Positions 1 to 52,285 of a stretch of DNA of 52,285 bases are shown one piece after another. Each line of letters begins with the position of its first letter. Position 1 is the first letter of the stretch. The position numbers and the translations under genes are program-made. This stretch comes from Caldithrix sp. (lineage in GTDB: Bacteria; Spirochaetota; Leptospiria; Turneriellales; Turneriellaceae). The stretch lies in the NCBI GenBank assembly GCA_020722745.1, contig DYKF01000001.1:1-52285 (forward strand), given 5' to 3'. The notes beneath the pieces are model-generated. The model searched no databases. It was given only the letters and a program-made list of their open reading frames with translations, and had not been told where the DNA came from.

Positions 1-25
1 GTGAACACGCATTTGACTCAACAGA

Positions 26-51
26 CTCCCAACCCCGGTAGGGGTTGGGAG
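26..51. repeat. 11-bp stem hairpin, first of a hairpin chain
   Basis: A perfect inverted repeat: bases 26-36 pair with 41-51 across a 4-base loop (GGTA). The stem is GC-rich, with runs of four C and four G. It is followed closely by further inverted repeats up to about 200, so it is probably part of a larger structured RNA or palindromic intergenic element. No T-tract follows, so it is not a typical terminator. Confidence 0.6.
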
Positions 52-55
52 CTGG

Positions 56-76
56 CGAACGCTGAACAGGCGTTCG
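56..76. repeat. 7-bp stem hairpin
   Basis: Bases 56-62 (CGAACGC) are complementary to 70-76 (GCGTTCG) with a 7-base loop. It lies five bases after the first hairpin of the leader region. On its own it could be chance. Its position in a row of five inverted repeats makes it more likely to be real. Confidence 0.45.
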
Positions 77-84
77 GTAATCTC

Positions 85-168
85 CAAAACGCTGCGAAAA
101 CTAACGATTTCTTCGCGTTTTGCCGGTGAATTTACCCCGAGCGCAGCCGAGGGGTCCATGGACCGGCA
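85..168. repeat. Two further adjoining inverted repeats in the leader region
   Basis: Bases 85-92 (CAAAACGC) pair with 115-122. Overlapping at its edge, 121-127 (TGCCGGT) pairs with 162-168 (ACCGGCA) and encloses a smaller ACCCC/GGGGT stem around a GAGCGCAGCCGA loop. The two stems share bases 121-122, so they may be alternative folds. No open reading frame is credible here. A structured non-coding RNA or a dispersed palindromic repeat are the two readings I consider most likely. Confidence 0.4.
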
Positions 169-210
169 GTAAGCTCTGAACCTTTTTCAGAGCTTACTTA
201 ATAATTTTTT
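168..210 (+). terminator. 13-bp hairpin followed by T-tract, probable intrinsic terminator
   Basis: Bases 168-180 are perfectly complementary to 186-198 across the loop CCTTT. After five or six bases a run of T (205-210) follows. This would end a plus-strand transcript that begins left of the window, and it separates that transcript from the phosphorylase gene at 246. The T-run does not directly abut the stem, so efficiency is uncertain. Confidence 0.45.
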
Positions 211-245
211 ACTTTACCCCTATCGTATAAATCGTACCTGAGTAC

Positions 246-2792
246 ATGCAGCAAAGAAACCGCAAATCCTTTCAGGTACGACCAACTATTCCAGAAAAAC
301 TCAAACCACTCGTAGATATATCTAAAAATTTCTGGTGGGTATGGAATTTTGATGCCATAGAGCTTTTTCAGAGTATTGACATTGATATATGGAGCCGCGT
401 CTCCAGCAATCCCATCCGCATGCTGGCAGAACTGGAGCCAGAAAAACTTGAAGAGCTTGCGAATGACGATGCTTTTCTCATGAAAATGCAAGCCGTCTAT
501 ATTGACATGCAGGATTATCTCACGAGAAAGGTCTGGTTTCAGAAAAAATATCCCGAAGCAAAAGATCATCTCATTGCGTATTTCAGTGCTGAATTTGGAA
601 TTCATGAGTCTCTCCCCAATTATTCTGGTGGTCTTGGTATTCTTGCCGGCGATCACATGAAATCGGCCAGCGATACCGGTCTGCCTCTCGTGGGGGTTGG
701 TCTCTATTATCATAAAGGCTATTTTCAGCAGTATCTCAATGAGGACGGGTGGCAGCAGGAAGATTATCCGGCACTCGACCAGTATTCTCTTGCCGTACAT
801 TCTGTTAAAGATGCCAAAGGCGAAGAAATTAAGGTAGACGTAGATTTTCCGGGAAGAAAAGTTTACGCGCGAGTCATGCAGGTCGATGTAGGCCGCGTTC
901 GCATTTTCCTGCTCGACAGCGATATTCCAGAAAACTCCCAGGCAGACAGAGAAATCACCGATATCTTATATGGTGGCGATACAGAGCACAGAATCCAGCA
1001 GGAGCTCCTTTTGGGTGTTGGTGGAATCCGCGCACTCAAAAAGATGGGCCTGTTTCCTACCGTTGTACACATGAACGAAGGTCACTCCGCTTTTTCTGCT
1101 CTTGAACGCATCCGCAGCTTTATCATGGAAGACGACCTTCTGTACGAAGAAGCACGCGAACTCGTTAAGGCGAGTACCGTATTTACTACGCATACTCCCG
1201 TTCCGGCTGGAAACGAAGTTTTTCCGGATACTCTGGTATCCCGCTATCTGGAACCATATATTCAGGCATTTAAAGTTCCACTGGATGATTTTCTGGATCT
1301 GGGGCGTATACACCAGCACGAGGCGAGCGAATATTTTGGTATGACCGTATTTTCTCTACGCATGGCCGTGTTTTCCAACGGAGTTTCCCGACTGCATGGA
1401 AAAGTTGCCCGCGAAATGTGGCATGAGGTTTGGGAAGTACTTGAACCCCGCGAAGTACCCATTGACCATGTGACCAACGGAATACATCTTCCTTCCTGGG
1501 TTTCTGACGAAATGGAACGTCTATATCGTCGCTATGTTGGACCAGACTGGATGCAAAAAGGCGATCAGCTGGATTACTGGGAAAAAATTGAACGCATTCC
1601 TGATTCAGAACTTTGGAAAGCCAGAGACCGTTTGCGGGAAAGACTGGTTGGATATGTTCGTCGAACAGTGCGAGCTCACATGATAAAAATGAGTGCTTCT
1701 CCTCAAAAAATTCGTGAGGCAGATAATGTGCTCGATACCGAAGCTCTGACGATTGGGTTCTCTCGCCGTTTTGCAACCTACAAGAGGGCGCAGCTTTTAT
1801 TCCGTGACAGAGATCGCCTCAAAAAACTCCTTACCAATAAAACGCGACCTATCCAGTTTGTCTTTGCTGGCAAGGCGCATCCACGCGACATGGAAGGGAA
1901 AAAACTCATCAAAGAAATTGTTCACTTTGCCAAAGATGAGGAAATTAAAAATAAAATTGTCTTTTTGGAAAACTACGATATTCGCATGGCGCGCTATCTC
2001 GTCCAGGGGGTGGACGTGTGGCTCAACAATCCACGTCGTCCCCATGAGGCTTCTGGAACGAGTGGAATGAAAGTTTCCCCAAACGGTGGTCTCAATCTTT
2101 CTGTTCTCGATGGCTGGTGGGCGGAGGCATTTGTGCCAGGACTTGGCTGGTCCATTGGGGGTGGTGAAGAATATGCGGATCTCGATTATCAGGACTACGT
2201 GGAAAGTCTGGCGCTGTACAGTATTCTGGAAGACGACGTGCTGCCCACATTCTATAACAGGGGAGCCGATGGAATTCCCCGCCACTGGACGGCCATGATC
2301 AAAAAGGCCATGCATAACCTGGTGCCTGTTTACCATACAGACCGCATGGTGAAAGAGTACACAGAGAAATTTTACTTTAACTCTGGTGAAACGTATTTAT
2401 CGCTCGTGAAAGACCGTTTCAAAGGTCTCCACGAATTTGTCACCTGGAGAAGGAAGGTTGAACAGAAGTGGAAGGGTGTCAAAGTTCTTGAATTCTCACA
2501 CACGCAGGAAAAAGAACATTTTCTGAATGTTACGGCCAGAATTTCTTTGAATGAGCTCACAGAGAACGATGTATCGGTTTGTTTGGTGTTCTCGCGGGAT
2601 GGTCTTCTCGGTGAATTTGAAACCGAGCGCGTTATCCCCATGGAGTTCGATCGCGAAGAAAATGGTGTGTTTGTATACGCTGCTACTGCGAATGTGAAAA
2701 AAGCTGGTGGCTATAATTACACGCTTCGCGTTAATCCAAAGCATTCTGCCATGCTGAGACCGTTGGAACCCGGCTTTATCCGCTGGGCTTAA
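246..2792 (+). CDS. glgP: Alpha-glucan (glycogen/maltodextrin) phosphorylase
   Basis: 848 residues. A PLP-dependent enzyme that releases glucose-1-phosphate from alpha-1,4-glucans by phosphorolysis, in cytosolic storage-polymer breakdown. The N-terminus (residues about 10-40, with NFWWVWNFDA) is typical of the bacterial/archaeal alpha-glucan phosphorylase subfamily (about 850 aa) and unlike E. coli GlgP. The PLP-binding segment EASGTSGMK places the Schiff-base lysine at K609. The start is the only possibility in this frame, because a stop codon lies 18 bases upstream. There is no good Shine-Dalgarno. A TATAAA at 226-231 without a clear -35 could start an mRNA with a very short leader. The radical-SAM-like gene follows after 16 bases and is probably cotranscribed. 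Confidence 0.93.
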   Translation: MQQRNRKSFQVRPTIPEKLKPLVDISKNFWWVWNFDAIELFQSIDIDIWSRVSSNPIRMLAELEPEKLEELANDDAFLMKMQAVYIDMQDYLTRKVWFQKKYPEAKDHLIAYFSAEFGIHESLPNYSGGLGILAGDHMKSASDTGLPLVGVGLYYHKGYFQQYLNEDGWQQEDYPALDQYSLAVHSVKDAKGEEIKVDVDFPGRKVYARVMQVDVGRVRIFLLDSDIPENSQADREITDILYGGDTEHRIQQELLLGVGGIRALKKMGLFPTVVHMNEGHSAFSALERIRSFIMEDDLLYEEARELVKASTVFTTHTPVPAGNEVFPDTLVSRYLEPYIQAFKVPLDDFLDLGRIHQHEASEYFGMTVFSLRMAVFSNGVSRLHGKVAREMWHEVWEVLEPREVPIDHVTNGIHLPSWVSDEMERLYRRYVGPDWMQKGDQLDYWEKIERIPDSELWKARDRLRERLVGYVRRTVRAHMIKMSASPQKIREADNVLDTEALTIGFSRRFATYKRAQLLFRDRDRLKKLLTNKTRPIQFVFAGKAHPRDMEGKKLIKEIVHFAKDEEIKNKIVFLENYDIRMARYLVQGVDVWLNNPRRPHEASGTSGMKVSPNGGLNLSVLDGWWAEAFVPGLGWSIGGGEEYADLDYQDYVESLALYSILEDDVLPTFYNRGADGIPRHWTAMIKKAMHNLVPVYHTDRMVKEYTEKFYFNSGETYLSLVKDRFKGLHEFVTWRRKVEQKWKGVKVLEFSHTQEKEHFLNVTARISLNELTENDVSVCLVFSRDGLLGEFETERVIPMEFDREENGVFVYAATANVKKAGGYNYTLRVNPKHSAMLRPLEPGFIRWA

Positions 2793-2808
2793 CAAGGGAC
2801 TAACTCTG

Positions 2809-4098
2809 TTGTTTGCCAGCGCTTCCACATTGCGTAAACTCTGGGAAGATTCATTTTCGGATCTTCCCTTTGAGGTCGTGTATAAACAGGACATTCTTCG
2901 TCAGGGGATTGCTTTTGCCGAAGAGGCTTTTCGTGGTCAAAACTATAAAACCAAAGACTATTTTATTTTCACTTTTGATCGCGTTCCTCTTTCCGATATG
3001 GCTCTCGGCGAAAACTGGAAAGCTCCGGAAGAAATACGTATATCGGGAGGGCCGCATGGTTTGCTGCCCACCGTTATTTCTGTTCGCATAAATCCGGAAT
3101 CTCCATACAAGGTAGGTGTCAATACTGACCACATTCTGTCGTTGTTCTATTCAGGGGAAGAAATTGCCAGCGTAGAATTTCCACCCATTCCGGAGTATTA
3201 CAAACAGAATTATCCCAATCTGGACAAGCCAATAGGCGAAGTAGCTCCCGTAATAGAGTGGGGGTACCTGATTTACTTAACTGTTTTTCGAAACTGCCAG
3301 TATTTTGGGAAAGAAGAAGAATGCCAGTATTGTGATATCAACCATAACTGGCGCCAGCAGAAAAAAACCGGTCGTCCGTACACGGGTGTAAAATCAATCG
3401 AGCAAATTCTGGAGGCTCTCTCTGGAATCGATCAGTATGATTCAACGGCAAAGGCGTATACCATCACGGGTGGTTCTGTTGTCACAGAATTAAAGGGAAA
3501 AAATGAAGCCGATTTTTATCTGGAATATGCCGCTGCCATCAATGCCAAATTTCCCGGTCGATGGATTTCCAAAATTGTAACGCAGGCATGGGAAATGGAA
3601 GATCTGCTTCGCGCAAAAGATGCAGGCGTTCAGATCTACCACCCCAATTACGAAGTCTGGTCGCCAGAGCTGTTTCCCAAAATATGTCCCGGAAAAGAGC
3701 GTTTTATTGGACGCGATACATGGATACGCAGAGTGATTGATTCTGCAAAAGTTTTTGGTCCCGAAAACGTAATCCCCAATTTTGTAGCCGGAGTGGAAAT
3801 GGCTCAGCCGGTTGGTTATCGAGAGGTTGACGAGGCTGTTGCCTCTTCGCTTGAAGGTGTTGATTATTTTATGAGCCACGGAATTTCTCCGCGATTTACA
3901 ACGTGGTTGCCGGAACCTTTTACGCCATTGGGCCAGAGTGAGCCGGCCCCGCTGGAGTATTATTTAAAGCTGTTGCGCGGTTACAGAGATATTCACGCTT
4001 CTTATCGCTTGCCAGTCCCTCCGGGGTATGGCGAACCCGGGCCAGGAAAGGCTGTGTTTTCTGTCTCCGCTTTTATGGATGTGTTGCCGGCGGGTTAG
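2809..4098 (+). CDS. Radical-SAM-like protein of unknown function
   Basis: 429 residues. The TTG start is supported by AAGGGA nine bases upstream. Cysteines C163, C172 and C175 form a CX8CX2C cluster in place of the canonical CX3CX2C of radical SAM enzymes. It is followed by an aromatic/basic stretch and by TITGGS at 219-223, like the SAM-binding GGE region. The barrel-like remainder (ISKIVTQ, IYHPNYEVW, NVIPNFVAGVEMA) fits the radical SAM fold, so 4Fe-4S and SAM binding are inferred. The substrate is unknown. It sits directly after the glucan phosphorylase, which may only reflect shared transcription. The C-terminus (GYGEPGPGKAVF) has no motif I recognise. Confidence 0.75.
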   Translation: MFASASTLRKLWEDSFSDLPFEVVYKQDILRQGIAFAEEAFRGQNYKTKDYFIFTFDRVPLSDMALGENWKAPEEIRISGGPHGLLPTVISVRINPESPYKVGVNTDHILSLFYSGEEIASVEFPPIPEYYKQNYPNLDKPIGEVAPVIEWGYLIYLTVFRNCQYFGKEEECQYCDINHNWRQQKKTGRPYTGVKSIEQILEALSGIDQYDSTAKAYTITGGSVVTELKGKNEADFYLEYAAAINAKFPGRWISKIVTQAWEMEDLLRAKDAGVQIYHPNYEVWSPELFPKICPGKERFIGRDTWIRRVIDSAKVFGPENVIPNFVAGVEMAQPVGYREVDEAVASSLEGVDYFMSHGISPRFTTWLPEPFTPLGQSEPAPLEYYLKLLRGYRDIHASYRLPVPPGYGEPGPGKAVFSVSAFMDVLPAG

Positions 4099-4542
4099 TG
4101 GGTTCGCTCACCACAAAGGGCAGCAGGAGTTCAGATTCCATACAACTAGGTGGGTCGCAAAAGGAAGAAAACCAGACAAACTAATCGGTGATTTTACCCG
4201 CTGAATCGATTGGACTTCCATTTTTTCGTTTTGAACCCTATGCTGCGCACAAGCAAGTATTTTCCCCAATCTTAAAATCGGCATCACTGAGTAAACCACT
4301 CCAGACAAAACCTTTCCCTTTGGGGGTTAATACTTTCAGTATTTCGTATTTTTTTGCAATGTAAAAAGCTCATCGGCTTTCTGGAGAATAGTCAGTTGTT
4401 CGCCGTCTCAGTGATTTTGAGAAAACACGGATCTTACAAGCAGCAGTCCCAGGAAAAGTTTGTTTCGCATGCGTCTTTGTGAAGAATCTCAGCAATTGCG
4501 TAAAGAGAATTCTGCACGGCATTGAACTGTGCAGAAAAAACT
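4099..4542. other. Intergenic stretch with no recognisable gene
   Basis: 444 bases between the convergent radical-SAM-like gene and the tRNA genes. A 66-codon minus-strand frame (4108-4308) and a short plus-strand frame about 4220-4365 are open, but neither has a ribosome-binding site or a sequence I recognise. The only structure of note is the hairpin near 4510-4536. It could be decayed coding sequence, but I see no positive evidence for that. Confidence 0.5.
4510..4536 (-). terminator. Hairpin downstream of the tRNA-Met genes
   Basis: Bases 4510-4517 (TTCTGCAC) pair perfectly with 4529-4536 over an 11-base loop, just beyond the 3' end of the elongator tRNA gene in the minus direction. What follows on the minus strand is T-rich but interrupted (TTCTCTTT), so it is at best a modest intrinsic terminator for the tRNA transcript. 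Confidence 0.35.
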
Positions 4543-4616
4543 TAGCGACGCAGGGATTCGAACCCCGGACAAACGGATTATGATTCCGTTGCTCTAACCG
4601 GCTGAGCTACGTCGCC
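4543..4616 (-). tRNA. Elongator tRNA-Met (CAT)
   Basis: A full cloverleaf on the minus strand: 7-bp acceptor stem starting GGCGACG, D-arm GCTC/GAGC, anticodon stem ACGGA/TCCGT around loop ATCATAA (anticodon CAT), and T-arm CGGGG/CCCTG with loop TTCGAAT. The start GGCGACGTAGCTCAG closely matches known elongator tRNA-Met. The first pair is G1-U72 and the discriminator is A73. The 3' CCA is not encoded. A CAT anticodon could also belong to a lysidine-modified tRNA-Ile, but the acceptor and D-arm sequence favour Met. Confidence 0.9.
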
Positions 4617-4621
4617 GTATT

Positions 4622-4694
<73 letters not shown>

Positions 4695-4733
4695 ATGTCT
4701 AAGCCACTCTGTTAATTGTCATCATGCCGTCAA

Positions 4734-5672
4734 TCACTTTTTCCTATTCAGAATGTAATCAATCTGCATTGCATTATCCTGTATCCCTTCTGGCTTTCTT
4801 CTCTGTAAAGGAGTACCATACAAACTGTCTTCCCGAAGGTCCGTATTTCCCTCTAACAACTGCAGAGATATTGGTGTTGGCTGCATCTCTTCCGCGCCTT
4901 TGGGAAGAGGAATACCTTTGTTGTATGGACAGACCTGCTGGCAAATATCGCAGCCAAACATATAATTATGCTTTTTTCCCTGGAAGACTGGTGTTCCCTT
5001 TCTTTCAATGGTCTGGTACGAAATACATTTTTCCGAATCTATGAGGCCACCGGGCAGTATGGCAGAGGATGGACAGGACCTGAGACAGGCAGTACAGGTT
5101 CCACACTCCTTAAAATCAGGATGTGTCAATTCCGGTAGTGGATTGTTAAAATCATTTGGAAGCTCCGAAGGAAAGAGAAGAAACGCAAGAAAAAAATAAC
5201 TGCCATGCTCTTTATGGATGAGCATTCCATTGCGACCAATAAAGCCCAGTCCGGCCACCCTTGCATAATAACGTTCGGGAAAAGGTGCCGAGTCCGTGAT
5301 TCCACGCGCATTGTATCCCTCTGCTATCTGTTTCATTTTTTTTCTCAGGAAAGTATGGTAATCGCGGCCTAAGGCATAGCGCGCAATCCTGTATTGTTTA
5401 GCAGAGCGCAGAGCGATTTCACCCGCCTGCGTGCGGTAGGGAAACAACAGCGCCATTCCCGTTTGGGCTCCCGGTAGAATGGACTCGGGGTGCATTCTCG
5501 CAGGGTTTTCAAGATAACTCATTCCTGCGTGCAGTTTTTGAGAAAGATATTCCGCAAAGAAATCTTGAAACAGGGCAGACGGTTGCGACAATCTAAAAAA
5601 GGCAGATTCTGCAAACCCTTGCGCTTTAGCCCTCTCGGCAAGAAGCTGCAAATCTGCCCGGGTCAACGTCAT
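4734..5672 (-). CDS. queG: Epoxyqueuosine reductase QueG
   Basis: 312 residues. Cobalamin-dependent iron-sulfur enzyme for the last step of queuosine synthesis, reducing epoxyqueuosine to queuosine at position 34 of tRNAs with GUN anticodons. The catalytic aspartate region ITDSAPFPER (D127) is present. Two 4Fe-4S cluster sets are visible: C190, C193, C196, C200 in a CXXCXXCXXXCP ferredoxin motif, and C216 with FGCDICQQVCP (C241, C244, C248). The C-terminal HEAT-like extension of longer QueGs is reduced to a short tail. The start codon overlaps the mtnP stop in ATGA, so the two are translationally coupled. The two tRNA-Met genes lie 39 bases downstream on the same strand. Confidence 0.95.
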   Translation of the reverse strand: MTLTRADLQLLAERAKAQGFAESAFFRLSQPSALFQDFFAEYLSQKLHAGMSYLENPARMHPESILPGAQTGMALLFPYRTQAGEIALRSAKQYRIARYALGRDYHTFLRKKMKQIAEGYNARGITDSAPFPERYYARVAGLGFIGRNGMLIHKEHGSYFFLAFLLFPSELPNDFNNPLPELTHPDFKECGTCTACLRSCPSSAILPGGLIDSEKCISYQTIERKGTPVFQGKKHNYMFGCDICQQVCPYNKGIPLPKGAEEMQPTPISLQLLEGNTDLREDSLYGTPLQRRKPEGIQDNAMQIDYILNRKK

Positions 5673-6550
5673 GCAAAGTAGTGTGGCAGAACCTGTTTCA
5701 TTTTTTCTCTGTCTTCCGGTTTTTGTTTTTCAGGATTTGTCATAATCCCAAAAGACAAGGCTTTCTTTGCTGGTCCAGGAAGAGGATGTTTTTGCGCAAG
5801 CAGGGGAAGGGCATTGCGCAAAATTTCCTGCGCTTTTCCTGAGTTCGTCTTGACGACTGCCATAACCGAATCTACTTCAACAGCTTCTTCCTCTTCCCTC
5901 CAGGCGTCGTAATCGGTAGACATGCATACCATCTGGTAACACATTTCCAGTTCGCGAGCGAGCCTAGCTTCTGGCAATACACTCATATTGATAATGCCGG
6001 CTCCCCAGGATTTATAAAGCTTTGATTCTGCTCGGGTAGAAAAAGAGGGTCCTTCCATGCAGATCAGGGTTTCTTCCCGATGCAGAGTGACACCGGAAAC
6101 TCGAGCAGATTCTGCGAGAATATCGGCAAGTCCTTTGCTAAACGGATCTGCCAGGGAAACGTGCGCAACAATGCTGCCGTCAAAATAGGTGTCCTGCCTG
6201 TGGCGCGTGCGGTCAATAATCTGAGTGGGAAGAACAAAATGGCCAGGAGCAATTTCCTCTTTGAGAGAACCAACAGCAGAAAAAGCAATGATCTCTTCTA
6301 CCCCCAGCATTTTCAACGCTGCAAGGTTCGCCTTTTGCGGTATATTACTTGGAGTAATGAAATGTCCCTTTCCATGCCGGGGCAGGAAGGCAATGCGCAA
6401 TGTTTTCTCGCCATTCGTGTATGCCGCGATTGTAATTTCATCGGAAGGCTTTCCCCAGGGGGTATCCGGATATATCTTTTCGATAATTTCCAATCCTTCG
6501 AGTGCATAAACTCCCGTACCACCGATAACGCCTATTTCCGCTTTTTTCAT
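5669..6550 (-). CDS. mtnP: S-methyl-5'-thioadenosine phosphorylase
   Basis: 293 residues. Phosphorolysis of methylthioadenosine to adenine and methylthioribose-1-phosphate, in polyamine/methionine salvage. The purine nucleoside phosphorylase family II fold is recognisable from GVIGGTGVY at the N-terminus (phosphate loop), LPRHGKGH, MEGPSFSTRAES and INMSVLPEARLARE. STDYDAW near residue 218 is the MTA-type substrate-binding segment, rather than the variant of guanosine-preferring paralogues. The start overlaps the pepA stop by one base (TAATG), and the end overlaps the queG start by four. A related 6-oxopurine phosphorylase activity cannot be excluded from sequence alone. Confidence 0.9.
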   Translation of the reverse strand: MKKAEIGVIGGTGVYALEGLEIIEKIYPDTPWGKPSDEITIAAYTNGEKTLRIAFLPRHGKGHFITPSNIPQKANLAALKMLGVEEIIAFSAVGSLKEEIAPGHFVLPTQIIDRTRHRQDTYFDGSIVAHVSLADPFSKGLADILAESARVSGVTLHREETLICMEGPSFSTRAESKLYKSWGAGIINMSVLPEARLARELEMCYQMVCMSTDYDAWREEEEAVEVDSVMAVVKTNSGKAQEILRNALPLLAQKHPLPGPAKKALSFGIMTNPEKQKPEDREKMKQVLPHYFA

Positions 6551-8058
6551 TATTTTTCTCCTGCCATTAATTCAGCAATTCTGGTGAGGAGGCGGACTCC
6601 ATATCCGCTGGCATTTGCCTGATACACTCCAATATTTTTATCGATCATTCCAGTGCCGGCTATATCAATGTGTGCCCATTTTTCTGGATGATCGAGAAAT
6701 GCAGATAAAAAGGCAGCTGCGCTCGAAGCCCCGCCGTATCTACCACCAATATTGTTAAAATCTGCAATTTCTGATTTTAGCATTTCCCGGTATATTCTAT
6801 CTACGGGGAGCCGCCAGACCGGTTCCAGAGAATCTTTTGCCGCTTTTTCAATCGTTTTAGCGGTTTCATCAGATGGCGTAAACAGACCCGCGTAATGATA
6901 TGCCAGTGCGATCACGCAGGCACCCGTCAAAGTCGCCATGTCTACAATGAGATCAGGATTGTATTCTTTCTCGAGATAGGTGAGCAGGTCGGCAAGAACC
7001 AGGCGCCCCTCTGCATCCGTATTCTGTACTTCCACCGTATGGCCTTTCAGGGAACGGTATACATCTCCCGGGTTTTGGGCTGAACCGTCTGGTTTGTTTT
7101 CTACCAGACCAATGGCTGCAATAATTCTCGTATTGACTCCCATAGCTGCAGCAGCTCCAATGGCATGTAAAACGGCAGCAGCGCCCGACATATCATATTT
7201 CATGTCATGCATTTTTTCGGATGGTTTGATGGAAATTCCACCCGTGTCAAATGTTACGCCCTTTCCGGCCATTGCAAGGGTTTTCTGTGCTCCCTTCGGA
7301 GAATATTCGAGAATTGCCATGGCTGGTTCGCGACGACTTCCCCGGTTGACAGCGAGAATTCCACCCGCACCCATAGCTTCCAGCTCTGCTTTTCCAAAGA
7401 TGGTGATTTTTAATTGGTTAATTTGAGCAATTTCTTTTGCTCTCTCAATAATTGTATCGGAGTATACGACATTGGATGGCAAGACCTGCAGCGAGCGCAT
7501 GCCATTGGTATAGCGAGCCTGGATTTTGTATTTTGTAAGTGCTTCACCGAAGCGGGTTTCATAGGTTTTAGGGACGACAACACCTATTTTTTTCAGGATT
7601 ATTTTCTGCGAAGAAGGTTTGCTCTTCATTCTGTCTACCGGAGTGCTGGCTCCTGCAGCAGCCATGGCAATCATATTGGCAGTTTTCTCGGGAGAAAAAC
7701 GGGAATAAAAAGCGGACGGCAGTTGAAGATTCGCAGCCGCTAATCGGGAAGCAGCGTCGCTCAATGCCGAAAACAATATTTCCCCTGCTTTTGTTTCATC
7801 GAGTTCCGCCAGTTTGCCTAATCCGTAATGCCAGCGGCGGGGGGTCTGAACAGATTCCCCTGGCTCGCCTTTGAACCAGGGATAATTATCTAACAGGGAG
7901 CTTCCTTCCTGGGAAGCTGTAAATACAATCGTAACTTCGTCTTTGCCAATAGAGTCGGGTACAATCTCTATGGCAAGTTCTGCAAAATACAGATAATCAT
8001 TCGCGGGCGTTTTTTCTTTCATAACTGTTCCAGCCTGAAATGGAAAGACAGGACGCAA
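6550..8058 (-). CDS. pepA: Leucyl aminopeptidase (M17 family)
   Basis: 502 residues from a TTG codon with AGGA eight bases upstream. An ATG 12 codons further in (8022) is an alternative start with a weaker ribosome-binding site. A cytosolic two-metal exopeptidase removing N-terminal residues from peptides. The catalytic C-terminal domain carries the metal-binding and catalytic segments GKGVTFDTGGISIKP, MKYDMSGAAAV and NTDAEGRLVLAD, all intact compared with E. coli PepA. The N-terminal domain (about 1-170) is diverged, as is usual in this family. It lies 15 bases after trpA and is coupled to mtnP by TAATG. Confidence 0.93.
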   Translation of the reverse strand: MRPVFPFQAGTVMKEKTPANDYLYFAELAIEIVPDSIGKDEVTIVFTASQEGSSLLDNYPWFKGEPGESVQTPRRWHYGLGKLAELDETKAGEILFSALSDAASRLAAANLQLPSAFYSRFSPEKTANMIAMAAAGASTPVDRMKSKPSSQKIILKKIGVVVPKTYETRFGEALTKYKIQARYTNGMRSLQVLPSNVVYSDTIIERAKEIAQINQLKITIFGKAELEAMGAGGILAVNRGSRREPAMAILEYSPKGAQKTLAMAGKGVTFDTGGISIKPSEKMHDMKYDMSGAAAVLHAIGAAAAMGVNTRIIAAIGLVENKPDGSAQNPGDVYRSLKGHTVEVQNTDAEGRLVLADLLTYLEKEYNPDLIVDMATLTGACVIALAYHYAGLFTPSDETAKTIEKAAKDSLEPVWRLPVDRIYREMLKSEIADFNNIGGRYGGASSAAAFLSAFLDHPEKWAHIDIAGTGMIDKNIGVYQANASGYGVRLLTRIAELMAGEK

Positions 8059-8073
8059 AATATTTTTCCTGTG

Positions 8074-8865
8074 TTACGGCGATATTCCCTTCAGTTCTTC
8101 TATCAGTTTTTGTTTCATGACAGAATGATTGGAAAGATTTTCTTCGATGATTTCGTGAATACGTGAACCGATGATAAATCCATCTGCAACCGTGGCAGCC
8201 TCGCGTGCGTGGGCTGCATTGCGAATTCCAAAACCGGCTAAAACAGGTACCCTGGTTTGTTTGCGGATAGTCTGTATTGTTTTGCGGAGCGGCTCAAGCG
8301 TAAAGCCACTTTGGCCCGTCGTTCCTTTCAGAGAAACGAGGTAAATAAATCCCCTTGCCACCGAGACAATCGCTTTCAGCCTTTCAGGCCGGGTAGTGGG
8401 GGTAATAAACTGAATCCAGTCTGGACGATTCGGGGCGGGTGCGGGAGCCTCTTCTAAAGGTACGTCTGGTACAATGACACCACCCACATTCAATGCGTAG
8501 AGTCTTTTAAGCATTTCGTCAAAGCCGCCAGCATGAAAAAGATTGGCATAGGCCATGACGCTGAATTTGAAATCCGGATGTTTTCTGGATATTTTTTCCA
8601 GAAATTGAAAAACGTGTTCCAGAGAAAACGGGTGCGATAAAGACCGACGAAATGCTCTTTGCAATACAGGCCCGTCTGCAGAAGGATCCGAAAAAGGAAG
8701 GCCGAGCTCAATGGTATCTGCGCCAGAGAGAATCAATAGATCGACTATTTCTTCACTGCTCTGCCAGTCAGGATCGCCAAGAGCAAGGTAGGGGACAAAT
8801 AAATATCCCTTGGTTTCTTTTCGTTTAATAAGATAATCCGTAAAGGGTGTTAATTCCTGTTTCAT
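8074..8865 (-). CDS. trpA: Tryptophan synthase alpha chain
   Basis: 263 residues. Cleaves indole-3-glycerol phosphate to indole and glyceraldehyde-3-phosphate, with indole channelled to TrpB. The TIM-barrel signature IELGLPFSDPSADGP contains the catalytic pair E53 and D64 with the family spacing. The phosphate-binding loops (VSLKGTTGQSG and LAGFGIRNAAHA) are present. No trpB or other trp gene is nearby; the neighbours are ligA upstream (20 bases) and pepA downstream (15 bases). It is therefore separated from its partner subunit gene, as in genomes with a dispersed trp pathway. Confidence 0.95.
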   Translation of the reverse strand: MKQELTPFTDYLIKRKETKGYLFVPYLALGDPDWQSSEEIVDLLILSGADTIELGLPFSDPSADGPVLQRAFRRSLSHPFSLEHVFQFLEKISRKHPDFKFSVMAYANLFHAGGFDEMLKRLYALNVGGVIVPDVPLEEAPAPAPNRPDWIQFITPTTRPERLKAIVSVARGFIYLVSLKGTTGQSGFTLEPLRKTIQTIRKQTRVPVLAGFGIRNAAHAREAATVADGFIIGSRIHEIIEENLSNHSVMKQKLIEELKGISP

Positions 8866-8885
8866 TTTTTTACCAGTGCAGAGCT

Positions 8886-10895
8886 TTAGAGCATACTCAA
8901 AAATTCTTCTTCCGTTAAGATAGTAAGCTGTAGTTGCTCAGCCTTTTCCAGTTTTGAACCAGCAGCTTCACCGGCAACAACATAATCCGTTTTAGCCGAT
9001 ACAGATCCAGATACGCGTCCGCTCCTTTCTTTTACCAGTTCCGCTGCTTCCGTGCGGCTTAACTTCTTCAATGTTCCGGTAAACACAAAGGTCTTTCCGG
9101 AAAAAGAAGAATCTTTTTTGGGTGCAGGAGAAATCAATTCCACGCCATACTTCCGGAATTTCTCTAAAAGGTTGCGATTGCGGGGGTTGTCCCTGAATTC
9201 AGCGATGGCTTTGGCCGTAGCAGGGCCTACTTCGTGGATGGCCGTAAGTTCTTTTTCATCCATGGCGAGCAGGGTTTCCAGATTCCCTGAATTTTCGGAA
9301 AGAATCTGCGCAATATGCGAGCCAACTCCCGGAATACCTAACGAACGCAGAAATACGGCAAAAGGTATACTGCGACGCGAGTGGATGGATGCGATTATTT
9401 TAGCAGCAAGTTTCTCACCCATTTTTTCAAAGGGGAGGATTTGTTCTTTGGTTAGCGCAAAAATATCCGCCGCATCCGATATAATTCCAGCCGAATAGAA
9501 TTTTTGAACCCATTCTTCTCCCAGTGTCTCTACGTCTATGCCATCTCTGGAAACAAAGTACTGAATTTGAGCAACAACTCTTCCAGAACAATCCGGGTTG
9601 GGACAACGCACAAAAATATCTTCTTTCACGAGGGGGCCACCGCAAGAGGGGCAGTGCGTGGGAAACACAGGCGCTTCGCGCGATGCATGCTTTTCGTCAG
9701 GGACAACGCGAACAACTCGTGGGATAACGTCCCCGGAGCGAATGACCTCTACTGTATCTCCCTGCCGTATATCCAGTTTTTCCATCTGCGACTGGTTGTG
9801 CAGGGTAGCACGCGAAACCACAACGCCACCAATCGTCACGGGTTCAAGATTGGCAACGGGTGTGATTACGCCTGTGCGCCCTGTCTGGTAGACAATGGAA
9901 TTGATCCTCGTGTAGCCTGCTCTGGCTGCAAATTTCCAGGCAATGGCAAATTTGGGTGAACGCGTCGTAGTGCCAAGTTCCTGCTGTGTTTTCAAAGAAT
10001 TCATTTTTATCACAATGCCGTCAATATCAAAGGGAAGTTCCGAACGACTGGATTCTACTGCTTCATAATGTTTTAGAACTTCTTCCCTTCCACCACGAAA
10101 AGATAATTCTCCTGGACGAAATCCCAATTCGGGAAATAGTGTATTCCAGATATCCGACTGCAGTTCGGGAAGAGTGAACCCCTCTATCGATGTTACAGAG
10201 TATGGAAAAAAAGTCAGGCGTCTGGAACGCGTAACAGAAGAATCCTGCAGGCGTAAAGAGCCGGCTGCGGCATTGCGGGGATTGGCAAAATTCTTTTTGC
10301 CTTTTTCTGTGAGCTCTGCGTTGAGATCTAAAAAGTCCTGCTTTTTCATGACCACTTCTCCGCGAATTAAAAGCCGCCCTGGTTTTTTGCGAAGTGACAA
10401 GGGAACATTGGCTACTGTCCTCATGGTGTGTGTAATGTCTTCTCCCGTAAAGCCGTCTCCCCGTGTCGATGCCTTGCGCAGTATGCCCTCCAGATAAAGA
10501 ATCTCTGCCGCAAGCCCATCGTATTTGGGTTCGGCGTGGTACTCCGGATGACTCTGTCCCGTCTCACGTCGGATGCGTTCATCAAAGACCAGAAATTCTT
10601 CGAGGGAGAGGGCATTGTCCAGAGACAGCATGGGTGGATCATGTGGGACGGGAGAAAAGTCTTTCGAAATTTCACCGCCTATTTTTTTTAGCGGGGAATC
10701 CTGGTCTCTTAAATCTGTATGCAGCGATTCTACTCGTTGTAAAAGACGAAACAAATCGTCATAAAAAGCATCGTCAACTAAAGGGGAATCAAGAACATAA
10801 TACTGGTGGGCTAGGAATTGAATTTCCTCGACGAGAGCTCTATAACTGCTGCGATCAAATAATTCGGGGACAGGATACTCTTCTGCGCTTTTCAC
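8886..10895 (-). CDS. ligA: NAD-dependent DNA ligase LigA
   Basis: 669 residues, the usual length for bacterial LigA. Joins nicks in replication and repair using NAD. Domains in order: Ia (about 15-70; YYVLDSPLVDDAFYD), adenylation domain with the AMP-accepting lysine in EPKYDG (K124), OB fold (about 330-400), four-cysteine zinc finger (CPSCGG and CPNPDCSG, about 413-437), helix-hairpin-helix repeats (440-585), and a C-terminal BRCT domain (about 590-669; FSGKTFVFTGTLKKLSR). The start is GTG with a weak ribosome-binding site; no other in-frame start precedes the conserved N-terminal domain. It follows the phosphatase gene by 36 bases. Confidence 0.97.
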   Translation of the reverse strand: MKSAEEYPVPELFDRSSYRALVEEIQFLAHQYYVLDSPLVDDAFYDDLFRLLQRVESLHTDLRDQDSPLKKIGGEISKDFSPVPHDPPMLSLDNALSLEEFLVFDERIRRETGQSHPEYHAEPKYDGLAAEILYLEGILRKASTRGDGFTGEDITHTMRTVANVPLSLRKKPGRLLIRGEVVMKKQDFLDLNAELTEKGKKNFANPRNAAAGSLRLQDSSVTRSRRLTFFPYSVTSIEGFTLPELQSDIWNTLFPELGFRPGELSFRGGREEVLKHYEAVESSRSELPFDIDGIVIKMNSLKTQQELGTTTRSPKFAIAWKFAARAGYTRINSIVYQTGRTGVITPVANLEPVTIGGVVVSRATLHNQSQMEKLDIRQGDTVEVIRSGDVIPRVVRVVPDEKHASREAPVFPTHCPSCGGPLVKEDIFVRCPNPDCSGRVVAQIQYFVSRDGIDVETLGEEWVQKFYSAGIISDAADIFALTKEQILPFEKMGEKLAAKIIASIHSRRSIPFAVFLRSLGIPGVGSHIAQILSENSGNLETLLAMDEKELTAIHEVGPATAKAIAEFRDNPRNRNLLEKFRKYGVELISPAPKKDSSFSGKTFVFTGTLKKLSRTEAAELVKERSGRVSGSVSAKTDYVVAGEAAGSKLEKAEQLQLTILTEEEFLSML

Positions 10896-10931
10896 AGTTC
10901 CGGAATCCAGGCTGCATACGGGACGAAAACT

Positions 10932-12836
10932 CTAAAACAGAGTCTGGATTTTTTTCCAGTTCGGGCGGATTTTTTTGAGTTGCCGCAGGTATTCTGTTGC
11001 CTCTTCCTCAAACCCAAGTTTTCTGCTGATCACAACCAGATTATACAATGCTATAGGGTTTTCTGTCCGGAGGGAAAGAGAGCGCTTGAGCTCATCGCGC
11101 GCAAGTTCTGGTAACCCTGATCTGTAACTGCAAAATGCGCGGATTGTATAACTGTCAGCATTGTATGGTTGCAGGTTGATATAATGCTGTAGTATTTCCA
11201 TGGCTCTGGCATATTCTCCATTCTGGGCGAGCACTTTTCCATACAGATACAGTGTATTGGGGTGCCTGGGAAATATCGAAATAGCCTCGGCAAGCAGAGA
11301 AGATGCAGTATATAGGTCTTTATTGTGCTGTGCCGTGCGAGCATTGGTGACGAGTTGATTGAATTTTTCTGTATGCTGGCTAAGCATCACCGTGATGACT
11401 GTGACATCGTCGCGCGGATCCGTTCCAAGAATAAAGCGATTATACACAGACATAACATGCTCAGACGCTTCCTGAACGGCCATATAGCGGGTAGAGGCAA
11501 TGGCCGCGTGCAGTCTTTCCATACCAAACGGTTCATCGTTTGTACTAATGGATTCAATGAGGCCATCGGTAAAGATGAACATTTTATCTCCAGGCTCCAG
11601 TGCCGTGCTGCTGTCTTTTAACAGAGAACCGGCATCCGGAAACATTCCGAGCAGAGTTCCACGCGAGAGAAGTTCTTCCGTGGTTCCAGTTTTGTAGCGT
11701 AAAATTATGGGGGGAGGAGCAGCCGCGCTGCAGTAGAGAATATTGTATTCAGAATCTATCACCATGTAAAAAGAAGTCAAATAACTTTCACGTTTAACAT
11801 ATTGCAGCAGATCAAGGTTGACCTTGCGAAAAATTTCCGCAGGCGAATCTAATCTATGGTTGCGAAAACTCAGTTTTCCAATAGCCGTCATGAGCGCAGC
11901 GGGTACACCATGCCCGGAGGCATCCGAAACAACGAGACCAAGCTTGTGGCCACCTAATGGAATGTAGTCATAAAAATCGCCACTCACCTCGCTAAGGGGA
12001 AAAAACTTAACCCAGAACTGCAATCCGCGCCAGTCTGGGATGCGGGCGGGAACAAATCCTTTTTGTATGTTCCGGGCAAGCATGAGTTCCTTTTTATTTG
12101 CTCTCAGTTCGCGTTCCAACTGTTCATTGGCAACATTGAGATATTCAATGGCTGTATGGAGATCTCTTTTATCCCGAATGAGCTCCTGCGTTTTTTCCAG
12201 GACAGAGCGCACGTACGCATCGTATGCCTTAATTTTCTGGTCTGCCGAGAATTCTTCTGCCCGGTCTTCATTGATTTCCAGGGTTATCGTTATTTTACTT
12301 TTAGACTGTTTTATATCCGGATTCTGCGAGAGCAGGGTTTTCGATGGCTCAAAGGGGACTTTTTTTACTGCCACGACAGATTTTCTTAAATGAAAAAAAT
12401 GGAGCAGATAATCGAGATGGCCCAGAGTAAAGAAGAGATCCGTTTCATCCGGCGGACAAAGTCCGCGCAGGCTGATCTGGTATTTCCTTCCGTTTTCCGA
12501 AGTTTGCGGATACACGGTCAGGTAGGTCATGGATAAATGAAGATAGGCAGGAGTTTTATAAAACAACTCTCGAAAAGTAACCATTTCGGAAGGCGTTGCA
12601 GAAAAAGCAGACATCGCAAGGGCCATGGCCTCGCGTCCTGCCTCGCGCATCAATGCAGCGAAATCTGGTTGCCCCAGAAAGCTCCGTAGAGCTAACCTCT
12701 CATCCGGAAGAGAAATCCAGTCATTTCCATTCCAGAGAGGGGAGAGCGATTTTAATTCAGAAACAAAACTAACCCCGCCATGCATGGCAAGATCCGAAAA
12801 AAGCTTTACCCGTTTATTATGAACGAGACAAGACAT
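10932..12836 (-). CDS. SpoIIE/PP2C-type protein phosphatase with TPR tail
   Basis: 634 residues. The N-terminal part (1-200) is a globular region I do not recognise. Residues about 200-255 form a charged coiled coil leading into a PPM/SpoIIE phosphatase domain (255-475), with metal ligands in EVSGDFYDY (D287), VVSDASGHG (D305), FTDGLIES and DDVTVITV. All are intact, so it should be active on phospho-Ser/Thr. Residues about 480-634 form several tetratricopeptide repeats. Family members often dephosphorylate anti-sigma-factor antagonists; no such partner is encoded next to it, although a sigma factor gene lies 4 kb away. It has no signal peptide or membrane segment. Its start overlaps the preceding stop in TAATG. 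Confidence 0.9.
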   Translation of the reverse strand: MSCLVHNKRVKLFSDLAMHGGVSFVSELKSLSPLWNGNDWISLPDERLALRSFLGQPDFAALMREAGREAMALAMSAFSATPSEMVTFRELFYKTPAYLHLSMTYLTVYPQTSENGRKYQISLRGLCPPDETDLFFTLGHLDYLLHFFHLRKSVVAVKKVPFEPSKTLLSQNPDIKQSKSKITITLEINEDRAEEFSADQKIKAYDAYVRSVLEKTQELIRDKRDLHTAIEYLNVANEQLERELRANKKELMLARNIQKGFVPARIPDWRGLQFWVKFFPLSEVSGDFYDYIPLGGHKLGLVVSDASGHGVPAALMTAIGKLSFRNHRLDSPAEIFRKVNLDLLQYVKRESYLTSFYMVIDSEYNILYCSAAAPPPIILRYKTGTTEELLSRGTLLGMFPDAGSLLKDSSTALEPGDKMFIFTDGLIESISTNDEPFGMERLHAAIASTRYMAVQEASEHVMSVYNRFILGTDPRDDVTVITVMLSQHTEKFNQLVTNARTAQHNKDLYTASSLLAEAISIFPRHPNTLYLYGKVLAQNGEYARAMEILQHYINLQPYNADSYTIRAFCSYRSGLPELARDELKRSLSLRTENPIALYNLVVISRKLGFEEEATEYLRQLKKIRPNWKKIQTLF

Positions 12837-14602
12837 TACTTGTCAGCAGGTTTTAAGCGCAATTCTAATCTGCTGATGGAATGGTCGCCATCAATTTTGG
12901 AGTAACCGGCAAGTTTATCGATTCTCTCCACCATCTGCAAATACTGTCCAATTAACATGGAGAAAGAACTTGTTTTTGCATACGCAACTACGGTTCCTAT
13001 ATCAATAATGCCTGCCGTATAGTACTTGCCGGATTTTGGAAAATTGCGGGCAGTGAGAGTTGATTCATTTGATTTTTCTATCCGGGCAAAAGCTGTCGGA
13101 TTTGTCGTTCCTATGATTTCCGTATCCGTAATGATGATATACGCAAAGGTTTCCTTCACGACTGCGGGCTCTTCTGTTTCTTCCTCTGTTTCGGATTCTC
13201 CGTCCCCGTCCATACTCAATCCGTCGAGTTCTTCGTTTGCAAGCTCTTCTTCTGATTTATCCGGTTGCTGTTTTTCGCGCAAAGTTATGGTAAAGAGGGT
13301 ATGTTTTCCCTGCTTGCCTTTTTTTATGGAAAAGTCCCTCTCGTTTTCCGGCTTGGCATTTTCTTCCGCCATAATCTTTTCGATCAGTTTGACATAGCTT
13401 TTAGAGCTGCCTTTAGCTATCCCCGCAGAAAGAAAGCCATTCCATGCGTTGGGATTCTGGAGATCTTTTTCTGGAGGAATACCTGCAACCGTCATGGAGA
13501 AATTTCCATGAATGGGAGCGAGAAGGTCTTTACGCAAATCCAGCTCTGTTTCTTCTGCAATTTTTTCGGACGCGCGTTCCATCTCTTTCTTAAATTCTGG
13601 AAGCGATTCTTCGAGAAACTGCAAATACCCGGTAAAGTTGAGTTTTAGCATTAAGTACAGCAAAGGAGTGCCAGGATGAGAATCCAGAGATAAATTGGGG
13701 GCATCTGGATTGATGAGTTTATGGATGGCTGCTTCAGAAGAGTTAAGATATCCGTCCTTGTATTTTTCTGCAAAGTGCAATACAATTCCCGATTTATTCA
13801 ACGTAAAATAGCCACCGGTTGTGACAATGTTTTCCGCTACCTCAACCTGCATTTTGCGAATAAGGGCAGAAGAAAACGAAAGCTCATGGGGAGTTTCCGT
13901 GCTGCCAAGGCTTCCGGAAATGACTGAAAATGCATTCATGTACTGGGTGGGATTGATGTAAAGCCAGGCTACGGCTTTTTCGGAAGAAAATTCTTTTTTT
14001 CCCTGCACATACCACTCGGCATCTGTAATTTTGTCTTTACTCTTTTCTACAGAGGACACAGCTCCCTGTCTGGAATTAGAAGCAGCAATAAAATCGCTGC
14101 CTTTGATTATGAAGAGGGGAGTTTCTCCAGGAATTTCAAAGAGTCGTCCTTTAATATGCTCAGTGATAGTGGGCACGGTCCCCGCTTCATCGGGCATTTT
14201 GGCGCGCTGTAACAGGTATGCGTAAAGTTTGCCACTGTTTTTTGCAGGAAAATAGATGCGAACATATTTCGTTTCCAGAAGTCCTTCGGGATTGACAAAG
14301 AAGTTCCCCGTTACGCCCATTTTACTGGCGGGATCATAACCAATGGAAAGAAGATCTTCCGAAGAAAGAGGATTCACTCCCGTTCTCTCCTTTGCCTGTT
14401 CAGCCACAGAGGCAACAATGCTTTCAGAAGACGGACCAAGCAACCCAAGGAGAAAGTCTTTGAGATAGTTCGTTGCTTTGTTAGAAGATTCTACTTCAAT
14501 GTAGAATGTATCTTCAGCAGAGGCATAATCCTCTGGTGAAAAAGAGAAAACTGCTGTAGGAAGCCAAAGAGCCAATACAAGGAGAATGTTGTTTTTTTTC
14601 AT
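12836..14602 (-). CDS. Secreted protein, DUF3352-like, function unknown
   Basis: 588 residues. A clear signal peptide (MKKNNILLVLALWLPTAVFS) predicts export. The body has the alternating strand-helix pattern and the GVNPLSSEDLLSIGYDP segment (about 75-91) typical of DUF3352-like proteins, a group without assigned activity. An acidic low-complexity linker (about 463-478, ESETEEETEEP) separates the last domain. There are no cysteines in the mature part that I can see. It is coupled to the phosphatase gene downstream by TAATG, so the two may act together, but nothing in the sequence says how. The family assignment rests on pattern recognition only. Confidence 0.7.
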   Translation of the reverse strand: MKKNNILLVLALWLPTAVFSFSPEDYASAEDTFYIEVESSNKATNYLKDFLLGLLGPSSESIVASVAEQAKERTGVNPLSSEDLLSIGYDPASKMGVTGNFFVNPEGLLETKYVRIYFPAKNSGKLYAYLLQRAKMPDEAGTVPTITEHIKGRLFEIPGETPLFIIKGSDFIAASNSRQGAVSSVEKSKDKITDAEWYVQGKKEFSSEKAVAWLYINPTQYMNAFSVISGSLGSTETPHELSFSSALIRKMQVEVAENIVTTGGYFTLNKSGIVLHFAEKYKDGYLNSSEAAIHKLINPDAPNLSLDSHPGTPLLYLMLKLNFTGYLQFLEESLPEFKKEMERASEKIAEETELDLRKDLLAPIHGNFSMTVAGIPPEKDLQNPNAWNGFLSAGIAKGSSKSYVKLIEKIMAEENAKPENERDFSIKKGKQGKHTLFTITLREKQQPDKSEEELANEELDGLSMDGDGESETEEETEEPAVVKETFAYIIITDTEIIGTTNPTAFARIEKSNESTLTARNFPKSGKYYTAGIIDIGTVVAYAKTSSFSMLIGQYLQMVERIDKLAGYSKIDGDHSISRLELRLKPADK

Positions 14603-14655
14603 AACCTGTTCCTGAGACGATGAACCACGGAAAAGGTTCTCATGAAAATGACAAG

Positions 14656-15297
14656 CTAAATTTTAGGAGACAGTTCCCTCACGAGCAGTGAATTTTTCCC
14701 ATAACCATATACTCTGGTAAAATGAGCAGATAAACGTTCAAAGTCTGCACGGGGAATTTCTCTGCGGCGGGAATTGGGAACCTGTACCATAAGCAGCCCA
14801 GAATTCCAGCCCACAGAAGACAGTTTCACCAGAGAATCTACGAGAGTAAAGGCAGGTTTCAGTGGAGCCGATTCGAGATAGGGAGGATCCGCAAAAATGA
14901 TTAAATCGAGAGTAGAAGCGGGTGGAGTAAGTTCTGGCGGTTCACTGACAAAGGTAAGGAGCTTCTTGAAGGAATTGGAGTGCATCACGAGACCTTTCTC
15001 TGTGACAGAATGTTTTATCAGCCAGGAGCGAATGTCAGTAATACGATTACTTTCCATTTCAGAAAACCAGGTTTTTAGAAATCCCCGGCTGATGGCTTCC
15101 ATCCCCATTTGGCCTGATCCGGCAAACAGATCGAGAAACACAGACTTTTCCGGATGAATAATATGGTTCTCCATAATTTGAAACGCTGCTTCCTTCATTT
15201 TAGCCGGAGTCGCATTCTGGTGGCCATGGTGTGCCGGGGGCAGGGGAATAACCTTATTCTTCAGGGAACCCCGCATGACTTTGAGAAAGGCTTTCAT
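14656..15297 (-). CDS. rsmD: RsmD-family RNA methyltransferase
   Basis: 213 residues. Family members methylate N2 of a 16S rRNA guanine (G966 in E. coli) using SAM. Motif I is FLDLFAGSGQMGMEAISRG (about 53-71) and the catalytic motif IV is DPPY (about 137-140). The N-terminal basic segment MRGSLKNKVI matches the RsmD leader. The usual RPTTDRVRETLF segment is altered here to TPAKMKEAAF, so substrate identity is less certain. An internal Met at residue 8 is an alternative start; the first Met has GGGAG upstream and overlaps the regulator's stop codon in ATGA. Confidence 0.82.
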   Translation of the reverse strand: MKAFLKVMRGSLKNKVIPLPPAHHGHQNATPAKMKEAAFQIMENHIIHPEKSVFLDLFAGSGQMGMEAISRGFLKTWFSEMESNRITDIRSWLIKHSVTEKGLVMHSNSFKKLLTFVSEPPELTPPASTLDLIIFADPPYLESAPLKPAFTLVDSLVKLSSVGWNSGLLMVQVPNSRRREIPRADFERLSAHFTRVYGYGKNSLLVRELSPKI

Positions 15298-16766
15298 CCG
15301 GCACTTTCTCCCGCCAATTCATCCGGTAAATACTTACGGATTTTTTCGTACAGAGTTTTTCTGGAAATATTGAGCAGGCGGGCGGTTTGCGATATATTGC
15401 GGCGGCTTTCTTCAAATACGCGCAGTATATGTTCTTTCTCGACATCTTCCAGAGTCAGGGTTTTGGGAGGTGAAGAGAACAGATTTCCCTGTTGCCTCGC
15501 TGGGGGACTGGTATGTCCGGGGGATTTTTCTTCCGCGATTTCTCTGGCAATTTCCGGAATAAAGCCTGCCAGATGAAAAATATCAATGCGGCTGCTTTCT
15601 GCCGTCGTGATTAGCCGGTAAAGAAAACGGAACAGTTCTTTCTCATTGCCGGGCCAGGCCTTTCTGGAAAGACCTTCTTTTAAAAAGGCAGAGAGAACCA
15701 TTTCACGCGCTAGCTTGCGCGAAATCCACTGCGTGTATTGATCAATCAGGAAAATAATATCCTCGGACCGTTCAGCCAGGGGTGGGATTCTTACAGGAAA
15801 AGAATGGATTCGGTAATACAGTTCCTGGCGAAGGGTGCCTTCGTGGACATAGGCCTGAACATTTTCCGGCACGGAAAAAATTACGGCAGGTTTATCATCG
15901 TCGGGTCTCATTTCCTGCCACTGCAGCCACTGCATCAATCTTCCCTGAAGTTCCCAGTCCAGGTTCTGGATGTTCTCAATGTAGAGAGTTCCTTTCTGCT
16001 GCAGAGACAGAAATTCGGGCGATGGTTCAAAAGAAGGATTTTCCGTTCGTTTTCCGAACAGAATGGCTTCCTGGAGTCTTGGGTTAGACGGCCGCAATCT
16101 TACGGTTTTAAATGCTTCCTGTTTTCTATCACTCATGGAGTGAATGTAGTAAGCAGCCCTCTGTGGTTCATTTCCCTGTGAGTAAATAATAAAGACGGGC
16201 AGTTTAGTATCTGCGGCGCGATTCAGTTTATCGATAGTGCGCTGCATGGCGCTACTGTACCCCAGATTCAGGCTGAATGGTGGAAGAATATCGGTATCTG
16301 CCTTATCAGACAGTGGTTGCGACACAGAAAGGGATTCATTTACCTGCTTTAAAATAGTGTTCGATCTTCTATACCGTAAAAAGCGAATATTCTTTAGAAG
16401 AAAATGATGCAGCAGATACCCGGGAAGTTCATCCCGAATAAACAGAATATCCTGTATCAGGGTTTCGTTGGAATCAAGAAATTGCTGCAATTCGGCACTT
16501 TCTCCCATAGGATGCGCAACAATAAGCAACAAGGCAATCTCTCCTAGCTGTAAATCATAAGCCCTGCGCAGTCTTTTTATCCATGTGTCATCTAACGCCT
16601 GTTCTGTATTCATGGAAACGATGAGAATATCAGAATGGCTCTTTTCCAGATTGCGCAATCCATCGCGAAAATTTCCCGAAACGGAAACATGTGCCGAAGT
16701 AGAGAATGTATCTTTAAGGAATTTTCTCCTGCTTCCATCCCGGCAGATCATCTGGACGGTTACCAT
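15294..16766 (-). CDS. Degenerate NtrC-family regulator (pseudo-ATPase)
   Basis: 490 residues from the ATG at 16766; a TTG at 16799 would add 11 residues. The order is that of sigma-54 activators: a receiver-like domain (about 1-120), an AAA+-like domain (about 165-400) and a C-terminal Fis-type helix-turn-helix (about 455-480, NISQTARLLNISRKTLYEKI). The Walker A position reads YSQGNEPQRAAYYIH with no GXXGXGKE, the GAFTGA loop is absent after LFGKRTEN, and Walker B reads GTLYIENI instead of GTLFLDEI. The arginine-finger region LRQELYYRIHSFPVRIPPLAER is still well conserved. I infer a DNA-binding regulator that no longer hydrolyses ATP or contacts sigma-54. It is coupled to rsmD by ATGA and divergent from a sigma factor gene. 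Confidence 0.8.
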   Translation of the reverse strand: MVTVQMICRDGSRRKFLKDTFSTSAHVSVSGNFRDGLRNLEKSHSDILIVSMNTEQALDDTWIKRLRRAYDLQLGEIALLLIVAHPMGESAELQQFLDSNETLIQDILFIRDELPGYLLHHFLLKNIRFLRYRRSNTILKQVNESLSVSQPLSDKADTDILPPFSLNLGYSSAMQRTIDKLNRAADTKLPVFIIYSQGNEPQRAAYYIHSMSDRKQEAFKTVRLRPSNPRLQEAILFGKRTENPSFEPSPEFLSLQQKGTLYIENIQNLDWELQGRLMQWLQWQEMRPDDDKPAVIFSVPENVQAYVHEGTLRQELYYRIHSFPVRIPPLAERSEDIIFLIDQYTQWISRKLAREMVLSAFLKEGLSRKAWPGNEKELFRFLYRLITTAESSRIDIFHLAGFIPEIAREIAEEKSPGHTSPPARQQGNLFSSPPKTLTLEDVEKEHILRVFEESRRNISQTARLLNISRKTLYEKIRKYLPDELAGESAG

Positions 16767-16892
16767 GGGGCAGGCTGAACAGTAGAGTCTGAACGTCAAG
16801 CCCTGCTATTCGTCACAGTATCAGCCTTATAGCCTTTCTGGTAGGAAAAGATGTTGACCGTACATGGTTAAATAAAGAGGAAACTGAAATTC

Positions 16893-17858
16893 ATGGGCGA
16901 CGAGAAGGACAAAGACAGGGAAGAGGACTTCCCAGCAGACGTACTGGATTTGCCAGAGCCGGATCCTGTATACGACAATGAAGTTACTGCCGGCTTTGTT
17001 CCGTCGCGCGAAAAAGCTCCGTATACGGAATCGAGCATACAGTGGTATCTGGAAGAAATTAACAAAATTCCTCTGTTAACGCGCGACGAGGAAGACTCTC
17101 TCGCGCGCAAAATCGCCGATCATAATGATCAGGACGCAAAAAACAAAATCGTCGTTTCCAATCTCCGCTTTGTCGTACAGGTTGCCAAAAAATACCAGAA
17201 ATACGGGATTGGCCTTCTCGATCTAATCAATGAGGGAAACATGGGTCTCATCAAGGCGGCTGAACGTTTTGACCCCAATCTCGGATATCACTTTATCAGC
17301 TATGCTGTCTGGTGGATTCGGCAGGCCATTATTCTCGCCATCAACCAGAAGGCCTCCATGATCCGCCTGCCCATGAACCGGACTATTGACCTAGCCAGAA
17401 TAGATAAAATCCAGAAAGAACTTGAAGCGCAGCTTGGCCACGAGCCAACGCTCGCACAGGTTGCGGAACGTCTGGAAATGGCAGAAGAAGATGTCCAGTG
17501 GTTAAAACAGATTTCATCGGACTATGTATCTCTGGATGCTCCCCTTTCGGGCGACTCAGAAAATACGCAGATATCCACCGTTCAAGATACCAAGTACGAA
17601 TCGCCGGAAGACACTGTTATGTCTTCGGCTCTTAAAGACGCCATCCATGCTATTCTCCAGGAACTGACCGTCAGCGAACGCAAAATTATAGAGTACCGTT
17701 TTGGACTAAATGGCAAGCCGCGACTTTCGCTCACGCAGGCAGGAAAGAAATTTCAACTGTCGAAGGAGAGGGTACGCCAGATAGAAAAGAAAACCCTTAT
17801 GAAGCTGCGCCAGTATGGCAATCGGCTTGAACTCGATGCATTTTTAAACCAGCAGTGA
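16893..17858 (+). CDS. Sigma-70 family RNA polymerase sigma factor (group 2-like)
   Basis: 321 residues. The acidic N-terminus (1-45) replaces region 1.1. Region 1.2 is at about 46-75 (SIQWYLEEINKIPLLTRDEE). Region 2 includes DLINEGNMGLIKAAERFDP and YAVWWIRQAI (-10 recognition). Region 3 follows at about 170-235, and the region 4.2 helix-turn-helix is SLTQAGKKFQLSKERVRQIE. It is too short and too altered in region 2.4 (WWIRQAIILAI, where E. coli RpoD has WWIRQAITRSI) to call the primary factor with confidence, so an RpoS-like alternative sigma is favoured. AGAGGA lies 11 bases before the ATG. A TTGACC at 16854 has no matching -10. The next gene overlaps its stop. Confidence 0.9.
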   Translation: MGDEKDKDREEDFPADVLDLPEPDPVYDNEVTAGFVPSREKAPYTESSIQWYLEEINKIPLLTRDEEDSLARKIADHNDQDAKNKIVVSNLRFVVQVAKKYQKYGIGLLDLINEGNMGLIKAAERFDPNLGYHFISYAVWWIRQAIILAINQKASMIRLPMNRTIDLARIDKIQKELEAQLGHEPTLAQVAERLEMAEEDVQWLKQISSDYVSLDAPLSGDSENTQISTVQDTKYESPEDTVMSSALKDAIHAILQELTVSERKIIEYRFGLNGKPRLSLTQAGKKFQLSKERVRQIEKKTLMKLRQYGNRLELDAFLNQQ

Positions 17859-18838
17859 AACCGGCAGAACAATATTCAGACACAGGGTTTCCAGGGCGCT
17901 GGGATTCTAAACGATTTCTTTTACTCTTAGCGGTTCCGGCTTTGTTCTTTGCTCTCGGTGGATTGTCTCTCGCCAGCGAAAAACGGATGAAGGATTTTGA
18001 AGCGCGGATAGAAGCCAGACAAAGGGAAATTGAAACTGTGAAACTTTCTGGAGCAGAACCATTTCTGTGGAAACCTCTGCTAAACTGTACGGCAGAAAGC
18101 GCTCCCCAGGAAGGTTGCATACCTGTCACGATTTCCTGGAAAGAAACTGTACAAATTCCAGAGGTAAATGTGTACACACGTTCCATCCCTTCACCAGATT
18201 CCTGTCTCATCTGCCATCGAGCTGAGTCTGGAATTGTAGAATGGACCTTTAAGACCACGGCTCCCGGACCACCGCCGGTGCCAGCCGTGGTTTTACATGG
18301 AGCAGGATTCTTATTCCTCCTTGCCTGGGGCCTGCTGCTCTGGTATCGTTTCAGAGAGGGGGAGATTGTCGTTCTTTCGGCCATTTCTTTTCCGGATGCG
18401 ATAGTTCCCGACGATGCATTGCTGAAAAAACTGTTTCCCCGCTATGGCCATGCCTTTTACAGGGAAAAAGGAAGCGGCTATCTTCGCTGGCTGTCTACGC
18501 GACATGGCTACCGCAACTGGTTTCAAAAAATTGTTGCATCCGGAAAATTTGCCGATATTCTGGAACAGGTCGATATTGGAAAGGCAGGCATGATTTCTGT
18601 TCTTTTGCGACAGCCAAGGAATATGCCCTTACCGGTTCGTTCACTGGAAAAAGGCCGCATGCTCGTGAAGCGGGTACCTCCCGGTTTTTTTCTTCTCCAG
18701 AATTCTCTGGAACCTCTGGTCAGCATGCACCTGGAGCAGCTGGAAGAAGCCGTCTGGAAACGGGCAGACGGAAAAAAAGCAGTATTTAAAACTATACCAA
18801 TAACAAAAAGAATTCGAGAAAGGGAAAAAAATGGCTGA
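17855..18838 (+). CDS. Membrane protein with a single CXXCH motif, unknown function
   Basis: 327 residues from GTG overlapping the sigma factor stop (GTGA). Transmembrane helix 1 is at 21-40, followed by a short coiled coil (43-63) and an extracytoplasmic region with C78, C88 and the motif CLICH at 117-121. Helix 2 is at about 144-164, and a soluble C-terminal domain of about 160 residues follows. CXXCH is the c-type haem attachment motif, and its placement between two membrane segments is compatible with a periplasmic haem; a metal site or disulfides are equally possible. The C-terminal domain has no recognised family. It overlaps topA by 8 bases (ATGGCTGA). Confidence 0.75.
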   Translation: MKPAEQYSDTGFPGRWDSKRFLLLLAVPALFFALGGLSLASEKRMKDFEARIEARQREIETVKLSGAEPFLWKPLLNCTAESAPQEGCIPVTISWKETVQIPEVNVYTRSIPSPDSCLICHRAESGIVEWTFKTTAPGPPPVPAVVLHGAGFLFLLAWGLLLWYRFREGEIVVLSAISFPDAIVPDDALLKKLFPRYGHAFYREKGSGYLRWLSTRHGYRNWFQKIVASGKFADILEQVDIGKAGMISVLLRQPRNMPLPVRSLEKGRMLVKRVPPGFFLLQNSLEPLVSMHLEQLEEAVWKRADGKKAVFKTIPITKRIREREKNG

Positions 18839-20999
18839 AAGGAAGAAAGAAACGACAAAGCGACCGGCAGTGAAGCAGGAAAAAAAAATTCTCGTTATCG
18901 TAGAGTCGCCCGCCAAAATACGAACTCTGTCTGGCTTTCTGGGTTCTGGTTACGAGGTGCAATCGTCTAAGGGGCACCTGATCGATTTACCGAAAAGCTC
19001 GCTTGGAGTGGATATTGGCCAGGGGTTTGAACCGCGCTATATTACCATACGCGGCAAGGGAAAAATCCTTGGGGATCTCAAAAAAAGTGCCAAAAAGGCA
19101 TCTGCGATTCTTCTTGCAACCGACCCCGATCGAGAGGGCGAGGCAATCAGCTGGCATCTCGAAAGAGTGTTTGAAGAGGTAAATCCCAATATCCGTCGCA
19201 TTGAATTTAATGAAATTACGCGTGAAGCGGTGCAAAACGCATTGCTCCATCCTCGCGAGGTAAACTCACTGCGGGTAAACTCCCAGCAGGCACGCCGTAT
19301 TCTCGACAGGCTCGTTGGTTACAGTATTTCTCCTGTTCTACAGACAAAGTTTGGCAGCAAAAGATTTTCAGCGGGCCGCGTGCAATCCGCCGCTCTCAAA
19401 ATCATCGCCGACAGAGAAAACGAAATAGACGCTTTTGTGCCAAAAGAATTCTGGGAGTTTGATCTTCCTTTCAGCAGGGAAGGAGGAAGTGCCAAAGATG
19501 CAACGGCTCTGTTCAGGCTGGTATCGATAGATGGCAACAAAGCCGACATATCTTCCGGAGCAGAAGCAGAACTGCTCCAGAAGGTTCTATCCTCTGCCGC
19601 GTATGTGGTGAGTGAGCGAAAATCTACAGAAAGAAAAATCATGCCTTTGGCTCCCTATATAACTTCCCGGTTGCAGCAGGATGCATCTACGCGGCTCGCG
19701 TTCCGGGCCCAAAAAACAATGTCGGTTGCTCAGACTCTGTACGAAGGGGTAGATATAGGCAGCGGACAGGTCGTGGGTCTCATTACCTATATGAGAACGG
19801 ATTCCACGCGTATATCCGATGCAGGCCTTGCCATGGCGCGCGGATATATCGAGAAAGTCTATGGCAAGGAGCATCTTCCTGATCAGCCACAGCAATATTC
19901 TAAAAAACAGAAACAGGTGCAGGATGCCCATGAGGCAATCCGCGTAACCGACGTCAGCAGAACGCCAGAAAAAATGGAGCCATTTCTCACAAAAGATCAG
20001 TACAAAATATATTCTCTGATCTGGAGAAGATTTGTTGCATCCCAAATGAAACCGGGAATTGACGAACAGATAAAACTGGAAGTAACCGGAACATCAGAGG
20101 GAAAAACTTATGTATTCCGATATACATCTTCCCATGTAAAATATGCCGGCTTTCGCGAAGTGTTTCCCATGGGAGACGAAAAAGAGAAATTTGTCCCATC
20201 TTTTCAGGAAGGACAGGCATTGAAGTCTGGGAAACTGATTTCTACGCGTAAGTTTACCCAGCCGCCTCCTCGCTATACCGAGGCCTCCCTGATCCGTAAA
20301 ATGGAAGAAGAGGGCATTGGGCGCCCTGCAACGTATGTGCCAACGATTGCCACGTTAGACAAACGATCTTACATTGAACGAAAAGGCCGCCAGATAAAAG
20401 CTTCCCCCCTCGGAAGAGTGATCAACGCCGTCATGGCAGAAAATTTTCCCGACATTGTCGATCTGGAATTTACAGCCGGCATGGAAAAAAAACTGGATGA
20501 AGTAGAAAACGGAAACCAGGACTGGCGCGAAATGCTTTCCGTATTCTATAACCCGTTTGCAGAGGAAGTAAAAAAAGCGGAGTCTTCCATAGAAGATAAA
20601 AGCTTTCTGATCCGGGAACCCGTGGGCAGAAAATGCCCCCAGTGTGGAAATGAGCTGCTGAAAAAACTCGGCAAAAACGGGTATTTTATTGGTTGCAGTA
20701 ATTTTGCCGGCGGCTGCCGCTATACGGAAAGCATTCCTCTGGGAGTTTGTCCCAAATGCGGTGGAAACGTCATCCGCAAAAAGACCAAAAAAGGGCGCGA
20801 TTTTTATGGCTGTGAAAACTATTTAACCACGGGTTGTGATTTTTCGATGATGGATAAACCTGCCGAGCGCACTTGTCCCAAATGTGGTTCCATCATGGGA
20901 CAGAAGGTTCGCAAAAGCGGTATTACCATGACCTGCCAGAATCCAGAATGTAAATATGTCATGGAAGAAACAAGCGAGGAAGGAAGTAAAAATGAATGA
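18831..20999 (+). CDS. topA: DNA topoisomerase I
   Basis: 722 residues. Type IA topoisomerase relaxing negative supercoils. The Toprim domain (about 18-135) has VESPAK with E25 and ATDPDREGE. The active-site tyrosine lies in TYMRTDSTRIS (Y320). The C-terminus holds three four-cysteine zinc ribbons (about 600-715: CPQCGNELL, CPKCGGNV, CPKCGSIM). The start is backed by AAGGGA. It heads a topA-xerC-hslV-hslU set like that of many bacteria, including B. subtilis (where trmFO intervenes and codY follows), with 8-base start/stop overlaps on both sides. Confidence 0.97.
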   Translation: MAERKKETTKRPAVKQEKKILVIVESPAKIRTLSGFLGSGYEVQSSKGHLIDLPKSSLGVDIGQGFEPRYITIRGKGKILGDLKKSAKKASAILLATDPDREGEAISWHLERVFEEVNPNIRRIEFNEITREAVQNALLHPREVNSLRVNSQQARRILDRLVGYSISPVLQTKFGSKRFSAGRVQSAALKIIADRENEIDAFVPKEFWEFDLPFSREGGSAKDATALFRLVSIDGNKADISSGAEAELLQKVLSSAAYVVSERKSTERKIMPLAPYITSRLQQDASTRLAFRAQKTMSVAQTLYEGVDIGSGQVVGLITYMRTDSTRISDAGLAMARGYIEKVYGKEHLPDQPQQYSKKQKQVQDAHEAIRVTDVSRTPEKMEPFLTKDQYKIYSLIWRRFVASQMKPGIDEQIKLEVTGTSEGKTYVFRYTSSHVKYAGFREVFPMGDEKEKFVPSFQEGQALKSGKLISTRKFTQPPPRYTEASLIRKMEEEGIGRPATYVPTIATLDKRSYIERKGRQIKASPLGRVINAVMAENFPDIVDLEFTAGMEKKLDEVENGNQDWREMLSVFYNPFAEEVKKAESSIEDKSFLIREPVGRKCPQCGNELLKKLGKNGYFIGCSNFAGGCRYTESIPLGVCPKCGGNVIRKKTKKGRDFYGCENYLTTGCDFSMMDKPAERTCPKCGSIMGQKVRKSGITMTCQNPECKYVMEETSEEGSKNE

Positions 21000-21879
21000 T
21001 TATATGGAATATCTTGCAGTGGAAAAAGGCTATTCCATCCACACCATCGACGCCTACCGCAAGGATCTTTCGCAATGGTTTCAGTTTCTCGAGACTGAGA
21101 ATATTCAAATGCTGAACTCCAAAACGGTGTACGCATTTCTGTCTGCCTTTGAGCCTGCTCTGAACCGGCGCAGCCAGGCAAGAAAATTGTCGGCCATCAA
21201 AAGTTATTATCGGTACAGGGAAATGCAGACGGGCCAGGAAAGCCCCGTAGAGGTAGCGAGAATACGTGGCTTTTCTAAAAAGCTGCCCGAAATTATTAAA
21301 CCCATTGAAATGGAGCATTTACTCGAAAATGATACGGGCCAGAATTCATTTTTACAGTTGCGGGACATGGCATTTCTCGAATTTTTATATTCAACCGGAG
21401 CGCGGGTCAGCGAAGCTCTATCTCTTTTTCAACGCGATATTTTTCAGGCCGGAACCATATCCGAATCCGTTAAATTAAGTGGAAAGGGAAAAAAAGAGCG
21501 CATTGCTTTTATTGGAGCAGCCGCGAGGCAAAGAATATTAGAGTATTTACTCTATAAAAAGAGCCTGTTTCCGGAAAATGAGCATTTGTTTATTAATCTT
21601 CGGGGAGGAACTCTTTCCCGCCGGGGGGCTTTGTATATCCTCCAAAAACGATCGCTGCTTTCCGGAATGCGTCCCAATGTGAAAGTCCACAGCATGCGCC
21701 ATTCTTTTGCAACCGATATGCTCAACGAAGGAGCAGACATACGGCATGTGCAGGAATTGCTGGGTCATTCGAGCATTTCTACTACCCAAATTTATACACA
21801 TGTAGCCAAAGATCGTCTGCGCGATGTATACCGAAAAGCCCATCCTCATGCAATAAAAAAGGGAGAACAGTATGAATGA
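20992..21879 (+). CDS. xerC: Tyrosine recombinase XerC/XerD
   Basis: 295 residues from the ATG at 20992. A reading frame extends 12 codons further up to a non-preferred position inside topA, but AGGAAG and the ATGAATGA overlap with the topA stop favour this start. Core-binding domain is at about 1-90 and the catalytic domain at about 105-290, with TGARVSEAL (R138), the lysine of the GKGKKER hairpin, [10 protein letters not shown] (H233, R236), [15 protein letters not shown] (H259) and nucleophile Y268. These are all the hallmarks of chromosome dimer resolution recombinases. Its operon with topA and hslVU identifies it as the housekeeping enzyme, not a mobile-element integrase. Confidence 0.94.
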
Positions 21880-22411
21880 CCAACAATGGAGATCGACGAC
21901 AATCCTGTGTATTCTACGCAATGGTAAGGCGGCCATGGCCGGAGACGGCCAGGTATCGCTGGGACAAACCATCATGAAAGGGAACGCAGTCAAGGTTCGC
22001 CGAATTTTTGGCGGTAAAATTATCGCTGGATTTGCAGGAGCGACAGCAGATGCTCTCACTCTTCTCGAAAAATTTGAAGAAAAGCTTCAGGCATTTGGCG
22101 GCATTTTTCAGAGAGCTGCGGTAGAACTTGCCAAGGACTGGCGTACCGACCGCATGTTGCGCCGCCTCGAGGCCATGATGATAGTAACGGATGGAAAAAA
22201 AGTACTGCTTCTTACCGGTACCGGAGATGTCATAGAACCAGAGGATGGAATCGCTGCCATTGGTTCCGGAGGCAATTATGCTCTTTCGGCGGCGCGCGCT
22301 CTCGTCAAACACTCCAGTCTATCGGTATCCGAAGTCGCTCTGGAATCCCTGAAAATTGCCGCCGATGTTTGCGTATACACCAATCACTCCATTACTCTTG
22401 AAGAGGTATAA
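21872..22411 (+). CDS. hslV: ATP-dependent protease subunit HslV
   Basis: 179 residues. Proteolytic subunit of the HslUV (ClpYQ) proteasome-like protease. The N-terminal threonine nucleophile is T9 or T10 in WRSTTILCI; an eight-residue leader (MNDQQWRS) precedes it and must be removed, unlike E. coli HslV where only Met is lost. Downstream motifs [40 protein letters not shown] and IGSGGNYA match the family closely. GGGAG precedes the ATG, which overlaps the xerC stop in ATGAATGA. hslU follows with no gap. Confidence 0.96.
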
Positions 22412-23749
22412 ATGTCTAAAGAAAAAGAAGAACTCTCAGGTCAGCTAACCCCAGCAGAAATTGTGGCATATCTTGATCAGTTTATTATTGGCCAGAAAGA
22501 CGCCAAAAAGGCAGTAGCGATTGCTCTGCGGAATAGATCCCGTCGGCTTGCTCTCGGAGAAGATCCGCTGCGCGAAGAAATTCATCCCAAAAACATCATC
22601 ATGATGGGTCCTACCGGAGTGGGGAAAACGGAAATCGCTAGGCGTTTGGCTAGGCTGGTCAACGCTCCCTTTGTAAAAGTGGAGGCAACCAAATATACAG
22701 AAGTTGGCTATGTGGGGCGCGACGTAGAAAGCATGATACGGGATCTCGTCATGACTTCCATTAAAATTGTCCGCAACGAACACGAAGAGCGGGTTAAGGA
22801 ACAGGCCGAAAAAAAAGTAGAAGAAAAGCTTCTCGATCTTCTGTATTCTCCGGGAGAAAAAGATACTTCCGATGAGGAAATCCGGGAATTGTTTCGGCGC
22901 AAACTGCAGGCAGGTGAAATGGAAGATCGCGAAGTAGAAATTCCTGCCCCGACGCGCGAACCTGTAATGCAGGTAATGGCCGCTCCAGGAATGGAAGAAT
23001 TTGAGCAGCAGATGCAGTCCATTTTGGGCGATATGCTCCCTAAAAAAAGGGAGAACAAACGGCTTCCCGTTTCCATGGCCAGAAAAATTCTTCTCGAGAA
23101 AGAGATTGAAGATTTAGTAGACTCCGAAAAAATTCGCATGGAAGCTGTAGAAAGGGCAGAGCAACAGGGAATTATTTTTATTGATGAGATAGACAAAATT
23201 GCCAGTAGATCTTCTCGTGGATCCGGTGAGGTTTCGCGAGAAGGGGTACAGAGAGACATTCTGCCTCTCGTAGAAGGCTCTACCGTCAATACGCGTTTAG
23301 GCCAGGTAAAAACCGATCACGTTCTCTTTATTGCGGCGGGTGCTTTTCACGTTGCTTCTGTACAGGATTTAATTCCAGAACTCCAAGGGAGATTTCCCAT
23401 CCGCGTAGAACTCAATTCACTTGGCAAAGAAGATTTTATTACGATTCTTACGAGCACCCGCAATGCTCTGACGGTGCAGTACCAGGCTCTTCTTTCTACG
23501 GAAGGAGTTGTACTTGAATACAGCAATGACGGGATCGATACCATAGCAGAAATTGCAGAAAAAATGAATGACCAGAATGAGAATATTGGCGCGCGCCGGC
23601 TTCATACCATCATGGAGAAACTGCTCGAAGACATTTCTTTTGAGCCCGAAAAATTCAGGACGGATACAGTTAAGGTGGACAGAGCATTCGTGCAAAATAA
23701 ACTTGCCTCTATAGTGGAGAATCGGGATCTCTCTCGTTATATTTTGTAA
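22412..23749 (+). CDS. hslU: ATP-dependent protease ATPase subunit HslU
   Basis: 445 residues, normal length. AAA+ unfoldase that feeds substrates to HslV. Walker A is GPTGVGKT (66-73). The pore loop is GYVGRD, Walker B is IIFIDEIDK, and sensor/arginine residues fall in NIGARRLHTIMEKLLEDISFE. The intermediate I-domain spans about 115-235 (EERVKEQAEKKVEEK onward). The C-terminal tail LSRYIL is the segment that docks into HslV. The start follows the hslV stop immediately, with AGAGG upstream. Confidence 0.97.
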   Translation: MSKEKEELSGQLTPAEIVAYLDQFIIGQKDAKKAVAIALRNRSRRLALGEDPLREEIHPKNIIMMGPTGVGKTEIARRLARLVNAPFVKVEATKYTEVGYVGRDVESMIRDLVMTSIKIVRNEHEERVKEQAEKKVEEKLLDLLYSPGEKDTSDEEIRELFRRKLQAGEMEDREVEIPAPTREPVMQVMAAPGMEEFEQQMQSILGDMLPKKRENKRLPVSMARKILLEKEIEDLVDSEKIRMEAVERAEQQGIIFIDEIDKIASRSSRGSGEVSREGVQRDILPLVEGSTVNTRLGQVKTDHVLFIAAGAFHVASVQDLIPELQGRFPIRVELNSLGKEDFITILTSTRNALTVQYQALLSTEGVVLEYSNDGIDTIAEIAEKMNDQNENIGARRLHTIMEKLLEDISFEPEKFRTDTVKVDRAFVQNKLASIVENRDLSRYIL

Positions 23750-23784
23750 CTTTGTTCAATCCTTGTGTATCCAGAGGATAATCT

Positions 23785-26664
23785 ATGAATCTATATAAAA
23801 AAATATTACTCTTTCTTTTCGCAGTCGTTCTGTTGTATGCTCAGGCATTTTCTGCAAGGCTTACCTTTCGGGCTGCCATGTCTGCCTTTAACGAAAAAGA
23901 TTATTATACGGCAAGACTGTTATTGCAGGAGATTGTTCACAAGGATCCTCTCGGAGAATTTGGAGACGATTCTGCCTATCATATCGGGTTGACCTATTTT
24001 TACGAAGGCAAATACCCTGCTGCCATTTTTGAATTGAATCTGCTTGGCAGGGATTATCCGGATTCTCCTTTTTCTCCCAATGCGGAGTTTTATATTGCAG
24101 AATCGCATTATTACAGCGGAAAGCTTCCGCAGGCATTGCAGATGCATCACAATTTTGTGCGAGAATATCCAGAGCATGCGCTTGCTCCCCGTGCTTTATA
24201 TTCGAGCGGATATATCTATCTGGAGCAAAAAAAATATGATATGGCAGCAGCCGATTTTGAAAGAGCCATTCGGGAATACCCCTCTGCTGAAAATATTGCT
24301 TCTTTGCGCCTGCAGCTTGGTATAGCATGGTATAATCTAAAGGATTACGCAAGAGCCAAAAAAGAATTTGAAATTCTGATAGAAAAAGCCGATAAAGCCA
24401 TGCTTTCGGACGCTGCCTCTTTCTGGTTTGGCCGCTGCGAATACGCAGAGGGAAATTATTCTGACGCTAAAAATCGATTTGCCGATTTAGCGGAGACGTA
24501 CCCAGATTCTGTGCATGCCCCCGAAGCGCTGTACTTTGCCGCTTTAAGCGCTTCCCGGATCAACGATTCTGCCGCATCTCTGCAATATCTTCGGCGCATT
24601 GAAAACGATTATCCAGATTATCCTCAACGCAGGGAAGTTTATTTCCGGATTGGACAGATTGAATATGCAGAGAATCAGCCATCGGAAGCAGAGACAGCAT
24701 TGAGGAAGGTTTTTTCGGCATCGGGGGAAGCATCTGTCATCCCGCCCGCTGCAGATTTACTGGCGGAAATTCTGGCAAAACAAAACAGGGCAGCAGAGGT
24801 TCTCGAGCTGTACGATCAGGTGTTGAAGGATCAAAAAGATAACCGGGAAAAGCAGGTAATGCTTTCCAAAAAAGCTTCTCTGCTATATAATTTGAAACGC
24901 TACGAAGAATCAGCAAAAGTGTACGAGACCGCACTTTCCCAGACGAAAGCCGGAGATTCTGACGAAGCCGAGCTCACCTATCTACATGCACAGTCCCTGT
25001 ATCGTTCCGGATTGACGGACAAGGCAAAGCAGAGCTTAAACCAGGTGCATAAAAAATTTCCATCATCGTCTTTTCGCGCTGATGCCTATTATCTCGCCGG
25101 CGAGATAGATTATTATGCATCGGATTTTGATTCCGCTCTCCAGAATTACCAGAAAGTGATTCGTTTTTATCCCACGCATGCGCGCTCCTTTGAAGCCGCT
25201 ATGGGAATAGGCTGGACCTATTTTGAGATGAAGCAATATGCTCGTTCCGCAGATCAGTTCCGGAGTCTCTTTAAGTCTGCCAACACGGACGCACGTACCA
25301 TACAGGTTCGCATGGCCCTAGCATCGGCAGAGTACAATCTGCAGAGATTTGACAAAGCCATTGCAGAATATAAAGCCGTGATTCAGCAAAAGAAACAGTT
25401 TCCGGAACAGGCTCAGGAAGCGGGTTTTCAGCTCGCATGGATTGATTATAGAAACCGCAATTACGACAAGTCCCTTGCAGGGTTTATGCAGTACAGACAT
25501 GATTTTCCCGAAGGAAAGCGCATCCAGGAAGCCCGATATTTTCAGGCATGGTCTCATTACAGACTGGGAGAGACAGAAGCAGCGAGATCTCTCCTTCAGG
25601 CAATTGCAGATGATTCCACGGCAAACGGCATCTTCCACGCCAGAGCTGTAATGGATATCGCCCGCATGGATTCCGGAGCGAAAAAATTTGAAAATGCCGC
25701 TGCTTCCTCAGTCCGTTATCTTTCCCTGTATCCCCAGGGAGACGACGCAGAAGAAGCGCACTTTATTCTGGCTGGTTCGTATATAGAGATGAACCGCATG
25801 GAAGAAGCATACAGCGTATATGAACAATTAACTGCCAGCCGTCCTGGTTCGTCTTATCGGATTGAGATTCTCCGCGAACTCTCCGATGCTTACCGGCGCC
25901 AAAAACAATATGAGAAAGCTTCGGAAATATTGAAACAAATGGAAGGCATCGTGCCGGATACGGGACGCGGAGAACTGGAGCTTTCCCGTGCTTCCATGCT
26001 TGCCGAAAAGGGAGATATTGCCGCAGCAACGGGAATATATCGCAATATGCTGGCGTCTGGCAAAAAAAGCGATGCCGCATGGAAAGGTGAGGCGATCCTT
26101 CAGTATCTTCAATTGTTGCTCCTGACCAGGGATTTTGCCTCTGCTATTTCCGTTACCGAAGAATATAAAAACGCAGTAGAGGATGAGTATGTGAAGCAAC
26201 AGGTGCAGCTATTTCGAGGAAGAGCACTCACAGAAACAGGCGACTATAAAGCCGCCATTGAAACCCTACTCCCACTTCGTTCCAATCCGTCTTTTTCAGC
26301 GGAAGCCAGGTTTTCCATTGCGGCTACTTATGCAGGACTGGGCAACCGGGACCAGGCTCTCGATTATTACCTCCAGGTGGCAGCAGCAGAACATCCACTG
26401 CAAAAAGATGCCATGTTAAAAACCGGAGAAATTTATCTGGAAATGGAAGAATACGAAAAAGCGCAGAGAGAATTTGCACGCCTTATATACACAGCTTCTG
26501 ACAGGAGTGATCTGTACGAGAAGGCAATCTATTATTCGGCCTATACGTTCTATAAACTTAAAAGGACTTCGGATGCAGACAGAATGAAAAAAAAGCTGAA
26601 AACAGAGTTTCCACAGAGTCTTTTTATAAAAAAAATCGAAGAAATCGAAACAAATGAAAATTAA
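23785..26664 (+). CDS. Secreted/periplasmic TPR-repeat protein, unknown function
   Basis: 959 residues. A signal sequence (MNLYKKILLFLFAVVLLYAQAFSA) is followed almost wholly by tetratricopeptide repeats; the pattern of A/G at small positions with YxxA and EyPdS-type ends recurs about every 34-37 residues, roughly 20 to 25 units. Early repeats (YYTARLLLQEIVHKDP, YPDSPFSPNAEFYIAES) resemble those of BamD and CpoB, envelope proteins that scaffold outer-membrane assembly or the Tol system. There is no lipobox. GAGGA precedes the ATG. It lies 35 bases after hslU and 16 before a small secreted protein, at the head of a four-gene envelope cluster. Confidence 0.88.
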   Translation: MNLYKKILLFLFAVVLLYAQAFSARLTFRAAMSAFNEKDYYTARLLLQEIVHKDPLGEFGDDSAYHIGLTYFYEGKYPAAIFELNLLGRDYPDSPFSPNAEFYIAESHYYSGKLPQALQMHHNFVREYPEHALAPRALYSSGYIYLEQKKYDMAAADFERAIREYPSAENIASLRLQLGIAWYNLKDYARAKKEFEILIEKADKAMLSDAASFWFGRCEYAEGNYSDAKNRFADLAETYPDSVHAPEALYFAALSASRINDSAASLQYLRRIENDYPDYPQRREVYFRIGQIEYAENQPSEAETALRKVFSASGEASVIPPAADLLAEILAKQNRAAEVLELYDQVLKDQKDNREKQVMLSKKASLLYNLKRYEESAKVYETALSQTKAGDSDEAELTYLHAQSLYRSGLTDKAKQSLNQVHKKFPSSSFRADAYYLAGEIDYYASDFDSALQNYQKVIRFYPTHARSFEAAMGIGWTYFEMKQYARSADQFRSLFKSANTDARTIQVRMALASAEYNLQRFDKAIAEYKAVIQQKKQFPEQAQEAGFQLAWIDYRNRNYDKSLAGFMQYRHDFPEGKRIQEARYFQAWSHYRLGETEAARSLLQAIADDSTANGIFHARAVMDIARMDSGAKKFENAAASSVRYLSLYPQGDDAEEAHFILAGSYIEMNRMEEAYSVYEQLTASRPGSSYRIEILRELSDAYRRQKQYEKASEILKQMEGIVPDTGRGELELSRASMLAEKGDIAAATGIYRNMLASGKKSDAAWKGEAILQYLQLLLLTRDFASAISVTEEYKNAVEDEYVKQQVQLFRGRALTETGDYKAAIETLLPLRSNPSFSAEARFSIAATYAGLGNRDQALDYYLQVAAAEHPLQKDAMLKTGEIYLEMEEYEKAQREFARLIYTASDRSDLYEKAIYYSAYTFYKLKRTSDADRMKKKLKTEFPQSLFIKKIEEIETNEN

Positions 26665-26680
26665 TCCGGTATTATAATAT

Positions 26681-27295
26681 GTGAAACATATAATAATACT
26701 GCTAATTTCTCTGCCCCTTGCGGCAGCAGATATCCTTTCTGTCATACCTGATTCGGAGACGCTGACAGTCTCCGAGCCGGGCAGTTATACCGTATACAGT
26801 TCGGGTGGCTTTGCCAGTTTTAACAGAATCCCTCCAAATCTGTCGCTCAATCCGGCGGGGGATTACGTTTTGCTGAAGCGGGACGGCTCTCCCGTAGCTT
26901 TTATCTGTTACGGCTCTTTTTCCGACTTGTCTAAACTTTCTTCTGCGAGAGAAGCAAATCTCTGGAGTGGAGATTGTGTGACCGAGATGCCCGCAAGTGG
27001 ATTTGAGCTCGTTTTGCGAAACAGCCGAATCAACTTTTTTCCGCACTCGGCGGACGATTACTTCTGGAGAGGGGAAGAAGATCCAGAGTCGGAAAATTCT
27101 GCCGCGCAGAAGGTCTACACGCGATCGAGTTTACAGAAGGCTAACCTTCAGGCTTCACGCTATGTCGTAACTGATAAATACGGGCGTATTCTTGGGCAAT
27201 CCATGTCTCCAGAAGAAGTTCTCCTTTTAAGGCCCGGATTATATTTTATTCATCGAGAGAATGGTCAAATTCTGCTCTTCTGGAGTATGCCATGA
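26681..27295 (+). CDS. Small secreted protein with internal repeats, unknown function
   Basis: 204 residues from a GTG start, with a short signal peptide (MKHIIILLISLPLAAA). Three similar beta-type segments can be seen at about 33-47 (PGSYTVYSSGGFASF), 58-74 (PAGDYVLLKRDGSPVAF) and 185-200 (PGLYFIHRENGQILLF), of the pattern P-G-x-Y, two to six residues, G, then hydrophobics ending in F. This suggests a repeated beta-hairpin or small sandwich fold. There is no convincing Shine-Dalgarno. A perfect TATAAT at 26673-26678 lies just before the start but has no -35. The stop overlaps the next start in ATGA. Confidence 0.65.
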   Translation: MKHIIILLISLPLAAADILSVIPDSETLTVSEPGSYTVYSSGGFASFNRIPPNLSLNPAGDYVLLKRDGSPVAFICYGSFSDLSKLSSAREANLWSGDCVTEMPASGFELVLRNSRINFFPHSADDYFWRGEEDPESENSAAQKVYTRSSLQKANLQASRYVVTDKYGRILGQSMSPEEVLLLRPGLYFIHRENGQILLFWSMP

Positions 27296-28224
27296 AAAAT
27301 GCTATGCTTCTCATCATTGTATTCATTTCGGCAAGCCATGCGATAGCACAAGAGCTTGTGCGCGATTCCCTGAGAGTCTACTCAAACGCTCCCTGGAAAG
27401 GGCCCGGTGTTTCAGAAAAAATAATCGAAAGTCACTACGCGCTGCCATGGCAATGGAATACGCTTGTTCCGGGAGGGTATGTTCAATTTTCGGAGGAAAG
27501 TTATGGAAGTCTCTACGAATCCTACGCGCTACGATTCGCTCCTGCATTGACCTGGAAACGATACGAGTTCTTTCCTGGCGTCTCCTACCAGGCGACAGAG
27601 CTTCCAGAGATTGTCTACAACAGAACGGATCTATCCGCATGGATTGGCTTTGGCTACCACGATGAGAGGGCCAGCGCACGTATTTTCTGGAACTCGCTGG
27701 GAAGCTCCGAAATTCTGTTTTGGGCCAGCATTCCGGGAACCCCATTTTTCCTATCTTCTCAAATTATGTACTCTGAGGATACACGCATTCGATTTTCTGC
27801 CTGTTACCAGCATCCGCTTGGTTTTTACGCGGGGATCATCTCTTTTCCAGTCGATGCTGGCATTGGCTTTAGCGGCGGTTATCGACTATCCGGTAGAGTA
27901 TCTGCCGGGGTAGAATATCTTTTGCCGGCAGATTCCACTGGCTATGCAGGGCTTGAACTTACCTATATCTTTTACAGACCAAAGATGATCTCTGCAGAAT
28001 CCGTTCCTGTCAAATCCGATCCTGCAACCAATGCCGTGAAGCCGGAGAAAGAAAAACCGGTACGAAAAAAACTGCCCGCGACTGTTCCCGATTTTTCGAT
28101 ATTAGTGCGGTGGGGGCTGCCTCCTGCCGAGGCCTGGAAACTTCAGCAGACGCGCGATGTTTGTACGCTCTCTGAGTATTCTCAAAAGATTCTAACAGCG
28201 AGGAACTGGAAATGCTATCGATAG
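27292..28224 (+). CDS. Predicted outer-membrane beta-barrel-like protein with C-terminal domain
   Basis: 310 residues. A signal peptide (MKNAMLLIIVFISASHAIAQ) is followed by about ten alternating hydrophobic, aromatic-ended strands (about 45-232; for example SAWIGFGYHDE, RIRFSACYQHPLGFYAG, VSAGVEYLLPA, AGLELTYIFY), the look of a small beta-barrel. A Pro/Lys-rich linker (about 236-266) leads to a C-terminal helical piece (FSILVRWGLPPAEAWKLQQ) with two cysteines (near residues 291 and 308) that could form a disulfide. I recognise no family. It overlaps both neighbours (ATGA upstream, 13 bases downstream), so the cluster is likely translated as a unit. Confidence 0.7.
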   Translation: MKNAMLLIIVFISASHAIAQELVRDSLRVYSNAPWKGPGVSEKIIESHYALPWQWNTLVPGGYVQFSEESYGSLYESYALRFAPALTWKRYEFFPGVSYQATELPEIVYNRTDLSAWIGFGYHDERASARIFWNSLGSSEILFWASIPGTPFFLSSQIMYSEDTRIRFSACYQHPLGFYAGIISFPVDAGIGFSGGYRLSGRVSAGVEYLLPADSTGYAGLELTYIFYRPKMISAESVPVKSDPATNAVKPEKEKPVRKKLPATVPDFSILVRWGLPPAEAWKLQQTRDVCTLSEYSQKILTARNWKCYR

Positions 28225-29393
28225 GATTAAGATTTGCTTTTCTACTAATTATTATCTTTCCGCTTTGTTCTCTGGAATGGGAGAGCAGCGGGGGCAGTTA
28301 TGCCGAAAGGTTCTGGCACTGGCATTCTGTGCACGAAACGGCAAACAATTATGAGTTCTTAGCAGGCAGCGGCATGTCTGGCGATGAAGTACTCGCAGGC
28401 GGAAATTTCCTGCTCTCGTCAAACTTGTATTCTTTTGGCTCCGGCAATCTCCAGGAAAGTCCCCTGGGCGGATTTTTTTTATCGCAGCGTGCCTACCGTG
28501 GAAACGCGGCAGGCTGGCCATGGGAAGCTCCTGTTGGAATTCGTGCTTCTATTGGCAGCTCCATTTTTAATATAGAGGGATTTCGATACGGTGCGCAGAC
28601 CCCGCAGGGCTGGCAGGAATCTTCGCTGCTTTCAGGAAAATGGAAAACCAGATATGTTGGAGCTTCTGTCCACTGGCTCATGGACCAGGATGGGAGAGGA
28701 ATTCCAGCTGCAGATTTGCAATGGTCTCAAAATCAATTCTTCGCAAAATTGTTATTTCTCAATACAAAGAATTATGAGGAAAGTATTTATCTCAAAAGTT
28801 TTGATCACTGGATTTCCGTGTATCACTTTAATTACGAGCAAAAATATCCTTTGTCTGCTCAAATTTATAAAGACTTTTCTCGCTATTCAGAAATTCGCGT
28901 TGTTAAATCGACTGATTATCGTTTTGAGTATGCAGACAGAGACGGGCAGGGAAGAATCAAAACGAGTGGTGCCAGCCATGCGTTTCGATGGTATGGAATC
29001 TATCGCGAGGATGGCTTTCTTTTTCCCGGCGCTGGTATTTCTCTCGATCCATTGCCGCTCTTTGTGCATGCGTACTTTCCCCAAAATGAAAACATGTTTT
29101 CAGGAAGCCTGGGCGTTTCTCCAGTGCGGGATATAAAAATTGCATTGTCTTTTCAACGAAACACGACGGGGCTTTATTATCCCATCGACCCGTTATTTTT
29201 TCCGCAGGATTTTTCCTGGGAAGATTATTTTGGCGAGCAGGAATTATGGAGCCCCGAAGATTCCTCGGCTTTTCAATTGTACTGGAAACATGGCAGCTTT
29301 CAGGGATATTTTATTGGCCAGAGAGTCTGGAAATATTCCTCTAAACCATACCGCGTTGCACTGCGCTTTTCCTGGCAGGCCATGCTACATTGA
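28212..29393 (+). CDS. Predicted outer-membrane beta-barrel-like protein
   Basis: 393 residues. The signal peptide is MLSIGLRFAFLLIIIFPLCS. The mature protein consists of short alternating strands rich in Trp, Tyr and Phe (LQWSQNQFFAKLLFLN, HWISVYHFNYEQ, SHAFRWYGIYRE, YRVALRFSWQAM), consistent with an outer-membrane barrel, although the last residue is His and not the usual Phe or Trp. Composition (Gly-Ser-Gly loops, aromatic girdles) is like that of the preceding gene, so the two may be partners. Its last three codons overlap the end of comEC on the opposite strand. Confidence 0.68.
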   Translation: MLSIGLRFAFLLIIIFPLCSLEWESSGGSYAERFWHWHSVHETANNYEFLAGSGMSGDEVLAGGNFLLSSNLYSFGSGNLQESPLGGFFLSQRAYRGNAAGWPWEAPVGIRASIGSSIFNIEGFRYGAQTPQGWQESSLLSGKWKTRYVGASVHWLMDQDGRGIPAADLQWSQNQFFAKLLFLNTKNYEESIYLKSFDHWISVYHFNYEQKYPLSAQIYKDFSRYSEIRVVKSTDYRFEYADRDGQGRIKTSGASHAFRWYGIYREDGFLFPGAGISLDPLPLFVHAYFPQNENMFSGSLGVSPVRDIKIALSFQRNTTGLYYPIDPLFFPQDFSWEDYFGEQELWSPEDSSAFQLYWKHGSFQGYFIGQRVWKYSSKPYRVALRFSWQAMLH

Positions 29394-31244
29394 GGAACAA
29401 ATCCATTTTCCGTATCCCGCTTTTTCAATGCTTCCCCGAAATCCAAACAGGCGGAAGAACTGCTCCCATTCTTTTTCTGAAAGTTTTTGTGCTTTGGATT
29501 CCAGCAGGATCATCGTTTTACATTGAGCCCAGGAAATCTTATGCCAGACAGCAGGATCTGCCTTTGCCGGAAAAAAATAACAGGCAGAAGGAGTCTGCAA
29601 TATTCCGCCATACAGGGAAGAAGATGGCAGTGCTTGTACGCCAGGAAAATAATGGGACATGCTCTGCTGCAATTCTAACGGGGCCTTAAGCGAATGGACA
29701 GGGCTACAGCTTTTGGTTAAAGGATCTCTGAGGTTCGCAAAAGAAGCCAGCGAGCCATAGAAGCGCATTTCCTTGTTTGCGATTTCTGCCACACCATAGG
29801 GAAATACATAATATCCGCTTTCTTTAGAAGGAAGAGGAAACATGAATAAGAGAGGGAAGCCAAGCAATGCCGGAAGAACCAGACGAAATTTTCGCAGGTA
29901 CCAGTGTCTGCGTTTGTAGGCCGCGAGTGGATACAAAATGGAAATGAAGGCAGCGACAATCAGCCAGGCATAGACAACCAGAGTGGGAGCGCTTCTGCCC
30001 GGCAACTGGAGATAGCGATAATGCACATACGCAGATGCTTCAAAAATTTTCTCTATTGGCTCAGTGAGAGCATCCATCCACGGAAAAAACACCGAACCGA
30101 TTACCAGAGGTAAATGCAGAGAAGATATGGGGACGAGAATAAAATTGTATACAAAAGAAAGAGGATTCGCCTGAGCAAAGAAAAACCAGGAAAAAAAGAT
30201 GGAACCAGTAAAGGCAGACAGTGTAATTGCCGTATGGTCCTTTAGCCAGTCTGGCCAATGTTGCGGAATATATTTTTTCCAGGACGCAAAACTGAACAGA
30301 ATAGCAGCTGTCACACCGTAGCTCAGGATAAACGAAGCCGAGAAAATTCCCCCTGGGAAAATTAATTCGCTTACAATGGCCGAGTTGAGTAAAACAAAAA
30401 GAGAACCAGTTCTAATATCTAAGATACGAAGAATAAAGTAGATAAATACAAATAAAAATGCTCTCAATAACGACAGATTAAAATCGAGTATATAAAGAAA
30501 AAAGAACGAAGCAACGAGAGCCAGAATATAGCCCGTTCTTTCCAGAGAGAGATATTTTAGCGGTAAATACATCAGAGAGAAAAAAAGTGCGAGGTGCAGG
30601 CCAGAAGCCGCAAAGAGATGCGCGATTCCCATATTTCGATAAGCAGACAACTGCCATGGTTCAAGTGCTGAAGTATCTGCGAGAAGAACGCTGCGCGAAA
30701 AAGGAGATTCCAGTTTTGTATAAATATGGCGGTAGAGTCGCTGGCTCAGTGAGTCTTTTTGTTTGAGCAGTTCCACCTTTTGTACATCTTCGCATCGCCC
30801 CGCAATACCCTGAAGTTTCTCCAGCGAAGTAAATAAATTGCCTGGATTGGAATAGGCTGTCGCTGTACAAGAAATCTTGAGGCTGTCTCCCCGTATGGAA
30901 AAAGCGAGTTCGGCTGGTTTTTTTATTCTCCATTTTAAAGCATCCAGCTTAAGAATCGCGGAGTTGGTCGATAAAGAATCTATGGTTGCAATACCGGAAT
31001 AACTGAAAATAGCCGGAACGGATATCTGGGGAAGAATATGGGAATGCACATAGCGAATCCCCCATACTATACCGAGAAGCAAAAACAGGAGATGCAATGG
31101 AAAAAGGTTCCATTTTTTTTCTTGATTGCGAAAATAATAGAAAAAAAGCAACAGGGAAAAAACGGCAATCAGGATGGAAGCGAGTCGATGCTCGCTCCAC
31201 AGAATTGTCGATACATAAAATGCAAGCAACAGGATAGACGCCAC
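29385..31244 (-). CDS. comEC: ComEC/Rec2-family DNA uptake channel without its metallo-beta-lactamase domain
   Basis: 619 residues from GTG, with GGGA nine bases upstream. Inner-membrane channel for transformation DNA. Two N-terminal helices lead into a DUF4131-like soluble region (about 80-165). The Competence domain contains the signature AHLFAASGLHLAL (about 208-220) and about eight further transmembrane helices to residue 455. The C-terminal 160 residues show no HXHXDH or other metallo-beta-lactamase motif, unlike full-length ComEC (about 750-800 aa). It is the last gene of the fts block on this strand, with a 13-bp hairpin between it and ftsZ. Its 3' end overlaps a convergent gene by nine bases. 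Confidence 0.85.
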   Translation of the reverse strand: MASILLLAFYVSTILWSEHRLASILIAVFSLLLFFYYFRNQEKKWNLFPLHLLFLLLGIVWGIRYVHSHILPQISVPAIFSYSGIATIDSLSTNSAILKLDALKWRIKKPAELAFSIRGDSLKISCTATAYSNPGNLFTSLEKLQGIAGRCEDVQKVELLKQKDSLSQRLYRHIYTKLESPFSRSVLLADTSALEPWQLSAYRNMGIAHLFAASGLHLALFFSLMYLPLKYLSLERTGYILALVASFFFLYILDFNLSLLRAFLFVFIYFILRILDIRTGSLFVLLNSAIVSELIFPGGIFSASFILSYGVTAAILFSFASWKKYIPQHWPDWLKDHTAITLSAFTGSIFFSWFFFAQANPLSFVYNFILVPISSLHLPLVIGSVFFPWMDALTEPIEKIFEASAYVHYRYLQLPGRSAPTLVVYAWLIVAAFISILYPLAAYKRRHWYLRKFRLVLPALLGFPLLFMFPLPSKESGYYVFPYGVAEIANKEMRFYGSLASFANLRDPLTKSCSPVHSLKAPLELQQSMSHYFPGVQALPSSSLYGGILQTPSACYFFPAKADPAVWHKISWAQCKTMILLESKAQKLSEKEWEQFFRLFGFRGSIEKAGYGKWICSSM

Positions 31245-31266
31245 ATTGCATTATCCCAAATGATTT

Positions 31267-31297
31267 GCGCTGCGTCAATGGAATATTGACGCAGCGC
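31267..31297 (-). terminator. 13-bp hairpin between ftsZ and comEC
   Basis: Bases 31267-31279 are perfectly complementary to 31285-31297 with a five-base loop. On the minus strand it falls 14 bases after the ftsZ stop and about 22 before the comEC start. No T-run follows on that strand (AAATCATTT follows). A T-run lies on the other side, suited to plus-strand transcripts but set back nine bases. It may act as an mRNA stabiliser or partial terminator that sets comEC expression below ftsZ. Confidence 0.45.
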
Positions 31298-31311
31298 TTA
31301 ATACATTTTTT

Positions 31312-32457
31312 TTAGCCGTTCTTTTTCCGCATGAATGCCGGAATCTGCAGGGAATCAATTCCAGGATCTATGCTGGGAAAATTTAGCCCCTGCTGGACCG
31401 TTTCTGGATCCCGTGGAATACGATAGATATTCGGAGGAAGCTCAACAGAGGAGGTCGCCATAGATTCAGAAGTAGCTTTCTCGGGAGTTTTCTCAGTGGC
31501 TGCATTGTTGCGGAAGCCCGTTGCAATCACCGTAATCGTCACGTTCTCTTCCATTTCTGGCTTTTCCACAAAGCCAATAATTATCTGTGCGTCGCGGGAA
31601 ACCATGTCGTGAATTTTTTCCTGCGCCTCATTGAATTCATGCAGACTCAAATCTTCACTGCCCGAAATGTTCAACAAAACAGAAGTAGCTCCCTCTATGC
31701 TCCGACCTTCAAGCAGGGGATGGTGGATGGCTTTGTTGAGGGCATCGTTGATTCGACTGCTGCCGGTTCCATCTCCAAGCCCAATAACTGCATCGCCATT
31801 ATTGCTCATCACAGTTCGGACATCCGCGAAATCGACATTGACATAACCCGTTGTATTGATGATATCAGAAATACCGGTAACTGCTTTTGCGAGAACGTCG
31901 TCGAGTGCTTTGAAAGCCAAGCGTATATTTGTCGTACGATCGATCACCTTAAAAATGGAGTCATTTGGAATGGTAATCAGGGTATCTGTTTTTTCGCGCA
32001 ATTTGTCCTGTCCTTTTCTCGCAGATTCCATTTTGCGCAATCCTTCGCTCTTAAAAGGGAGAGAGACCACTCCCACAGTAAGCGCCTTTAATTCTCGTGC
32101 TATTTCTGCCACGATAGGAGCTGCGCCCGTACCTGTACCGCCGCCCATCCCAGCAGTAATAAAAACCATGTCGGAACCACGCAATGCGTTAACGATTTCT
32201 TCCCTGTCTTCGAGGGCTGCCTGTTCACCAATTTCCGGATTCGCACCGGCACCCATTCCACGCGTAAGTTTTGTTCCCAAATGAACTTTTTTGTGAGCAG
32301 AAGAGCGGGATAATACCTGAAGATCGGTGTTCATGGCAATGAGTTCTACGCCCTGTATATTGATTCCCACCATTCTTTCTATGGCGTTCATTCCTGCTCC
32401 ACCAACACCGACTACGCGTATTACAGCCGGTGACTTTTCTTCTTCAAATGCTAACAT
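31312..32457 (-). CDS. ftsZ: Cell division protein FtsZ
   Basis: 381 residues. Tubulin-like GTPase that builds the division ring. The nucleotide-binding loop GGGTGTG is at 105-111. The T7 synergy loop NVDFADVRTVM is near 207-217. The C-terminal domain and a variable linker (about 325-365) precede the conserved tail LQIPAFMRKK, which binds FtsA and other partners. AGGAG precedes the ATG by a good distance. It lies eight bases downstream of ftsA. Confidence 0.98.
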   Translation of the reverse strand: MLAFEEEKSPAVIRVVGVGGAGMNAIERMVGINIQGVELIAMNTDLQVLSRSSAHKKVHLGTKLTRGMGAGANPEIGEQAALEDREEIVNALRGSDMVFITAGMGGGTGTGAAPIVAEIARELKALTVGVVSLPFKSEGLRKMESARKGQDKLREKTDTLITIPNDSIFKVIDRTTNIRLAFKALDDVLAKAVTGISDIINTTGYVNVDFADVRTVMSNNGDAVIGLGDGTGSSRINDALNKAIHHPLLEGRSIEGATSVLLNISGSEDLSLHEFNEAQEKIHDMVSRDAQIIIGFVEKPEMEENVTITVIATGFRNNAATEKTPEKATSESMATSSVELPPNIYRIPRDPETVQQGLNFPSIDPGIDSLQIPAFMRKKNG

Positions 32458-32465
32458 AATATCTC

Positions 32466-33695
32466 CTACAGGTTATCCTGAAGCCAATTTTTTACTTTTC
32501 CGAAAAATCCCTTCCCCTTGTTATTTTTCTTTGTGTCGTCTTCTCCGTCGAGTGCGGCGTATCGAATAATGCCGACAGCGGTAGAGAAAACGGGGGAAGA
32601 AACTTTATCCGATATACCCAACAAGCCCTTCGGAAACCCAACGGAAGCGCCTAAGCTAATAACCTCTTCGGCGAGAGGAATGAGTCCTTCTGTCAGGGCT
32701 ACGCCACCGGTAAATATGATTCCACCAGCGAGCATATTTTTTTTACCTGATTTCATTAATTCCACGTGAACAAGTTCCAGAATTTCACGCATTCGAGCTT
32801 CCATGATTTCTCCCAATTCTCTGCGGCTGGCAAGGCGGGGCAATCTGTCCCCCACAGAGGGAACTTCTATCTGTTCTCCCGGATCAATGGAGTCGAGATA
32901 AACGCTGCCATGTCTTTTTTTGAGATGTTCCGCAGCTTCCACAGGAGTTTTAAGGCCAATACTAATATCCTGGGTGATGATGGCACCTCCCAGAAAAACT
33001 GTTGAAGTAAAAGCAACGCCACCTTCCAGATAAATGATAATATCTGTGATACCGGCCCCAATATCTATTACGGCGACACCGAGATCTTTTTCTCCTTCTG
33101 TAAGAAGAGCCTGCGAACTTGCCAGTCCGCTCAACACTCGCCCGGCAACGTGGATTCCAGCTTGTTCTACTGCTTTTTCCGTATTCTGCAAGTGGGTGGA
33201 AGACGCTGTTACAATGTGGACATCGGCCTCTAACCGCACACCCACCATTCCGAGGGGATCGCGGATTCCATTCTGGTCATCCACTTTAAATTCGCGGGCC
33301 AGCACATGCATGATCTCTTGATCCGCCGGAATGCGAACTGCCTGGGCAGCATCGATAACGCGAAACATATCCTGCGGGGTAACAACTCTGTTTTTATTTG
33401 TAATGGCAATCACGCCAGAAGAATTATCCCCCCGTACATGCTTCCCGGTCACGTTGATAACGGCCTTTTCGATAGGCAGGCCGGCCATGGATTCTGCTTC
33501 TTCTACGGCTTCGCGAATGCTGCGAACCGTCTGTTCAATATTGGTAACGGCCCCCGTGCGAATCCCGCGAGAGGGCGCAATCCCTATTCCAATGAGTTCT
33601 GTCTCGCCATTCTGAAAAATGCGTGCGATGAGAGCGACGGATTTGGCCGAACCTATATCGAGAGCTGTGATAATCCTGGCTTCTTCTTCGTGCAT
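32466..33695 (-). CDS. ftsA: Cell division protein FtsA
   Basis: 409 residues. Actin-like ATPase tethering FtsZ to the membrane. The N-terminal phosphate loop is ALDIGSAKSVALIAR. The SHS2/1C insertion spans about 85-165, a second phosphate motif is VIDIGAGITDIIIY, and the adenosine site lies in IIFTGGVALTEGL. The C-terminal amphipathic helix FFGKVKNWLQDNL is the membrane anchor. Its ATG directly follows the ftsQ stop with no gap. Confidence 0.97.
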   Translation of the reverse strand: MHEEEARIITALDIGSAKSVALIARIFQNGETELIGIGIAPSRGIRTGAVTNIEQTVRSIREAVEEAESMAGLPIEKAVINVTGKHVRGDNSSGVIAITNKNRVVTPQDMFRVIDAAQAVRIPADQEIMHVLAREFKVDDQNGIRDPLGMVGVRLEADVHIVTASSTHLQNTEKAVEQAGIHVAGRVLSGLASSQALLTEGEKDLGVAVIDIGAGITDIIIYLEGGVAFTSTVFLGGAIITQDISIGLKTPVEAAEHLKKRHGSVYLDSIDPGEQIEVPSVGDRLPRLASRRELGEIMEARMREILELVHVELMKSGKKNMLAGGIIFTGGVALTEGLIPLAEEVISLGASVGFPKGLLGISDKVSSPVFSTAVGIIRYAALDGEDDTKKNNKGKGFFGKVKNWLQDNL

Positions 33696-34424
33696 TTATT
33701 GTACCTTTTTTATAACCGCATCCTGTTTCCGGATTCTTATCTCCAGCCAATCCTGGCTGCGCGAAGATTCCAGATAAAATAAAACAGCCCAGACCGTAGG
33801 GAGAGTCTGCCTGTTCAGTGGCATTTCCAGTCTAAGCCTGGCCCGATTTGCTGCCGCAAAAAGGGTCACGGAACCATCTGCTGCAAGACTAATTTCACTG
33901 ACTCTTTGCCAGAGAAAAGCGTATACATCTCGCGTTTCCTTCCATAACTGAATTATGTCTCTTTTCTGGGCTGAGACCGTTGGTAAGGGTGCGGTACTGT
34001 CCGTCAAATAGAAAATGGGCATTTCTGAAAAGTTTGTCTTGTCAATACCCGATAGCTTTTCCTGCAGGATCTGGTCATCGGCGGATTTCTCTGCAATTTC
34101 GTTTATATGCTCTAAATAGGTGATCTCTGCTTCTTTAATTTTTATAAGGACGGTTTTTCCTGGTAACAGTTGAACTTCAGCTGACAAAATATACGGATTC
34201 AATATGAGAGCATCTTTCAATTCCCTCGAAGAAAAAGAATCCGAGGAGCGGATGAGATACAAAACGAGCTTCTGGATTTCGGGGGTACCGAGTCGCCGGT
34301 TTCCCTCTACCTTTACCGTCCACCCCTCCGTATTGCCGGGCAGGGGCATAATAAAGAAATAGAGAAGTATTCCCAGAACGATTGACCCTATTCCCGAAAG
34401 GAGAAAAATATGGTTTCTGCTCAT
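33696..34424 (-). CDS. ftsQ: FtsQ/DivIB-like cell division protein
   Basis: 242 residues. A single N-terminal transmembrane helix (about 7-27) with a very short cytoplasmic tail, then a POTRA-type segment (WTVKVEGNRRLGTPEIQKLV, with NPYILSAEVQLLPGKTVLIKIKEAE) and a beta-domain with the typical ending LEIRIRKQDAVIKKV. Low similarity is normal for FtsQ, and identity is reinforced by position immediately before ftsA and ftsZ. FtsQ links early and late divisome parts through FtsB/FtsL; those partners are not encoded here. It overlaps the upstream lipoprotein gene in ATGA. Confidence 0.85.
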   Translation of the reverse strand: MSRNHIFLLSGIGSIVLGILLYFFIMPLPGNTEGWTVKVEGNRRLGTPEIQKLVLYLIRSSDSFSSRELKDALILNPYILSAEVQLLPGKTVLIKIKEAEITYLEHINEIAEKSADDQILQEKLSGIDKTNFSEMPIFYLTDSTAPLPTVSAQKRDIIQLWKETRDVYAFLWQRVSEISLAADGSVTLFAAANRARLRLEMPLNRQTLPTVWAVLFYLESSRSQDWLEIRIRKQDAVIKKVQ

Positions 34425-34852
34425 TCCGCTAACGGGCCAGCCTGCTTATTCTCAGCATCACCTTCCAGCAGGCTATAGTCAACTTTAGAATAGCCCAGAG
34501 AAATGAGGGAATTGGAAGAATAGGGCAGAGGGCGCAATTCCACGCTAATGGTCTCTTCACCCTTACGGTATTGCAGCAGAATCCCCTGGGACATTTCCAG
34601 TCGTGTGAGTTCCCTAAACCCGCCCGCAGTCAGTTTGCTTTTATAGTATTGCTCTACATCGACAAGGGGACGAAATGTCTTCCAGATATTTTTATCTTTG
34701 TACCCCGCATGCTGTGAATCGGGATAGATGAGATTGTTTTGAACAATCCAGTCGGGATACTCACCTGTATTTGGCTGCGTGTGAGTGGATTCTTTTTTTC
34801 CACACCCTGCGAGTGAAAGGAGGAGGATGAAAATGCCAGCGTAGCGATGCAT
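34421..34852 (-). CDS. Small lipoprotein heading the fts operon
   Basis: 143 residues. Signal peptide with lipobox LSLAGC, so the mature protein is anchored by a lipidated Cys (C17). The central part VEQYYKSKLTAGGFRE followed by LLQYRKGEETISVELRPLP (about 67-108) has the helix-then-strands arrangement seen in many small unassigned periplasmic lipoproteins. There is no ribosome-binding site. A consensus promoter ends only eight bases before the ATG, so the mRNA is predicted to start about two bases before the start codon. Its coupling to ftsQ (ATGA) suggests a role linked to division or envelope growth, by context only. Confidence 0.8.
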   Translation of the reverse strand: MHRYAGIFILLLSLAGCGKKESTHTQPNTGEYPDWIVQNNLIYPDSQHAGYKDKNIWKTFRPLVDVEQYYKSKLTAGGFRELTRLEMSQGILLQYRKGEETISVELRPLPYSSNSLISLGYSKVDYSLLEGDAENKQAGPLAE

Positions 34853-34860
34853 AGTCGGGA

Positions 34861-34887
34861 ATTATATCTTTTCTTTCGCTTTGTCAA
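34861..34887 (-). promoter_or_regulatory. Consensus sigma-70 promoter of the lipoprotein-ftsQAZ operon
   Basis: On the minus strand a perfect -35 TTGACA (34887-34882) and a perfect -10 TATAAT (34866-34861) are separated by 15 bp, two short of the usual spacing. It sits inside the 42-base gap between the SirB1-like gene and the lipoprotein. Transcription would start near 34854, essentially at the ATG (34852). Confidence 0.6.
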
Positions 34888-34894
34888 ATCAAAT

Positions 34895-35827
34895 TTATAC
34901 GGGAATATTGCGAGCTAATGAATCGAGTAAAGATACTTTTCGATCGTCTCCCCGATTTCGGTAAAGAATGGTAAGATTTGCAATATTGCGTTTGACCATC
35001 GTATCGTAATAACAGGGTTCAAAAAATTGCTGGTGAATGGGATAATTCTGTTCGTACAACTGTTTATAGAGATCCTGTCGGGAAACAACCACGCCATTCT
35101 TAAACGGATTGATAAAAATTTCCGTGTCGCTACTTTCCCATTTAATGAGAAAATGGCGGGGCATGTTGACTCCGTAAACGGGTAGATTATTTTTCTGTGC
35201 GAGAATTAAATAAAGCGTGGAAAGAGACAAAGGAGTTCCGTAAAATTTTCCGAGCAGCAGAGCCTGCAGAGAGTGAGAATCAGGATTTGAAAAAGCAGCA
35301 TCGTTACCGTTTAATCCCAGTGTTTCGTAAATGACGGAATTAATGGCTTCAATGGCGAGAACAGCGTACTCTTCGCGCAGAGTCATTATGGAATCCGGAT
35401 TTACAGAACTGCTTTCTATAACGGCGGGGCTGGTTTGTATTCCATTTCGCCAAAATCGTACTTTCACGAGCTCCGCGAGATCGTCTGTACCCATCTGAAA
35501 GTTTTTCCAGGTAGAATGCGGAGCGGCAATCAATCCAAGCAGCCATGCTGCTCTGTTCAACTCAGAAACTTTATGGCGAACGTGCAGATTCAATTTTGCC
35601 AGTTCCTGGCCGGCATAATCAAAGATAAACTGTTCTTCTATCCCTCTTAAATACAAACGGCCATCGGCTGTAAAATATTCATCAATAATACTGTAGATTT
35701 CTGCCCAGGAAACTCCCGACTGGAGCAAATGGTGGTAGTGCGGGTTTTCATAAAGATCCGGTATCTCGGGTGATTCGTAGAAAATCGACTCGAGAAGCAA
35801 CCGGATTTTTTCGTCCCGCTCTTTCAT
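34895..35827 (-). CDS. SirB1-type transglutaminase-like protein
   Basis: 310 residues. Resembles the SirB1/YchA family with a transglutaminase-like domain. Recognisable segments are INSVIYETLGLNGN (about 162-175), NPDSHSLQALLLGKFYGTPLSLSTLYLILAQ (in two parts), LPVYGVNMPRHFLIKW (about 216-231) and FINPFKNG. The catalytic Cys of true transglutaminases is not evident at the TPLSLS position, so enzymatic activity is doubtful; the His in PRHF is kept. An N-terminal helical region (1-100) is less conserved. It lies three bases after aspS and is probably cotranscribed with it and thiC. The cellular role is unknown. Confidence 0.8.
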   Translation of the reverse strand: MKERDEKIRLLLESIFYESPEIPDLYENPHYHHLLQSGVSWAEIYSIIDEYFTADGRLYLRGIEEQFIFDYAGQELAKLNLHVRHKVSELNRAAWLLGLIAAPHSTWKNFQMGTDDLAELVKVRFWRNGIQTSPAVIESSSVNPDSIMTLREEYAVLAIEAINSVIYETLGLNGNDAAFSNPDSHSLQALLLGKFYGTPLSLSTLYLILAQKNNLPVYGVNMPRHFLIKWESSDTEIFINPFKNGVVVSRQDLYKQLYEQNYPIHQQFFEPCYYDTMVKRNIANLTILYRNRGDDRKVSLLDSLARNIPV

Positions 35828-35830
35828 ACT

Positions 35831-37660
35831 CTATTTTTCCTGTCTCAGAGTTTTTATATTGAGTTCCCGCAACTGTTTAAAATCTACGGAGTCGGGTGCA
35901 CTGCTCATGAGACACTGGCCCTTTTGCGTTTTCGGAAAAGCAATGACATCGCGGATAGAACTGCGCCCTAAAGCAAGCATGAGAATTCTGTCCACGCCAA
36001 AGGCAAGTCCGCCATGCGGAGGCGCACCATATTCCAAGGCTTTCAGCAGGAATCCAAAACGGTCTTCTGCCTGTTCAGGCGTGATACCAAGAAGCTGGAA
36101 TATGGCCTGCTGTACTGGCTGTTCATGGATACGAATACTTCCACCGCCAATTTCTACTCCATTGAGAACAAAGTCATATGCATTGGAGCGAATAGAGAGA
36201 AGTTCTGTTTTCTCCTCCCTGGCGAGGGACGAAATGTCCTTATTCAAAAACGATAACAGTTTCTCTTTATCTTCTTCTACAGGGGCCGTAAACGGATGGT
36301 GGATGGAAGTAATTCCGCCCGTTTCTTTGTCTTCCTCGAAGAGCGGGAAATCGACGACCCATAAAGCGCGGAATCCCGGTTCTATGAGCCCAAAGCGTTC
36401 TCCCATTTTGAGACGCAGCGCAGACAACGTCGGAAAAACAATATCCGCTGAGTCCGCCGCAAAGAAAATAATATCGCCGGGGACAGAACCTGTACGTTCA
36501 ATTAATTCTTTCTGGGATGCTTCGGGCAGAAATTTGGTAATGACAGATTCTAATCCGTTCTCTGTGTGCTTAATCCACGCCAGTCCTTTGGCCTTAAAAT
36601 CCTGCGTTACCCAGTGGGTGAGATCATCGATCTCTTTGCGGGAGAGAGCAGCACCGCCCGGAACGCGGAGCGCTTTTACGCGCCCATGGTTTGCTACGGC
36701 TTTCTGGAATACCTGAAACTCTGTCGTAGAGACCCAGTCTCCCAGTTCTGTGAGGCGCATGTCAAACCGGATATCCGGTTTATCGTTTCCATAGTTTTCC
36801 ATGGCGTCGCGATAACTCATGCGGAGGATTTCAGGATGGGTGACTACGCCAAAAACATCGCTCAACGCGCCGAGTACCATTTGCTGCATTAAACGCATGA
36901 TGGTCCCGCTCGTGACAAAACTCATTTCAATATCAATCTGGGTAAACTCTGGTTGTCTGTCTTTGCGGAGATCCTCGTCCCGGAAGCAACGGGCTATCTG
37001 GTAATAACGCTCGGCGCCGCCTACCATGAGAATCTGTTTAAAAATCTGTGGAGACTGGGGTAGGGCGTAAAAGTCTCCCGGATTCAGGCGGGAAGGAACG
37101 AGAAAATCGCGCGCTCCTTCTGGAGTCGATTTGTTGAGAATAGGCGTTTCAATTTCCCAGAAATCGTTGTCTTCCAGAAAACGACGAATTTGGCGGTAAA
37201 AATTGTGTCGAGCGCGCAGAGCCTCCTGCATGGGAGCACGGCGCAAATCGAGAAAGCGATAACGAAGGCGGTGTTCCTCGGAGGATGTGTCGTCATATTC
37301 ATCGAGAGGAATGGGAGATGGCTTGGCCTTGGCCAGCAATTGCAGATCCTGCACGAGAAGTTCTACCTCCCCCGTTTTGAGCTTGGGATTAACGGCTTCT
37401 TTGGCGCGGTTCCTAAGTGTGCCCATAACCAGAATAACATCTTCGGGGCGCAATGTCTCGGCACGGGCTAATAACTCTTCTCCTTCAGCCTTATCAAAAA
37501 CGATCTGGAGAATGCCGGACCGGTCGCGCAGATCGACAAATAAAACGCCGCCCTGGTCGCGGTAGCGGAAAACCCAACCACTAACGACAATTTTCTGGTC
37601 TGTTACATTTTGTGCGGTCAGATTTCCGCAGGCAATTCTTTGATCGAGAAGATGGCTCAT
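35831..37660 (-). CDS. aspS: Aspartyl-tRNA synthetase
   Basis: 609 residues. Class II synthetase charging tRNA-Asp (or tRNA-Asp and tRNA-Asn). The N-terminal anticodon-binding OB fold is at about 18-105 (VVSGWVFRYRDQGG, FVDLRDRSGILQIVF). Motif 2 is FRDEDLRKDRQPEFTQIDIE. The bacterial GAD insertion is at about 290-415, and motif 3 is GLAFGVDRILMLALG. The length and GAD insert are typical of bacterial-type AspRS. Whether it is discriminating cannot be told here. No ribosome-binding site is visible before the ATG. It follows thiC by 49 bases. Confidence 0.97.
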   Translation of the reverse strand: MSHLLDQRIACGNLTAQNVTDQKIVVSGWVFRYRDQGGVLFVDLRDRSGILQIVFDKAEGEELLARAETLRPEDVILVMGTLRNRAKEAVNPKLKTGEVELLVQDLQLLAKAKPSPIPLDEYDDTSSEEHRLRYRFLDLRRAPMQEALRARHNFYRQIRRFLEDNDFWEIETPILNKSTPEGARDFLVPSRLNPGDFYALPQSPQIFKQILMVGGAERYYQIARCFRDEDLRKDRQPEFTQIDIEMSFVTSGTIMRLMQQMVLGALSDVFGVVTHPEILRMSYRDAMENYGNDKPDIRFDMRLTELGDWVSTTEFQVFQKAVANHGRVKALRVPGGAALSRKEIDDLTHWVTQDFKAKGLAWIKHTENGLESVITKFLPEASQKELIERTGSVPGDIIFFAADSADIVFPTLSALRLKMGERFGLIEPGFRALWVVDFPLFEEDKETGGITSIHHPFTAPVEEDKEKLLSFLNKDISSLAREEKTELLSIRSNAYDFVLNGVEIGGGSIRIHEQPVQQAIFQLLGITPEQAEDRFGFLLKALEYGAPPHGGLAFGVDRILMLALGRSSIRDVIAFPKTQKGQCLMSSAPDSVDFKQLRELNIKTLRQEK

Positions 37661-37709
37661 ATCGGAAAGTATCTGGTTGGCAGATACACCGTCAAGATTT
37701 GCTTTTTTC

Positions 37710-39473
<1,764 letters not shown>

Positions 39474-39601
39474 TCAATCCTCAATTCTGTTACAGCTTTT
39501 CTCATAAAAGGCAGAGATTTCACAATATATAATATAAACACTTGGCCGTTTGCGCTATTTTTTCTGTAGACCGTGAACAGAGTTTTGCGGGAGCGTGTCC
39601 C
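39474..39601. promoter_or_regulatory. Divergent promoter region between thiC and rimI
   Basis: 128 bases with an AT-rich core at 39523-39538 that reads TATAAT on the plus strand (39528-39533) and TATATT on the minus strand. Neither has a good -35 at 16-18 bp, so these are candidate -10 elements only. The thiamine riboswitch motifs expected upstream of thiC (CTGAGA and ACCTGATCTGGATAATGCCAG-like pieces) are absent. The ribosome-binding sites of both genes lie at its edges. Confidence 0.3.
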
Positions 39602-40066
39602 GTGAAGCACTTTACAATGGAGACAGCACGGCGGGAAGACTGCCCGGCGCTGGAAGAAATGGAATGCAGCAGTTTTGACTATTGCTGGAAGAAGCAGGAT
39701 TTTGAAGCTCTTATAGAGCGTGGCGGTCTCGTTCTGTTCTCCAGAAATGTCGGCTATATCGCTCTGGAAGTTCTTTTCGGAGAAGCAGAAATTTTGCGCT
39801 TGGCCGTTGTTCCGCAACAGCGAAGGAGGGGAATCGCAACTTTGCTATTGCACGAAGCCATAGAACACATGAAGGAGCAGGGCTGCGAGAATGTTTTTCT
39901 GGAAGTATCCGCCGCAAACGAAGCCGCCGCCTTGTTCTACCAGCGACATGAATTTTCTCAAACAGGGCTGCGCAAAAAATATTATCGAGATGGAAGCGAT
40001 GCTATATTAATGCATCGGAAAATACTTGACTTGTCAGAGAAAAGTAGCAGAAAAACCAATGAGTGA
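39602..40066 (+). CDS. rimI: Ribosomal protein S18 alanine N-acetyltransferase (RimI-like)
   Basis: 155 residues from the GTG at 39602, chosen for GGGAG about nine bases upstream; an upstream TTG (39542) would add 20 residues unlike the family. GNAT fold: the acetyl-CoA loop is [22 protein letters not shown], and [20 protein letters not shown] followed by [18 protein letters not shown] is the RimI-type C-terminus. RimI acetylates the N-terminal alanine of S18, though related enzymes act on other proteins. It overlaps acs by eight bases (ATGAGTGA). Confidence 0.85.
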
Positions 40067-42014
40067 AATATATAAACCTGCAGAGATTCATCCGGAGAAC
40101 GCCTCGGCTGCCCATGTCAATTCCATGGAGCAGTACCACGCCCTGTATAGGGAGTCTATCGAACAACCAGAGCAATTCTGGGCCAAACAGGCAGAAGAAC
40201 ATCTTACCTGGTTTCGCAAGTGGGACAAGGTCCTTGAGAACAATTTTGCCAACGCAAAAGTAACCTGGTTTTCCGGTGCAAAACTCAACCTGAGTTACAA
40301 CGCTCTCGACAGACATTTATCTACCCCGCGAAAGAACAAAGCGGCTCTGATATGGGAAGGAGACTTCCCCGATGAGTCGAAAACGTACACATACCAGCAA
40401 CTGCACAGAGAAGTCAGCCGTTTTGCCAATGTTCTTAAAAAGCACGGAGTAAAAAAAGGGGATACGGTTACCATATACCTCCCCATGATTCCCGAACTTG
40501 CAGTAGCTGTACTTGCCTGTGCAAGAATCGGCGCCATCCACTCCGTCGTATTTGGTGGTTTTTCTCCCGATGCGCTGCGCGACCGCATTCTCGATGCAAA
40601 ATCGTCCTTCGTTATTACATCGGATGGGGCGTATAGAGGGGGCAAAACAATCCCCATGAAACAGAATGCCGATGCCGCCGTAGAGCAGACTCCCGATGTC
40701 CGCAAAGTATTTGTTGTACGCCGTACGGGACATGACCTGTACCACTGGAAAGAAGGACGCGACTACTGGTACCACCACGAAATGCGTTCAGAGGAAATAT
40801 CGGATCATTGTCCGGCAGAGGAGATGGACGCAGAAGATCCTCTTTTCATTCTGTATACATCCGGTTCCACGGGAAAACCTAAAGGAGTACTGCACACGAC
40901 GGCTGGCTACGGTTTATACGCTTCTGTAACGCATAAGTATATTTTTGACATCCGTGAGTCCGATACCTATTTTTCAACAGCCGACATCGGCTGGATAACA
41001 GGGCATAGCTACATTCTCTACGGACCGCTCATCAATGGAGCCACTTCCCTCATGTTTGAGGGAATTCCCACATTCCCCGAAAATGACCGCTACTGGAAAA
41101 TGGTAGAAAAATACAAAGTGAACATTTTTTATACCGCTCCCACAGCCATCCGGGCGCTCATGCGGTTTGGAAATGAACCGGTAGAAAAGAACGATCTGTC
41201 TTCCCTGAGACTTCTCGGCAGTGTAGGAGAACCCATCAATCCAGAAGCATGGCGCTGGTATTTTAATGTAGTCGGCAAAGGGAAATCGCCGATTGTCGAT
41301 ACATGGTGGCAGACGGAGACGGGAGGAATCATGATATCTGCCCTGCCGGGAGTTACTCCCTTGAAACCCGGTTCTGCCACGCTGCCTTTCTTTGGAATTG
41401 AACCTGTTCTGGTAGATGCAGAAGGAAAAGAGCTCTCCGGAGCCACCGAAGGAAACCTCTGCATTAAATCTCCCTGGCCATCCATGATGCGCGGAGTCTA
41501 TGGCGACCCGGAACGTTTTTTCCAAACCTATTTTGCAACCTTTCCAGGGTATTATTTTACGGGCGATGGAGCCAAGCGCGACGAAGACGGCTATTACTGG
41601 ATTACGGGTCGCGTAGATGACGTTCTCAATGTTTCGGGACACAGGCTCGGAACGGCGGAAATTGAATCCGCTCTCGTTCTGCATTCTAAAGTGGCAGAGG
41701 CTGCCGTGGTTGGCTATCCCCATGACATCAAGGGGCAAGGTGTTTATGCCTATGTCACGCTCGTTGCCGGGGCAGAGCCGGGAGAACAACTCAAAGAAGA
41801 ACTGATTCGAAAGGTTTCTGCCGAGCTTTCACCCATTGCAAAGCCCGATATAATCCAGTTTGCTCCCGGCCTTCCCAAAACGCGAAGCGGAAAGATTATG
41901 CGACGCATTTTGAGAAAAATAGCAGCGGGCGAAGTCGACCAGCTTGGAGATACGAGCACTCTGGCAGACCCAACCGTTGTCGATGATCTCGTGAAACACC
42001 GGGAACACAAGTGA
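40059..42014 (+). CDS. acs: Acetyl-CoA synthetase
   Basis: 651 residues, the normal length. Converts acetate, ATP and CoA to acetyl-CoA through acetyl-AMP. Motifs: [12 protein letters not shown] (A3), the acetate-pocket tryptophan in [33 protein letters not shown] (A7/A8 hinge), and SGKIMRR with the catalytic lysine (usually regulated by acetylation) near residue 611. A GNAT acetyltransferase gene directly upstream is suggestive, since some Acs enzymes are silenced by GNATs, but the neighbour looks like RimI. The ATG was chosen over an upstream TTG because of the coupling overlap with rimI. Confidence 0.96.
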
Positions 42015-43459
42015 TTCTGGTATCGCAGAGCGATCTGCGTTTGGCAGGTTTTTATTCCGATTACCGCGAAGAATTTCGCGGTACGGGTTTTGCCATAGAC
42101 AGCCGAAAAGTAAAACAGGGCGACATTTTTATTGGTCTCGATGGTGTTTCCCAGAAAGGAGCTAACTTTGCGCTTATGGCCCTCGAGAAAGGTGCGGTTG
42201 CTGCCCTGCTTCCCGACAGCTCGCGCAGAGATGTATTCAAAAATCAGCCCGTTTTTTTTTCAAAGGATTTCTTTTCATCCCTTGGGAAACTTTTGTACGG
42301 CGGAATAGATCCAAAGCTGTTTCCTAAAATTGTAGCCGTTACGGGAACCAATGGAAAAACAACAATTGCATGGTCTCTCGCTAAGGCCTTGCGGGGACTT
42401 GGCCAAAGTGCTGTGTACGCCGGAACGATCGGAATAGATTACGGCAGAGGCACGGAAAAGACAGGTCTCACTACGCCCGACATTCTTACCATTTCCAGTA
42501 TGGTGCACAAGGCGGCCCAAGAGAAGATTCCCTGGATTATTCTCGAAGCGAGTTCTCACGGAATTGAGCAGGGCCGCCTGGCGGGCTTGCCCCTGTTTGC
42601 GGCTCTCTTCACCAATCTTACTCCGGATCATCTCGATTATCACAAAACGATGGAAAATTATTTTGCGGCCAAAAGCCATTTATTTGAAGAGGCTTCTTCC
42701 AAAACTTTTTTTATCATCAACGCGGAAGATCCGTATGGGGAACAACTGTATCAAAAATACAGAGGAAGGCTGAGAGTATTGGGCATTGGAAAGGAGGTGA
42801 TTCTCGACAAGGTACTACCCGGTCTGGATCAAAGTTCCGCCACCTTGAACATGGATGGCAATTCCTTTCCCATAGTACTGCCACTTCCCGGACGATACAA
42901 TATTCTAAATTCTATTTTTATTTTTCTTGTTCTCATGGCTGCCGGATTTGAGCCACAGTTAGTTTTGCGGCAACTCGCAGAAATGTCTCTTCCGCCAGGT
43001 CGCATGGAAAAAATTTCCATTTCCCAAAATCGCCTGATCATTGTCGATTATGCGCATACACCGGATGCCATTTCCAAAGCGATTGATGCATTGCGCGAGA
43101 GCGGAACGCAAACTCTCTCCATTGTTTTTGGAGCAGGAGGCGACAGGGATAGCGAAAAAAGACCTCTGATGGGAAAAGCGGCATCGAAAGCAGATGTCGT
43201 GTATCTCACGAGCGACAATCCCCGCAGCGAGAATCCCATGGACATTATTGCGCAAATACAGTCGGGGATTACGGATACGAAAACTGTGATAGAGCCCGAT
43301 CGAAAAAAAGCAATTGAACGTGCACTCTCTGAATTGCCTCCTGGCGGTGTGCTTCTAATCGCTGGAAAGGGGCACGAAAACACACAACAAATCGGAAATA
43401 CGTTTTTACCATTTAACGATGTAGAAGTTGTCAGGGAGATTGCCCATGCAGAATCTTAA
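42011..43459 (+). CDS. murE: UDP-MurNAc-Ala-Glu ligase MurE, meso-DAP type
   Basis: 482 residues from a GTG that overlaps the acs stop (GTGA). Adds the third stem-peptide residue in peptidoglycan synthesis. ATP loop is VTGTNGKTT; carbamylated-lysine and UDP-MurNAc sites are in [11 protein letters not shown] and [11 protein letters not shown]; the C-terminal ligase domain has [10 protein letters not shown]. The substrate motif DNPR starts at D402 ([10 protein letters not shown]), the mark of meso-diaminopimelate enzymes; lysine- and ornithine-type enzymes differ there. It overlaps murF by 14 bases. Confidence 0.96.
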
Positions 43460-44807
43460 TATACCTGTCAAAAATCTTTCGGATTATTTTCTCGAGGCAG
43501 ACAGCGAGGAACTTGTCATTCACTCTCTACAGACAGATACCAGAAAAGACCTTCAAGGTTCGTGGTTTATTGCGCTCAAAGGAGAAAATCATAATGGCCA
43601 CGATTATATCGAGACCGCCATACGCTCTGGTGCTCAGGGTATCATTCTTTCCGAAGGAGTTGCCCCGCAATCCATACCATATATCTATGTCTCCGACACA
43701 ACAGAATTTCTGGGTCACCTGGCGTCTTACTGGAGGGATACTCTCCAGCCTTTTGTTATTGGCGTTACTGGTTCTAATGGAAAAACGAGTACAAAGGATT
43801 TTATAGCCCATTTGTTTCGCTCCCTCTATGGCGGTGAAGCGGTTTTGGCCACTTTAGGTAATCTCAACAATCATTTTGGAGTTCCATTTACTCTGCTCCA
43901 TCTTACGCCAGCGCACCGCATCGCTATAATTGAAATGGGAATGAATCATCCAGGAGAAATTGAACGACTGAGCCTCATTGCAAAACCGGACATTTCTATT
44001 ATCACCTCCATTGCGGAGGGGCATATTGGGCACATGGGAGAGCTGGATGCTATCGCACGGGAAAAGGCTTCCATCGCAGCAGGGACTACAGGAAAGAAAA
44101 TTATTCTGCACCCCGAACTGGAACAGTTTCCTGCTCTTGTGGCAACACTGCAAAAATATTCTGCGACGGGTATTCATCCTGTTCCTGTATCTTACCAGAA
44201 AAATGATTCCACCAGACAAATTGATTTTACTTACAAAAATTGTAGTGCAAGTTTTCCCATACCAGGGGAACACCAGTGGAAGAATTTTTTGCTCGCTGTA
44301 ACAGCTTTCTCACAGTCTCTGCCGGCATTGACAGAACAGGAACTGTGTCGTGCGTTTTCCAGCATTTCTGAACTGGTGAGCCCCAAAGGTCGTATGAATC
44401 GTCTGGTTTCTGGATCGCTGATTTTATGGGATGATACCTACAATGCAAATCCGGCTTCCTTTCTCGCGGCATTGCAAACGGTTGGCGGAAGCGAAACCGC
44501 AGGCGTATTTGGAGAGATGAGAGAACTTGGCGAAAAGTCTGTCTCACTGCACCGACAGCTTGCCGTGGATTCGGCCAGGCATCTCGCGAAACTTGTCTTT
44601 GTTACAGACAAGGAAGAGCTTATCCATGCCGTTCGAGAAGGCTGGGCCGATGGCAAAGGCCTTGCGGAAAATCTGTTTGTGACTTTTCAGAAAGATTGTG
44701 CAAAAGTCCGAGCCTTTGTATCTGGCTCAGGAATACGGCAGATTTTATTCAAGGGGTCGCGCGGAGCAAAAATGGAAGAGTGGATTCCCTGTTTTCAGGA
44801 AATGTGA
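43446..44807 (+). CDS. murF: UDP-MurNAc-tripeptide D-Ala-D-Ala ligase MurF
   Basis: 453 residues from the ATG at 43446, seven bases after AGGGAG. The frame could extend six codons to a TTG, which is less likely. Adds D-Ala-D-Ala to the peptidoglycan precursor. Motifs: SLQTDTRKDLQGSWFIALKG (N-terminal domain), ATP loop VTGSNGKTSTKD, IIEMGMNHPGEIERL, and DDTYNANPASFLAAL in the last domain. murE and murF are adjacent as in the dcw cluster, but the rest of that cluster is absent here. The 3' end overlaps a convergent gene by 13 bases. Confidence 0.96.
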   Translation: MQNLNIPVKNLSDYFLEADSEELVIHSLQTDTRKDLQGSWFIALKGENHNGHDYIETAIRSGAQGIILSEGVAPQSIPYIYVSDTTEFLGHLASYWRDTLQPFVIGVTGSNGKTSTKDFIAHLFRSLYGGEAVLATLGNLNNHFGVPFTLLHLTPAHRIAIIEMGMNHPGEIERLSLIAKPDISIITSIAEGHIGHMGELDAIAREKASIAAGTTGKKIILHPELEQFPALVATLQKYSATGIHPVPVSYQKNDSTRQIDFTYKNCSASFPIPGEHQWKNFLLAVTAFSQSLPALTEQELCRAFSSISELVSPKGRMNRLVSGSLILWDDTYNANPASFLAALQTVGGSETAGVFGEMRELGEKSVSLHRQLAVDSARHLAKLVFVTDKEELIHAVREGWADGKGLAENLFVTFQKDCAKVRAFVSGSGIRQILFKGSRGAKMEEWIPCFQEM

Positions 44808-45664
44808 TATTCATATCCCTGCGGTATGGCAACCGTTTGGGGAAATATTTTTTTTGCGCTTGCTTCCATGGCTTTTAGATCTGCATCCGAATGCGTTGGG
44901 TCGTGATGAATTAAGTGCAGCTCCTGAACGTTTCCCTGCTCTGCTATCCAGGCTCCGATGGCATAGGTAGAATGCCCCCATCCGGTTTTTCCTTTTTCGT
45001 ACTCTTCGGGTGTATATTGCGCATCGACAGCGATGGCTTTTGCCCCCTTCGCAAATTTTGCAAGTTTGCTTTCCATTCTATTGCCATGCTCAAAATCGGT
45101 GGCAAAAACGTAATCTCCTTCGGGAGTGGAAAAACGGTACGCAAGGGTGCTGTTGGGATGCTGCATCCGGAGAGTATGAATTTCCAGATTTCCAAAACGA
45201 AGCGGCGTGCCAGGAATTAGTTCATGAAACGTAATTTCGGAGCTCATCTGGTGGGTGGCTATGGGAAAGTACATGAACTGCTGCTGCATATGCAGAGTCT
45301 TTTTGATCGTCCAGGTTTCCATTTCTTCCTTTCCGTTATCCTGTATCGTTGGGATTGTCTTGGTTTCGCCGTAGATTTCGAAAAGATTGCCAGGGATATA
45401 CGCAGGAACAAAGAACGGGAATCCCTGTATATGGTCCCAATGGGTGTGGGTAAAGAGAATGCGCGCCATTCCCTTGCCATTGCCAAAGCCCTCGCGCAAC
45501 AGGTCGGCACCTAAAATACGAATGCCGGTTCCCGTATCGAGGATAAATTTTTCTCCCTGGTATTCCAAGAGAACGCAGGTGGTCTCGCCCCCAAAAATAT
45601 CAAAGCCAGGACCAGAAACTGGGATGGATCCGCGAACTCCGTAATATTTAACGCGCAGGCTCAT
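44795..45664 (-). CDS. Metallo-beta-lactamase-fold phosphodiesterase-like hydrolase
   Basis: 289 residues. N-terminal MSLRVKYYGVRGSIPVSGPG and the motif THTHWDH (H73, H75, D77, H78) with ILDTGTGIR before it match the PhnP/cAMP-phosphodiesterase-like branch of the metallo-beta-lactamase superfamily. The later ligands are in MQHPNSTLAYRF, ATDFEHGN and LIHHDPTHSD. All metal ligands appear present, so activity on a phosphodiester or cyclic nucleotide is likely; the substrate is unknown. It lies 42 bases after phoU on the same strand with no terminator, so it may belong to the Pst transcript. Its 3' end overlaps murF. Confidence 0.85.
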   Translation of the reverse strand: MSLRVKYYGVRGSIPVSGPGFDIFGGETTCVLLEYQGEKFILDTGTGIRILGADLLREGFGNGKGMARILFTHTHWDHIQGFPFFVPAYIPGNLFEIYGETKTIPTIQDNGKEEMETWTIKKTLHMQQQFMYFPIATHQMSSEITFHELIPGTPLRFGNLEIHTLRMQHPNSTLAYRFSTPEGDYVFATDFEHGNRMESKLAKFAKGAKAIAVDAQYTPEEYEKGKTGWGHSTYAIGAWIAEQGNVQELHLIHHDPTHSDADLKAMEASAKKIFPQTVAIPQGYEYHIS

Positions 45665-45706
45665 AATTGTTCTTACAGTGTCGGCAGAAAGAGACGTATT
45701 CTTTTT

Positions 45707-46315
45707 TTATTTTTGAGAAAAATGGCGTATATCTGTTCCTTCCGACGCATAAATAATATTTTCTGCTATGTTTACGGCATGGTCTGCAATTCTTTCCAGA
45801 GACTTGGCCATAAACGTAGTACGCAAATCGCCAGGATATTTCTTCAGTATATCGTAAAACAGAGAATCTATTGTGTCATCCTGGGAGATGATTATTCTTC
45901 CCGCGTTGGGATCGCGAGATACCAAAAGGTCAAACGAGGATAGAGCAATGCCAGTAGAGAGTTCACTCAAAGAAATAAGTTCTTCCGGAAGCGGATCCTG
46001 GCCTTTAGAGTAATCTCTCGAAAGATTTTTGCATTCATCGCCAATTCTTTCGAGATCGGATGTCATTTTGAGTACTGAAACAATATAACGTAATTCGCTT
46101 GCATGGGGAGAATGCCGTGCAATGTACTCTACCGCGAGTTCATCGATTCTCTTTTCGAGACTATCGATTACCTTGTCTTTCTGCTGCATGGTTTGGTAGT
46201 CGGGCGCTTTCCCAGCGTTAATGGAATCGGCTGAATAGTGCAGCATGACAGAGAGTTCCGTCGTAATTTGTTCCATTGTTTTTTCTATTTCGGAGGCTTT
46301 TTTCTGTTCCATCAT
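45707..46315 (-). CDS. phoU: Phosphate signalling protein PhoU
   Basis: 202 residues, somewhat shorter than the usual 220-240. Two three-helix bundles are expected. The conserved metal-binding helices are visible as VLKMTSDLERIGDECKNLSR (about 82-101) and FMAKSLERIADHAVNIAENI (about 168-187). PhoU couples Pst transporter state to the phosphate-responsive histidine kinase PhoR; neither PhoR nor PhoB is in the window. Its start overlaps the pstB stop in ATGATG, with AGGAAG upstream. Confidence 0.93.
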   Translation of the reverse strand: MMEQKKASEIEKTMEQITTELSVMLHYSADSINAGKAPDYQTMQQKDKVIDSLEKRIDELAVEYIARHSPHASELRYIVSVLKMTSDLERIGDECKNLSRDYSKGQDPLPEELISLSELSTGIALSSFDLLVSRDPNAGRIIISQDDTIDSLFYDILKKYPGDLRTTFMAKSLERIADHAVNIAENIIYASEGTDIRHFSQK

Positions 46316-47070
46316 CCAAATCTTCCTGTTATATAATTTTCTGTAAATTCTTTCGCTGGCCTTGTAAACAGACGATTCGTGGGGGCATGCTCTACCACTC
46401 TGCCTTCGTAAAGAAAAACCGTATAATCTGACAAGCGCGCTGCCTGCTGCATATTTTGAGTGATCAGCAAAATTGTCATATGTTCTTTTAAATCGAGCAA
46501 AAGCTCTTCAATAATCTGAACGCTGAAATAGTCGAGGGCAGCTGTAGGCTCATTGAGAAGAAGTATGGAGGGCTGGAGTGCAAGTACTCTTGCCAGGCCA
46601 AGTCTCTGTCGGGCCGAAGGCTTTAGAGAAATGGCGGGAATCTGTAACTGGTCAATGTACTCCTTCCAGAGACTAGTTTTTCGAAGAACATCTTCGAGCA
46701 GGTTTTCTCGCTCACTTTTTTCTGTTCCCGCATACTCCATGGCCAGTTCAATATTCTTGCGTATGCTGAAGGGAAAGGGTGCAGAATCGGGAAACAGCAT
46801 GGCTGCATACTGCCTCAAGCGGGAAAGAGAAATATGCGGAGAATGAATATCACCTAACTGGTCCATGATAATTTTTCCGGTGTAGGTAACGGGCATAAAT
46901 GCCTCGTTCATGCGATTTATGCATTGAAGCAATTCTGATTTGCCACTACCCGTGGGCCCAATAATGGCTGTGATCGATTTATCGGGTATTTCGAGATCGA
47001 TAGAGTCAAGAATCTTTGTATTTCTGGATAGAAGAGTCAGCTCTTCTATTTTGATTTTTATATCATCCAT
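46312..47070 (-). CDS. pstB: PstB-like ABC ATPase with degenerate catalytic motifs
   Basis: 252 residues, aligning end to end with E. coli PstB, including the family-specific NMQQAARLSDYTVFLYEG and the ending PAKEFTENYITGRFG. Walker A GPTGSGKS (38-45) is intact. The Q-loop FQ is FP (P94), the signature LSGGQ is LKPSA (149-153), Walker B LLLDEP is LLLNEP (N173; catalytic E174 kept), and the H-loop THN is TQN (Q205). The A-loop tyrosine is also missing. It may bind ATP but hydrolyse it poorly or not at all. A perfect AAGGAGG precedes the ATG, so it is well translated. It overlaps pstA by eight bases (ATGGATGA) and phoU by four. Confidence 0.9.
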   Translation of the reverse strand: MDDIKIKIEELTLLSRNTKILDSIDLEIPDKSITAIIGPTGSGKSELLQCINRMNEAFMPVTYTGKIIMDQLGDIHSPHISLSRLRQYAAMLFPDSAPFPFSIRKNIELAMEYAGTEKSERENLLEDVLRKTSLWKEYIDQLQIPAISLKPSARQRLGLARVLALQPSILLLNEPTAALDYFSVQIIEELLLDLKEHMTILLITQNMQQAARLSDYTVFLYEGRVVEHAPTNRLFTRPAKEFTENYITGRFG

Positions 47071-47845
47071 TTTGGGGTTTCCCTCCTTGCATGTTACCCA
47101 TGACAGATATTAGAAAAGACATAAAACTTAAGCCGGCCGTCAGCAAAAGCAGGAGGAGAGCCGTGTAAAAGGCAGGATCTCCAGAGAAAATTTCTGAAAA
47201 CAAATGCAGGGAAAGTGGACCCTGGCTGGTTTTTTTATGAAAAGAGTATAAAAATAAAAAAGGAGCGGTTTCACCCGATACTCTCGCCATGGAATACAGA
47301 GTTGCCTGGGCAAGCTGCCTTACAGAGGTCCGCGAAAGAAGAAAAATAAAATCGTGTGGGGCTAATCCCAAAACCAGCGACTCTCTATAAAGCTCACGCA
47401 ATGCCTGTAGCAAAATTTCGTAATACTCGGCGTAAAGGTGCACAAAAAAAACAAGAAAGAAGATTCCGCCAACGGAGGCTTCTATGGGTATATGTATGGC
47501 AAGAAAGCTGGAGCCAAGCGCCATGGCAGCCAGCGCAAAAAAGATGCCCGGCAGAGATTGGGCATAGGTAACCAGATTTACTGTCTTTTTCCATGGTTTA
47601 TAGGCGATAAGATTGGCAGATACCCCGGATAAAGACAAAGGAACAGCAAGAAAAACTGAGAGTGTCAAGTAACCCAATGTCTGGAACAGCGATTGGGCCG
47701 GAAAACTCTGTTCCGCCGGCGATTGACCTGACAACGCAGAATAGAATATGGCAAGAATGAGAATGAGCAGGGGGAACAATCCGGCAAGGCTTATAACAGC
47801 AGCGATTAGTCCAATGCGTCCGGATAGTCTGTCAGGAAAGTTCAT
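47063..47845 (-). CDS. pstA: Phosphate ABC transporter permease PstA-like
   Basis: 260 residues from the ATG at 47845, which has GGAG six bases upstream; another Met four codons earlier has none. Six transmembrane helices are apparent. The PstA-specific ARVSGETAPFLF (compare ARIAGETAPLLF in E. coli), including its Arg and Glu, is conserved. The cytoplasmic EAA loop that contacts PstB is diverged (RESLVLGLAPHD where E. coli has REAAYALG), in step with the altered ATPase. It overlaps pstC by 14 bases. Confidence 0.85.
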   Translation of the reverse strand: MNFPDRLSGRIGLIAAVISLAGLFPLLILILAIFYSALSGQSPAEQSFPAQSLFQTLGYLTLSVFLAVPLSLSGVSANLIAYKPWKKTVNLVTYAQSLPGIFFALAAMALGSSFLAIHIPIEASVGGIFFLVFFVHLYAEYYEILLQALRELYRESLVLGLAPHDFIFLLSRTSVRQLAQATLYSMARVSGETAPFLFLYSFHKKTSQGPLSLHLFSEIFSGDPAFYTALLLLLLTAGLSFMSFLISVMGNMQGGKPQNG

Positions 47846-48635
47846 GCTCTTCTCCATTTACTGTATGAAAGATCGCCTCAAAATGTCTCGACAGGAAAAA
47901 AGAAGCAAGGGAGAGGAGCAGCAGTATGATTCCTGCAAAATACCCCTTTCCGGTTTCTGCGAGTATAAGAACGGAAATATGAGCAGGCAATGGGATAAGA
48001 TTGTGATTTTGAGAAAGGGCGGCAAACAGAAAAAAAACGATCATGGACTCTCCAGCCACCAACGCAAAACTGCTGAAGAAGACAGACAGAGAGGCGGGGA
48101 GAAACAATGGATAGCTAACCCGAAGTCCTGCCACCCAGTCTGAGCCTATCGCAATTGTGTCCCTGCGAAGTGAAGCTGGAATTTTCTGGAAAAAGTACAG
48201 CAATCGAATTGTCATTTGGGGCAAAGTAAAACCGGCAAGAAATAACACGGATAATGCAGCCGAAAAGACTGGACCTTTGTGTGGAAACAGAGGCAGAACG
48301 AAAGTTATGGCAGCAAAGGCCAGCAGCACTCCAGGCACAGCGCGAGCGGAATATATGATTCCATAGAAGAAATCTGCGACCGGCTTTTCCAGGAGATCCG
48401 TAATCAAGATAGAAAGCGAGAAAGCGAAAGGAAATGCAACGAGTAGGGCCAGAAAGGTAATGGCAGCAGAAGCGAGAAGCATGGACAGTACAGAAAGGAT
48501 GTATCCCGTTCCGGAACGATAAGTAAACGCAGCCCCGCCAATCAACAGGGCGGAGAGAAGCAGAACAAGACTGAGCGAGAATAGAATTACAATTCCCGCT
48601 TTCCCCGTTGTTCTTTTGATCCAGATTGGTGACAT
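47832..48635 (-). CDS. pstC: Phosphate ABC transporter permease PstC-like
   Basis: 267 residues, near the short end for PstC. Six hydrophobic helices are visible. ARAVPGVLLAFAAI and LPQMTIRLLYFFQKIPASLRRDTIAIG (EAA region, given in part) match the family. The segment LVAGESMIVFF corresponds to GRALGETMAV of E. coli PstC; the Glu is retained but the preceding Arg is replaced. No pstS gene lies upstream: the gene starts inside the divergent aat start region, so the phosphate-binding protein must be elsewhere or absent. The start codon overlaps that of aat on the other strand. Confidence 0.83.
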   Translation of the reverse strand: MSPIWIKRTTGKAGIVILFSLSLVLLLSALLIGGAAFTYRSGTGYILSVLSMLLASAAITFLALLVAFPFAFSLSILITDLLEKPVADFFYGIIYSARAVPGVLLAFAAITFVLPLFPHKGPVFSAALSVLFLAGFTLPQMTIRLLYFFQKIPASLRRDTIAIGSDWVAGLRVSYPLFLPASLSVFFSSFALVAGESMIVFFLFAALSQNHNLIPLPAHISVLILAETGKGYFAGIILLLLSLASFFLSRHFEAIFHTVNGEEHELS

Positions 48636-48645
48636 GACCGGTCAT
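48634..48645. promoter_or_regulatory. 12-bp palindrome at the pstC/aat divergent start codons
   Basis: ATGACCGGTCAT is a perfect palindrome and begins with the aat start codon; the pstC start (48635-48633) overlaps its edge, so both genes start within one CATG. A dyad here could be an operator affecting both genes or simply reflect codon constraints. No -10 or -35 of quality is visible on either side. Confidence 0.3.
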
Positions 48646-49398
48646 AGTTCAGCTTTCCACTTTTTTCGCAAGCAAAAAGCAATTCATGAAACGAATTCTG
48701 CCTGGCGTTTCCCCGATCCAGAAACGACAGATTCCGATGGATTTCTCGGCGCAGGTGCCGACCTTGAACCGGCTACATTGCTCCATGCCTACTCGCTTGG
48801 AATTTTTCCCTGGTTTCAATCTGGTTCACCGCTCTGGTTTTCTCCGCCTCGGAGATTCATTATCCTTCCCGAAAACTTTAGAATTCCGCGAACCGTGCAG
48901 AAACAAATCAAACGAAACCAGTGGCAAACCAGTCTGGATAAAAATTTTAGCAGAGTAATGGAGGAATGTTCGGAGCGAAAGGAGGGCACCTGGATTAATC
49001 CTGCTATGAAAACGGGATATTCAGCTCTCCATGAGCATGGATATGCTCATTCTCTCGAAGTATACGACAACGGAAAATTGATTGGAGGAATATATGGAGT
49101 ATCTCTGGGTAGAATGTTTGCAGCAGAGTCCATGTTTTACAGAGAATCGGGAGCTTCCCAGTTTGCTCTCGTGCAACTGGCGACATATTTATTCGACAGA
49201 GGATTTCATTTTATCGATGCTCAGGTTTATTCTGAACATGTAGCTCGATTTGGTGGAATAGAGATTCCACGCGAAAATTTTCTACAACTGCTTAACCGGA
49301 GTCTTCGCGAGCCAACTTGTTTAGGGAGATGGCTGTGGAATAACTCCATAGATGGATTGTTTCCACAATCACGGGGGAAGGATTTAACAACTCTGTAA
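48634..49398 (+). CDS. aat: Leucyl/phenylalanyl-tRNA--protein transferase
   Basis: 254 residues from the ATG at 48634 (a TTG six codons earlier is possible). Attaches Leu or Phe from tRNA to N-terminal Arg or Lys of proteins, marking them for ClpAP through the N-degron pathway. Family motifs: FLGAGADLEPATLLHAYSLG, FPWFQ, LWFSPPRRF, TWINPAMKTGYSALHEHGYAHS, GGIYGVSLGRMFAAESMF and FIDAQVYSEHVARFGG. The N-terminal 15 residues are extra compared with most members. It is divergent from the Pst operon and followed by a 115-base gap with no strong signal before purC. Confidence 0.95.
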   Translation: MTGHSSAFHFFRKQKAIHETNSAWRFPDPETTDSDGFLGAGADLEPATLLHAYSLGIFPWFQSGSPLWFSPPRRFIILPENFRIPRTVQKQIKRNQWQTSLDKNFSRVMEECSERKEGTWINPAMKTGYSALHEHGYAHSLEVYDNGKLIGGIYGVSLGRMFAAESMFYRESGASQFALVQLATYLFDRGFHFIDAQVYSEHVARFGGIEIPRENFLQLLNRSLREPTCLGRWLWNNSIDGLFPQSRGKDLTTL

Positions 49399-49513
49399 GA
49401 ATGACTGTAGCCGCTCTGGCTATCCTTATTTTCTGCCGGCAAAAAAGTCCCCCGCGCGCAGCGCCATAGCAAAAAAGAATTTTTCGCTTAGAGAGGCTTC
49501 TGCGCTTTGTCCC

Positions 49514-50368
49514 ATGGAACAATATCCTGTATACAGGGGAAAAGTCAGAAATGTATACGATCTGGGAGACCAACTTCTCCTGGTAGCATCCGATCGTTTT
49601 TCTGCTTTTGATGTAGTTTTTCAAGAACGGATTCCTGGGAAAGGAAAAATCCTCACAGAAATTGCAGCCCACTGGTTTACCATACTTCCCATTCCCAGCC
49701 ATTTTATTTCCGTTCATCCGGCAGATTTTCCAGAGCAGTTTCGCAATGCTGATTTTGAAGGGCGGTCCATGCTCGTTCAGAAGGCCAAAAGAATTGATTA
49801 TGAGTGCGTCGTGCGCGGTGCTTTAATGGGTTCGGGCTACAAAGAATACGCAAGCTCAGGCACGCTTGCCGGTAGTCCTTTGCCAGCGGGAATTCGCCAG
49901 GGAGAGCTCTTGTCCAATCCAGTCTTTACCCCGGCCCGCAAAAATGACATGGGGCACGACGAAAACATTTCGATAGTGCAAATGGAAAAAGAGGCGGGAA
50001 GAGAGCTTACCCAAAAACTTGCATCGCTTTCCATTGAACTTTTTCAATTTGCTGCACAAAGGCTCGCTACCGAGGGAATTATTCTTCTCGATACAAAATT
50101 TGAATTTGGATGGATTGGAGAGGAAATAATTCTTATTGATGAAGTGCTCACTCCTGATTCTTCCCGCTTTGCTTTTAAGAACGATTACGAAAAAGCAATC
50201 CAACAAGGGCAGCAAATTCCTACACTCGATAAACAGGTTGTTCGCGATTATCTGGAATCTATAGCCTGGGATAAAAATCCACCCCCACCACCTCTGCCAA
50301 AAGAAATCGTTGACAGACTCATGGCTCGCTATGAAACGATGAAGGAGAAAATACTATGCATTACTTAG
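49514..50368 (+). CDS. purC: SAICAR synthetase PurC
   Basis: 284 residues. Joins aspartate to CAIR in purine synthesis, an ATP-dependent step. Motifs: YRGKVRNVYDLGDQLLLVASDRFSAFD (N-terminal, read in two parts), IDYECVVRGALMGSGYKEY, and LLDTKFEFGW with LIDEVLTPDSSRF. The start is the first Met before the conserved YRGKVRNVY. No Shine-Dalgarno lies at the usual distance; GAGAGG is 16 bases off. It begins a purC-purS-purQ operon with a 13-base overlap into purS. Confidence 0.96.
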   Translation: MEQYPVYRGKVRNVYDLGDQLLLVASDRFSAFDVVFQERIPGKGKILTEIAAHWFTILPIPSHFISVHPADFPEQFRNADFEGRSMLVQKAKRIDYECVVRGALMGSGYKEYASSGTLAGSPLPAGIRQGELLSNPVFTPARKNDMGHDENISIVQMEKEAGRELTQKLASLSIELFQFAAQRLATEGIILLDTKFEFGWIGEEIILIDEVLTPDSSRFAFKNDYEKAIQQGQQIPTLDKQVVRDYLESIAWDKNPPPPPLPKEIVDRLMARYETMKEKILCIT

Positions 50369-50607
50369 GAACAGCAACTGTCAAATTTAAACAATCCGTC
50401 TTGGAACCCCAGGGAAAGGCTATCCAGCTTTCTCTGCACGAAAACGGCTACAAAGGCATAGATCTTGTCCGCGTGGGAAAACATATCGAAGTAACACTCC
50501 AAGCAGAGAGCATAGAAGAAGCCCGCTCCAAAATGGAGCAGATAGCAGAAGAACTTCTGTACAATCCCGTTATGGAAGTATGTGAAATCCACGTGGAGCC
50601 ACGCTAA
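50356..50607 (+). CDS. purS: FGAM synthase subunit PurS
   Basis: 83 residues, the normal size. Small dimeric subunit that bridges PurL and PurQ in the three-part formylglycinamidine ribonucleotide synthase. The pattern ATVKFKQSVLEPQGKAIQ, GYKGIDLVRVGKHIEV and ELLYNPVMEVCEIHVE matches PurS along its length. AAGGAG precedes the ATG inside the purC end. purQ follows directly with no gap. Its presence means PurL elsewhere in the genome should be the short form. Confidence 0.95.
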   Translation: MHYLGTATVKFKQSVLEPQGKAIQLSLHENGYKGIDLVRVGKHIEVTLQAESIEEARSKMEQIAEELLYNPVMEVCEIHVEPR

Positions 50608-51264
50608 ATGAAAGCAGGCATTCTGACATTTCCGGGCAGTAATTGTGATAAAGACCTTGGCAGTGTGCTGCGGGAATTCTATGGCATCGAAGTAGAGTAT
50701 CTGTGGCATACATCTGCCTTTGCTGTCGAACATGATTTGTATTTTGTTCCAGGTGGTTTTTCGTATGGCGACTATCTTCGCAGCGGGGCCATGGCAGCTA
50801 AGGCGCCATCGCTTAAATCATTGCGGGAAGCATCTGAAAAAGGACGCGTCATTACGGGAATTTGCAACGGTTTCCAGATATTAACAGAAGCCCATTTGCT
50901 CCCTGGCGCTCTTATACGCAATCATTCTTTAAAGCATATTTGCGAATGGGTAGATCTGAAAGGAAAGGGGGAGTTTTCGTTTTTGCCAGAGGACTTTGCT
51001 CTTCCTGTTTCCCATTCAGAAGGAAATTATCTGATCGACCCCGATGGCTTACGATCTCTGGAAGAGAACCAGCAGATTATTCTTCGCTATCGCAACAACC
51101 CCAATGGATCGGTTGCCGATATTGCCGGCATACAAAGCGCGAATGGTAGAATTATTGGCCTTATGCCGCATCCCGAACGAGCCTTTTTTCCCACGATGGA
51201 TTACAGTCAGTCCCTTCCCATTCCCGGGAAGACATTTCTGGACAGAATTATTGCACGGGTGTAA
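50608..51264 (+). CDS. purQ: FGAM synthase glutaminase subunit PurQ
   Basis: 218 residues. Class I glutamine amidotransferase that supplies ammonia to PurL. FPGSNCD is at 8-14. The nucleophile elbow GICNGFQ places Cys at 86. The catalytic His-Glu pair is in LMPHPERAFFP near residue 193. GGAG lies nine bases before the start. The stop overlaps the rsgA start by one base (TAATG), placing a ribosome-assembly gene in the purine operon. Confidence 0.96.
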   Translation: MKAGILTFPGSNCDKDLGSVLREFYGIEVEYLWHTSAFAVEHDLYFVPGGFSYGDYLRSGAMAAKAPSLKSLREASEKGRVITGICNGFQILTEAHLLPGALIRNHSLKHICEWVDLKGKGEFSFLPEDFALPVSHSEGNYLIDPDGLRSLEENQQIILRYRNNPNGSVADIAGIQSANGRIIGLMPHPERAFFPTMDYSQSLPIPGKTFLDRIIARV

Positions 51265-52220
51265 TGCCAACAGGAACAATTACCGGGGTTTTTGGTGCCT
51301 ACTTTCATCTTAGATCCCAGGATGGTTTCTACCTCGCTAAACCGGGAGGCAGGCTTCGCCTCAAAGGAACTAAAGAGAATAGGGGTCATTTGCTGGCCAT
51401 TGGCCTCTCTGTAGAATTTGAACCACTGGTGCATACTGGGGCCGGAGAGATGAACGCAATCATTACGGATGTTCATCCTCCTGTTAATCTGGTTAGAAGA
51501 TCTTCCGTCGATAGAATACAGACTCTGGGAGCCAATCTCGACTCTGTGGCCATTATATCTACCTTCGCGGAGCCTGGATTTAATTCGGGGTTTATTGACA
51601 GAGTCTTGGTGGAAGCAGAAGACAATTCGATTCCCTTTTATCTCATTATCAATAAATACGACTTGTTAAATAAGATACCTGACAGCGACAAATCTTCCAT
51701 GGAAGAAAAAATTTCCGTTTATGAATCTCTTGGGCTTACTATTTTTCGTGAGTCCTTCCGCGAAAGAGTCTCTCCAGAATTGAAAAATCTTTTAGCAAAT
51801 AAAAGAACCCTCTTGCTTGGCCAATCCGGAGTTGGAAAAAGCACTTTGTTGAACCTGCTTAGCGGCAGGGCTGTGATGCAAACACAGGAAATTGGTTACG
51901 CATCCAAAGGCCGCCATACTACTACCAATCCCGTTCTGCTGGAAGCAGAAAATAATGCTTGGATTATTGACATGCCGGGAGTACGAGAATTTGGACTATT
52001 GCATTGCAGTGAATCGTGCCTGCGCGCAGGATTTCGCGAGTTCAAAGATCTGGAATGCCGGTTTGACAACTGTACCCACACGCATGAACCCGGCTGCTCT
52101 GTACGTGAGGCAGTAGAAGAGGGCAGGATTGCAGGCTTTCGCTACGAATCCTATTTATCGATTCGAGAAAGTCTGGCGGAAAAATATAAACCGAGGCGGG
52201 GAGATTACAGAAATCTTTGA
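51264..52220 (+). CDS. rsgA: Ribosome small-subunit GTPase RsgA
   Basis: 318 residues. Circularly permuted GTPase that checks late 30S assembly. An OB fold (about 5-70) is followed by the permuted G-domain: G4 NKYD (130-133), G1 GQSGVGKS (186-193) and G3 DMPG (236-239). The C-terminal zinc domain has C265, C270, H272 and C278 (CRFDNCTHTHEPGC). All motifs are intact. The ribosome-binding site is weak, consistent with coupling to purQ by TAATG. Confidence 0.96.
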   Translation: MPTGTITGVFGAYFHLRSQDGFYLAKPGGRLRLKGTKENRGHLLAIGLSVEFEPLVHTGAGEMNAIITDVHPPVNLVRRSSVDRIQTLGANLDSVAIISTFAEPGFNSGFIDRVLVEAEDNSIPFYLIINKYDLLNKIPDSDKSSMEEKISVYESLGLTIFRESFRERVSPELKNLLANKRTLLLGQSGVGKSTLLNLLSGRAVMQTQEIGYASKGRHTTTNPVLLEAENNAWIIDMPGVREFGLLHCSESCLRAGFREFKDLECRFDNCTHTHEPGCSVREAVEEGRIAGFRYESYLSIRESLAEKYKPRRGDYRNL

Positions 52221-52285
52221 TGAGTTGCCGACTGTTGCCGATTCTGGAGAAGGCTCATTGCGCGTATATTTTCTCTCGGAATTCC
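52220..52285 (+). CDS. Start of a further gene, cut by the window edge
   Basis: An ATG overlaps the rsgA stop by one base (TGATG), the same coupling seen between other genes here, and 22 codons stay open to the end of the window (MSCRLLPILEKAHCAYIFSR and two more). Too little is present to name a product. Confidence 0.4.
   Translation, partial: MSCRLLPILEKAHCAYIFSRNS

Follow-up and report, generated by a model that had tools for sequence, protein, structure and literature searches.

Four genes for exported proteins lie end to end on one strand of the stretch of DNA analysed here (the window; 52,285 nucleotides), raising the question of whether they encode one machine or represent two conserved blocks that adjoin. 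A preliminary description took the former view, proposing a surface or assembly machine in which a long TPR protein (P1) acts as scaffold for three further secreted proteins (P2, P3 and P4; Table 1). Coordinates bear out its observation that the four genes overlap or are at most 16 bases apart: the gap between P1 and P2 is 16 bases, while P2/P3 and P3/P4 overlap by 4 and 13 bases, respectively. By eye, each product begins with a hydrophobic, signal-peptide-like N-terminus. The genus-mate G001 has the same P1-P2-P3-P4 layout, and dN/dS ratios against it (0.10 for P1, 0.13 for P2, 0.22 for P3 and 0.23 for P4) show that all four are real genes under purifying selection. A promoter scan found 11 sites, compared with 11.6 ± 3.1 in shuffled sequences (no excess), and we therefore make no claim about operon structure.

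Table 1. Features of the locus and its immediate context (positions within the window).
Feature	Position	Strand	Basis
P1, exported TPR protein, 959 aa	23785..26664	+	ORF list, Pfam/NCBIfam profiles
P2, exported protein, 204 aa, GTG start, cysteines C76 and C99	26681..27295	+	
P3, exported protein, 310 aa, predicted outer-membrane barrel plus C-terminal helical domain	27292..28224	+	
P3 C-terminal domain, C-x16-C (C291, C308)	28060..28221	+	
P4, exported protein, 393 aa, predicted outer-membrane barrel	28212..29393	+	
hslV and hslU, conserved neighbours 5' of P1 (context)	21872..23749	+	
comEC-like gene, ftsZ and ftsA, convergent to P2-P4 (context)	29385..33695	-	

The TPR gene belongs to a block of its own. 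P1 exceeds Pfam TPR cut-offs by a wide margin (TPR_6, 170.9 bits against a cut-off of 26.3), which, with its hydrophobic N-terminus, agrees with its initial characterization as a secreted TPR protein of 959 residues. It was found in 16 of the 17 order genomes searched (G002, 54% complete, was left out of the TPR search) and lay after hslU in all 14 with readable upstream DNA, forming an hslV-hslU-TPR block that is kept across the order. In other genera, P1 stays behind hslU with different genes downstream, and the barrel genes are located elsewhere. P1 and the P2-P4 genes are unlinked in most order genomes, adjoining in only 2 of 13 genomes with both P3 and P4, both from the window's genus. 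Since P1 is tied to hslU across the order and unlinked from P2-P4 outside this genus, a four-gene unit is not supported, and P1 is probably an independent neighbour that stands outside the barrel module. A machine of four parts built around P1 hence seems improbable, despite the shared orientation of the genes, the identical layout in G001 and the narrow P1-P2 gap, in which no + strand terminator-like site was listed. A probable P1 ortholog in G018 is situated near ExbB, ExbD, TonB and BamA-type genes. The spirochaete flagellar collar protein FlcA was rejected as an identity for P1 (NF047371, 54 bits against a cut-off of 300), as was type IX PorW/SprE (NF052312, 125.5 bits against 250).

The undescribed conserved neighbourhood originally envisaged is nonetheless present in a smaller form. 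P3 and P4 were adjacent in 13/13 genomes where both were found, and P2 directly preceded P3 in all six genomes carrying it, whereas P1 lies apart from the barrel genes in the other genera, an outcome that the preliminary description had itself named as refuting and that applies here to the P1 part. P4 is the most widely kept of the trio (16/18 order genomes) and stands alone in G017, while P2 is missing from 12 of the 18. The surroundings change between genera, but the genes remain together. Among 247 Spirochaetota genomes searched, strong P2, P3 and P4 matches were restricted to the window's order, apparently Turneriellales. Weak matches outside the order (in G069, G111, G060, G184 and G065) had E values of 0.0015 to 0.0074, several with internal stops, and were left out of the counts as chance. 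As first suggested, P2, P3 and P4 belong to no known family, judged by the lack of significant matches in Pfam and NCBIfam. An NCBIfam search with P3 and P4 members gave stray single-member matches only, and searching PDB sequences with profiles of P2, P3, P4 and the P3 C-terminal domain yielded nothing useful (the best match of the C-terminal domain was a designed repeat protein, via a short motif only). P2-P3-P4 is a separate, order-specific module, real and undescribed, and defines protein families that have no Pfam model.

P2, the least widespread member, carries two conserved cysteines. Its earlier labelling as repeat-containing did not hold up: the best internal alignment scored 30.0 compared with 26.2 ± 4.6 in shuffles (reached by 33/200), and no tandem repeat was found in the DNA within P2. 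Comparing the P2 profile with the C-terminal domain of P3 ruled out a similarity between them (hhalign probability 0.2%). The distribution of P2 raises the idea of a partnership with a SprA-like translocon related to type IX secretion, with P2 as client or accessory and P3 in place of PorV, a FadL-like protein of type IX related systems. The window's genome encodes a 1,968-aa match to the SprA model (5e-24, 82 bits, below the cut-off of 200), P2 occurs only in order genomes with a SprA-like protein (6/6; Fisher 0.011, uncorrected for kinship), and by eye the P2 C-terminus resembles a type A sorting tail. However, P2 did not match sorting-tail models, P1 fell short of the PorW/SprE model as noted above, and the SprA-like gene is unlinked to the module. 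Moreover, SprA-like matches occur in 76/247 genomes, most without P3 and P4, and genus g5 has P3-P4 without a SprA-like protein, making this partnership very improbable indeed.

Structural predictions support the original impression of two beta-barrel-like proteins side by side. The AlphaFold2 model of P4 has 24 strands (pLDDT 72, pTM 0.69) and no extra domains, and all listed structural matches were outer-membrane barrels: the PapC usher pore was best (Z 16.5, 306 aligned, 5.4 Å), followed by Wzi (Z 15.0), AlgE (Z 14.4) and Occ porins (about 14). P4 is thus predicted to be a large, closed outer-membrane barrel that fills the mature protein. A C-terminal Phe is present in 12/16 P4 members; the P4 of the window ends in His. 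Lag-2 hydropathy signals were weak for P4 and P3 (mean z 0.57 and 0.85, respectively), in a test without calibration on known porins. The idea that P4 replaces LptD is unsupported; LptD model PF04453 matched 0/18 order genomes, but the same search matches only 2 of 14 control genomes.

The AlgE and Wzi matches, together with the TPR gene next to a barrel gene here, recall known TPR-plus-barrel polysaccharide export systems. Under an exopolysaccharide export reading of the PgaA, PelB or AlgK-AlgE kind, the TPR protein and barrel would pass a polymer that a deacetylase modifies, and a polysaccharide deacetylase gene does lie near P3-P4 in four g5 genomes. Those are only 4 of 18 genomes, however, matches from barrel to barrel are unspecific, P1 is unlinked to the barrels outside the window's genus, and we noticed no polymer synthase in the mapped loci, few of whose ORFs were family-scanned. 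Such export is accordingly a poor prospect, and a synthase-dependent export locus (TPR, barrel and synthase) was rejected on the same lack of linkage outside one genus.

The P3 model is less certain, comprising a barrel of about 12-13 strands (residues ~24-210), a low-confidence linker (211-264) and a C-terminal helical domain (266-305), with a mean pLDDT of 59 and pTM of 0.44. Structural matches include both 12- and 14-strand barrels, led by PcoB (Z 13.9, 166 aligned, 3.6 Å), with KdgM and NanC at about 13 and FadL at Z 12.3 (186 aligned). With low confidence, P3 is predicted to be a smaller outer-membrane barrel, of uncertain strand number and closure. The FadL family Toluene_X (PF03349) matched none of 14 P3 members and nothing in G000. 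In the model, the C-terminal domain forms three helices (pLDDT about 80-92), and C-x16-C is present in 13/13 P3 members that have the domain. G016 has a divergent P3-like gene next to P4 that lacks the domain, as does the ORF in the P3 position in G014; considering also the solitary P4 of G017, P4 can therefore do without docking through this domain.

Taken together, we tentatively prefer, at a little short of even confidence, to view P2-P3-P4 as a lineage-specific outer-membrane channel module with a docking arm, and P1 as an independent neighbour. All four proteins would be exported through signal peptides, P4 would form a large barrel-shaped pore through the outer membrane, and P3 may form a smaller barrel next to it, with its helical C-terminal domain suspended from the linker on the periplasmic side. 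This domain is probably stapled by a disulfide between its two invariant cysteines and may dock a periplasmic partner, either P2 if present or else the cell-wall layer or its enzymes. Docking could allow material passing the barrels to be handed on, or hold the pores near the wall. P1 would be a periplasmic TPR scaffold of the envelope, kept with hslVU across the order, which in this genus came to adjoin the module and may do no more than share its transcript.

Gene neighbours suggest a related possibility, namely a cell-wall module in which P3 is OmpA-like, with its C-terminal domain at peptidoglycan or a wall enzyme, and P4 completes a site in the outer membrane that is coupled to remodelling of the wall and to division. 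An M23 (LytM-type) peptidase gene is convergent to P4 in all five order members outside family f1 (G013-G017); it is found order-wide (16/18), and its product keeps HxxxD and HxH. Within f1, comEC-ftsZ-ftsA abuts P2-P4 in five genomes (G000, G001, G003, G004 and G006; 5 of the 13 with P3 and P4), and a polysaccharide deacetylase gene lies upstream, with one gene between, in four (G005, G008, G011 and G012). On the other hand, the M23 gene is elsewhere in f1, neighbours vary by genus, and conserved core genes may adjoin without a shared task. None of 14 P3 members matched any Pfam family at E 0.1, including the OmpA C-terminal peptidoglycan-binding domain, although another wall-binding fold is possible. 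We consider a cell-wall module unlikely. A more ambitious proposal, and a rather long shot, is that P2-P3-P4 with the M23 peptidase, and perhaps P1, make up an undescribed Turneriellales trans-envelope machine, whose disulfide-stapled periplasmic arm would sense or recruit cell-wall enzymes or cargo and couple a two-barrel pore to wall growth.

Little work exists on the outer-membrane proteins of Turneriella relatives, and no study of them was among the papers listed by our literature search. Turneriella parva lives freely and is represented by a type strain (PMC3746428), and tests of localisation and partners are therefore feasible. The locus also gives reason for caution: what looks like a neat run of four genes within a single genus can consist of two separate conserved blocks that adjoin.

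P1 repeats scored best on YbgF- and YfiO-type TPR models (NCBIfam), recalling the periplasmic TPR proteins CpoB/YbgF and BamD. P1 differs in its length and its lack of a lipobox cysteine, and full-length models failed: it was rejected as BamD (NF008119, 10.5 against a cut-off of 363; no cysteine among its first 28 residues) and as CpoB (NF008068, 74.6 against 383). It passed TIGR03302 (146.3 against 81.4) and TIGR02795 (240.4 against 90.1), but via eight and twelve separate stretches, respectively. P4 is similar in strand number to the 24-strand ushers PapC and FimD, yet is a bare 393-residue barrel whose model has no plug or periplasmic domains; none of 16 P4 members matched the usher family, no pilus chaperone or subunit family was found in P2 or P3, and a chaperone-usher assignment was rejected. 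The P3 barrel most resembles the 12-stranded channels PcoB, KdgM and NanC (Z 13 to 13.9), but shares only 7-10% identity with them and no sequence family, and its helical extension falls outside the aligned range. The T. pallidum FadL-like proteins offer a further parallel: in PMC8407342, three of these barrels (TP0548, TP0859 and TP0865) are described with three-helix, presumptively periplasmic C-terminal domains, a TPR motif is reported in such domains, and some of the genes are co-transcribed. They share with P3 a spirochaete barrel, a linker and a three-helix, presumed periplasmic domain, whereas P3 has no FadL sequence match, fewer strands, a longer linker and no N-terminal hatch visible in its low-confidence model (FadL has 14 strands with a hatch in the lumen). 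The P3 domain bears an invariant C-x16-C where theirs has the reported TPR motif (PMC8407342), and P3, by contrast, has another and larger barrel, P4, as its partner in the gene pair. A barrel with a helical periplasmic arm appears to be a recurring design, found also in Treponema in other sequence families.

The forward strand of the window carries topA, xerC, hslV and hslU, followed by genes for an exported TPR protein (P1), a small exported protein (P2) and two predicted outer-membrane barrels (P3 and P4), with a comEC-like gene, ftsZ and ftsA converging on P4 from the reverse strand. Upstream, a 327-aa open reading frame between a sigma-factor gene and topA (17855-18838) had no match in Pfam or NCBIfam, and a weak relative (21-23% identity) occupies the same position in two related loci (L022 and L026). 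Two adjacent tRNA-Met genes (CAT anticodon), 4 bases apart, lie at 4543-4695. All four proteins, P1 to P4, have a signal-like hydrophobic N-terminal stretch (4/4). Between the window and its genus-mate (G001), dN/dS was 0.10, 0.13, 0.22 and 0.23 for P1 to P4, respectively (hslU, 0.06; comEC, 0.13; ftsZ, 0.05), and P3 and P4 were the fastest evolving of the ten genes compared. P1 to P4 are genuine genes under constraint.

Coordinates of P1 to P4 in the window and of genes neighboring P3-P4 in related loci (L-numbers).
Feature	Locus	Position	Strand	Length	Taxon
P1	window	23785-26664	+	959 residues	
P2	window	26681-27295	+	204 residues	
P3	window	27292-28224	+	310 residues	
P4	window	28212-29393	+	393 residues	
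M23 peptidase gene beside P4	L066	10871-11806			
M23 peptidase gene beside P4	L109	3202-4134			
M23 peptidase gene beside P4	L110	7775-8707			
M23 peptidase gene beside P4	L111	3630-4553			
M23 peptidase gene beside P4	L112	5329-6255			
Polysaccharide deacetylase gene and gene of about 251 codons before P3-P4	L061	5946-8182			g5
Same pair	L113	101-2154			g5
Same pair	L062				g5
Same pair	L067				g5

The window's family (f1) is probably Turneriellaceae, and its order Turneriellales (class Leptospiria, phylum Spirochaetota; taxon names as in PMC10408702 and the NCBI lineage). Relatives of P1 were found at 1e-20 or better in 16 of the 17 order genomes searched, counting fragments in G012 and G013, and P1 lies directly behind hslU wherever upstream DNA is readable (14/14 order genomes; G012, whose contig begins within P1, and G013, with a fragment only, were left out). 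Genes downstream of P1 differ in other genera; for example, in another genus of the family (g5), the next product begins MRILISNDDGL and is presumably SurE-like. The preliminary description had proposed a single four-gene envelope cluster, but P1 adjoins P2-P3-P4 only in the window's genome (G000) and G001, while in other genera the latter genes lie apart. Conserved adjacency is internal to P2-P3-P4: P3 and P4 are adjacent and in the same order in 13/13 genomes having both (in G008 the contig stops within P3), and P2, present in six order genomes, is immediately 5' of P3 in all of them. Gene order thus indicates two blocks, an hslU-linked P1 and a separate P2-P4 module, rather than one unit. 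A class-level relative (G018) encodes a reciprocal full-length P1 relative (21-23% identity) among MotA/ExbB, ExbD, TonB-C and POTRA-Omp85 genes (L033, G018:C1:1058000-1077000), surroundings that fit an envelope role. A 572-aa protein without a Pfam match is also encoded there. P1 itself matches the BamD, CpoB, PorW and FlcA models and falls short in full-length tests of those families.

Profiles detected P3 in 14 and P4 in 16 of the 18 order genomes, and strong P2, P3 and P4 matches were confined to this order among 247 Spirochaetota genomes. The few matches beyond it (E 0.0015 to 0.0074) were chance-like and excluded from counts. The module abuts comEC-ftsZ-ftsA in five genomes (G000, G001, G003, G004 and G006) and is surrounded by other genes in g5 and in the order's other families (f2, f3 and f4). 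Outside the window's family, where the module is partly reduced, both barrel genes are present in G013 and G015, and in G016 the P3-like barrel gene (P3 profile E 9e-7) lacks the C-terminal domain. G014 has, at the P3 position, an open reading frame related to the G016 counterpart (23% identity, E 4e-12) that the P3 profile missed; in G017, only P4 of the three is present. This pattern makes P4 the core of the module, P3 second and P2 most dispensable. A search of literature available without subscription found no report of a P1-P4 cluster.

P3 and P4, previously described as beta-barrel-like, were both modeled as barrels. The P4 prediction, from a thin alignment (16 rows), has 24 strands (mean pLDDT 72, pTM 0.69), and the structural matches listed (Foldseek, VIA-align) are barrel proteins: PapC (Z 16.5; 306 residues, 5.4 Å), FimD (16.0), Wzi (15.0), AlgE (14.4) and Occ porins (about 14). 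The C-terminal residue is Phe in 12/16 P4 members. The P3 model, of low confidence overall (mean pLDDT 59; 14 rows), comprises 13 strands across residues 24-210, a segment of low confidence at 211-264 and a three-helix C-terminal domain (helices at 268-303; pLDDT about 80-92); its barrel matches PcoB (Z 13.9), KdgM (13.1), NanC (13.0) and FadL (12.3). A cysteine pair spaced exactly 17 positions occurs in all 13 rows having the C-terminal domain, and P2 has two conserved cysteines (5/5 aligned members).

The strongest alternative is a wall-linked role for the module. The convergent neighbor of P4 in 5/5 order members outside the window's family is a gene of about 310 codons for an M23 peptidase; it retains HxxxD and HxH and is present in 16/18 order genomes, although within the window's family it is unlinked to P4. 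Upstream of P3, four g5 genomes also carry a gene for a polysaccharide deacetylase, together with a second gene that has no Pfam match (scanned in L061). Polysaccharide export is a less probable role, as is partnership with a SprA-like protein, with which the distribution of P2 is consistent (6/6 P2-bearing genomes among G000-G017 also have one; Fisher 0.011, kinship ignored). SprA-like matches occur in 76/247 Spirochaetota genomes, none above the model cut-off of 200 bits, in open frames often of 1,850-2,050 aa. In the window's genome, a 1968-aa protein (L176:12627-18530, G000:C113) has two stretches matching the SprA (type IX translocon) model, at 82 and 48 bits, and no match in Pfam. A 2016 survey found T9SS confined to Bacteroidetes (PMC4793230).

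We favor an arrangement in which the P3 and P4 barrels would sit side by side in the outer membrane, with P4 acting as a pore and the predicted helical arm of P3 gripping a partner in the periplasm. The closest parallel found comes from Treponema pallidum, in which the C-terminal domains of three FadL-like barrels were each modeled as three helices, assigned to the periplasm and suggested to pass cargo to periplasmic carriers (PMC8407342). P3 and these proteins share a predicted design of barrel plus three-helix C-terminal domain; however, P3 is not detectably in their sequence family, and the likeness is therefore one of design, not of membership.
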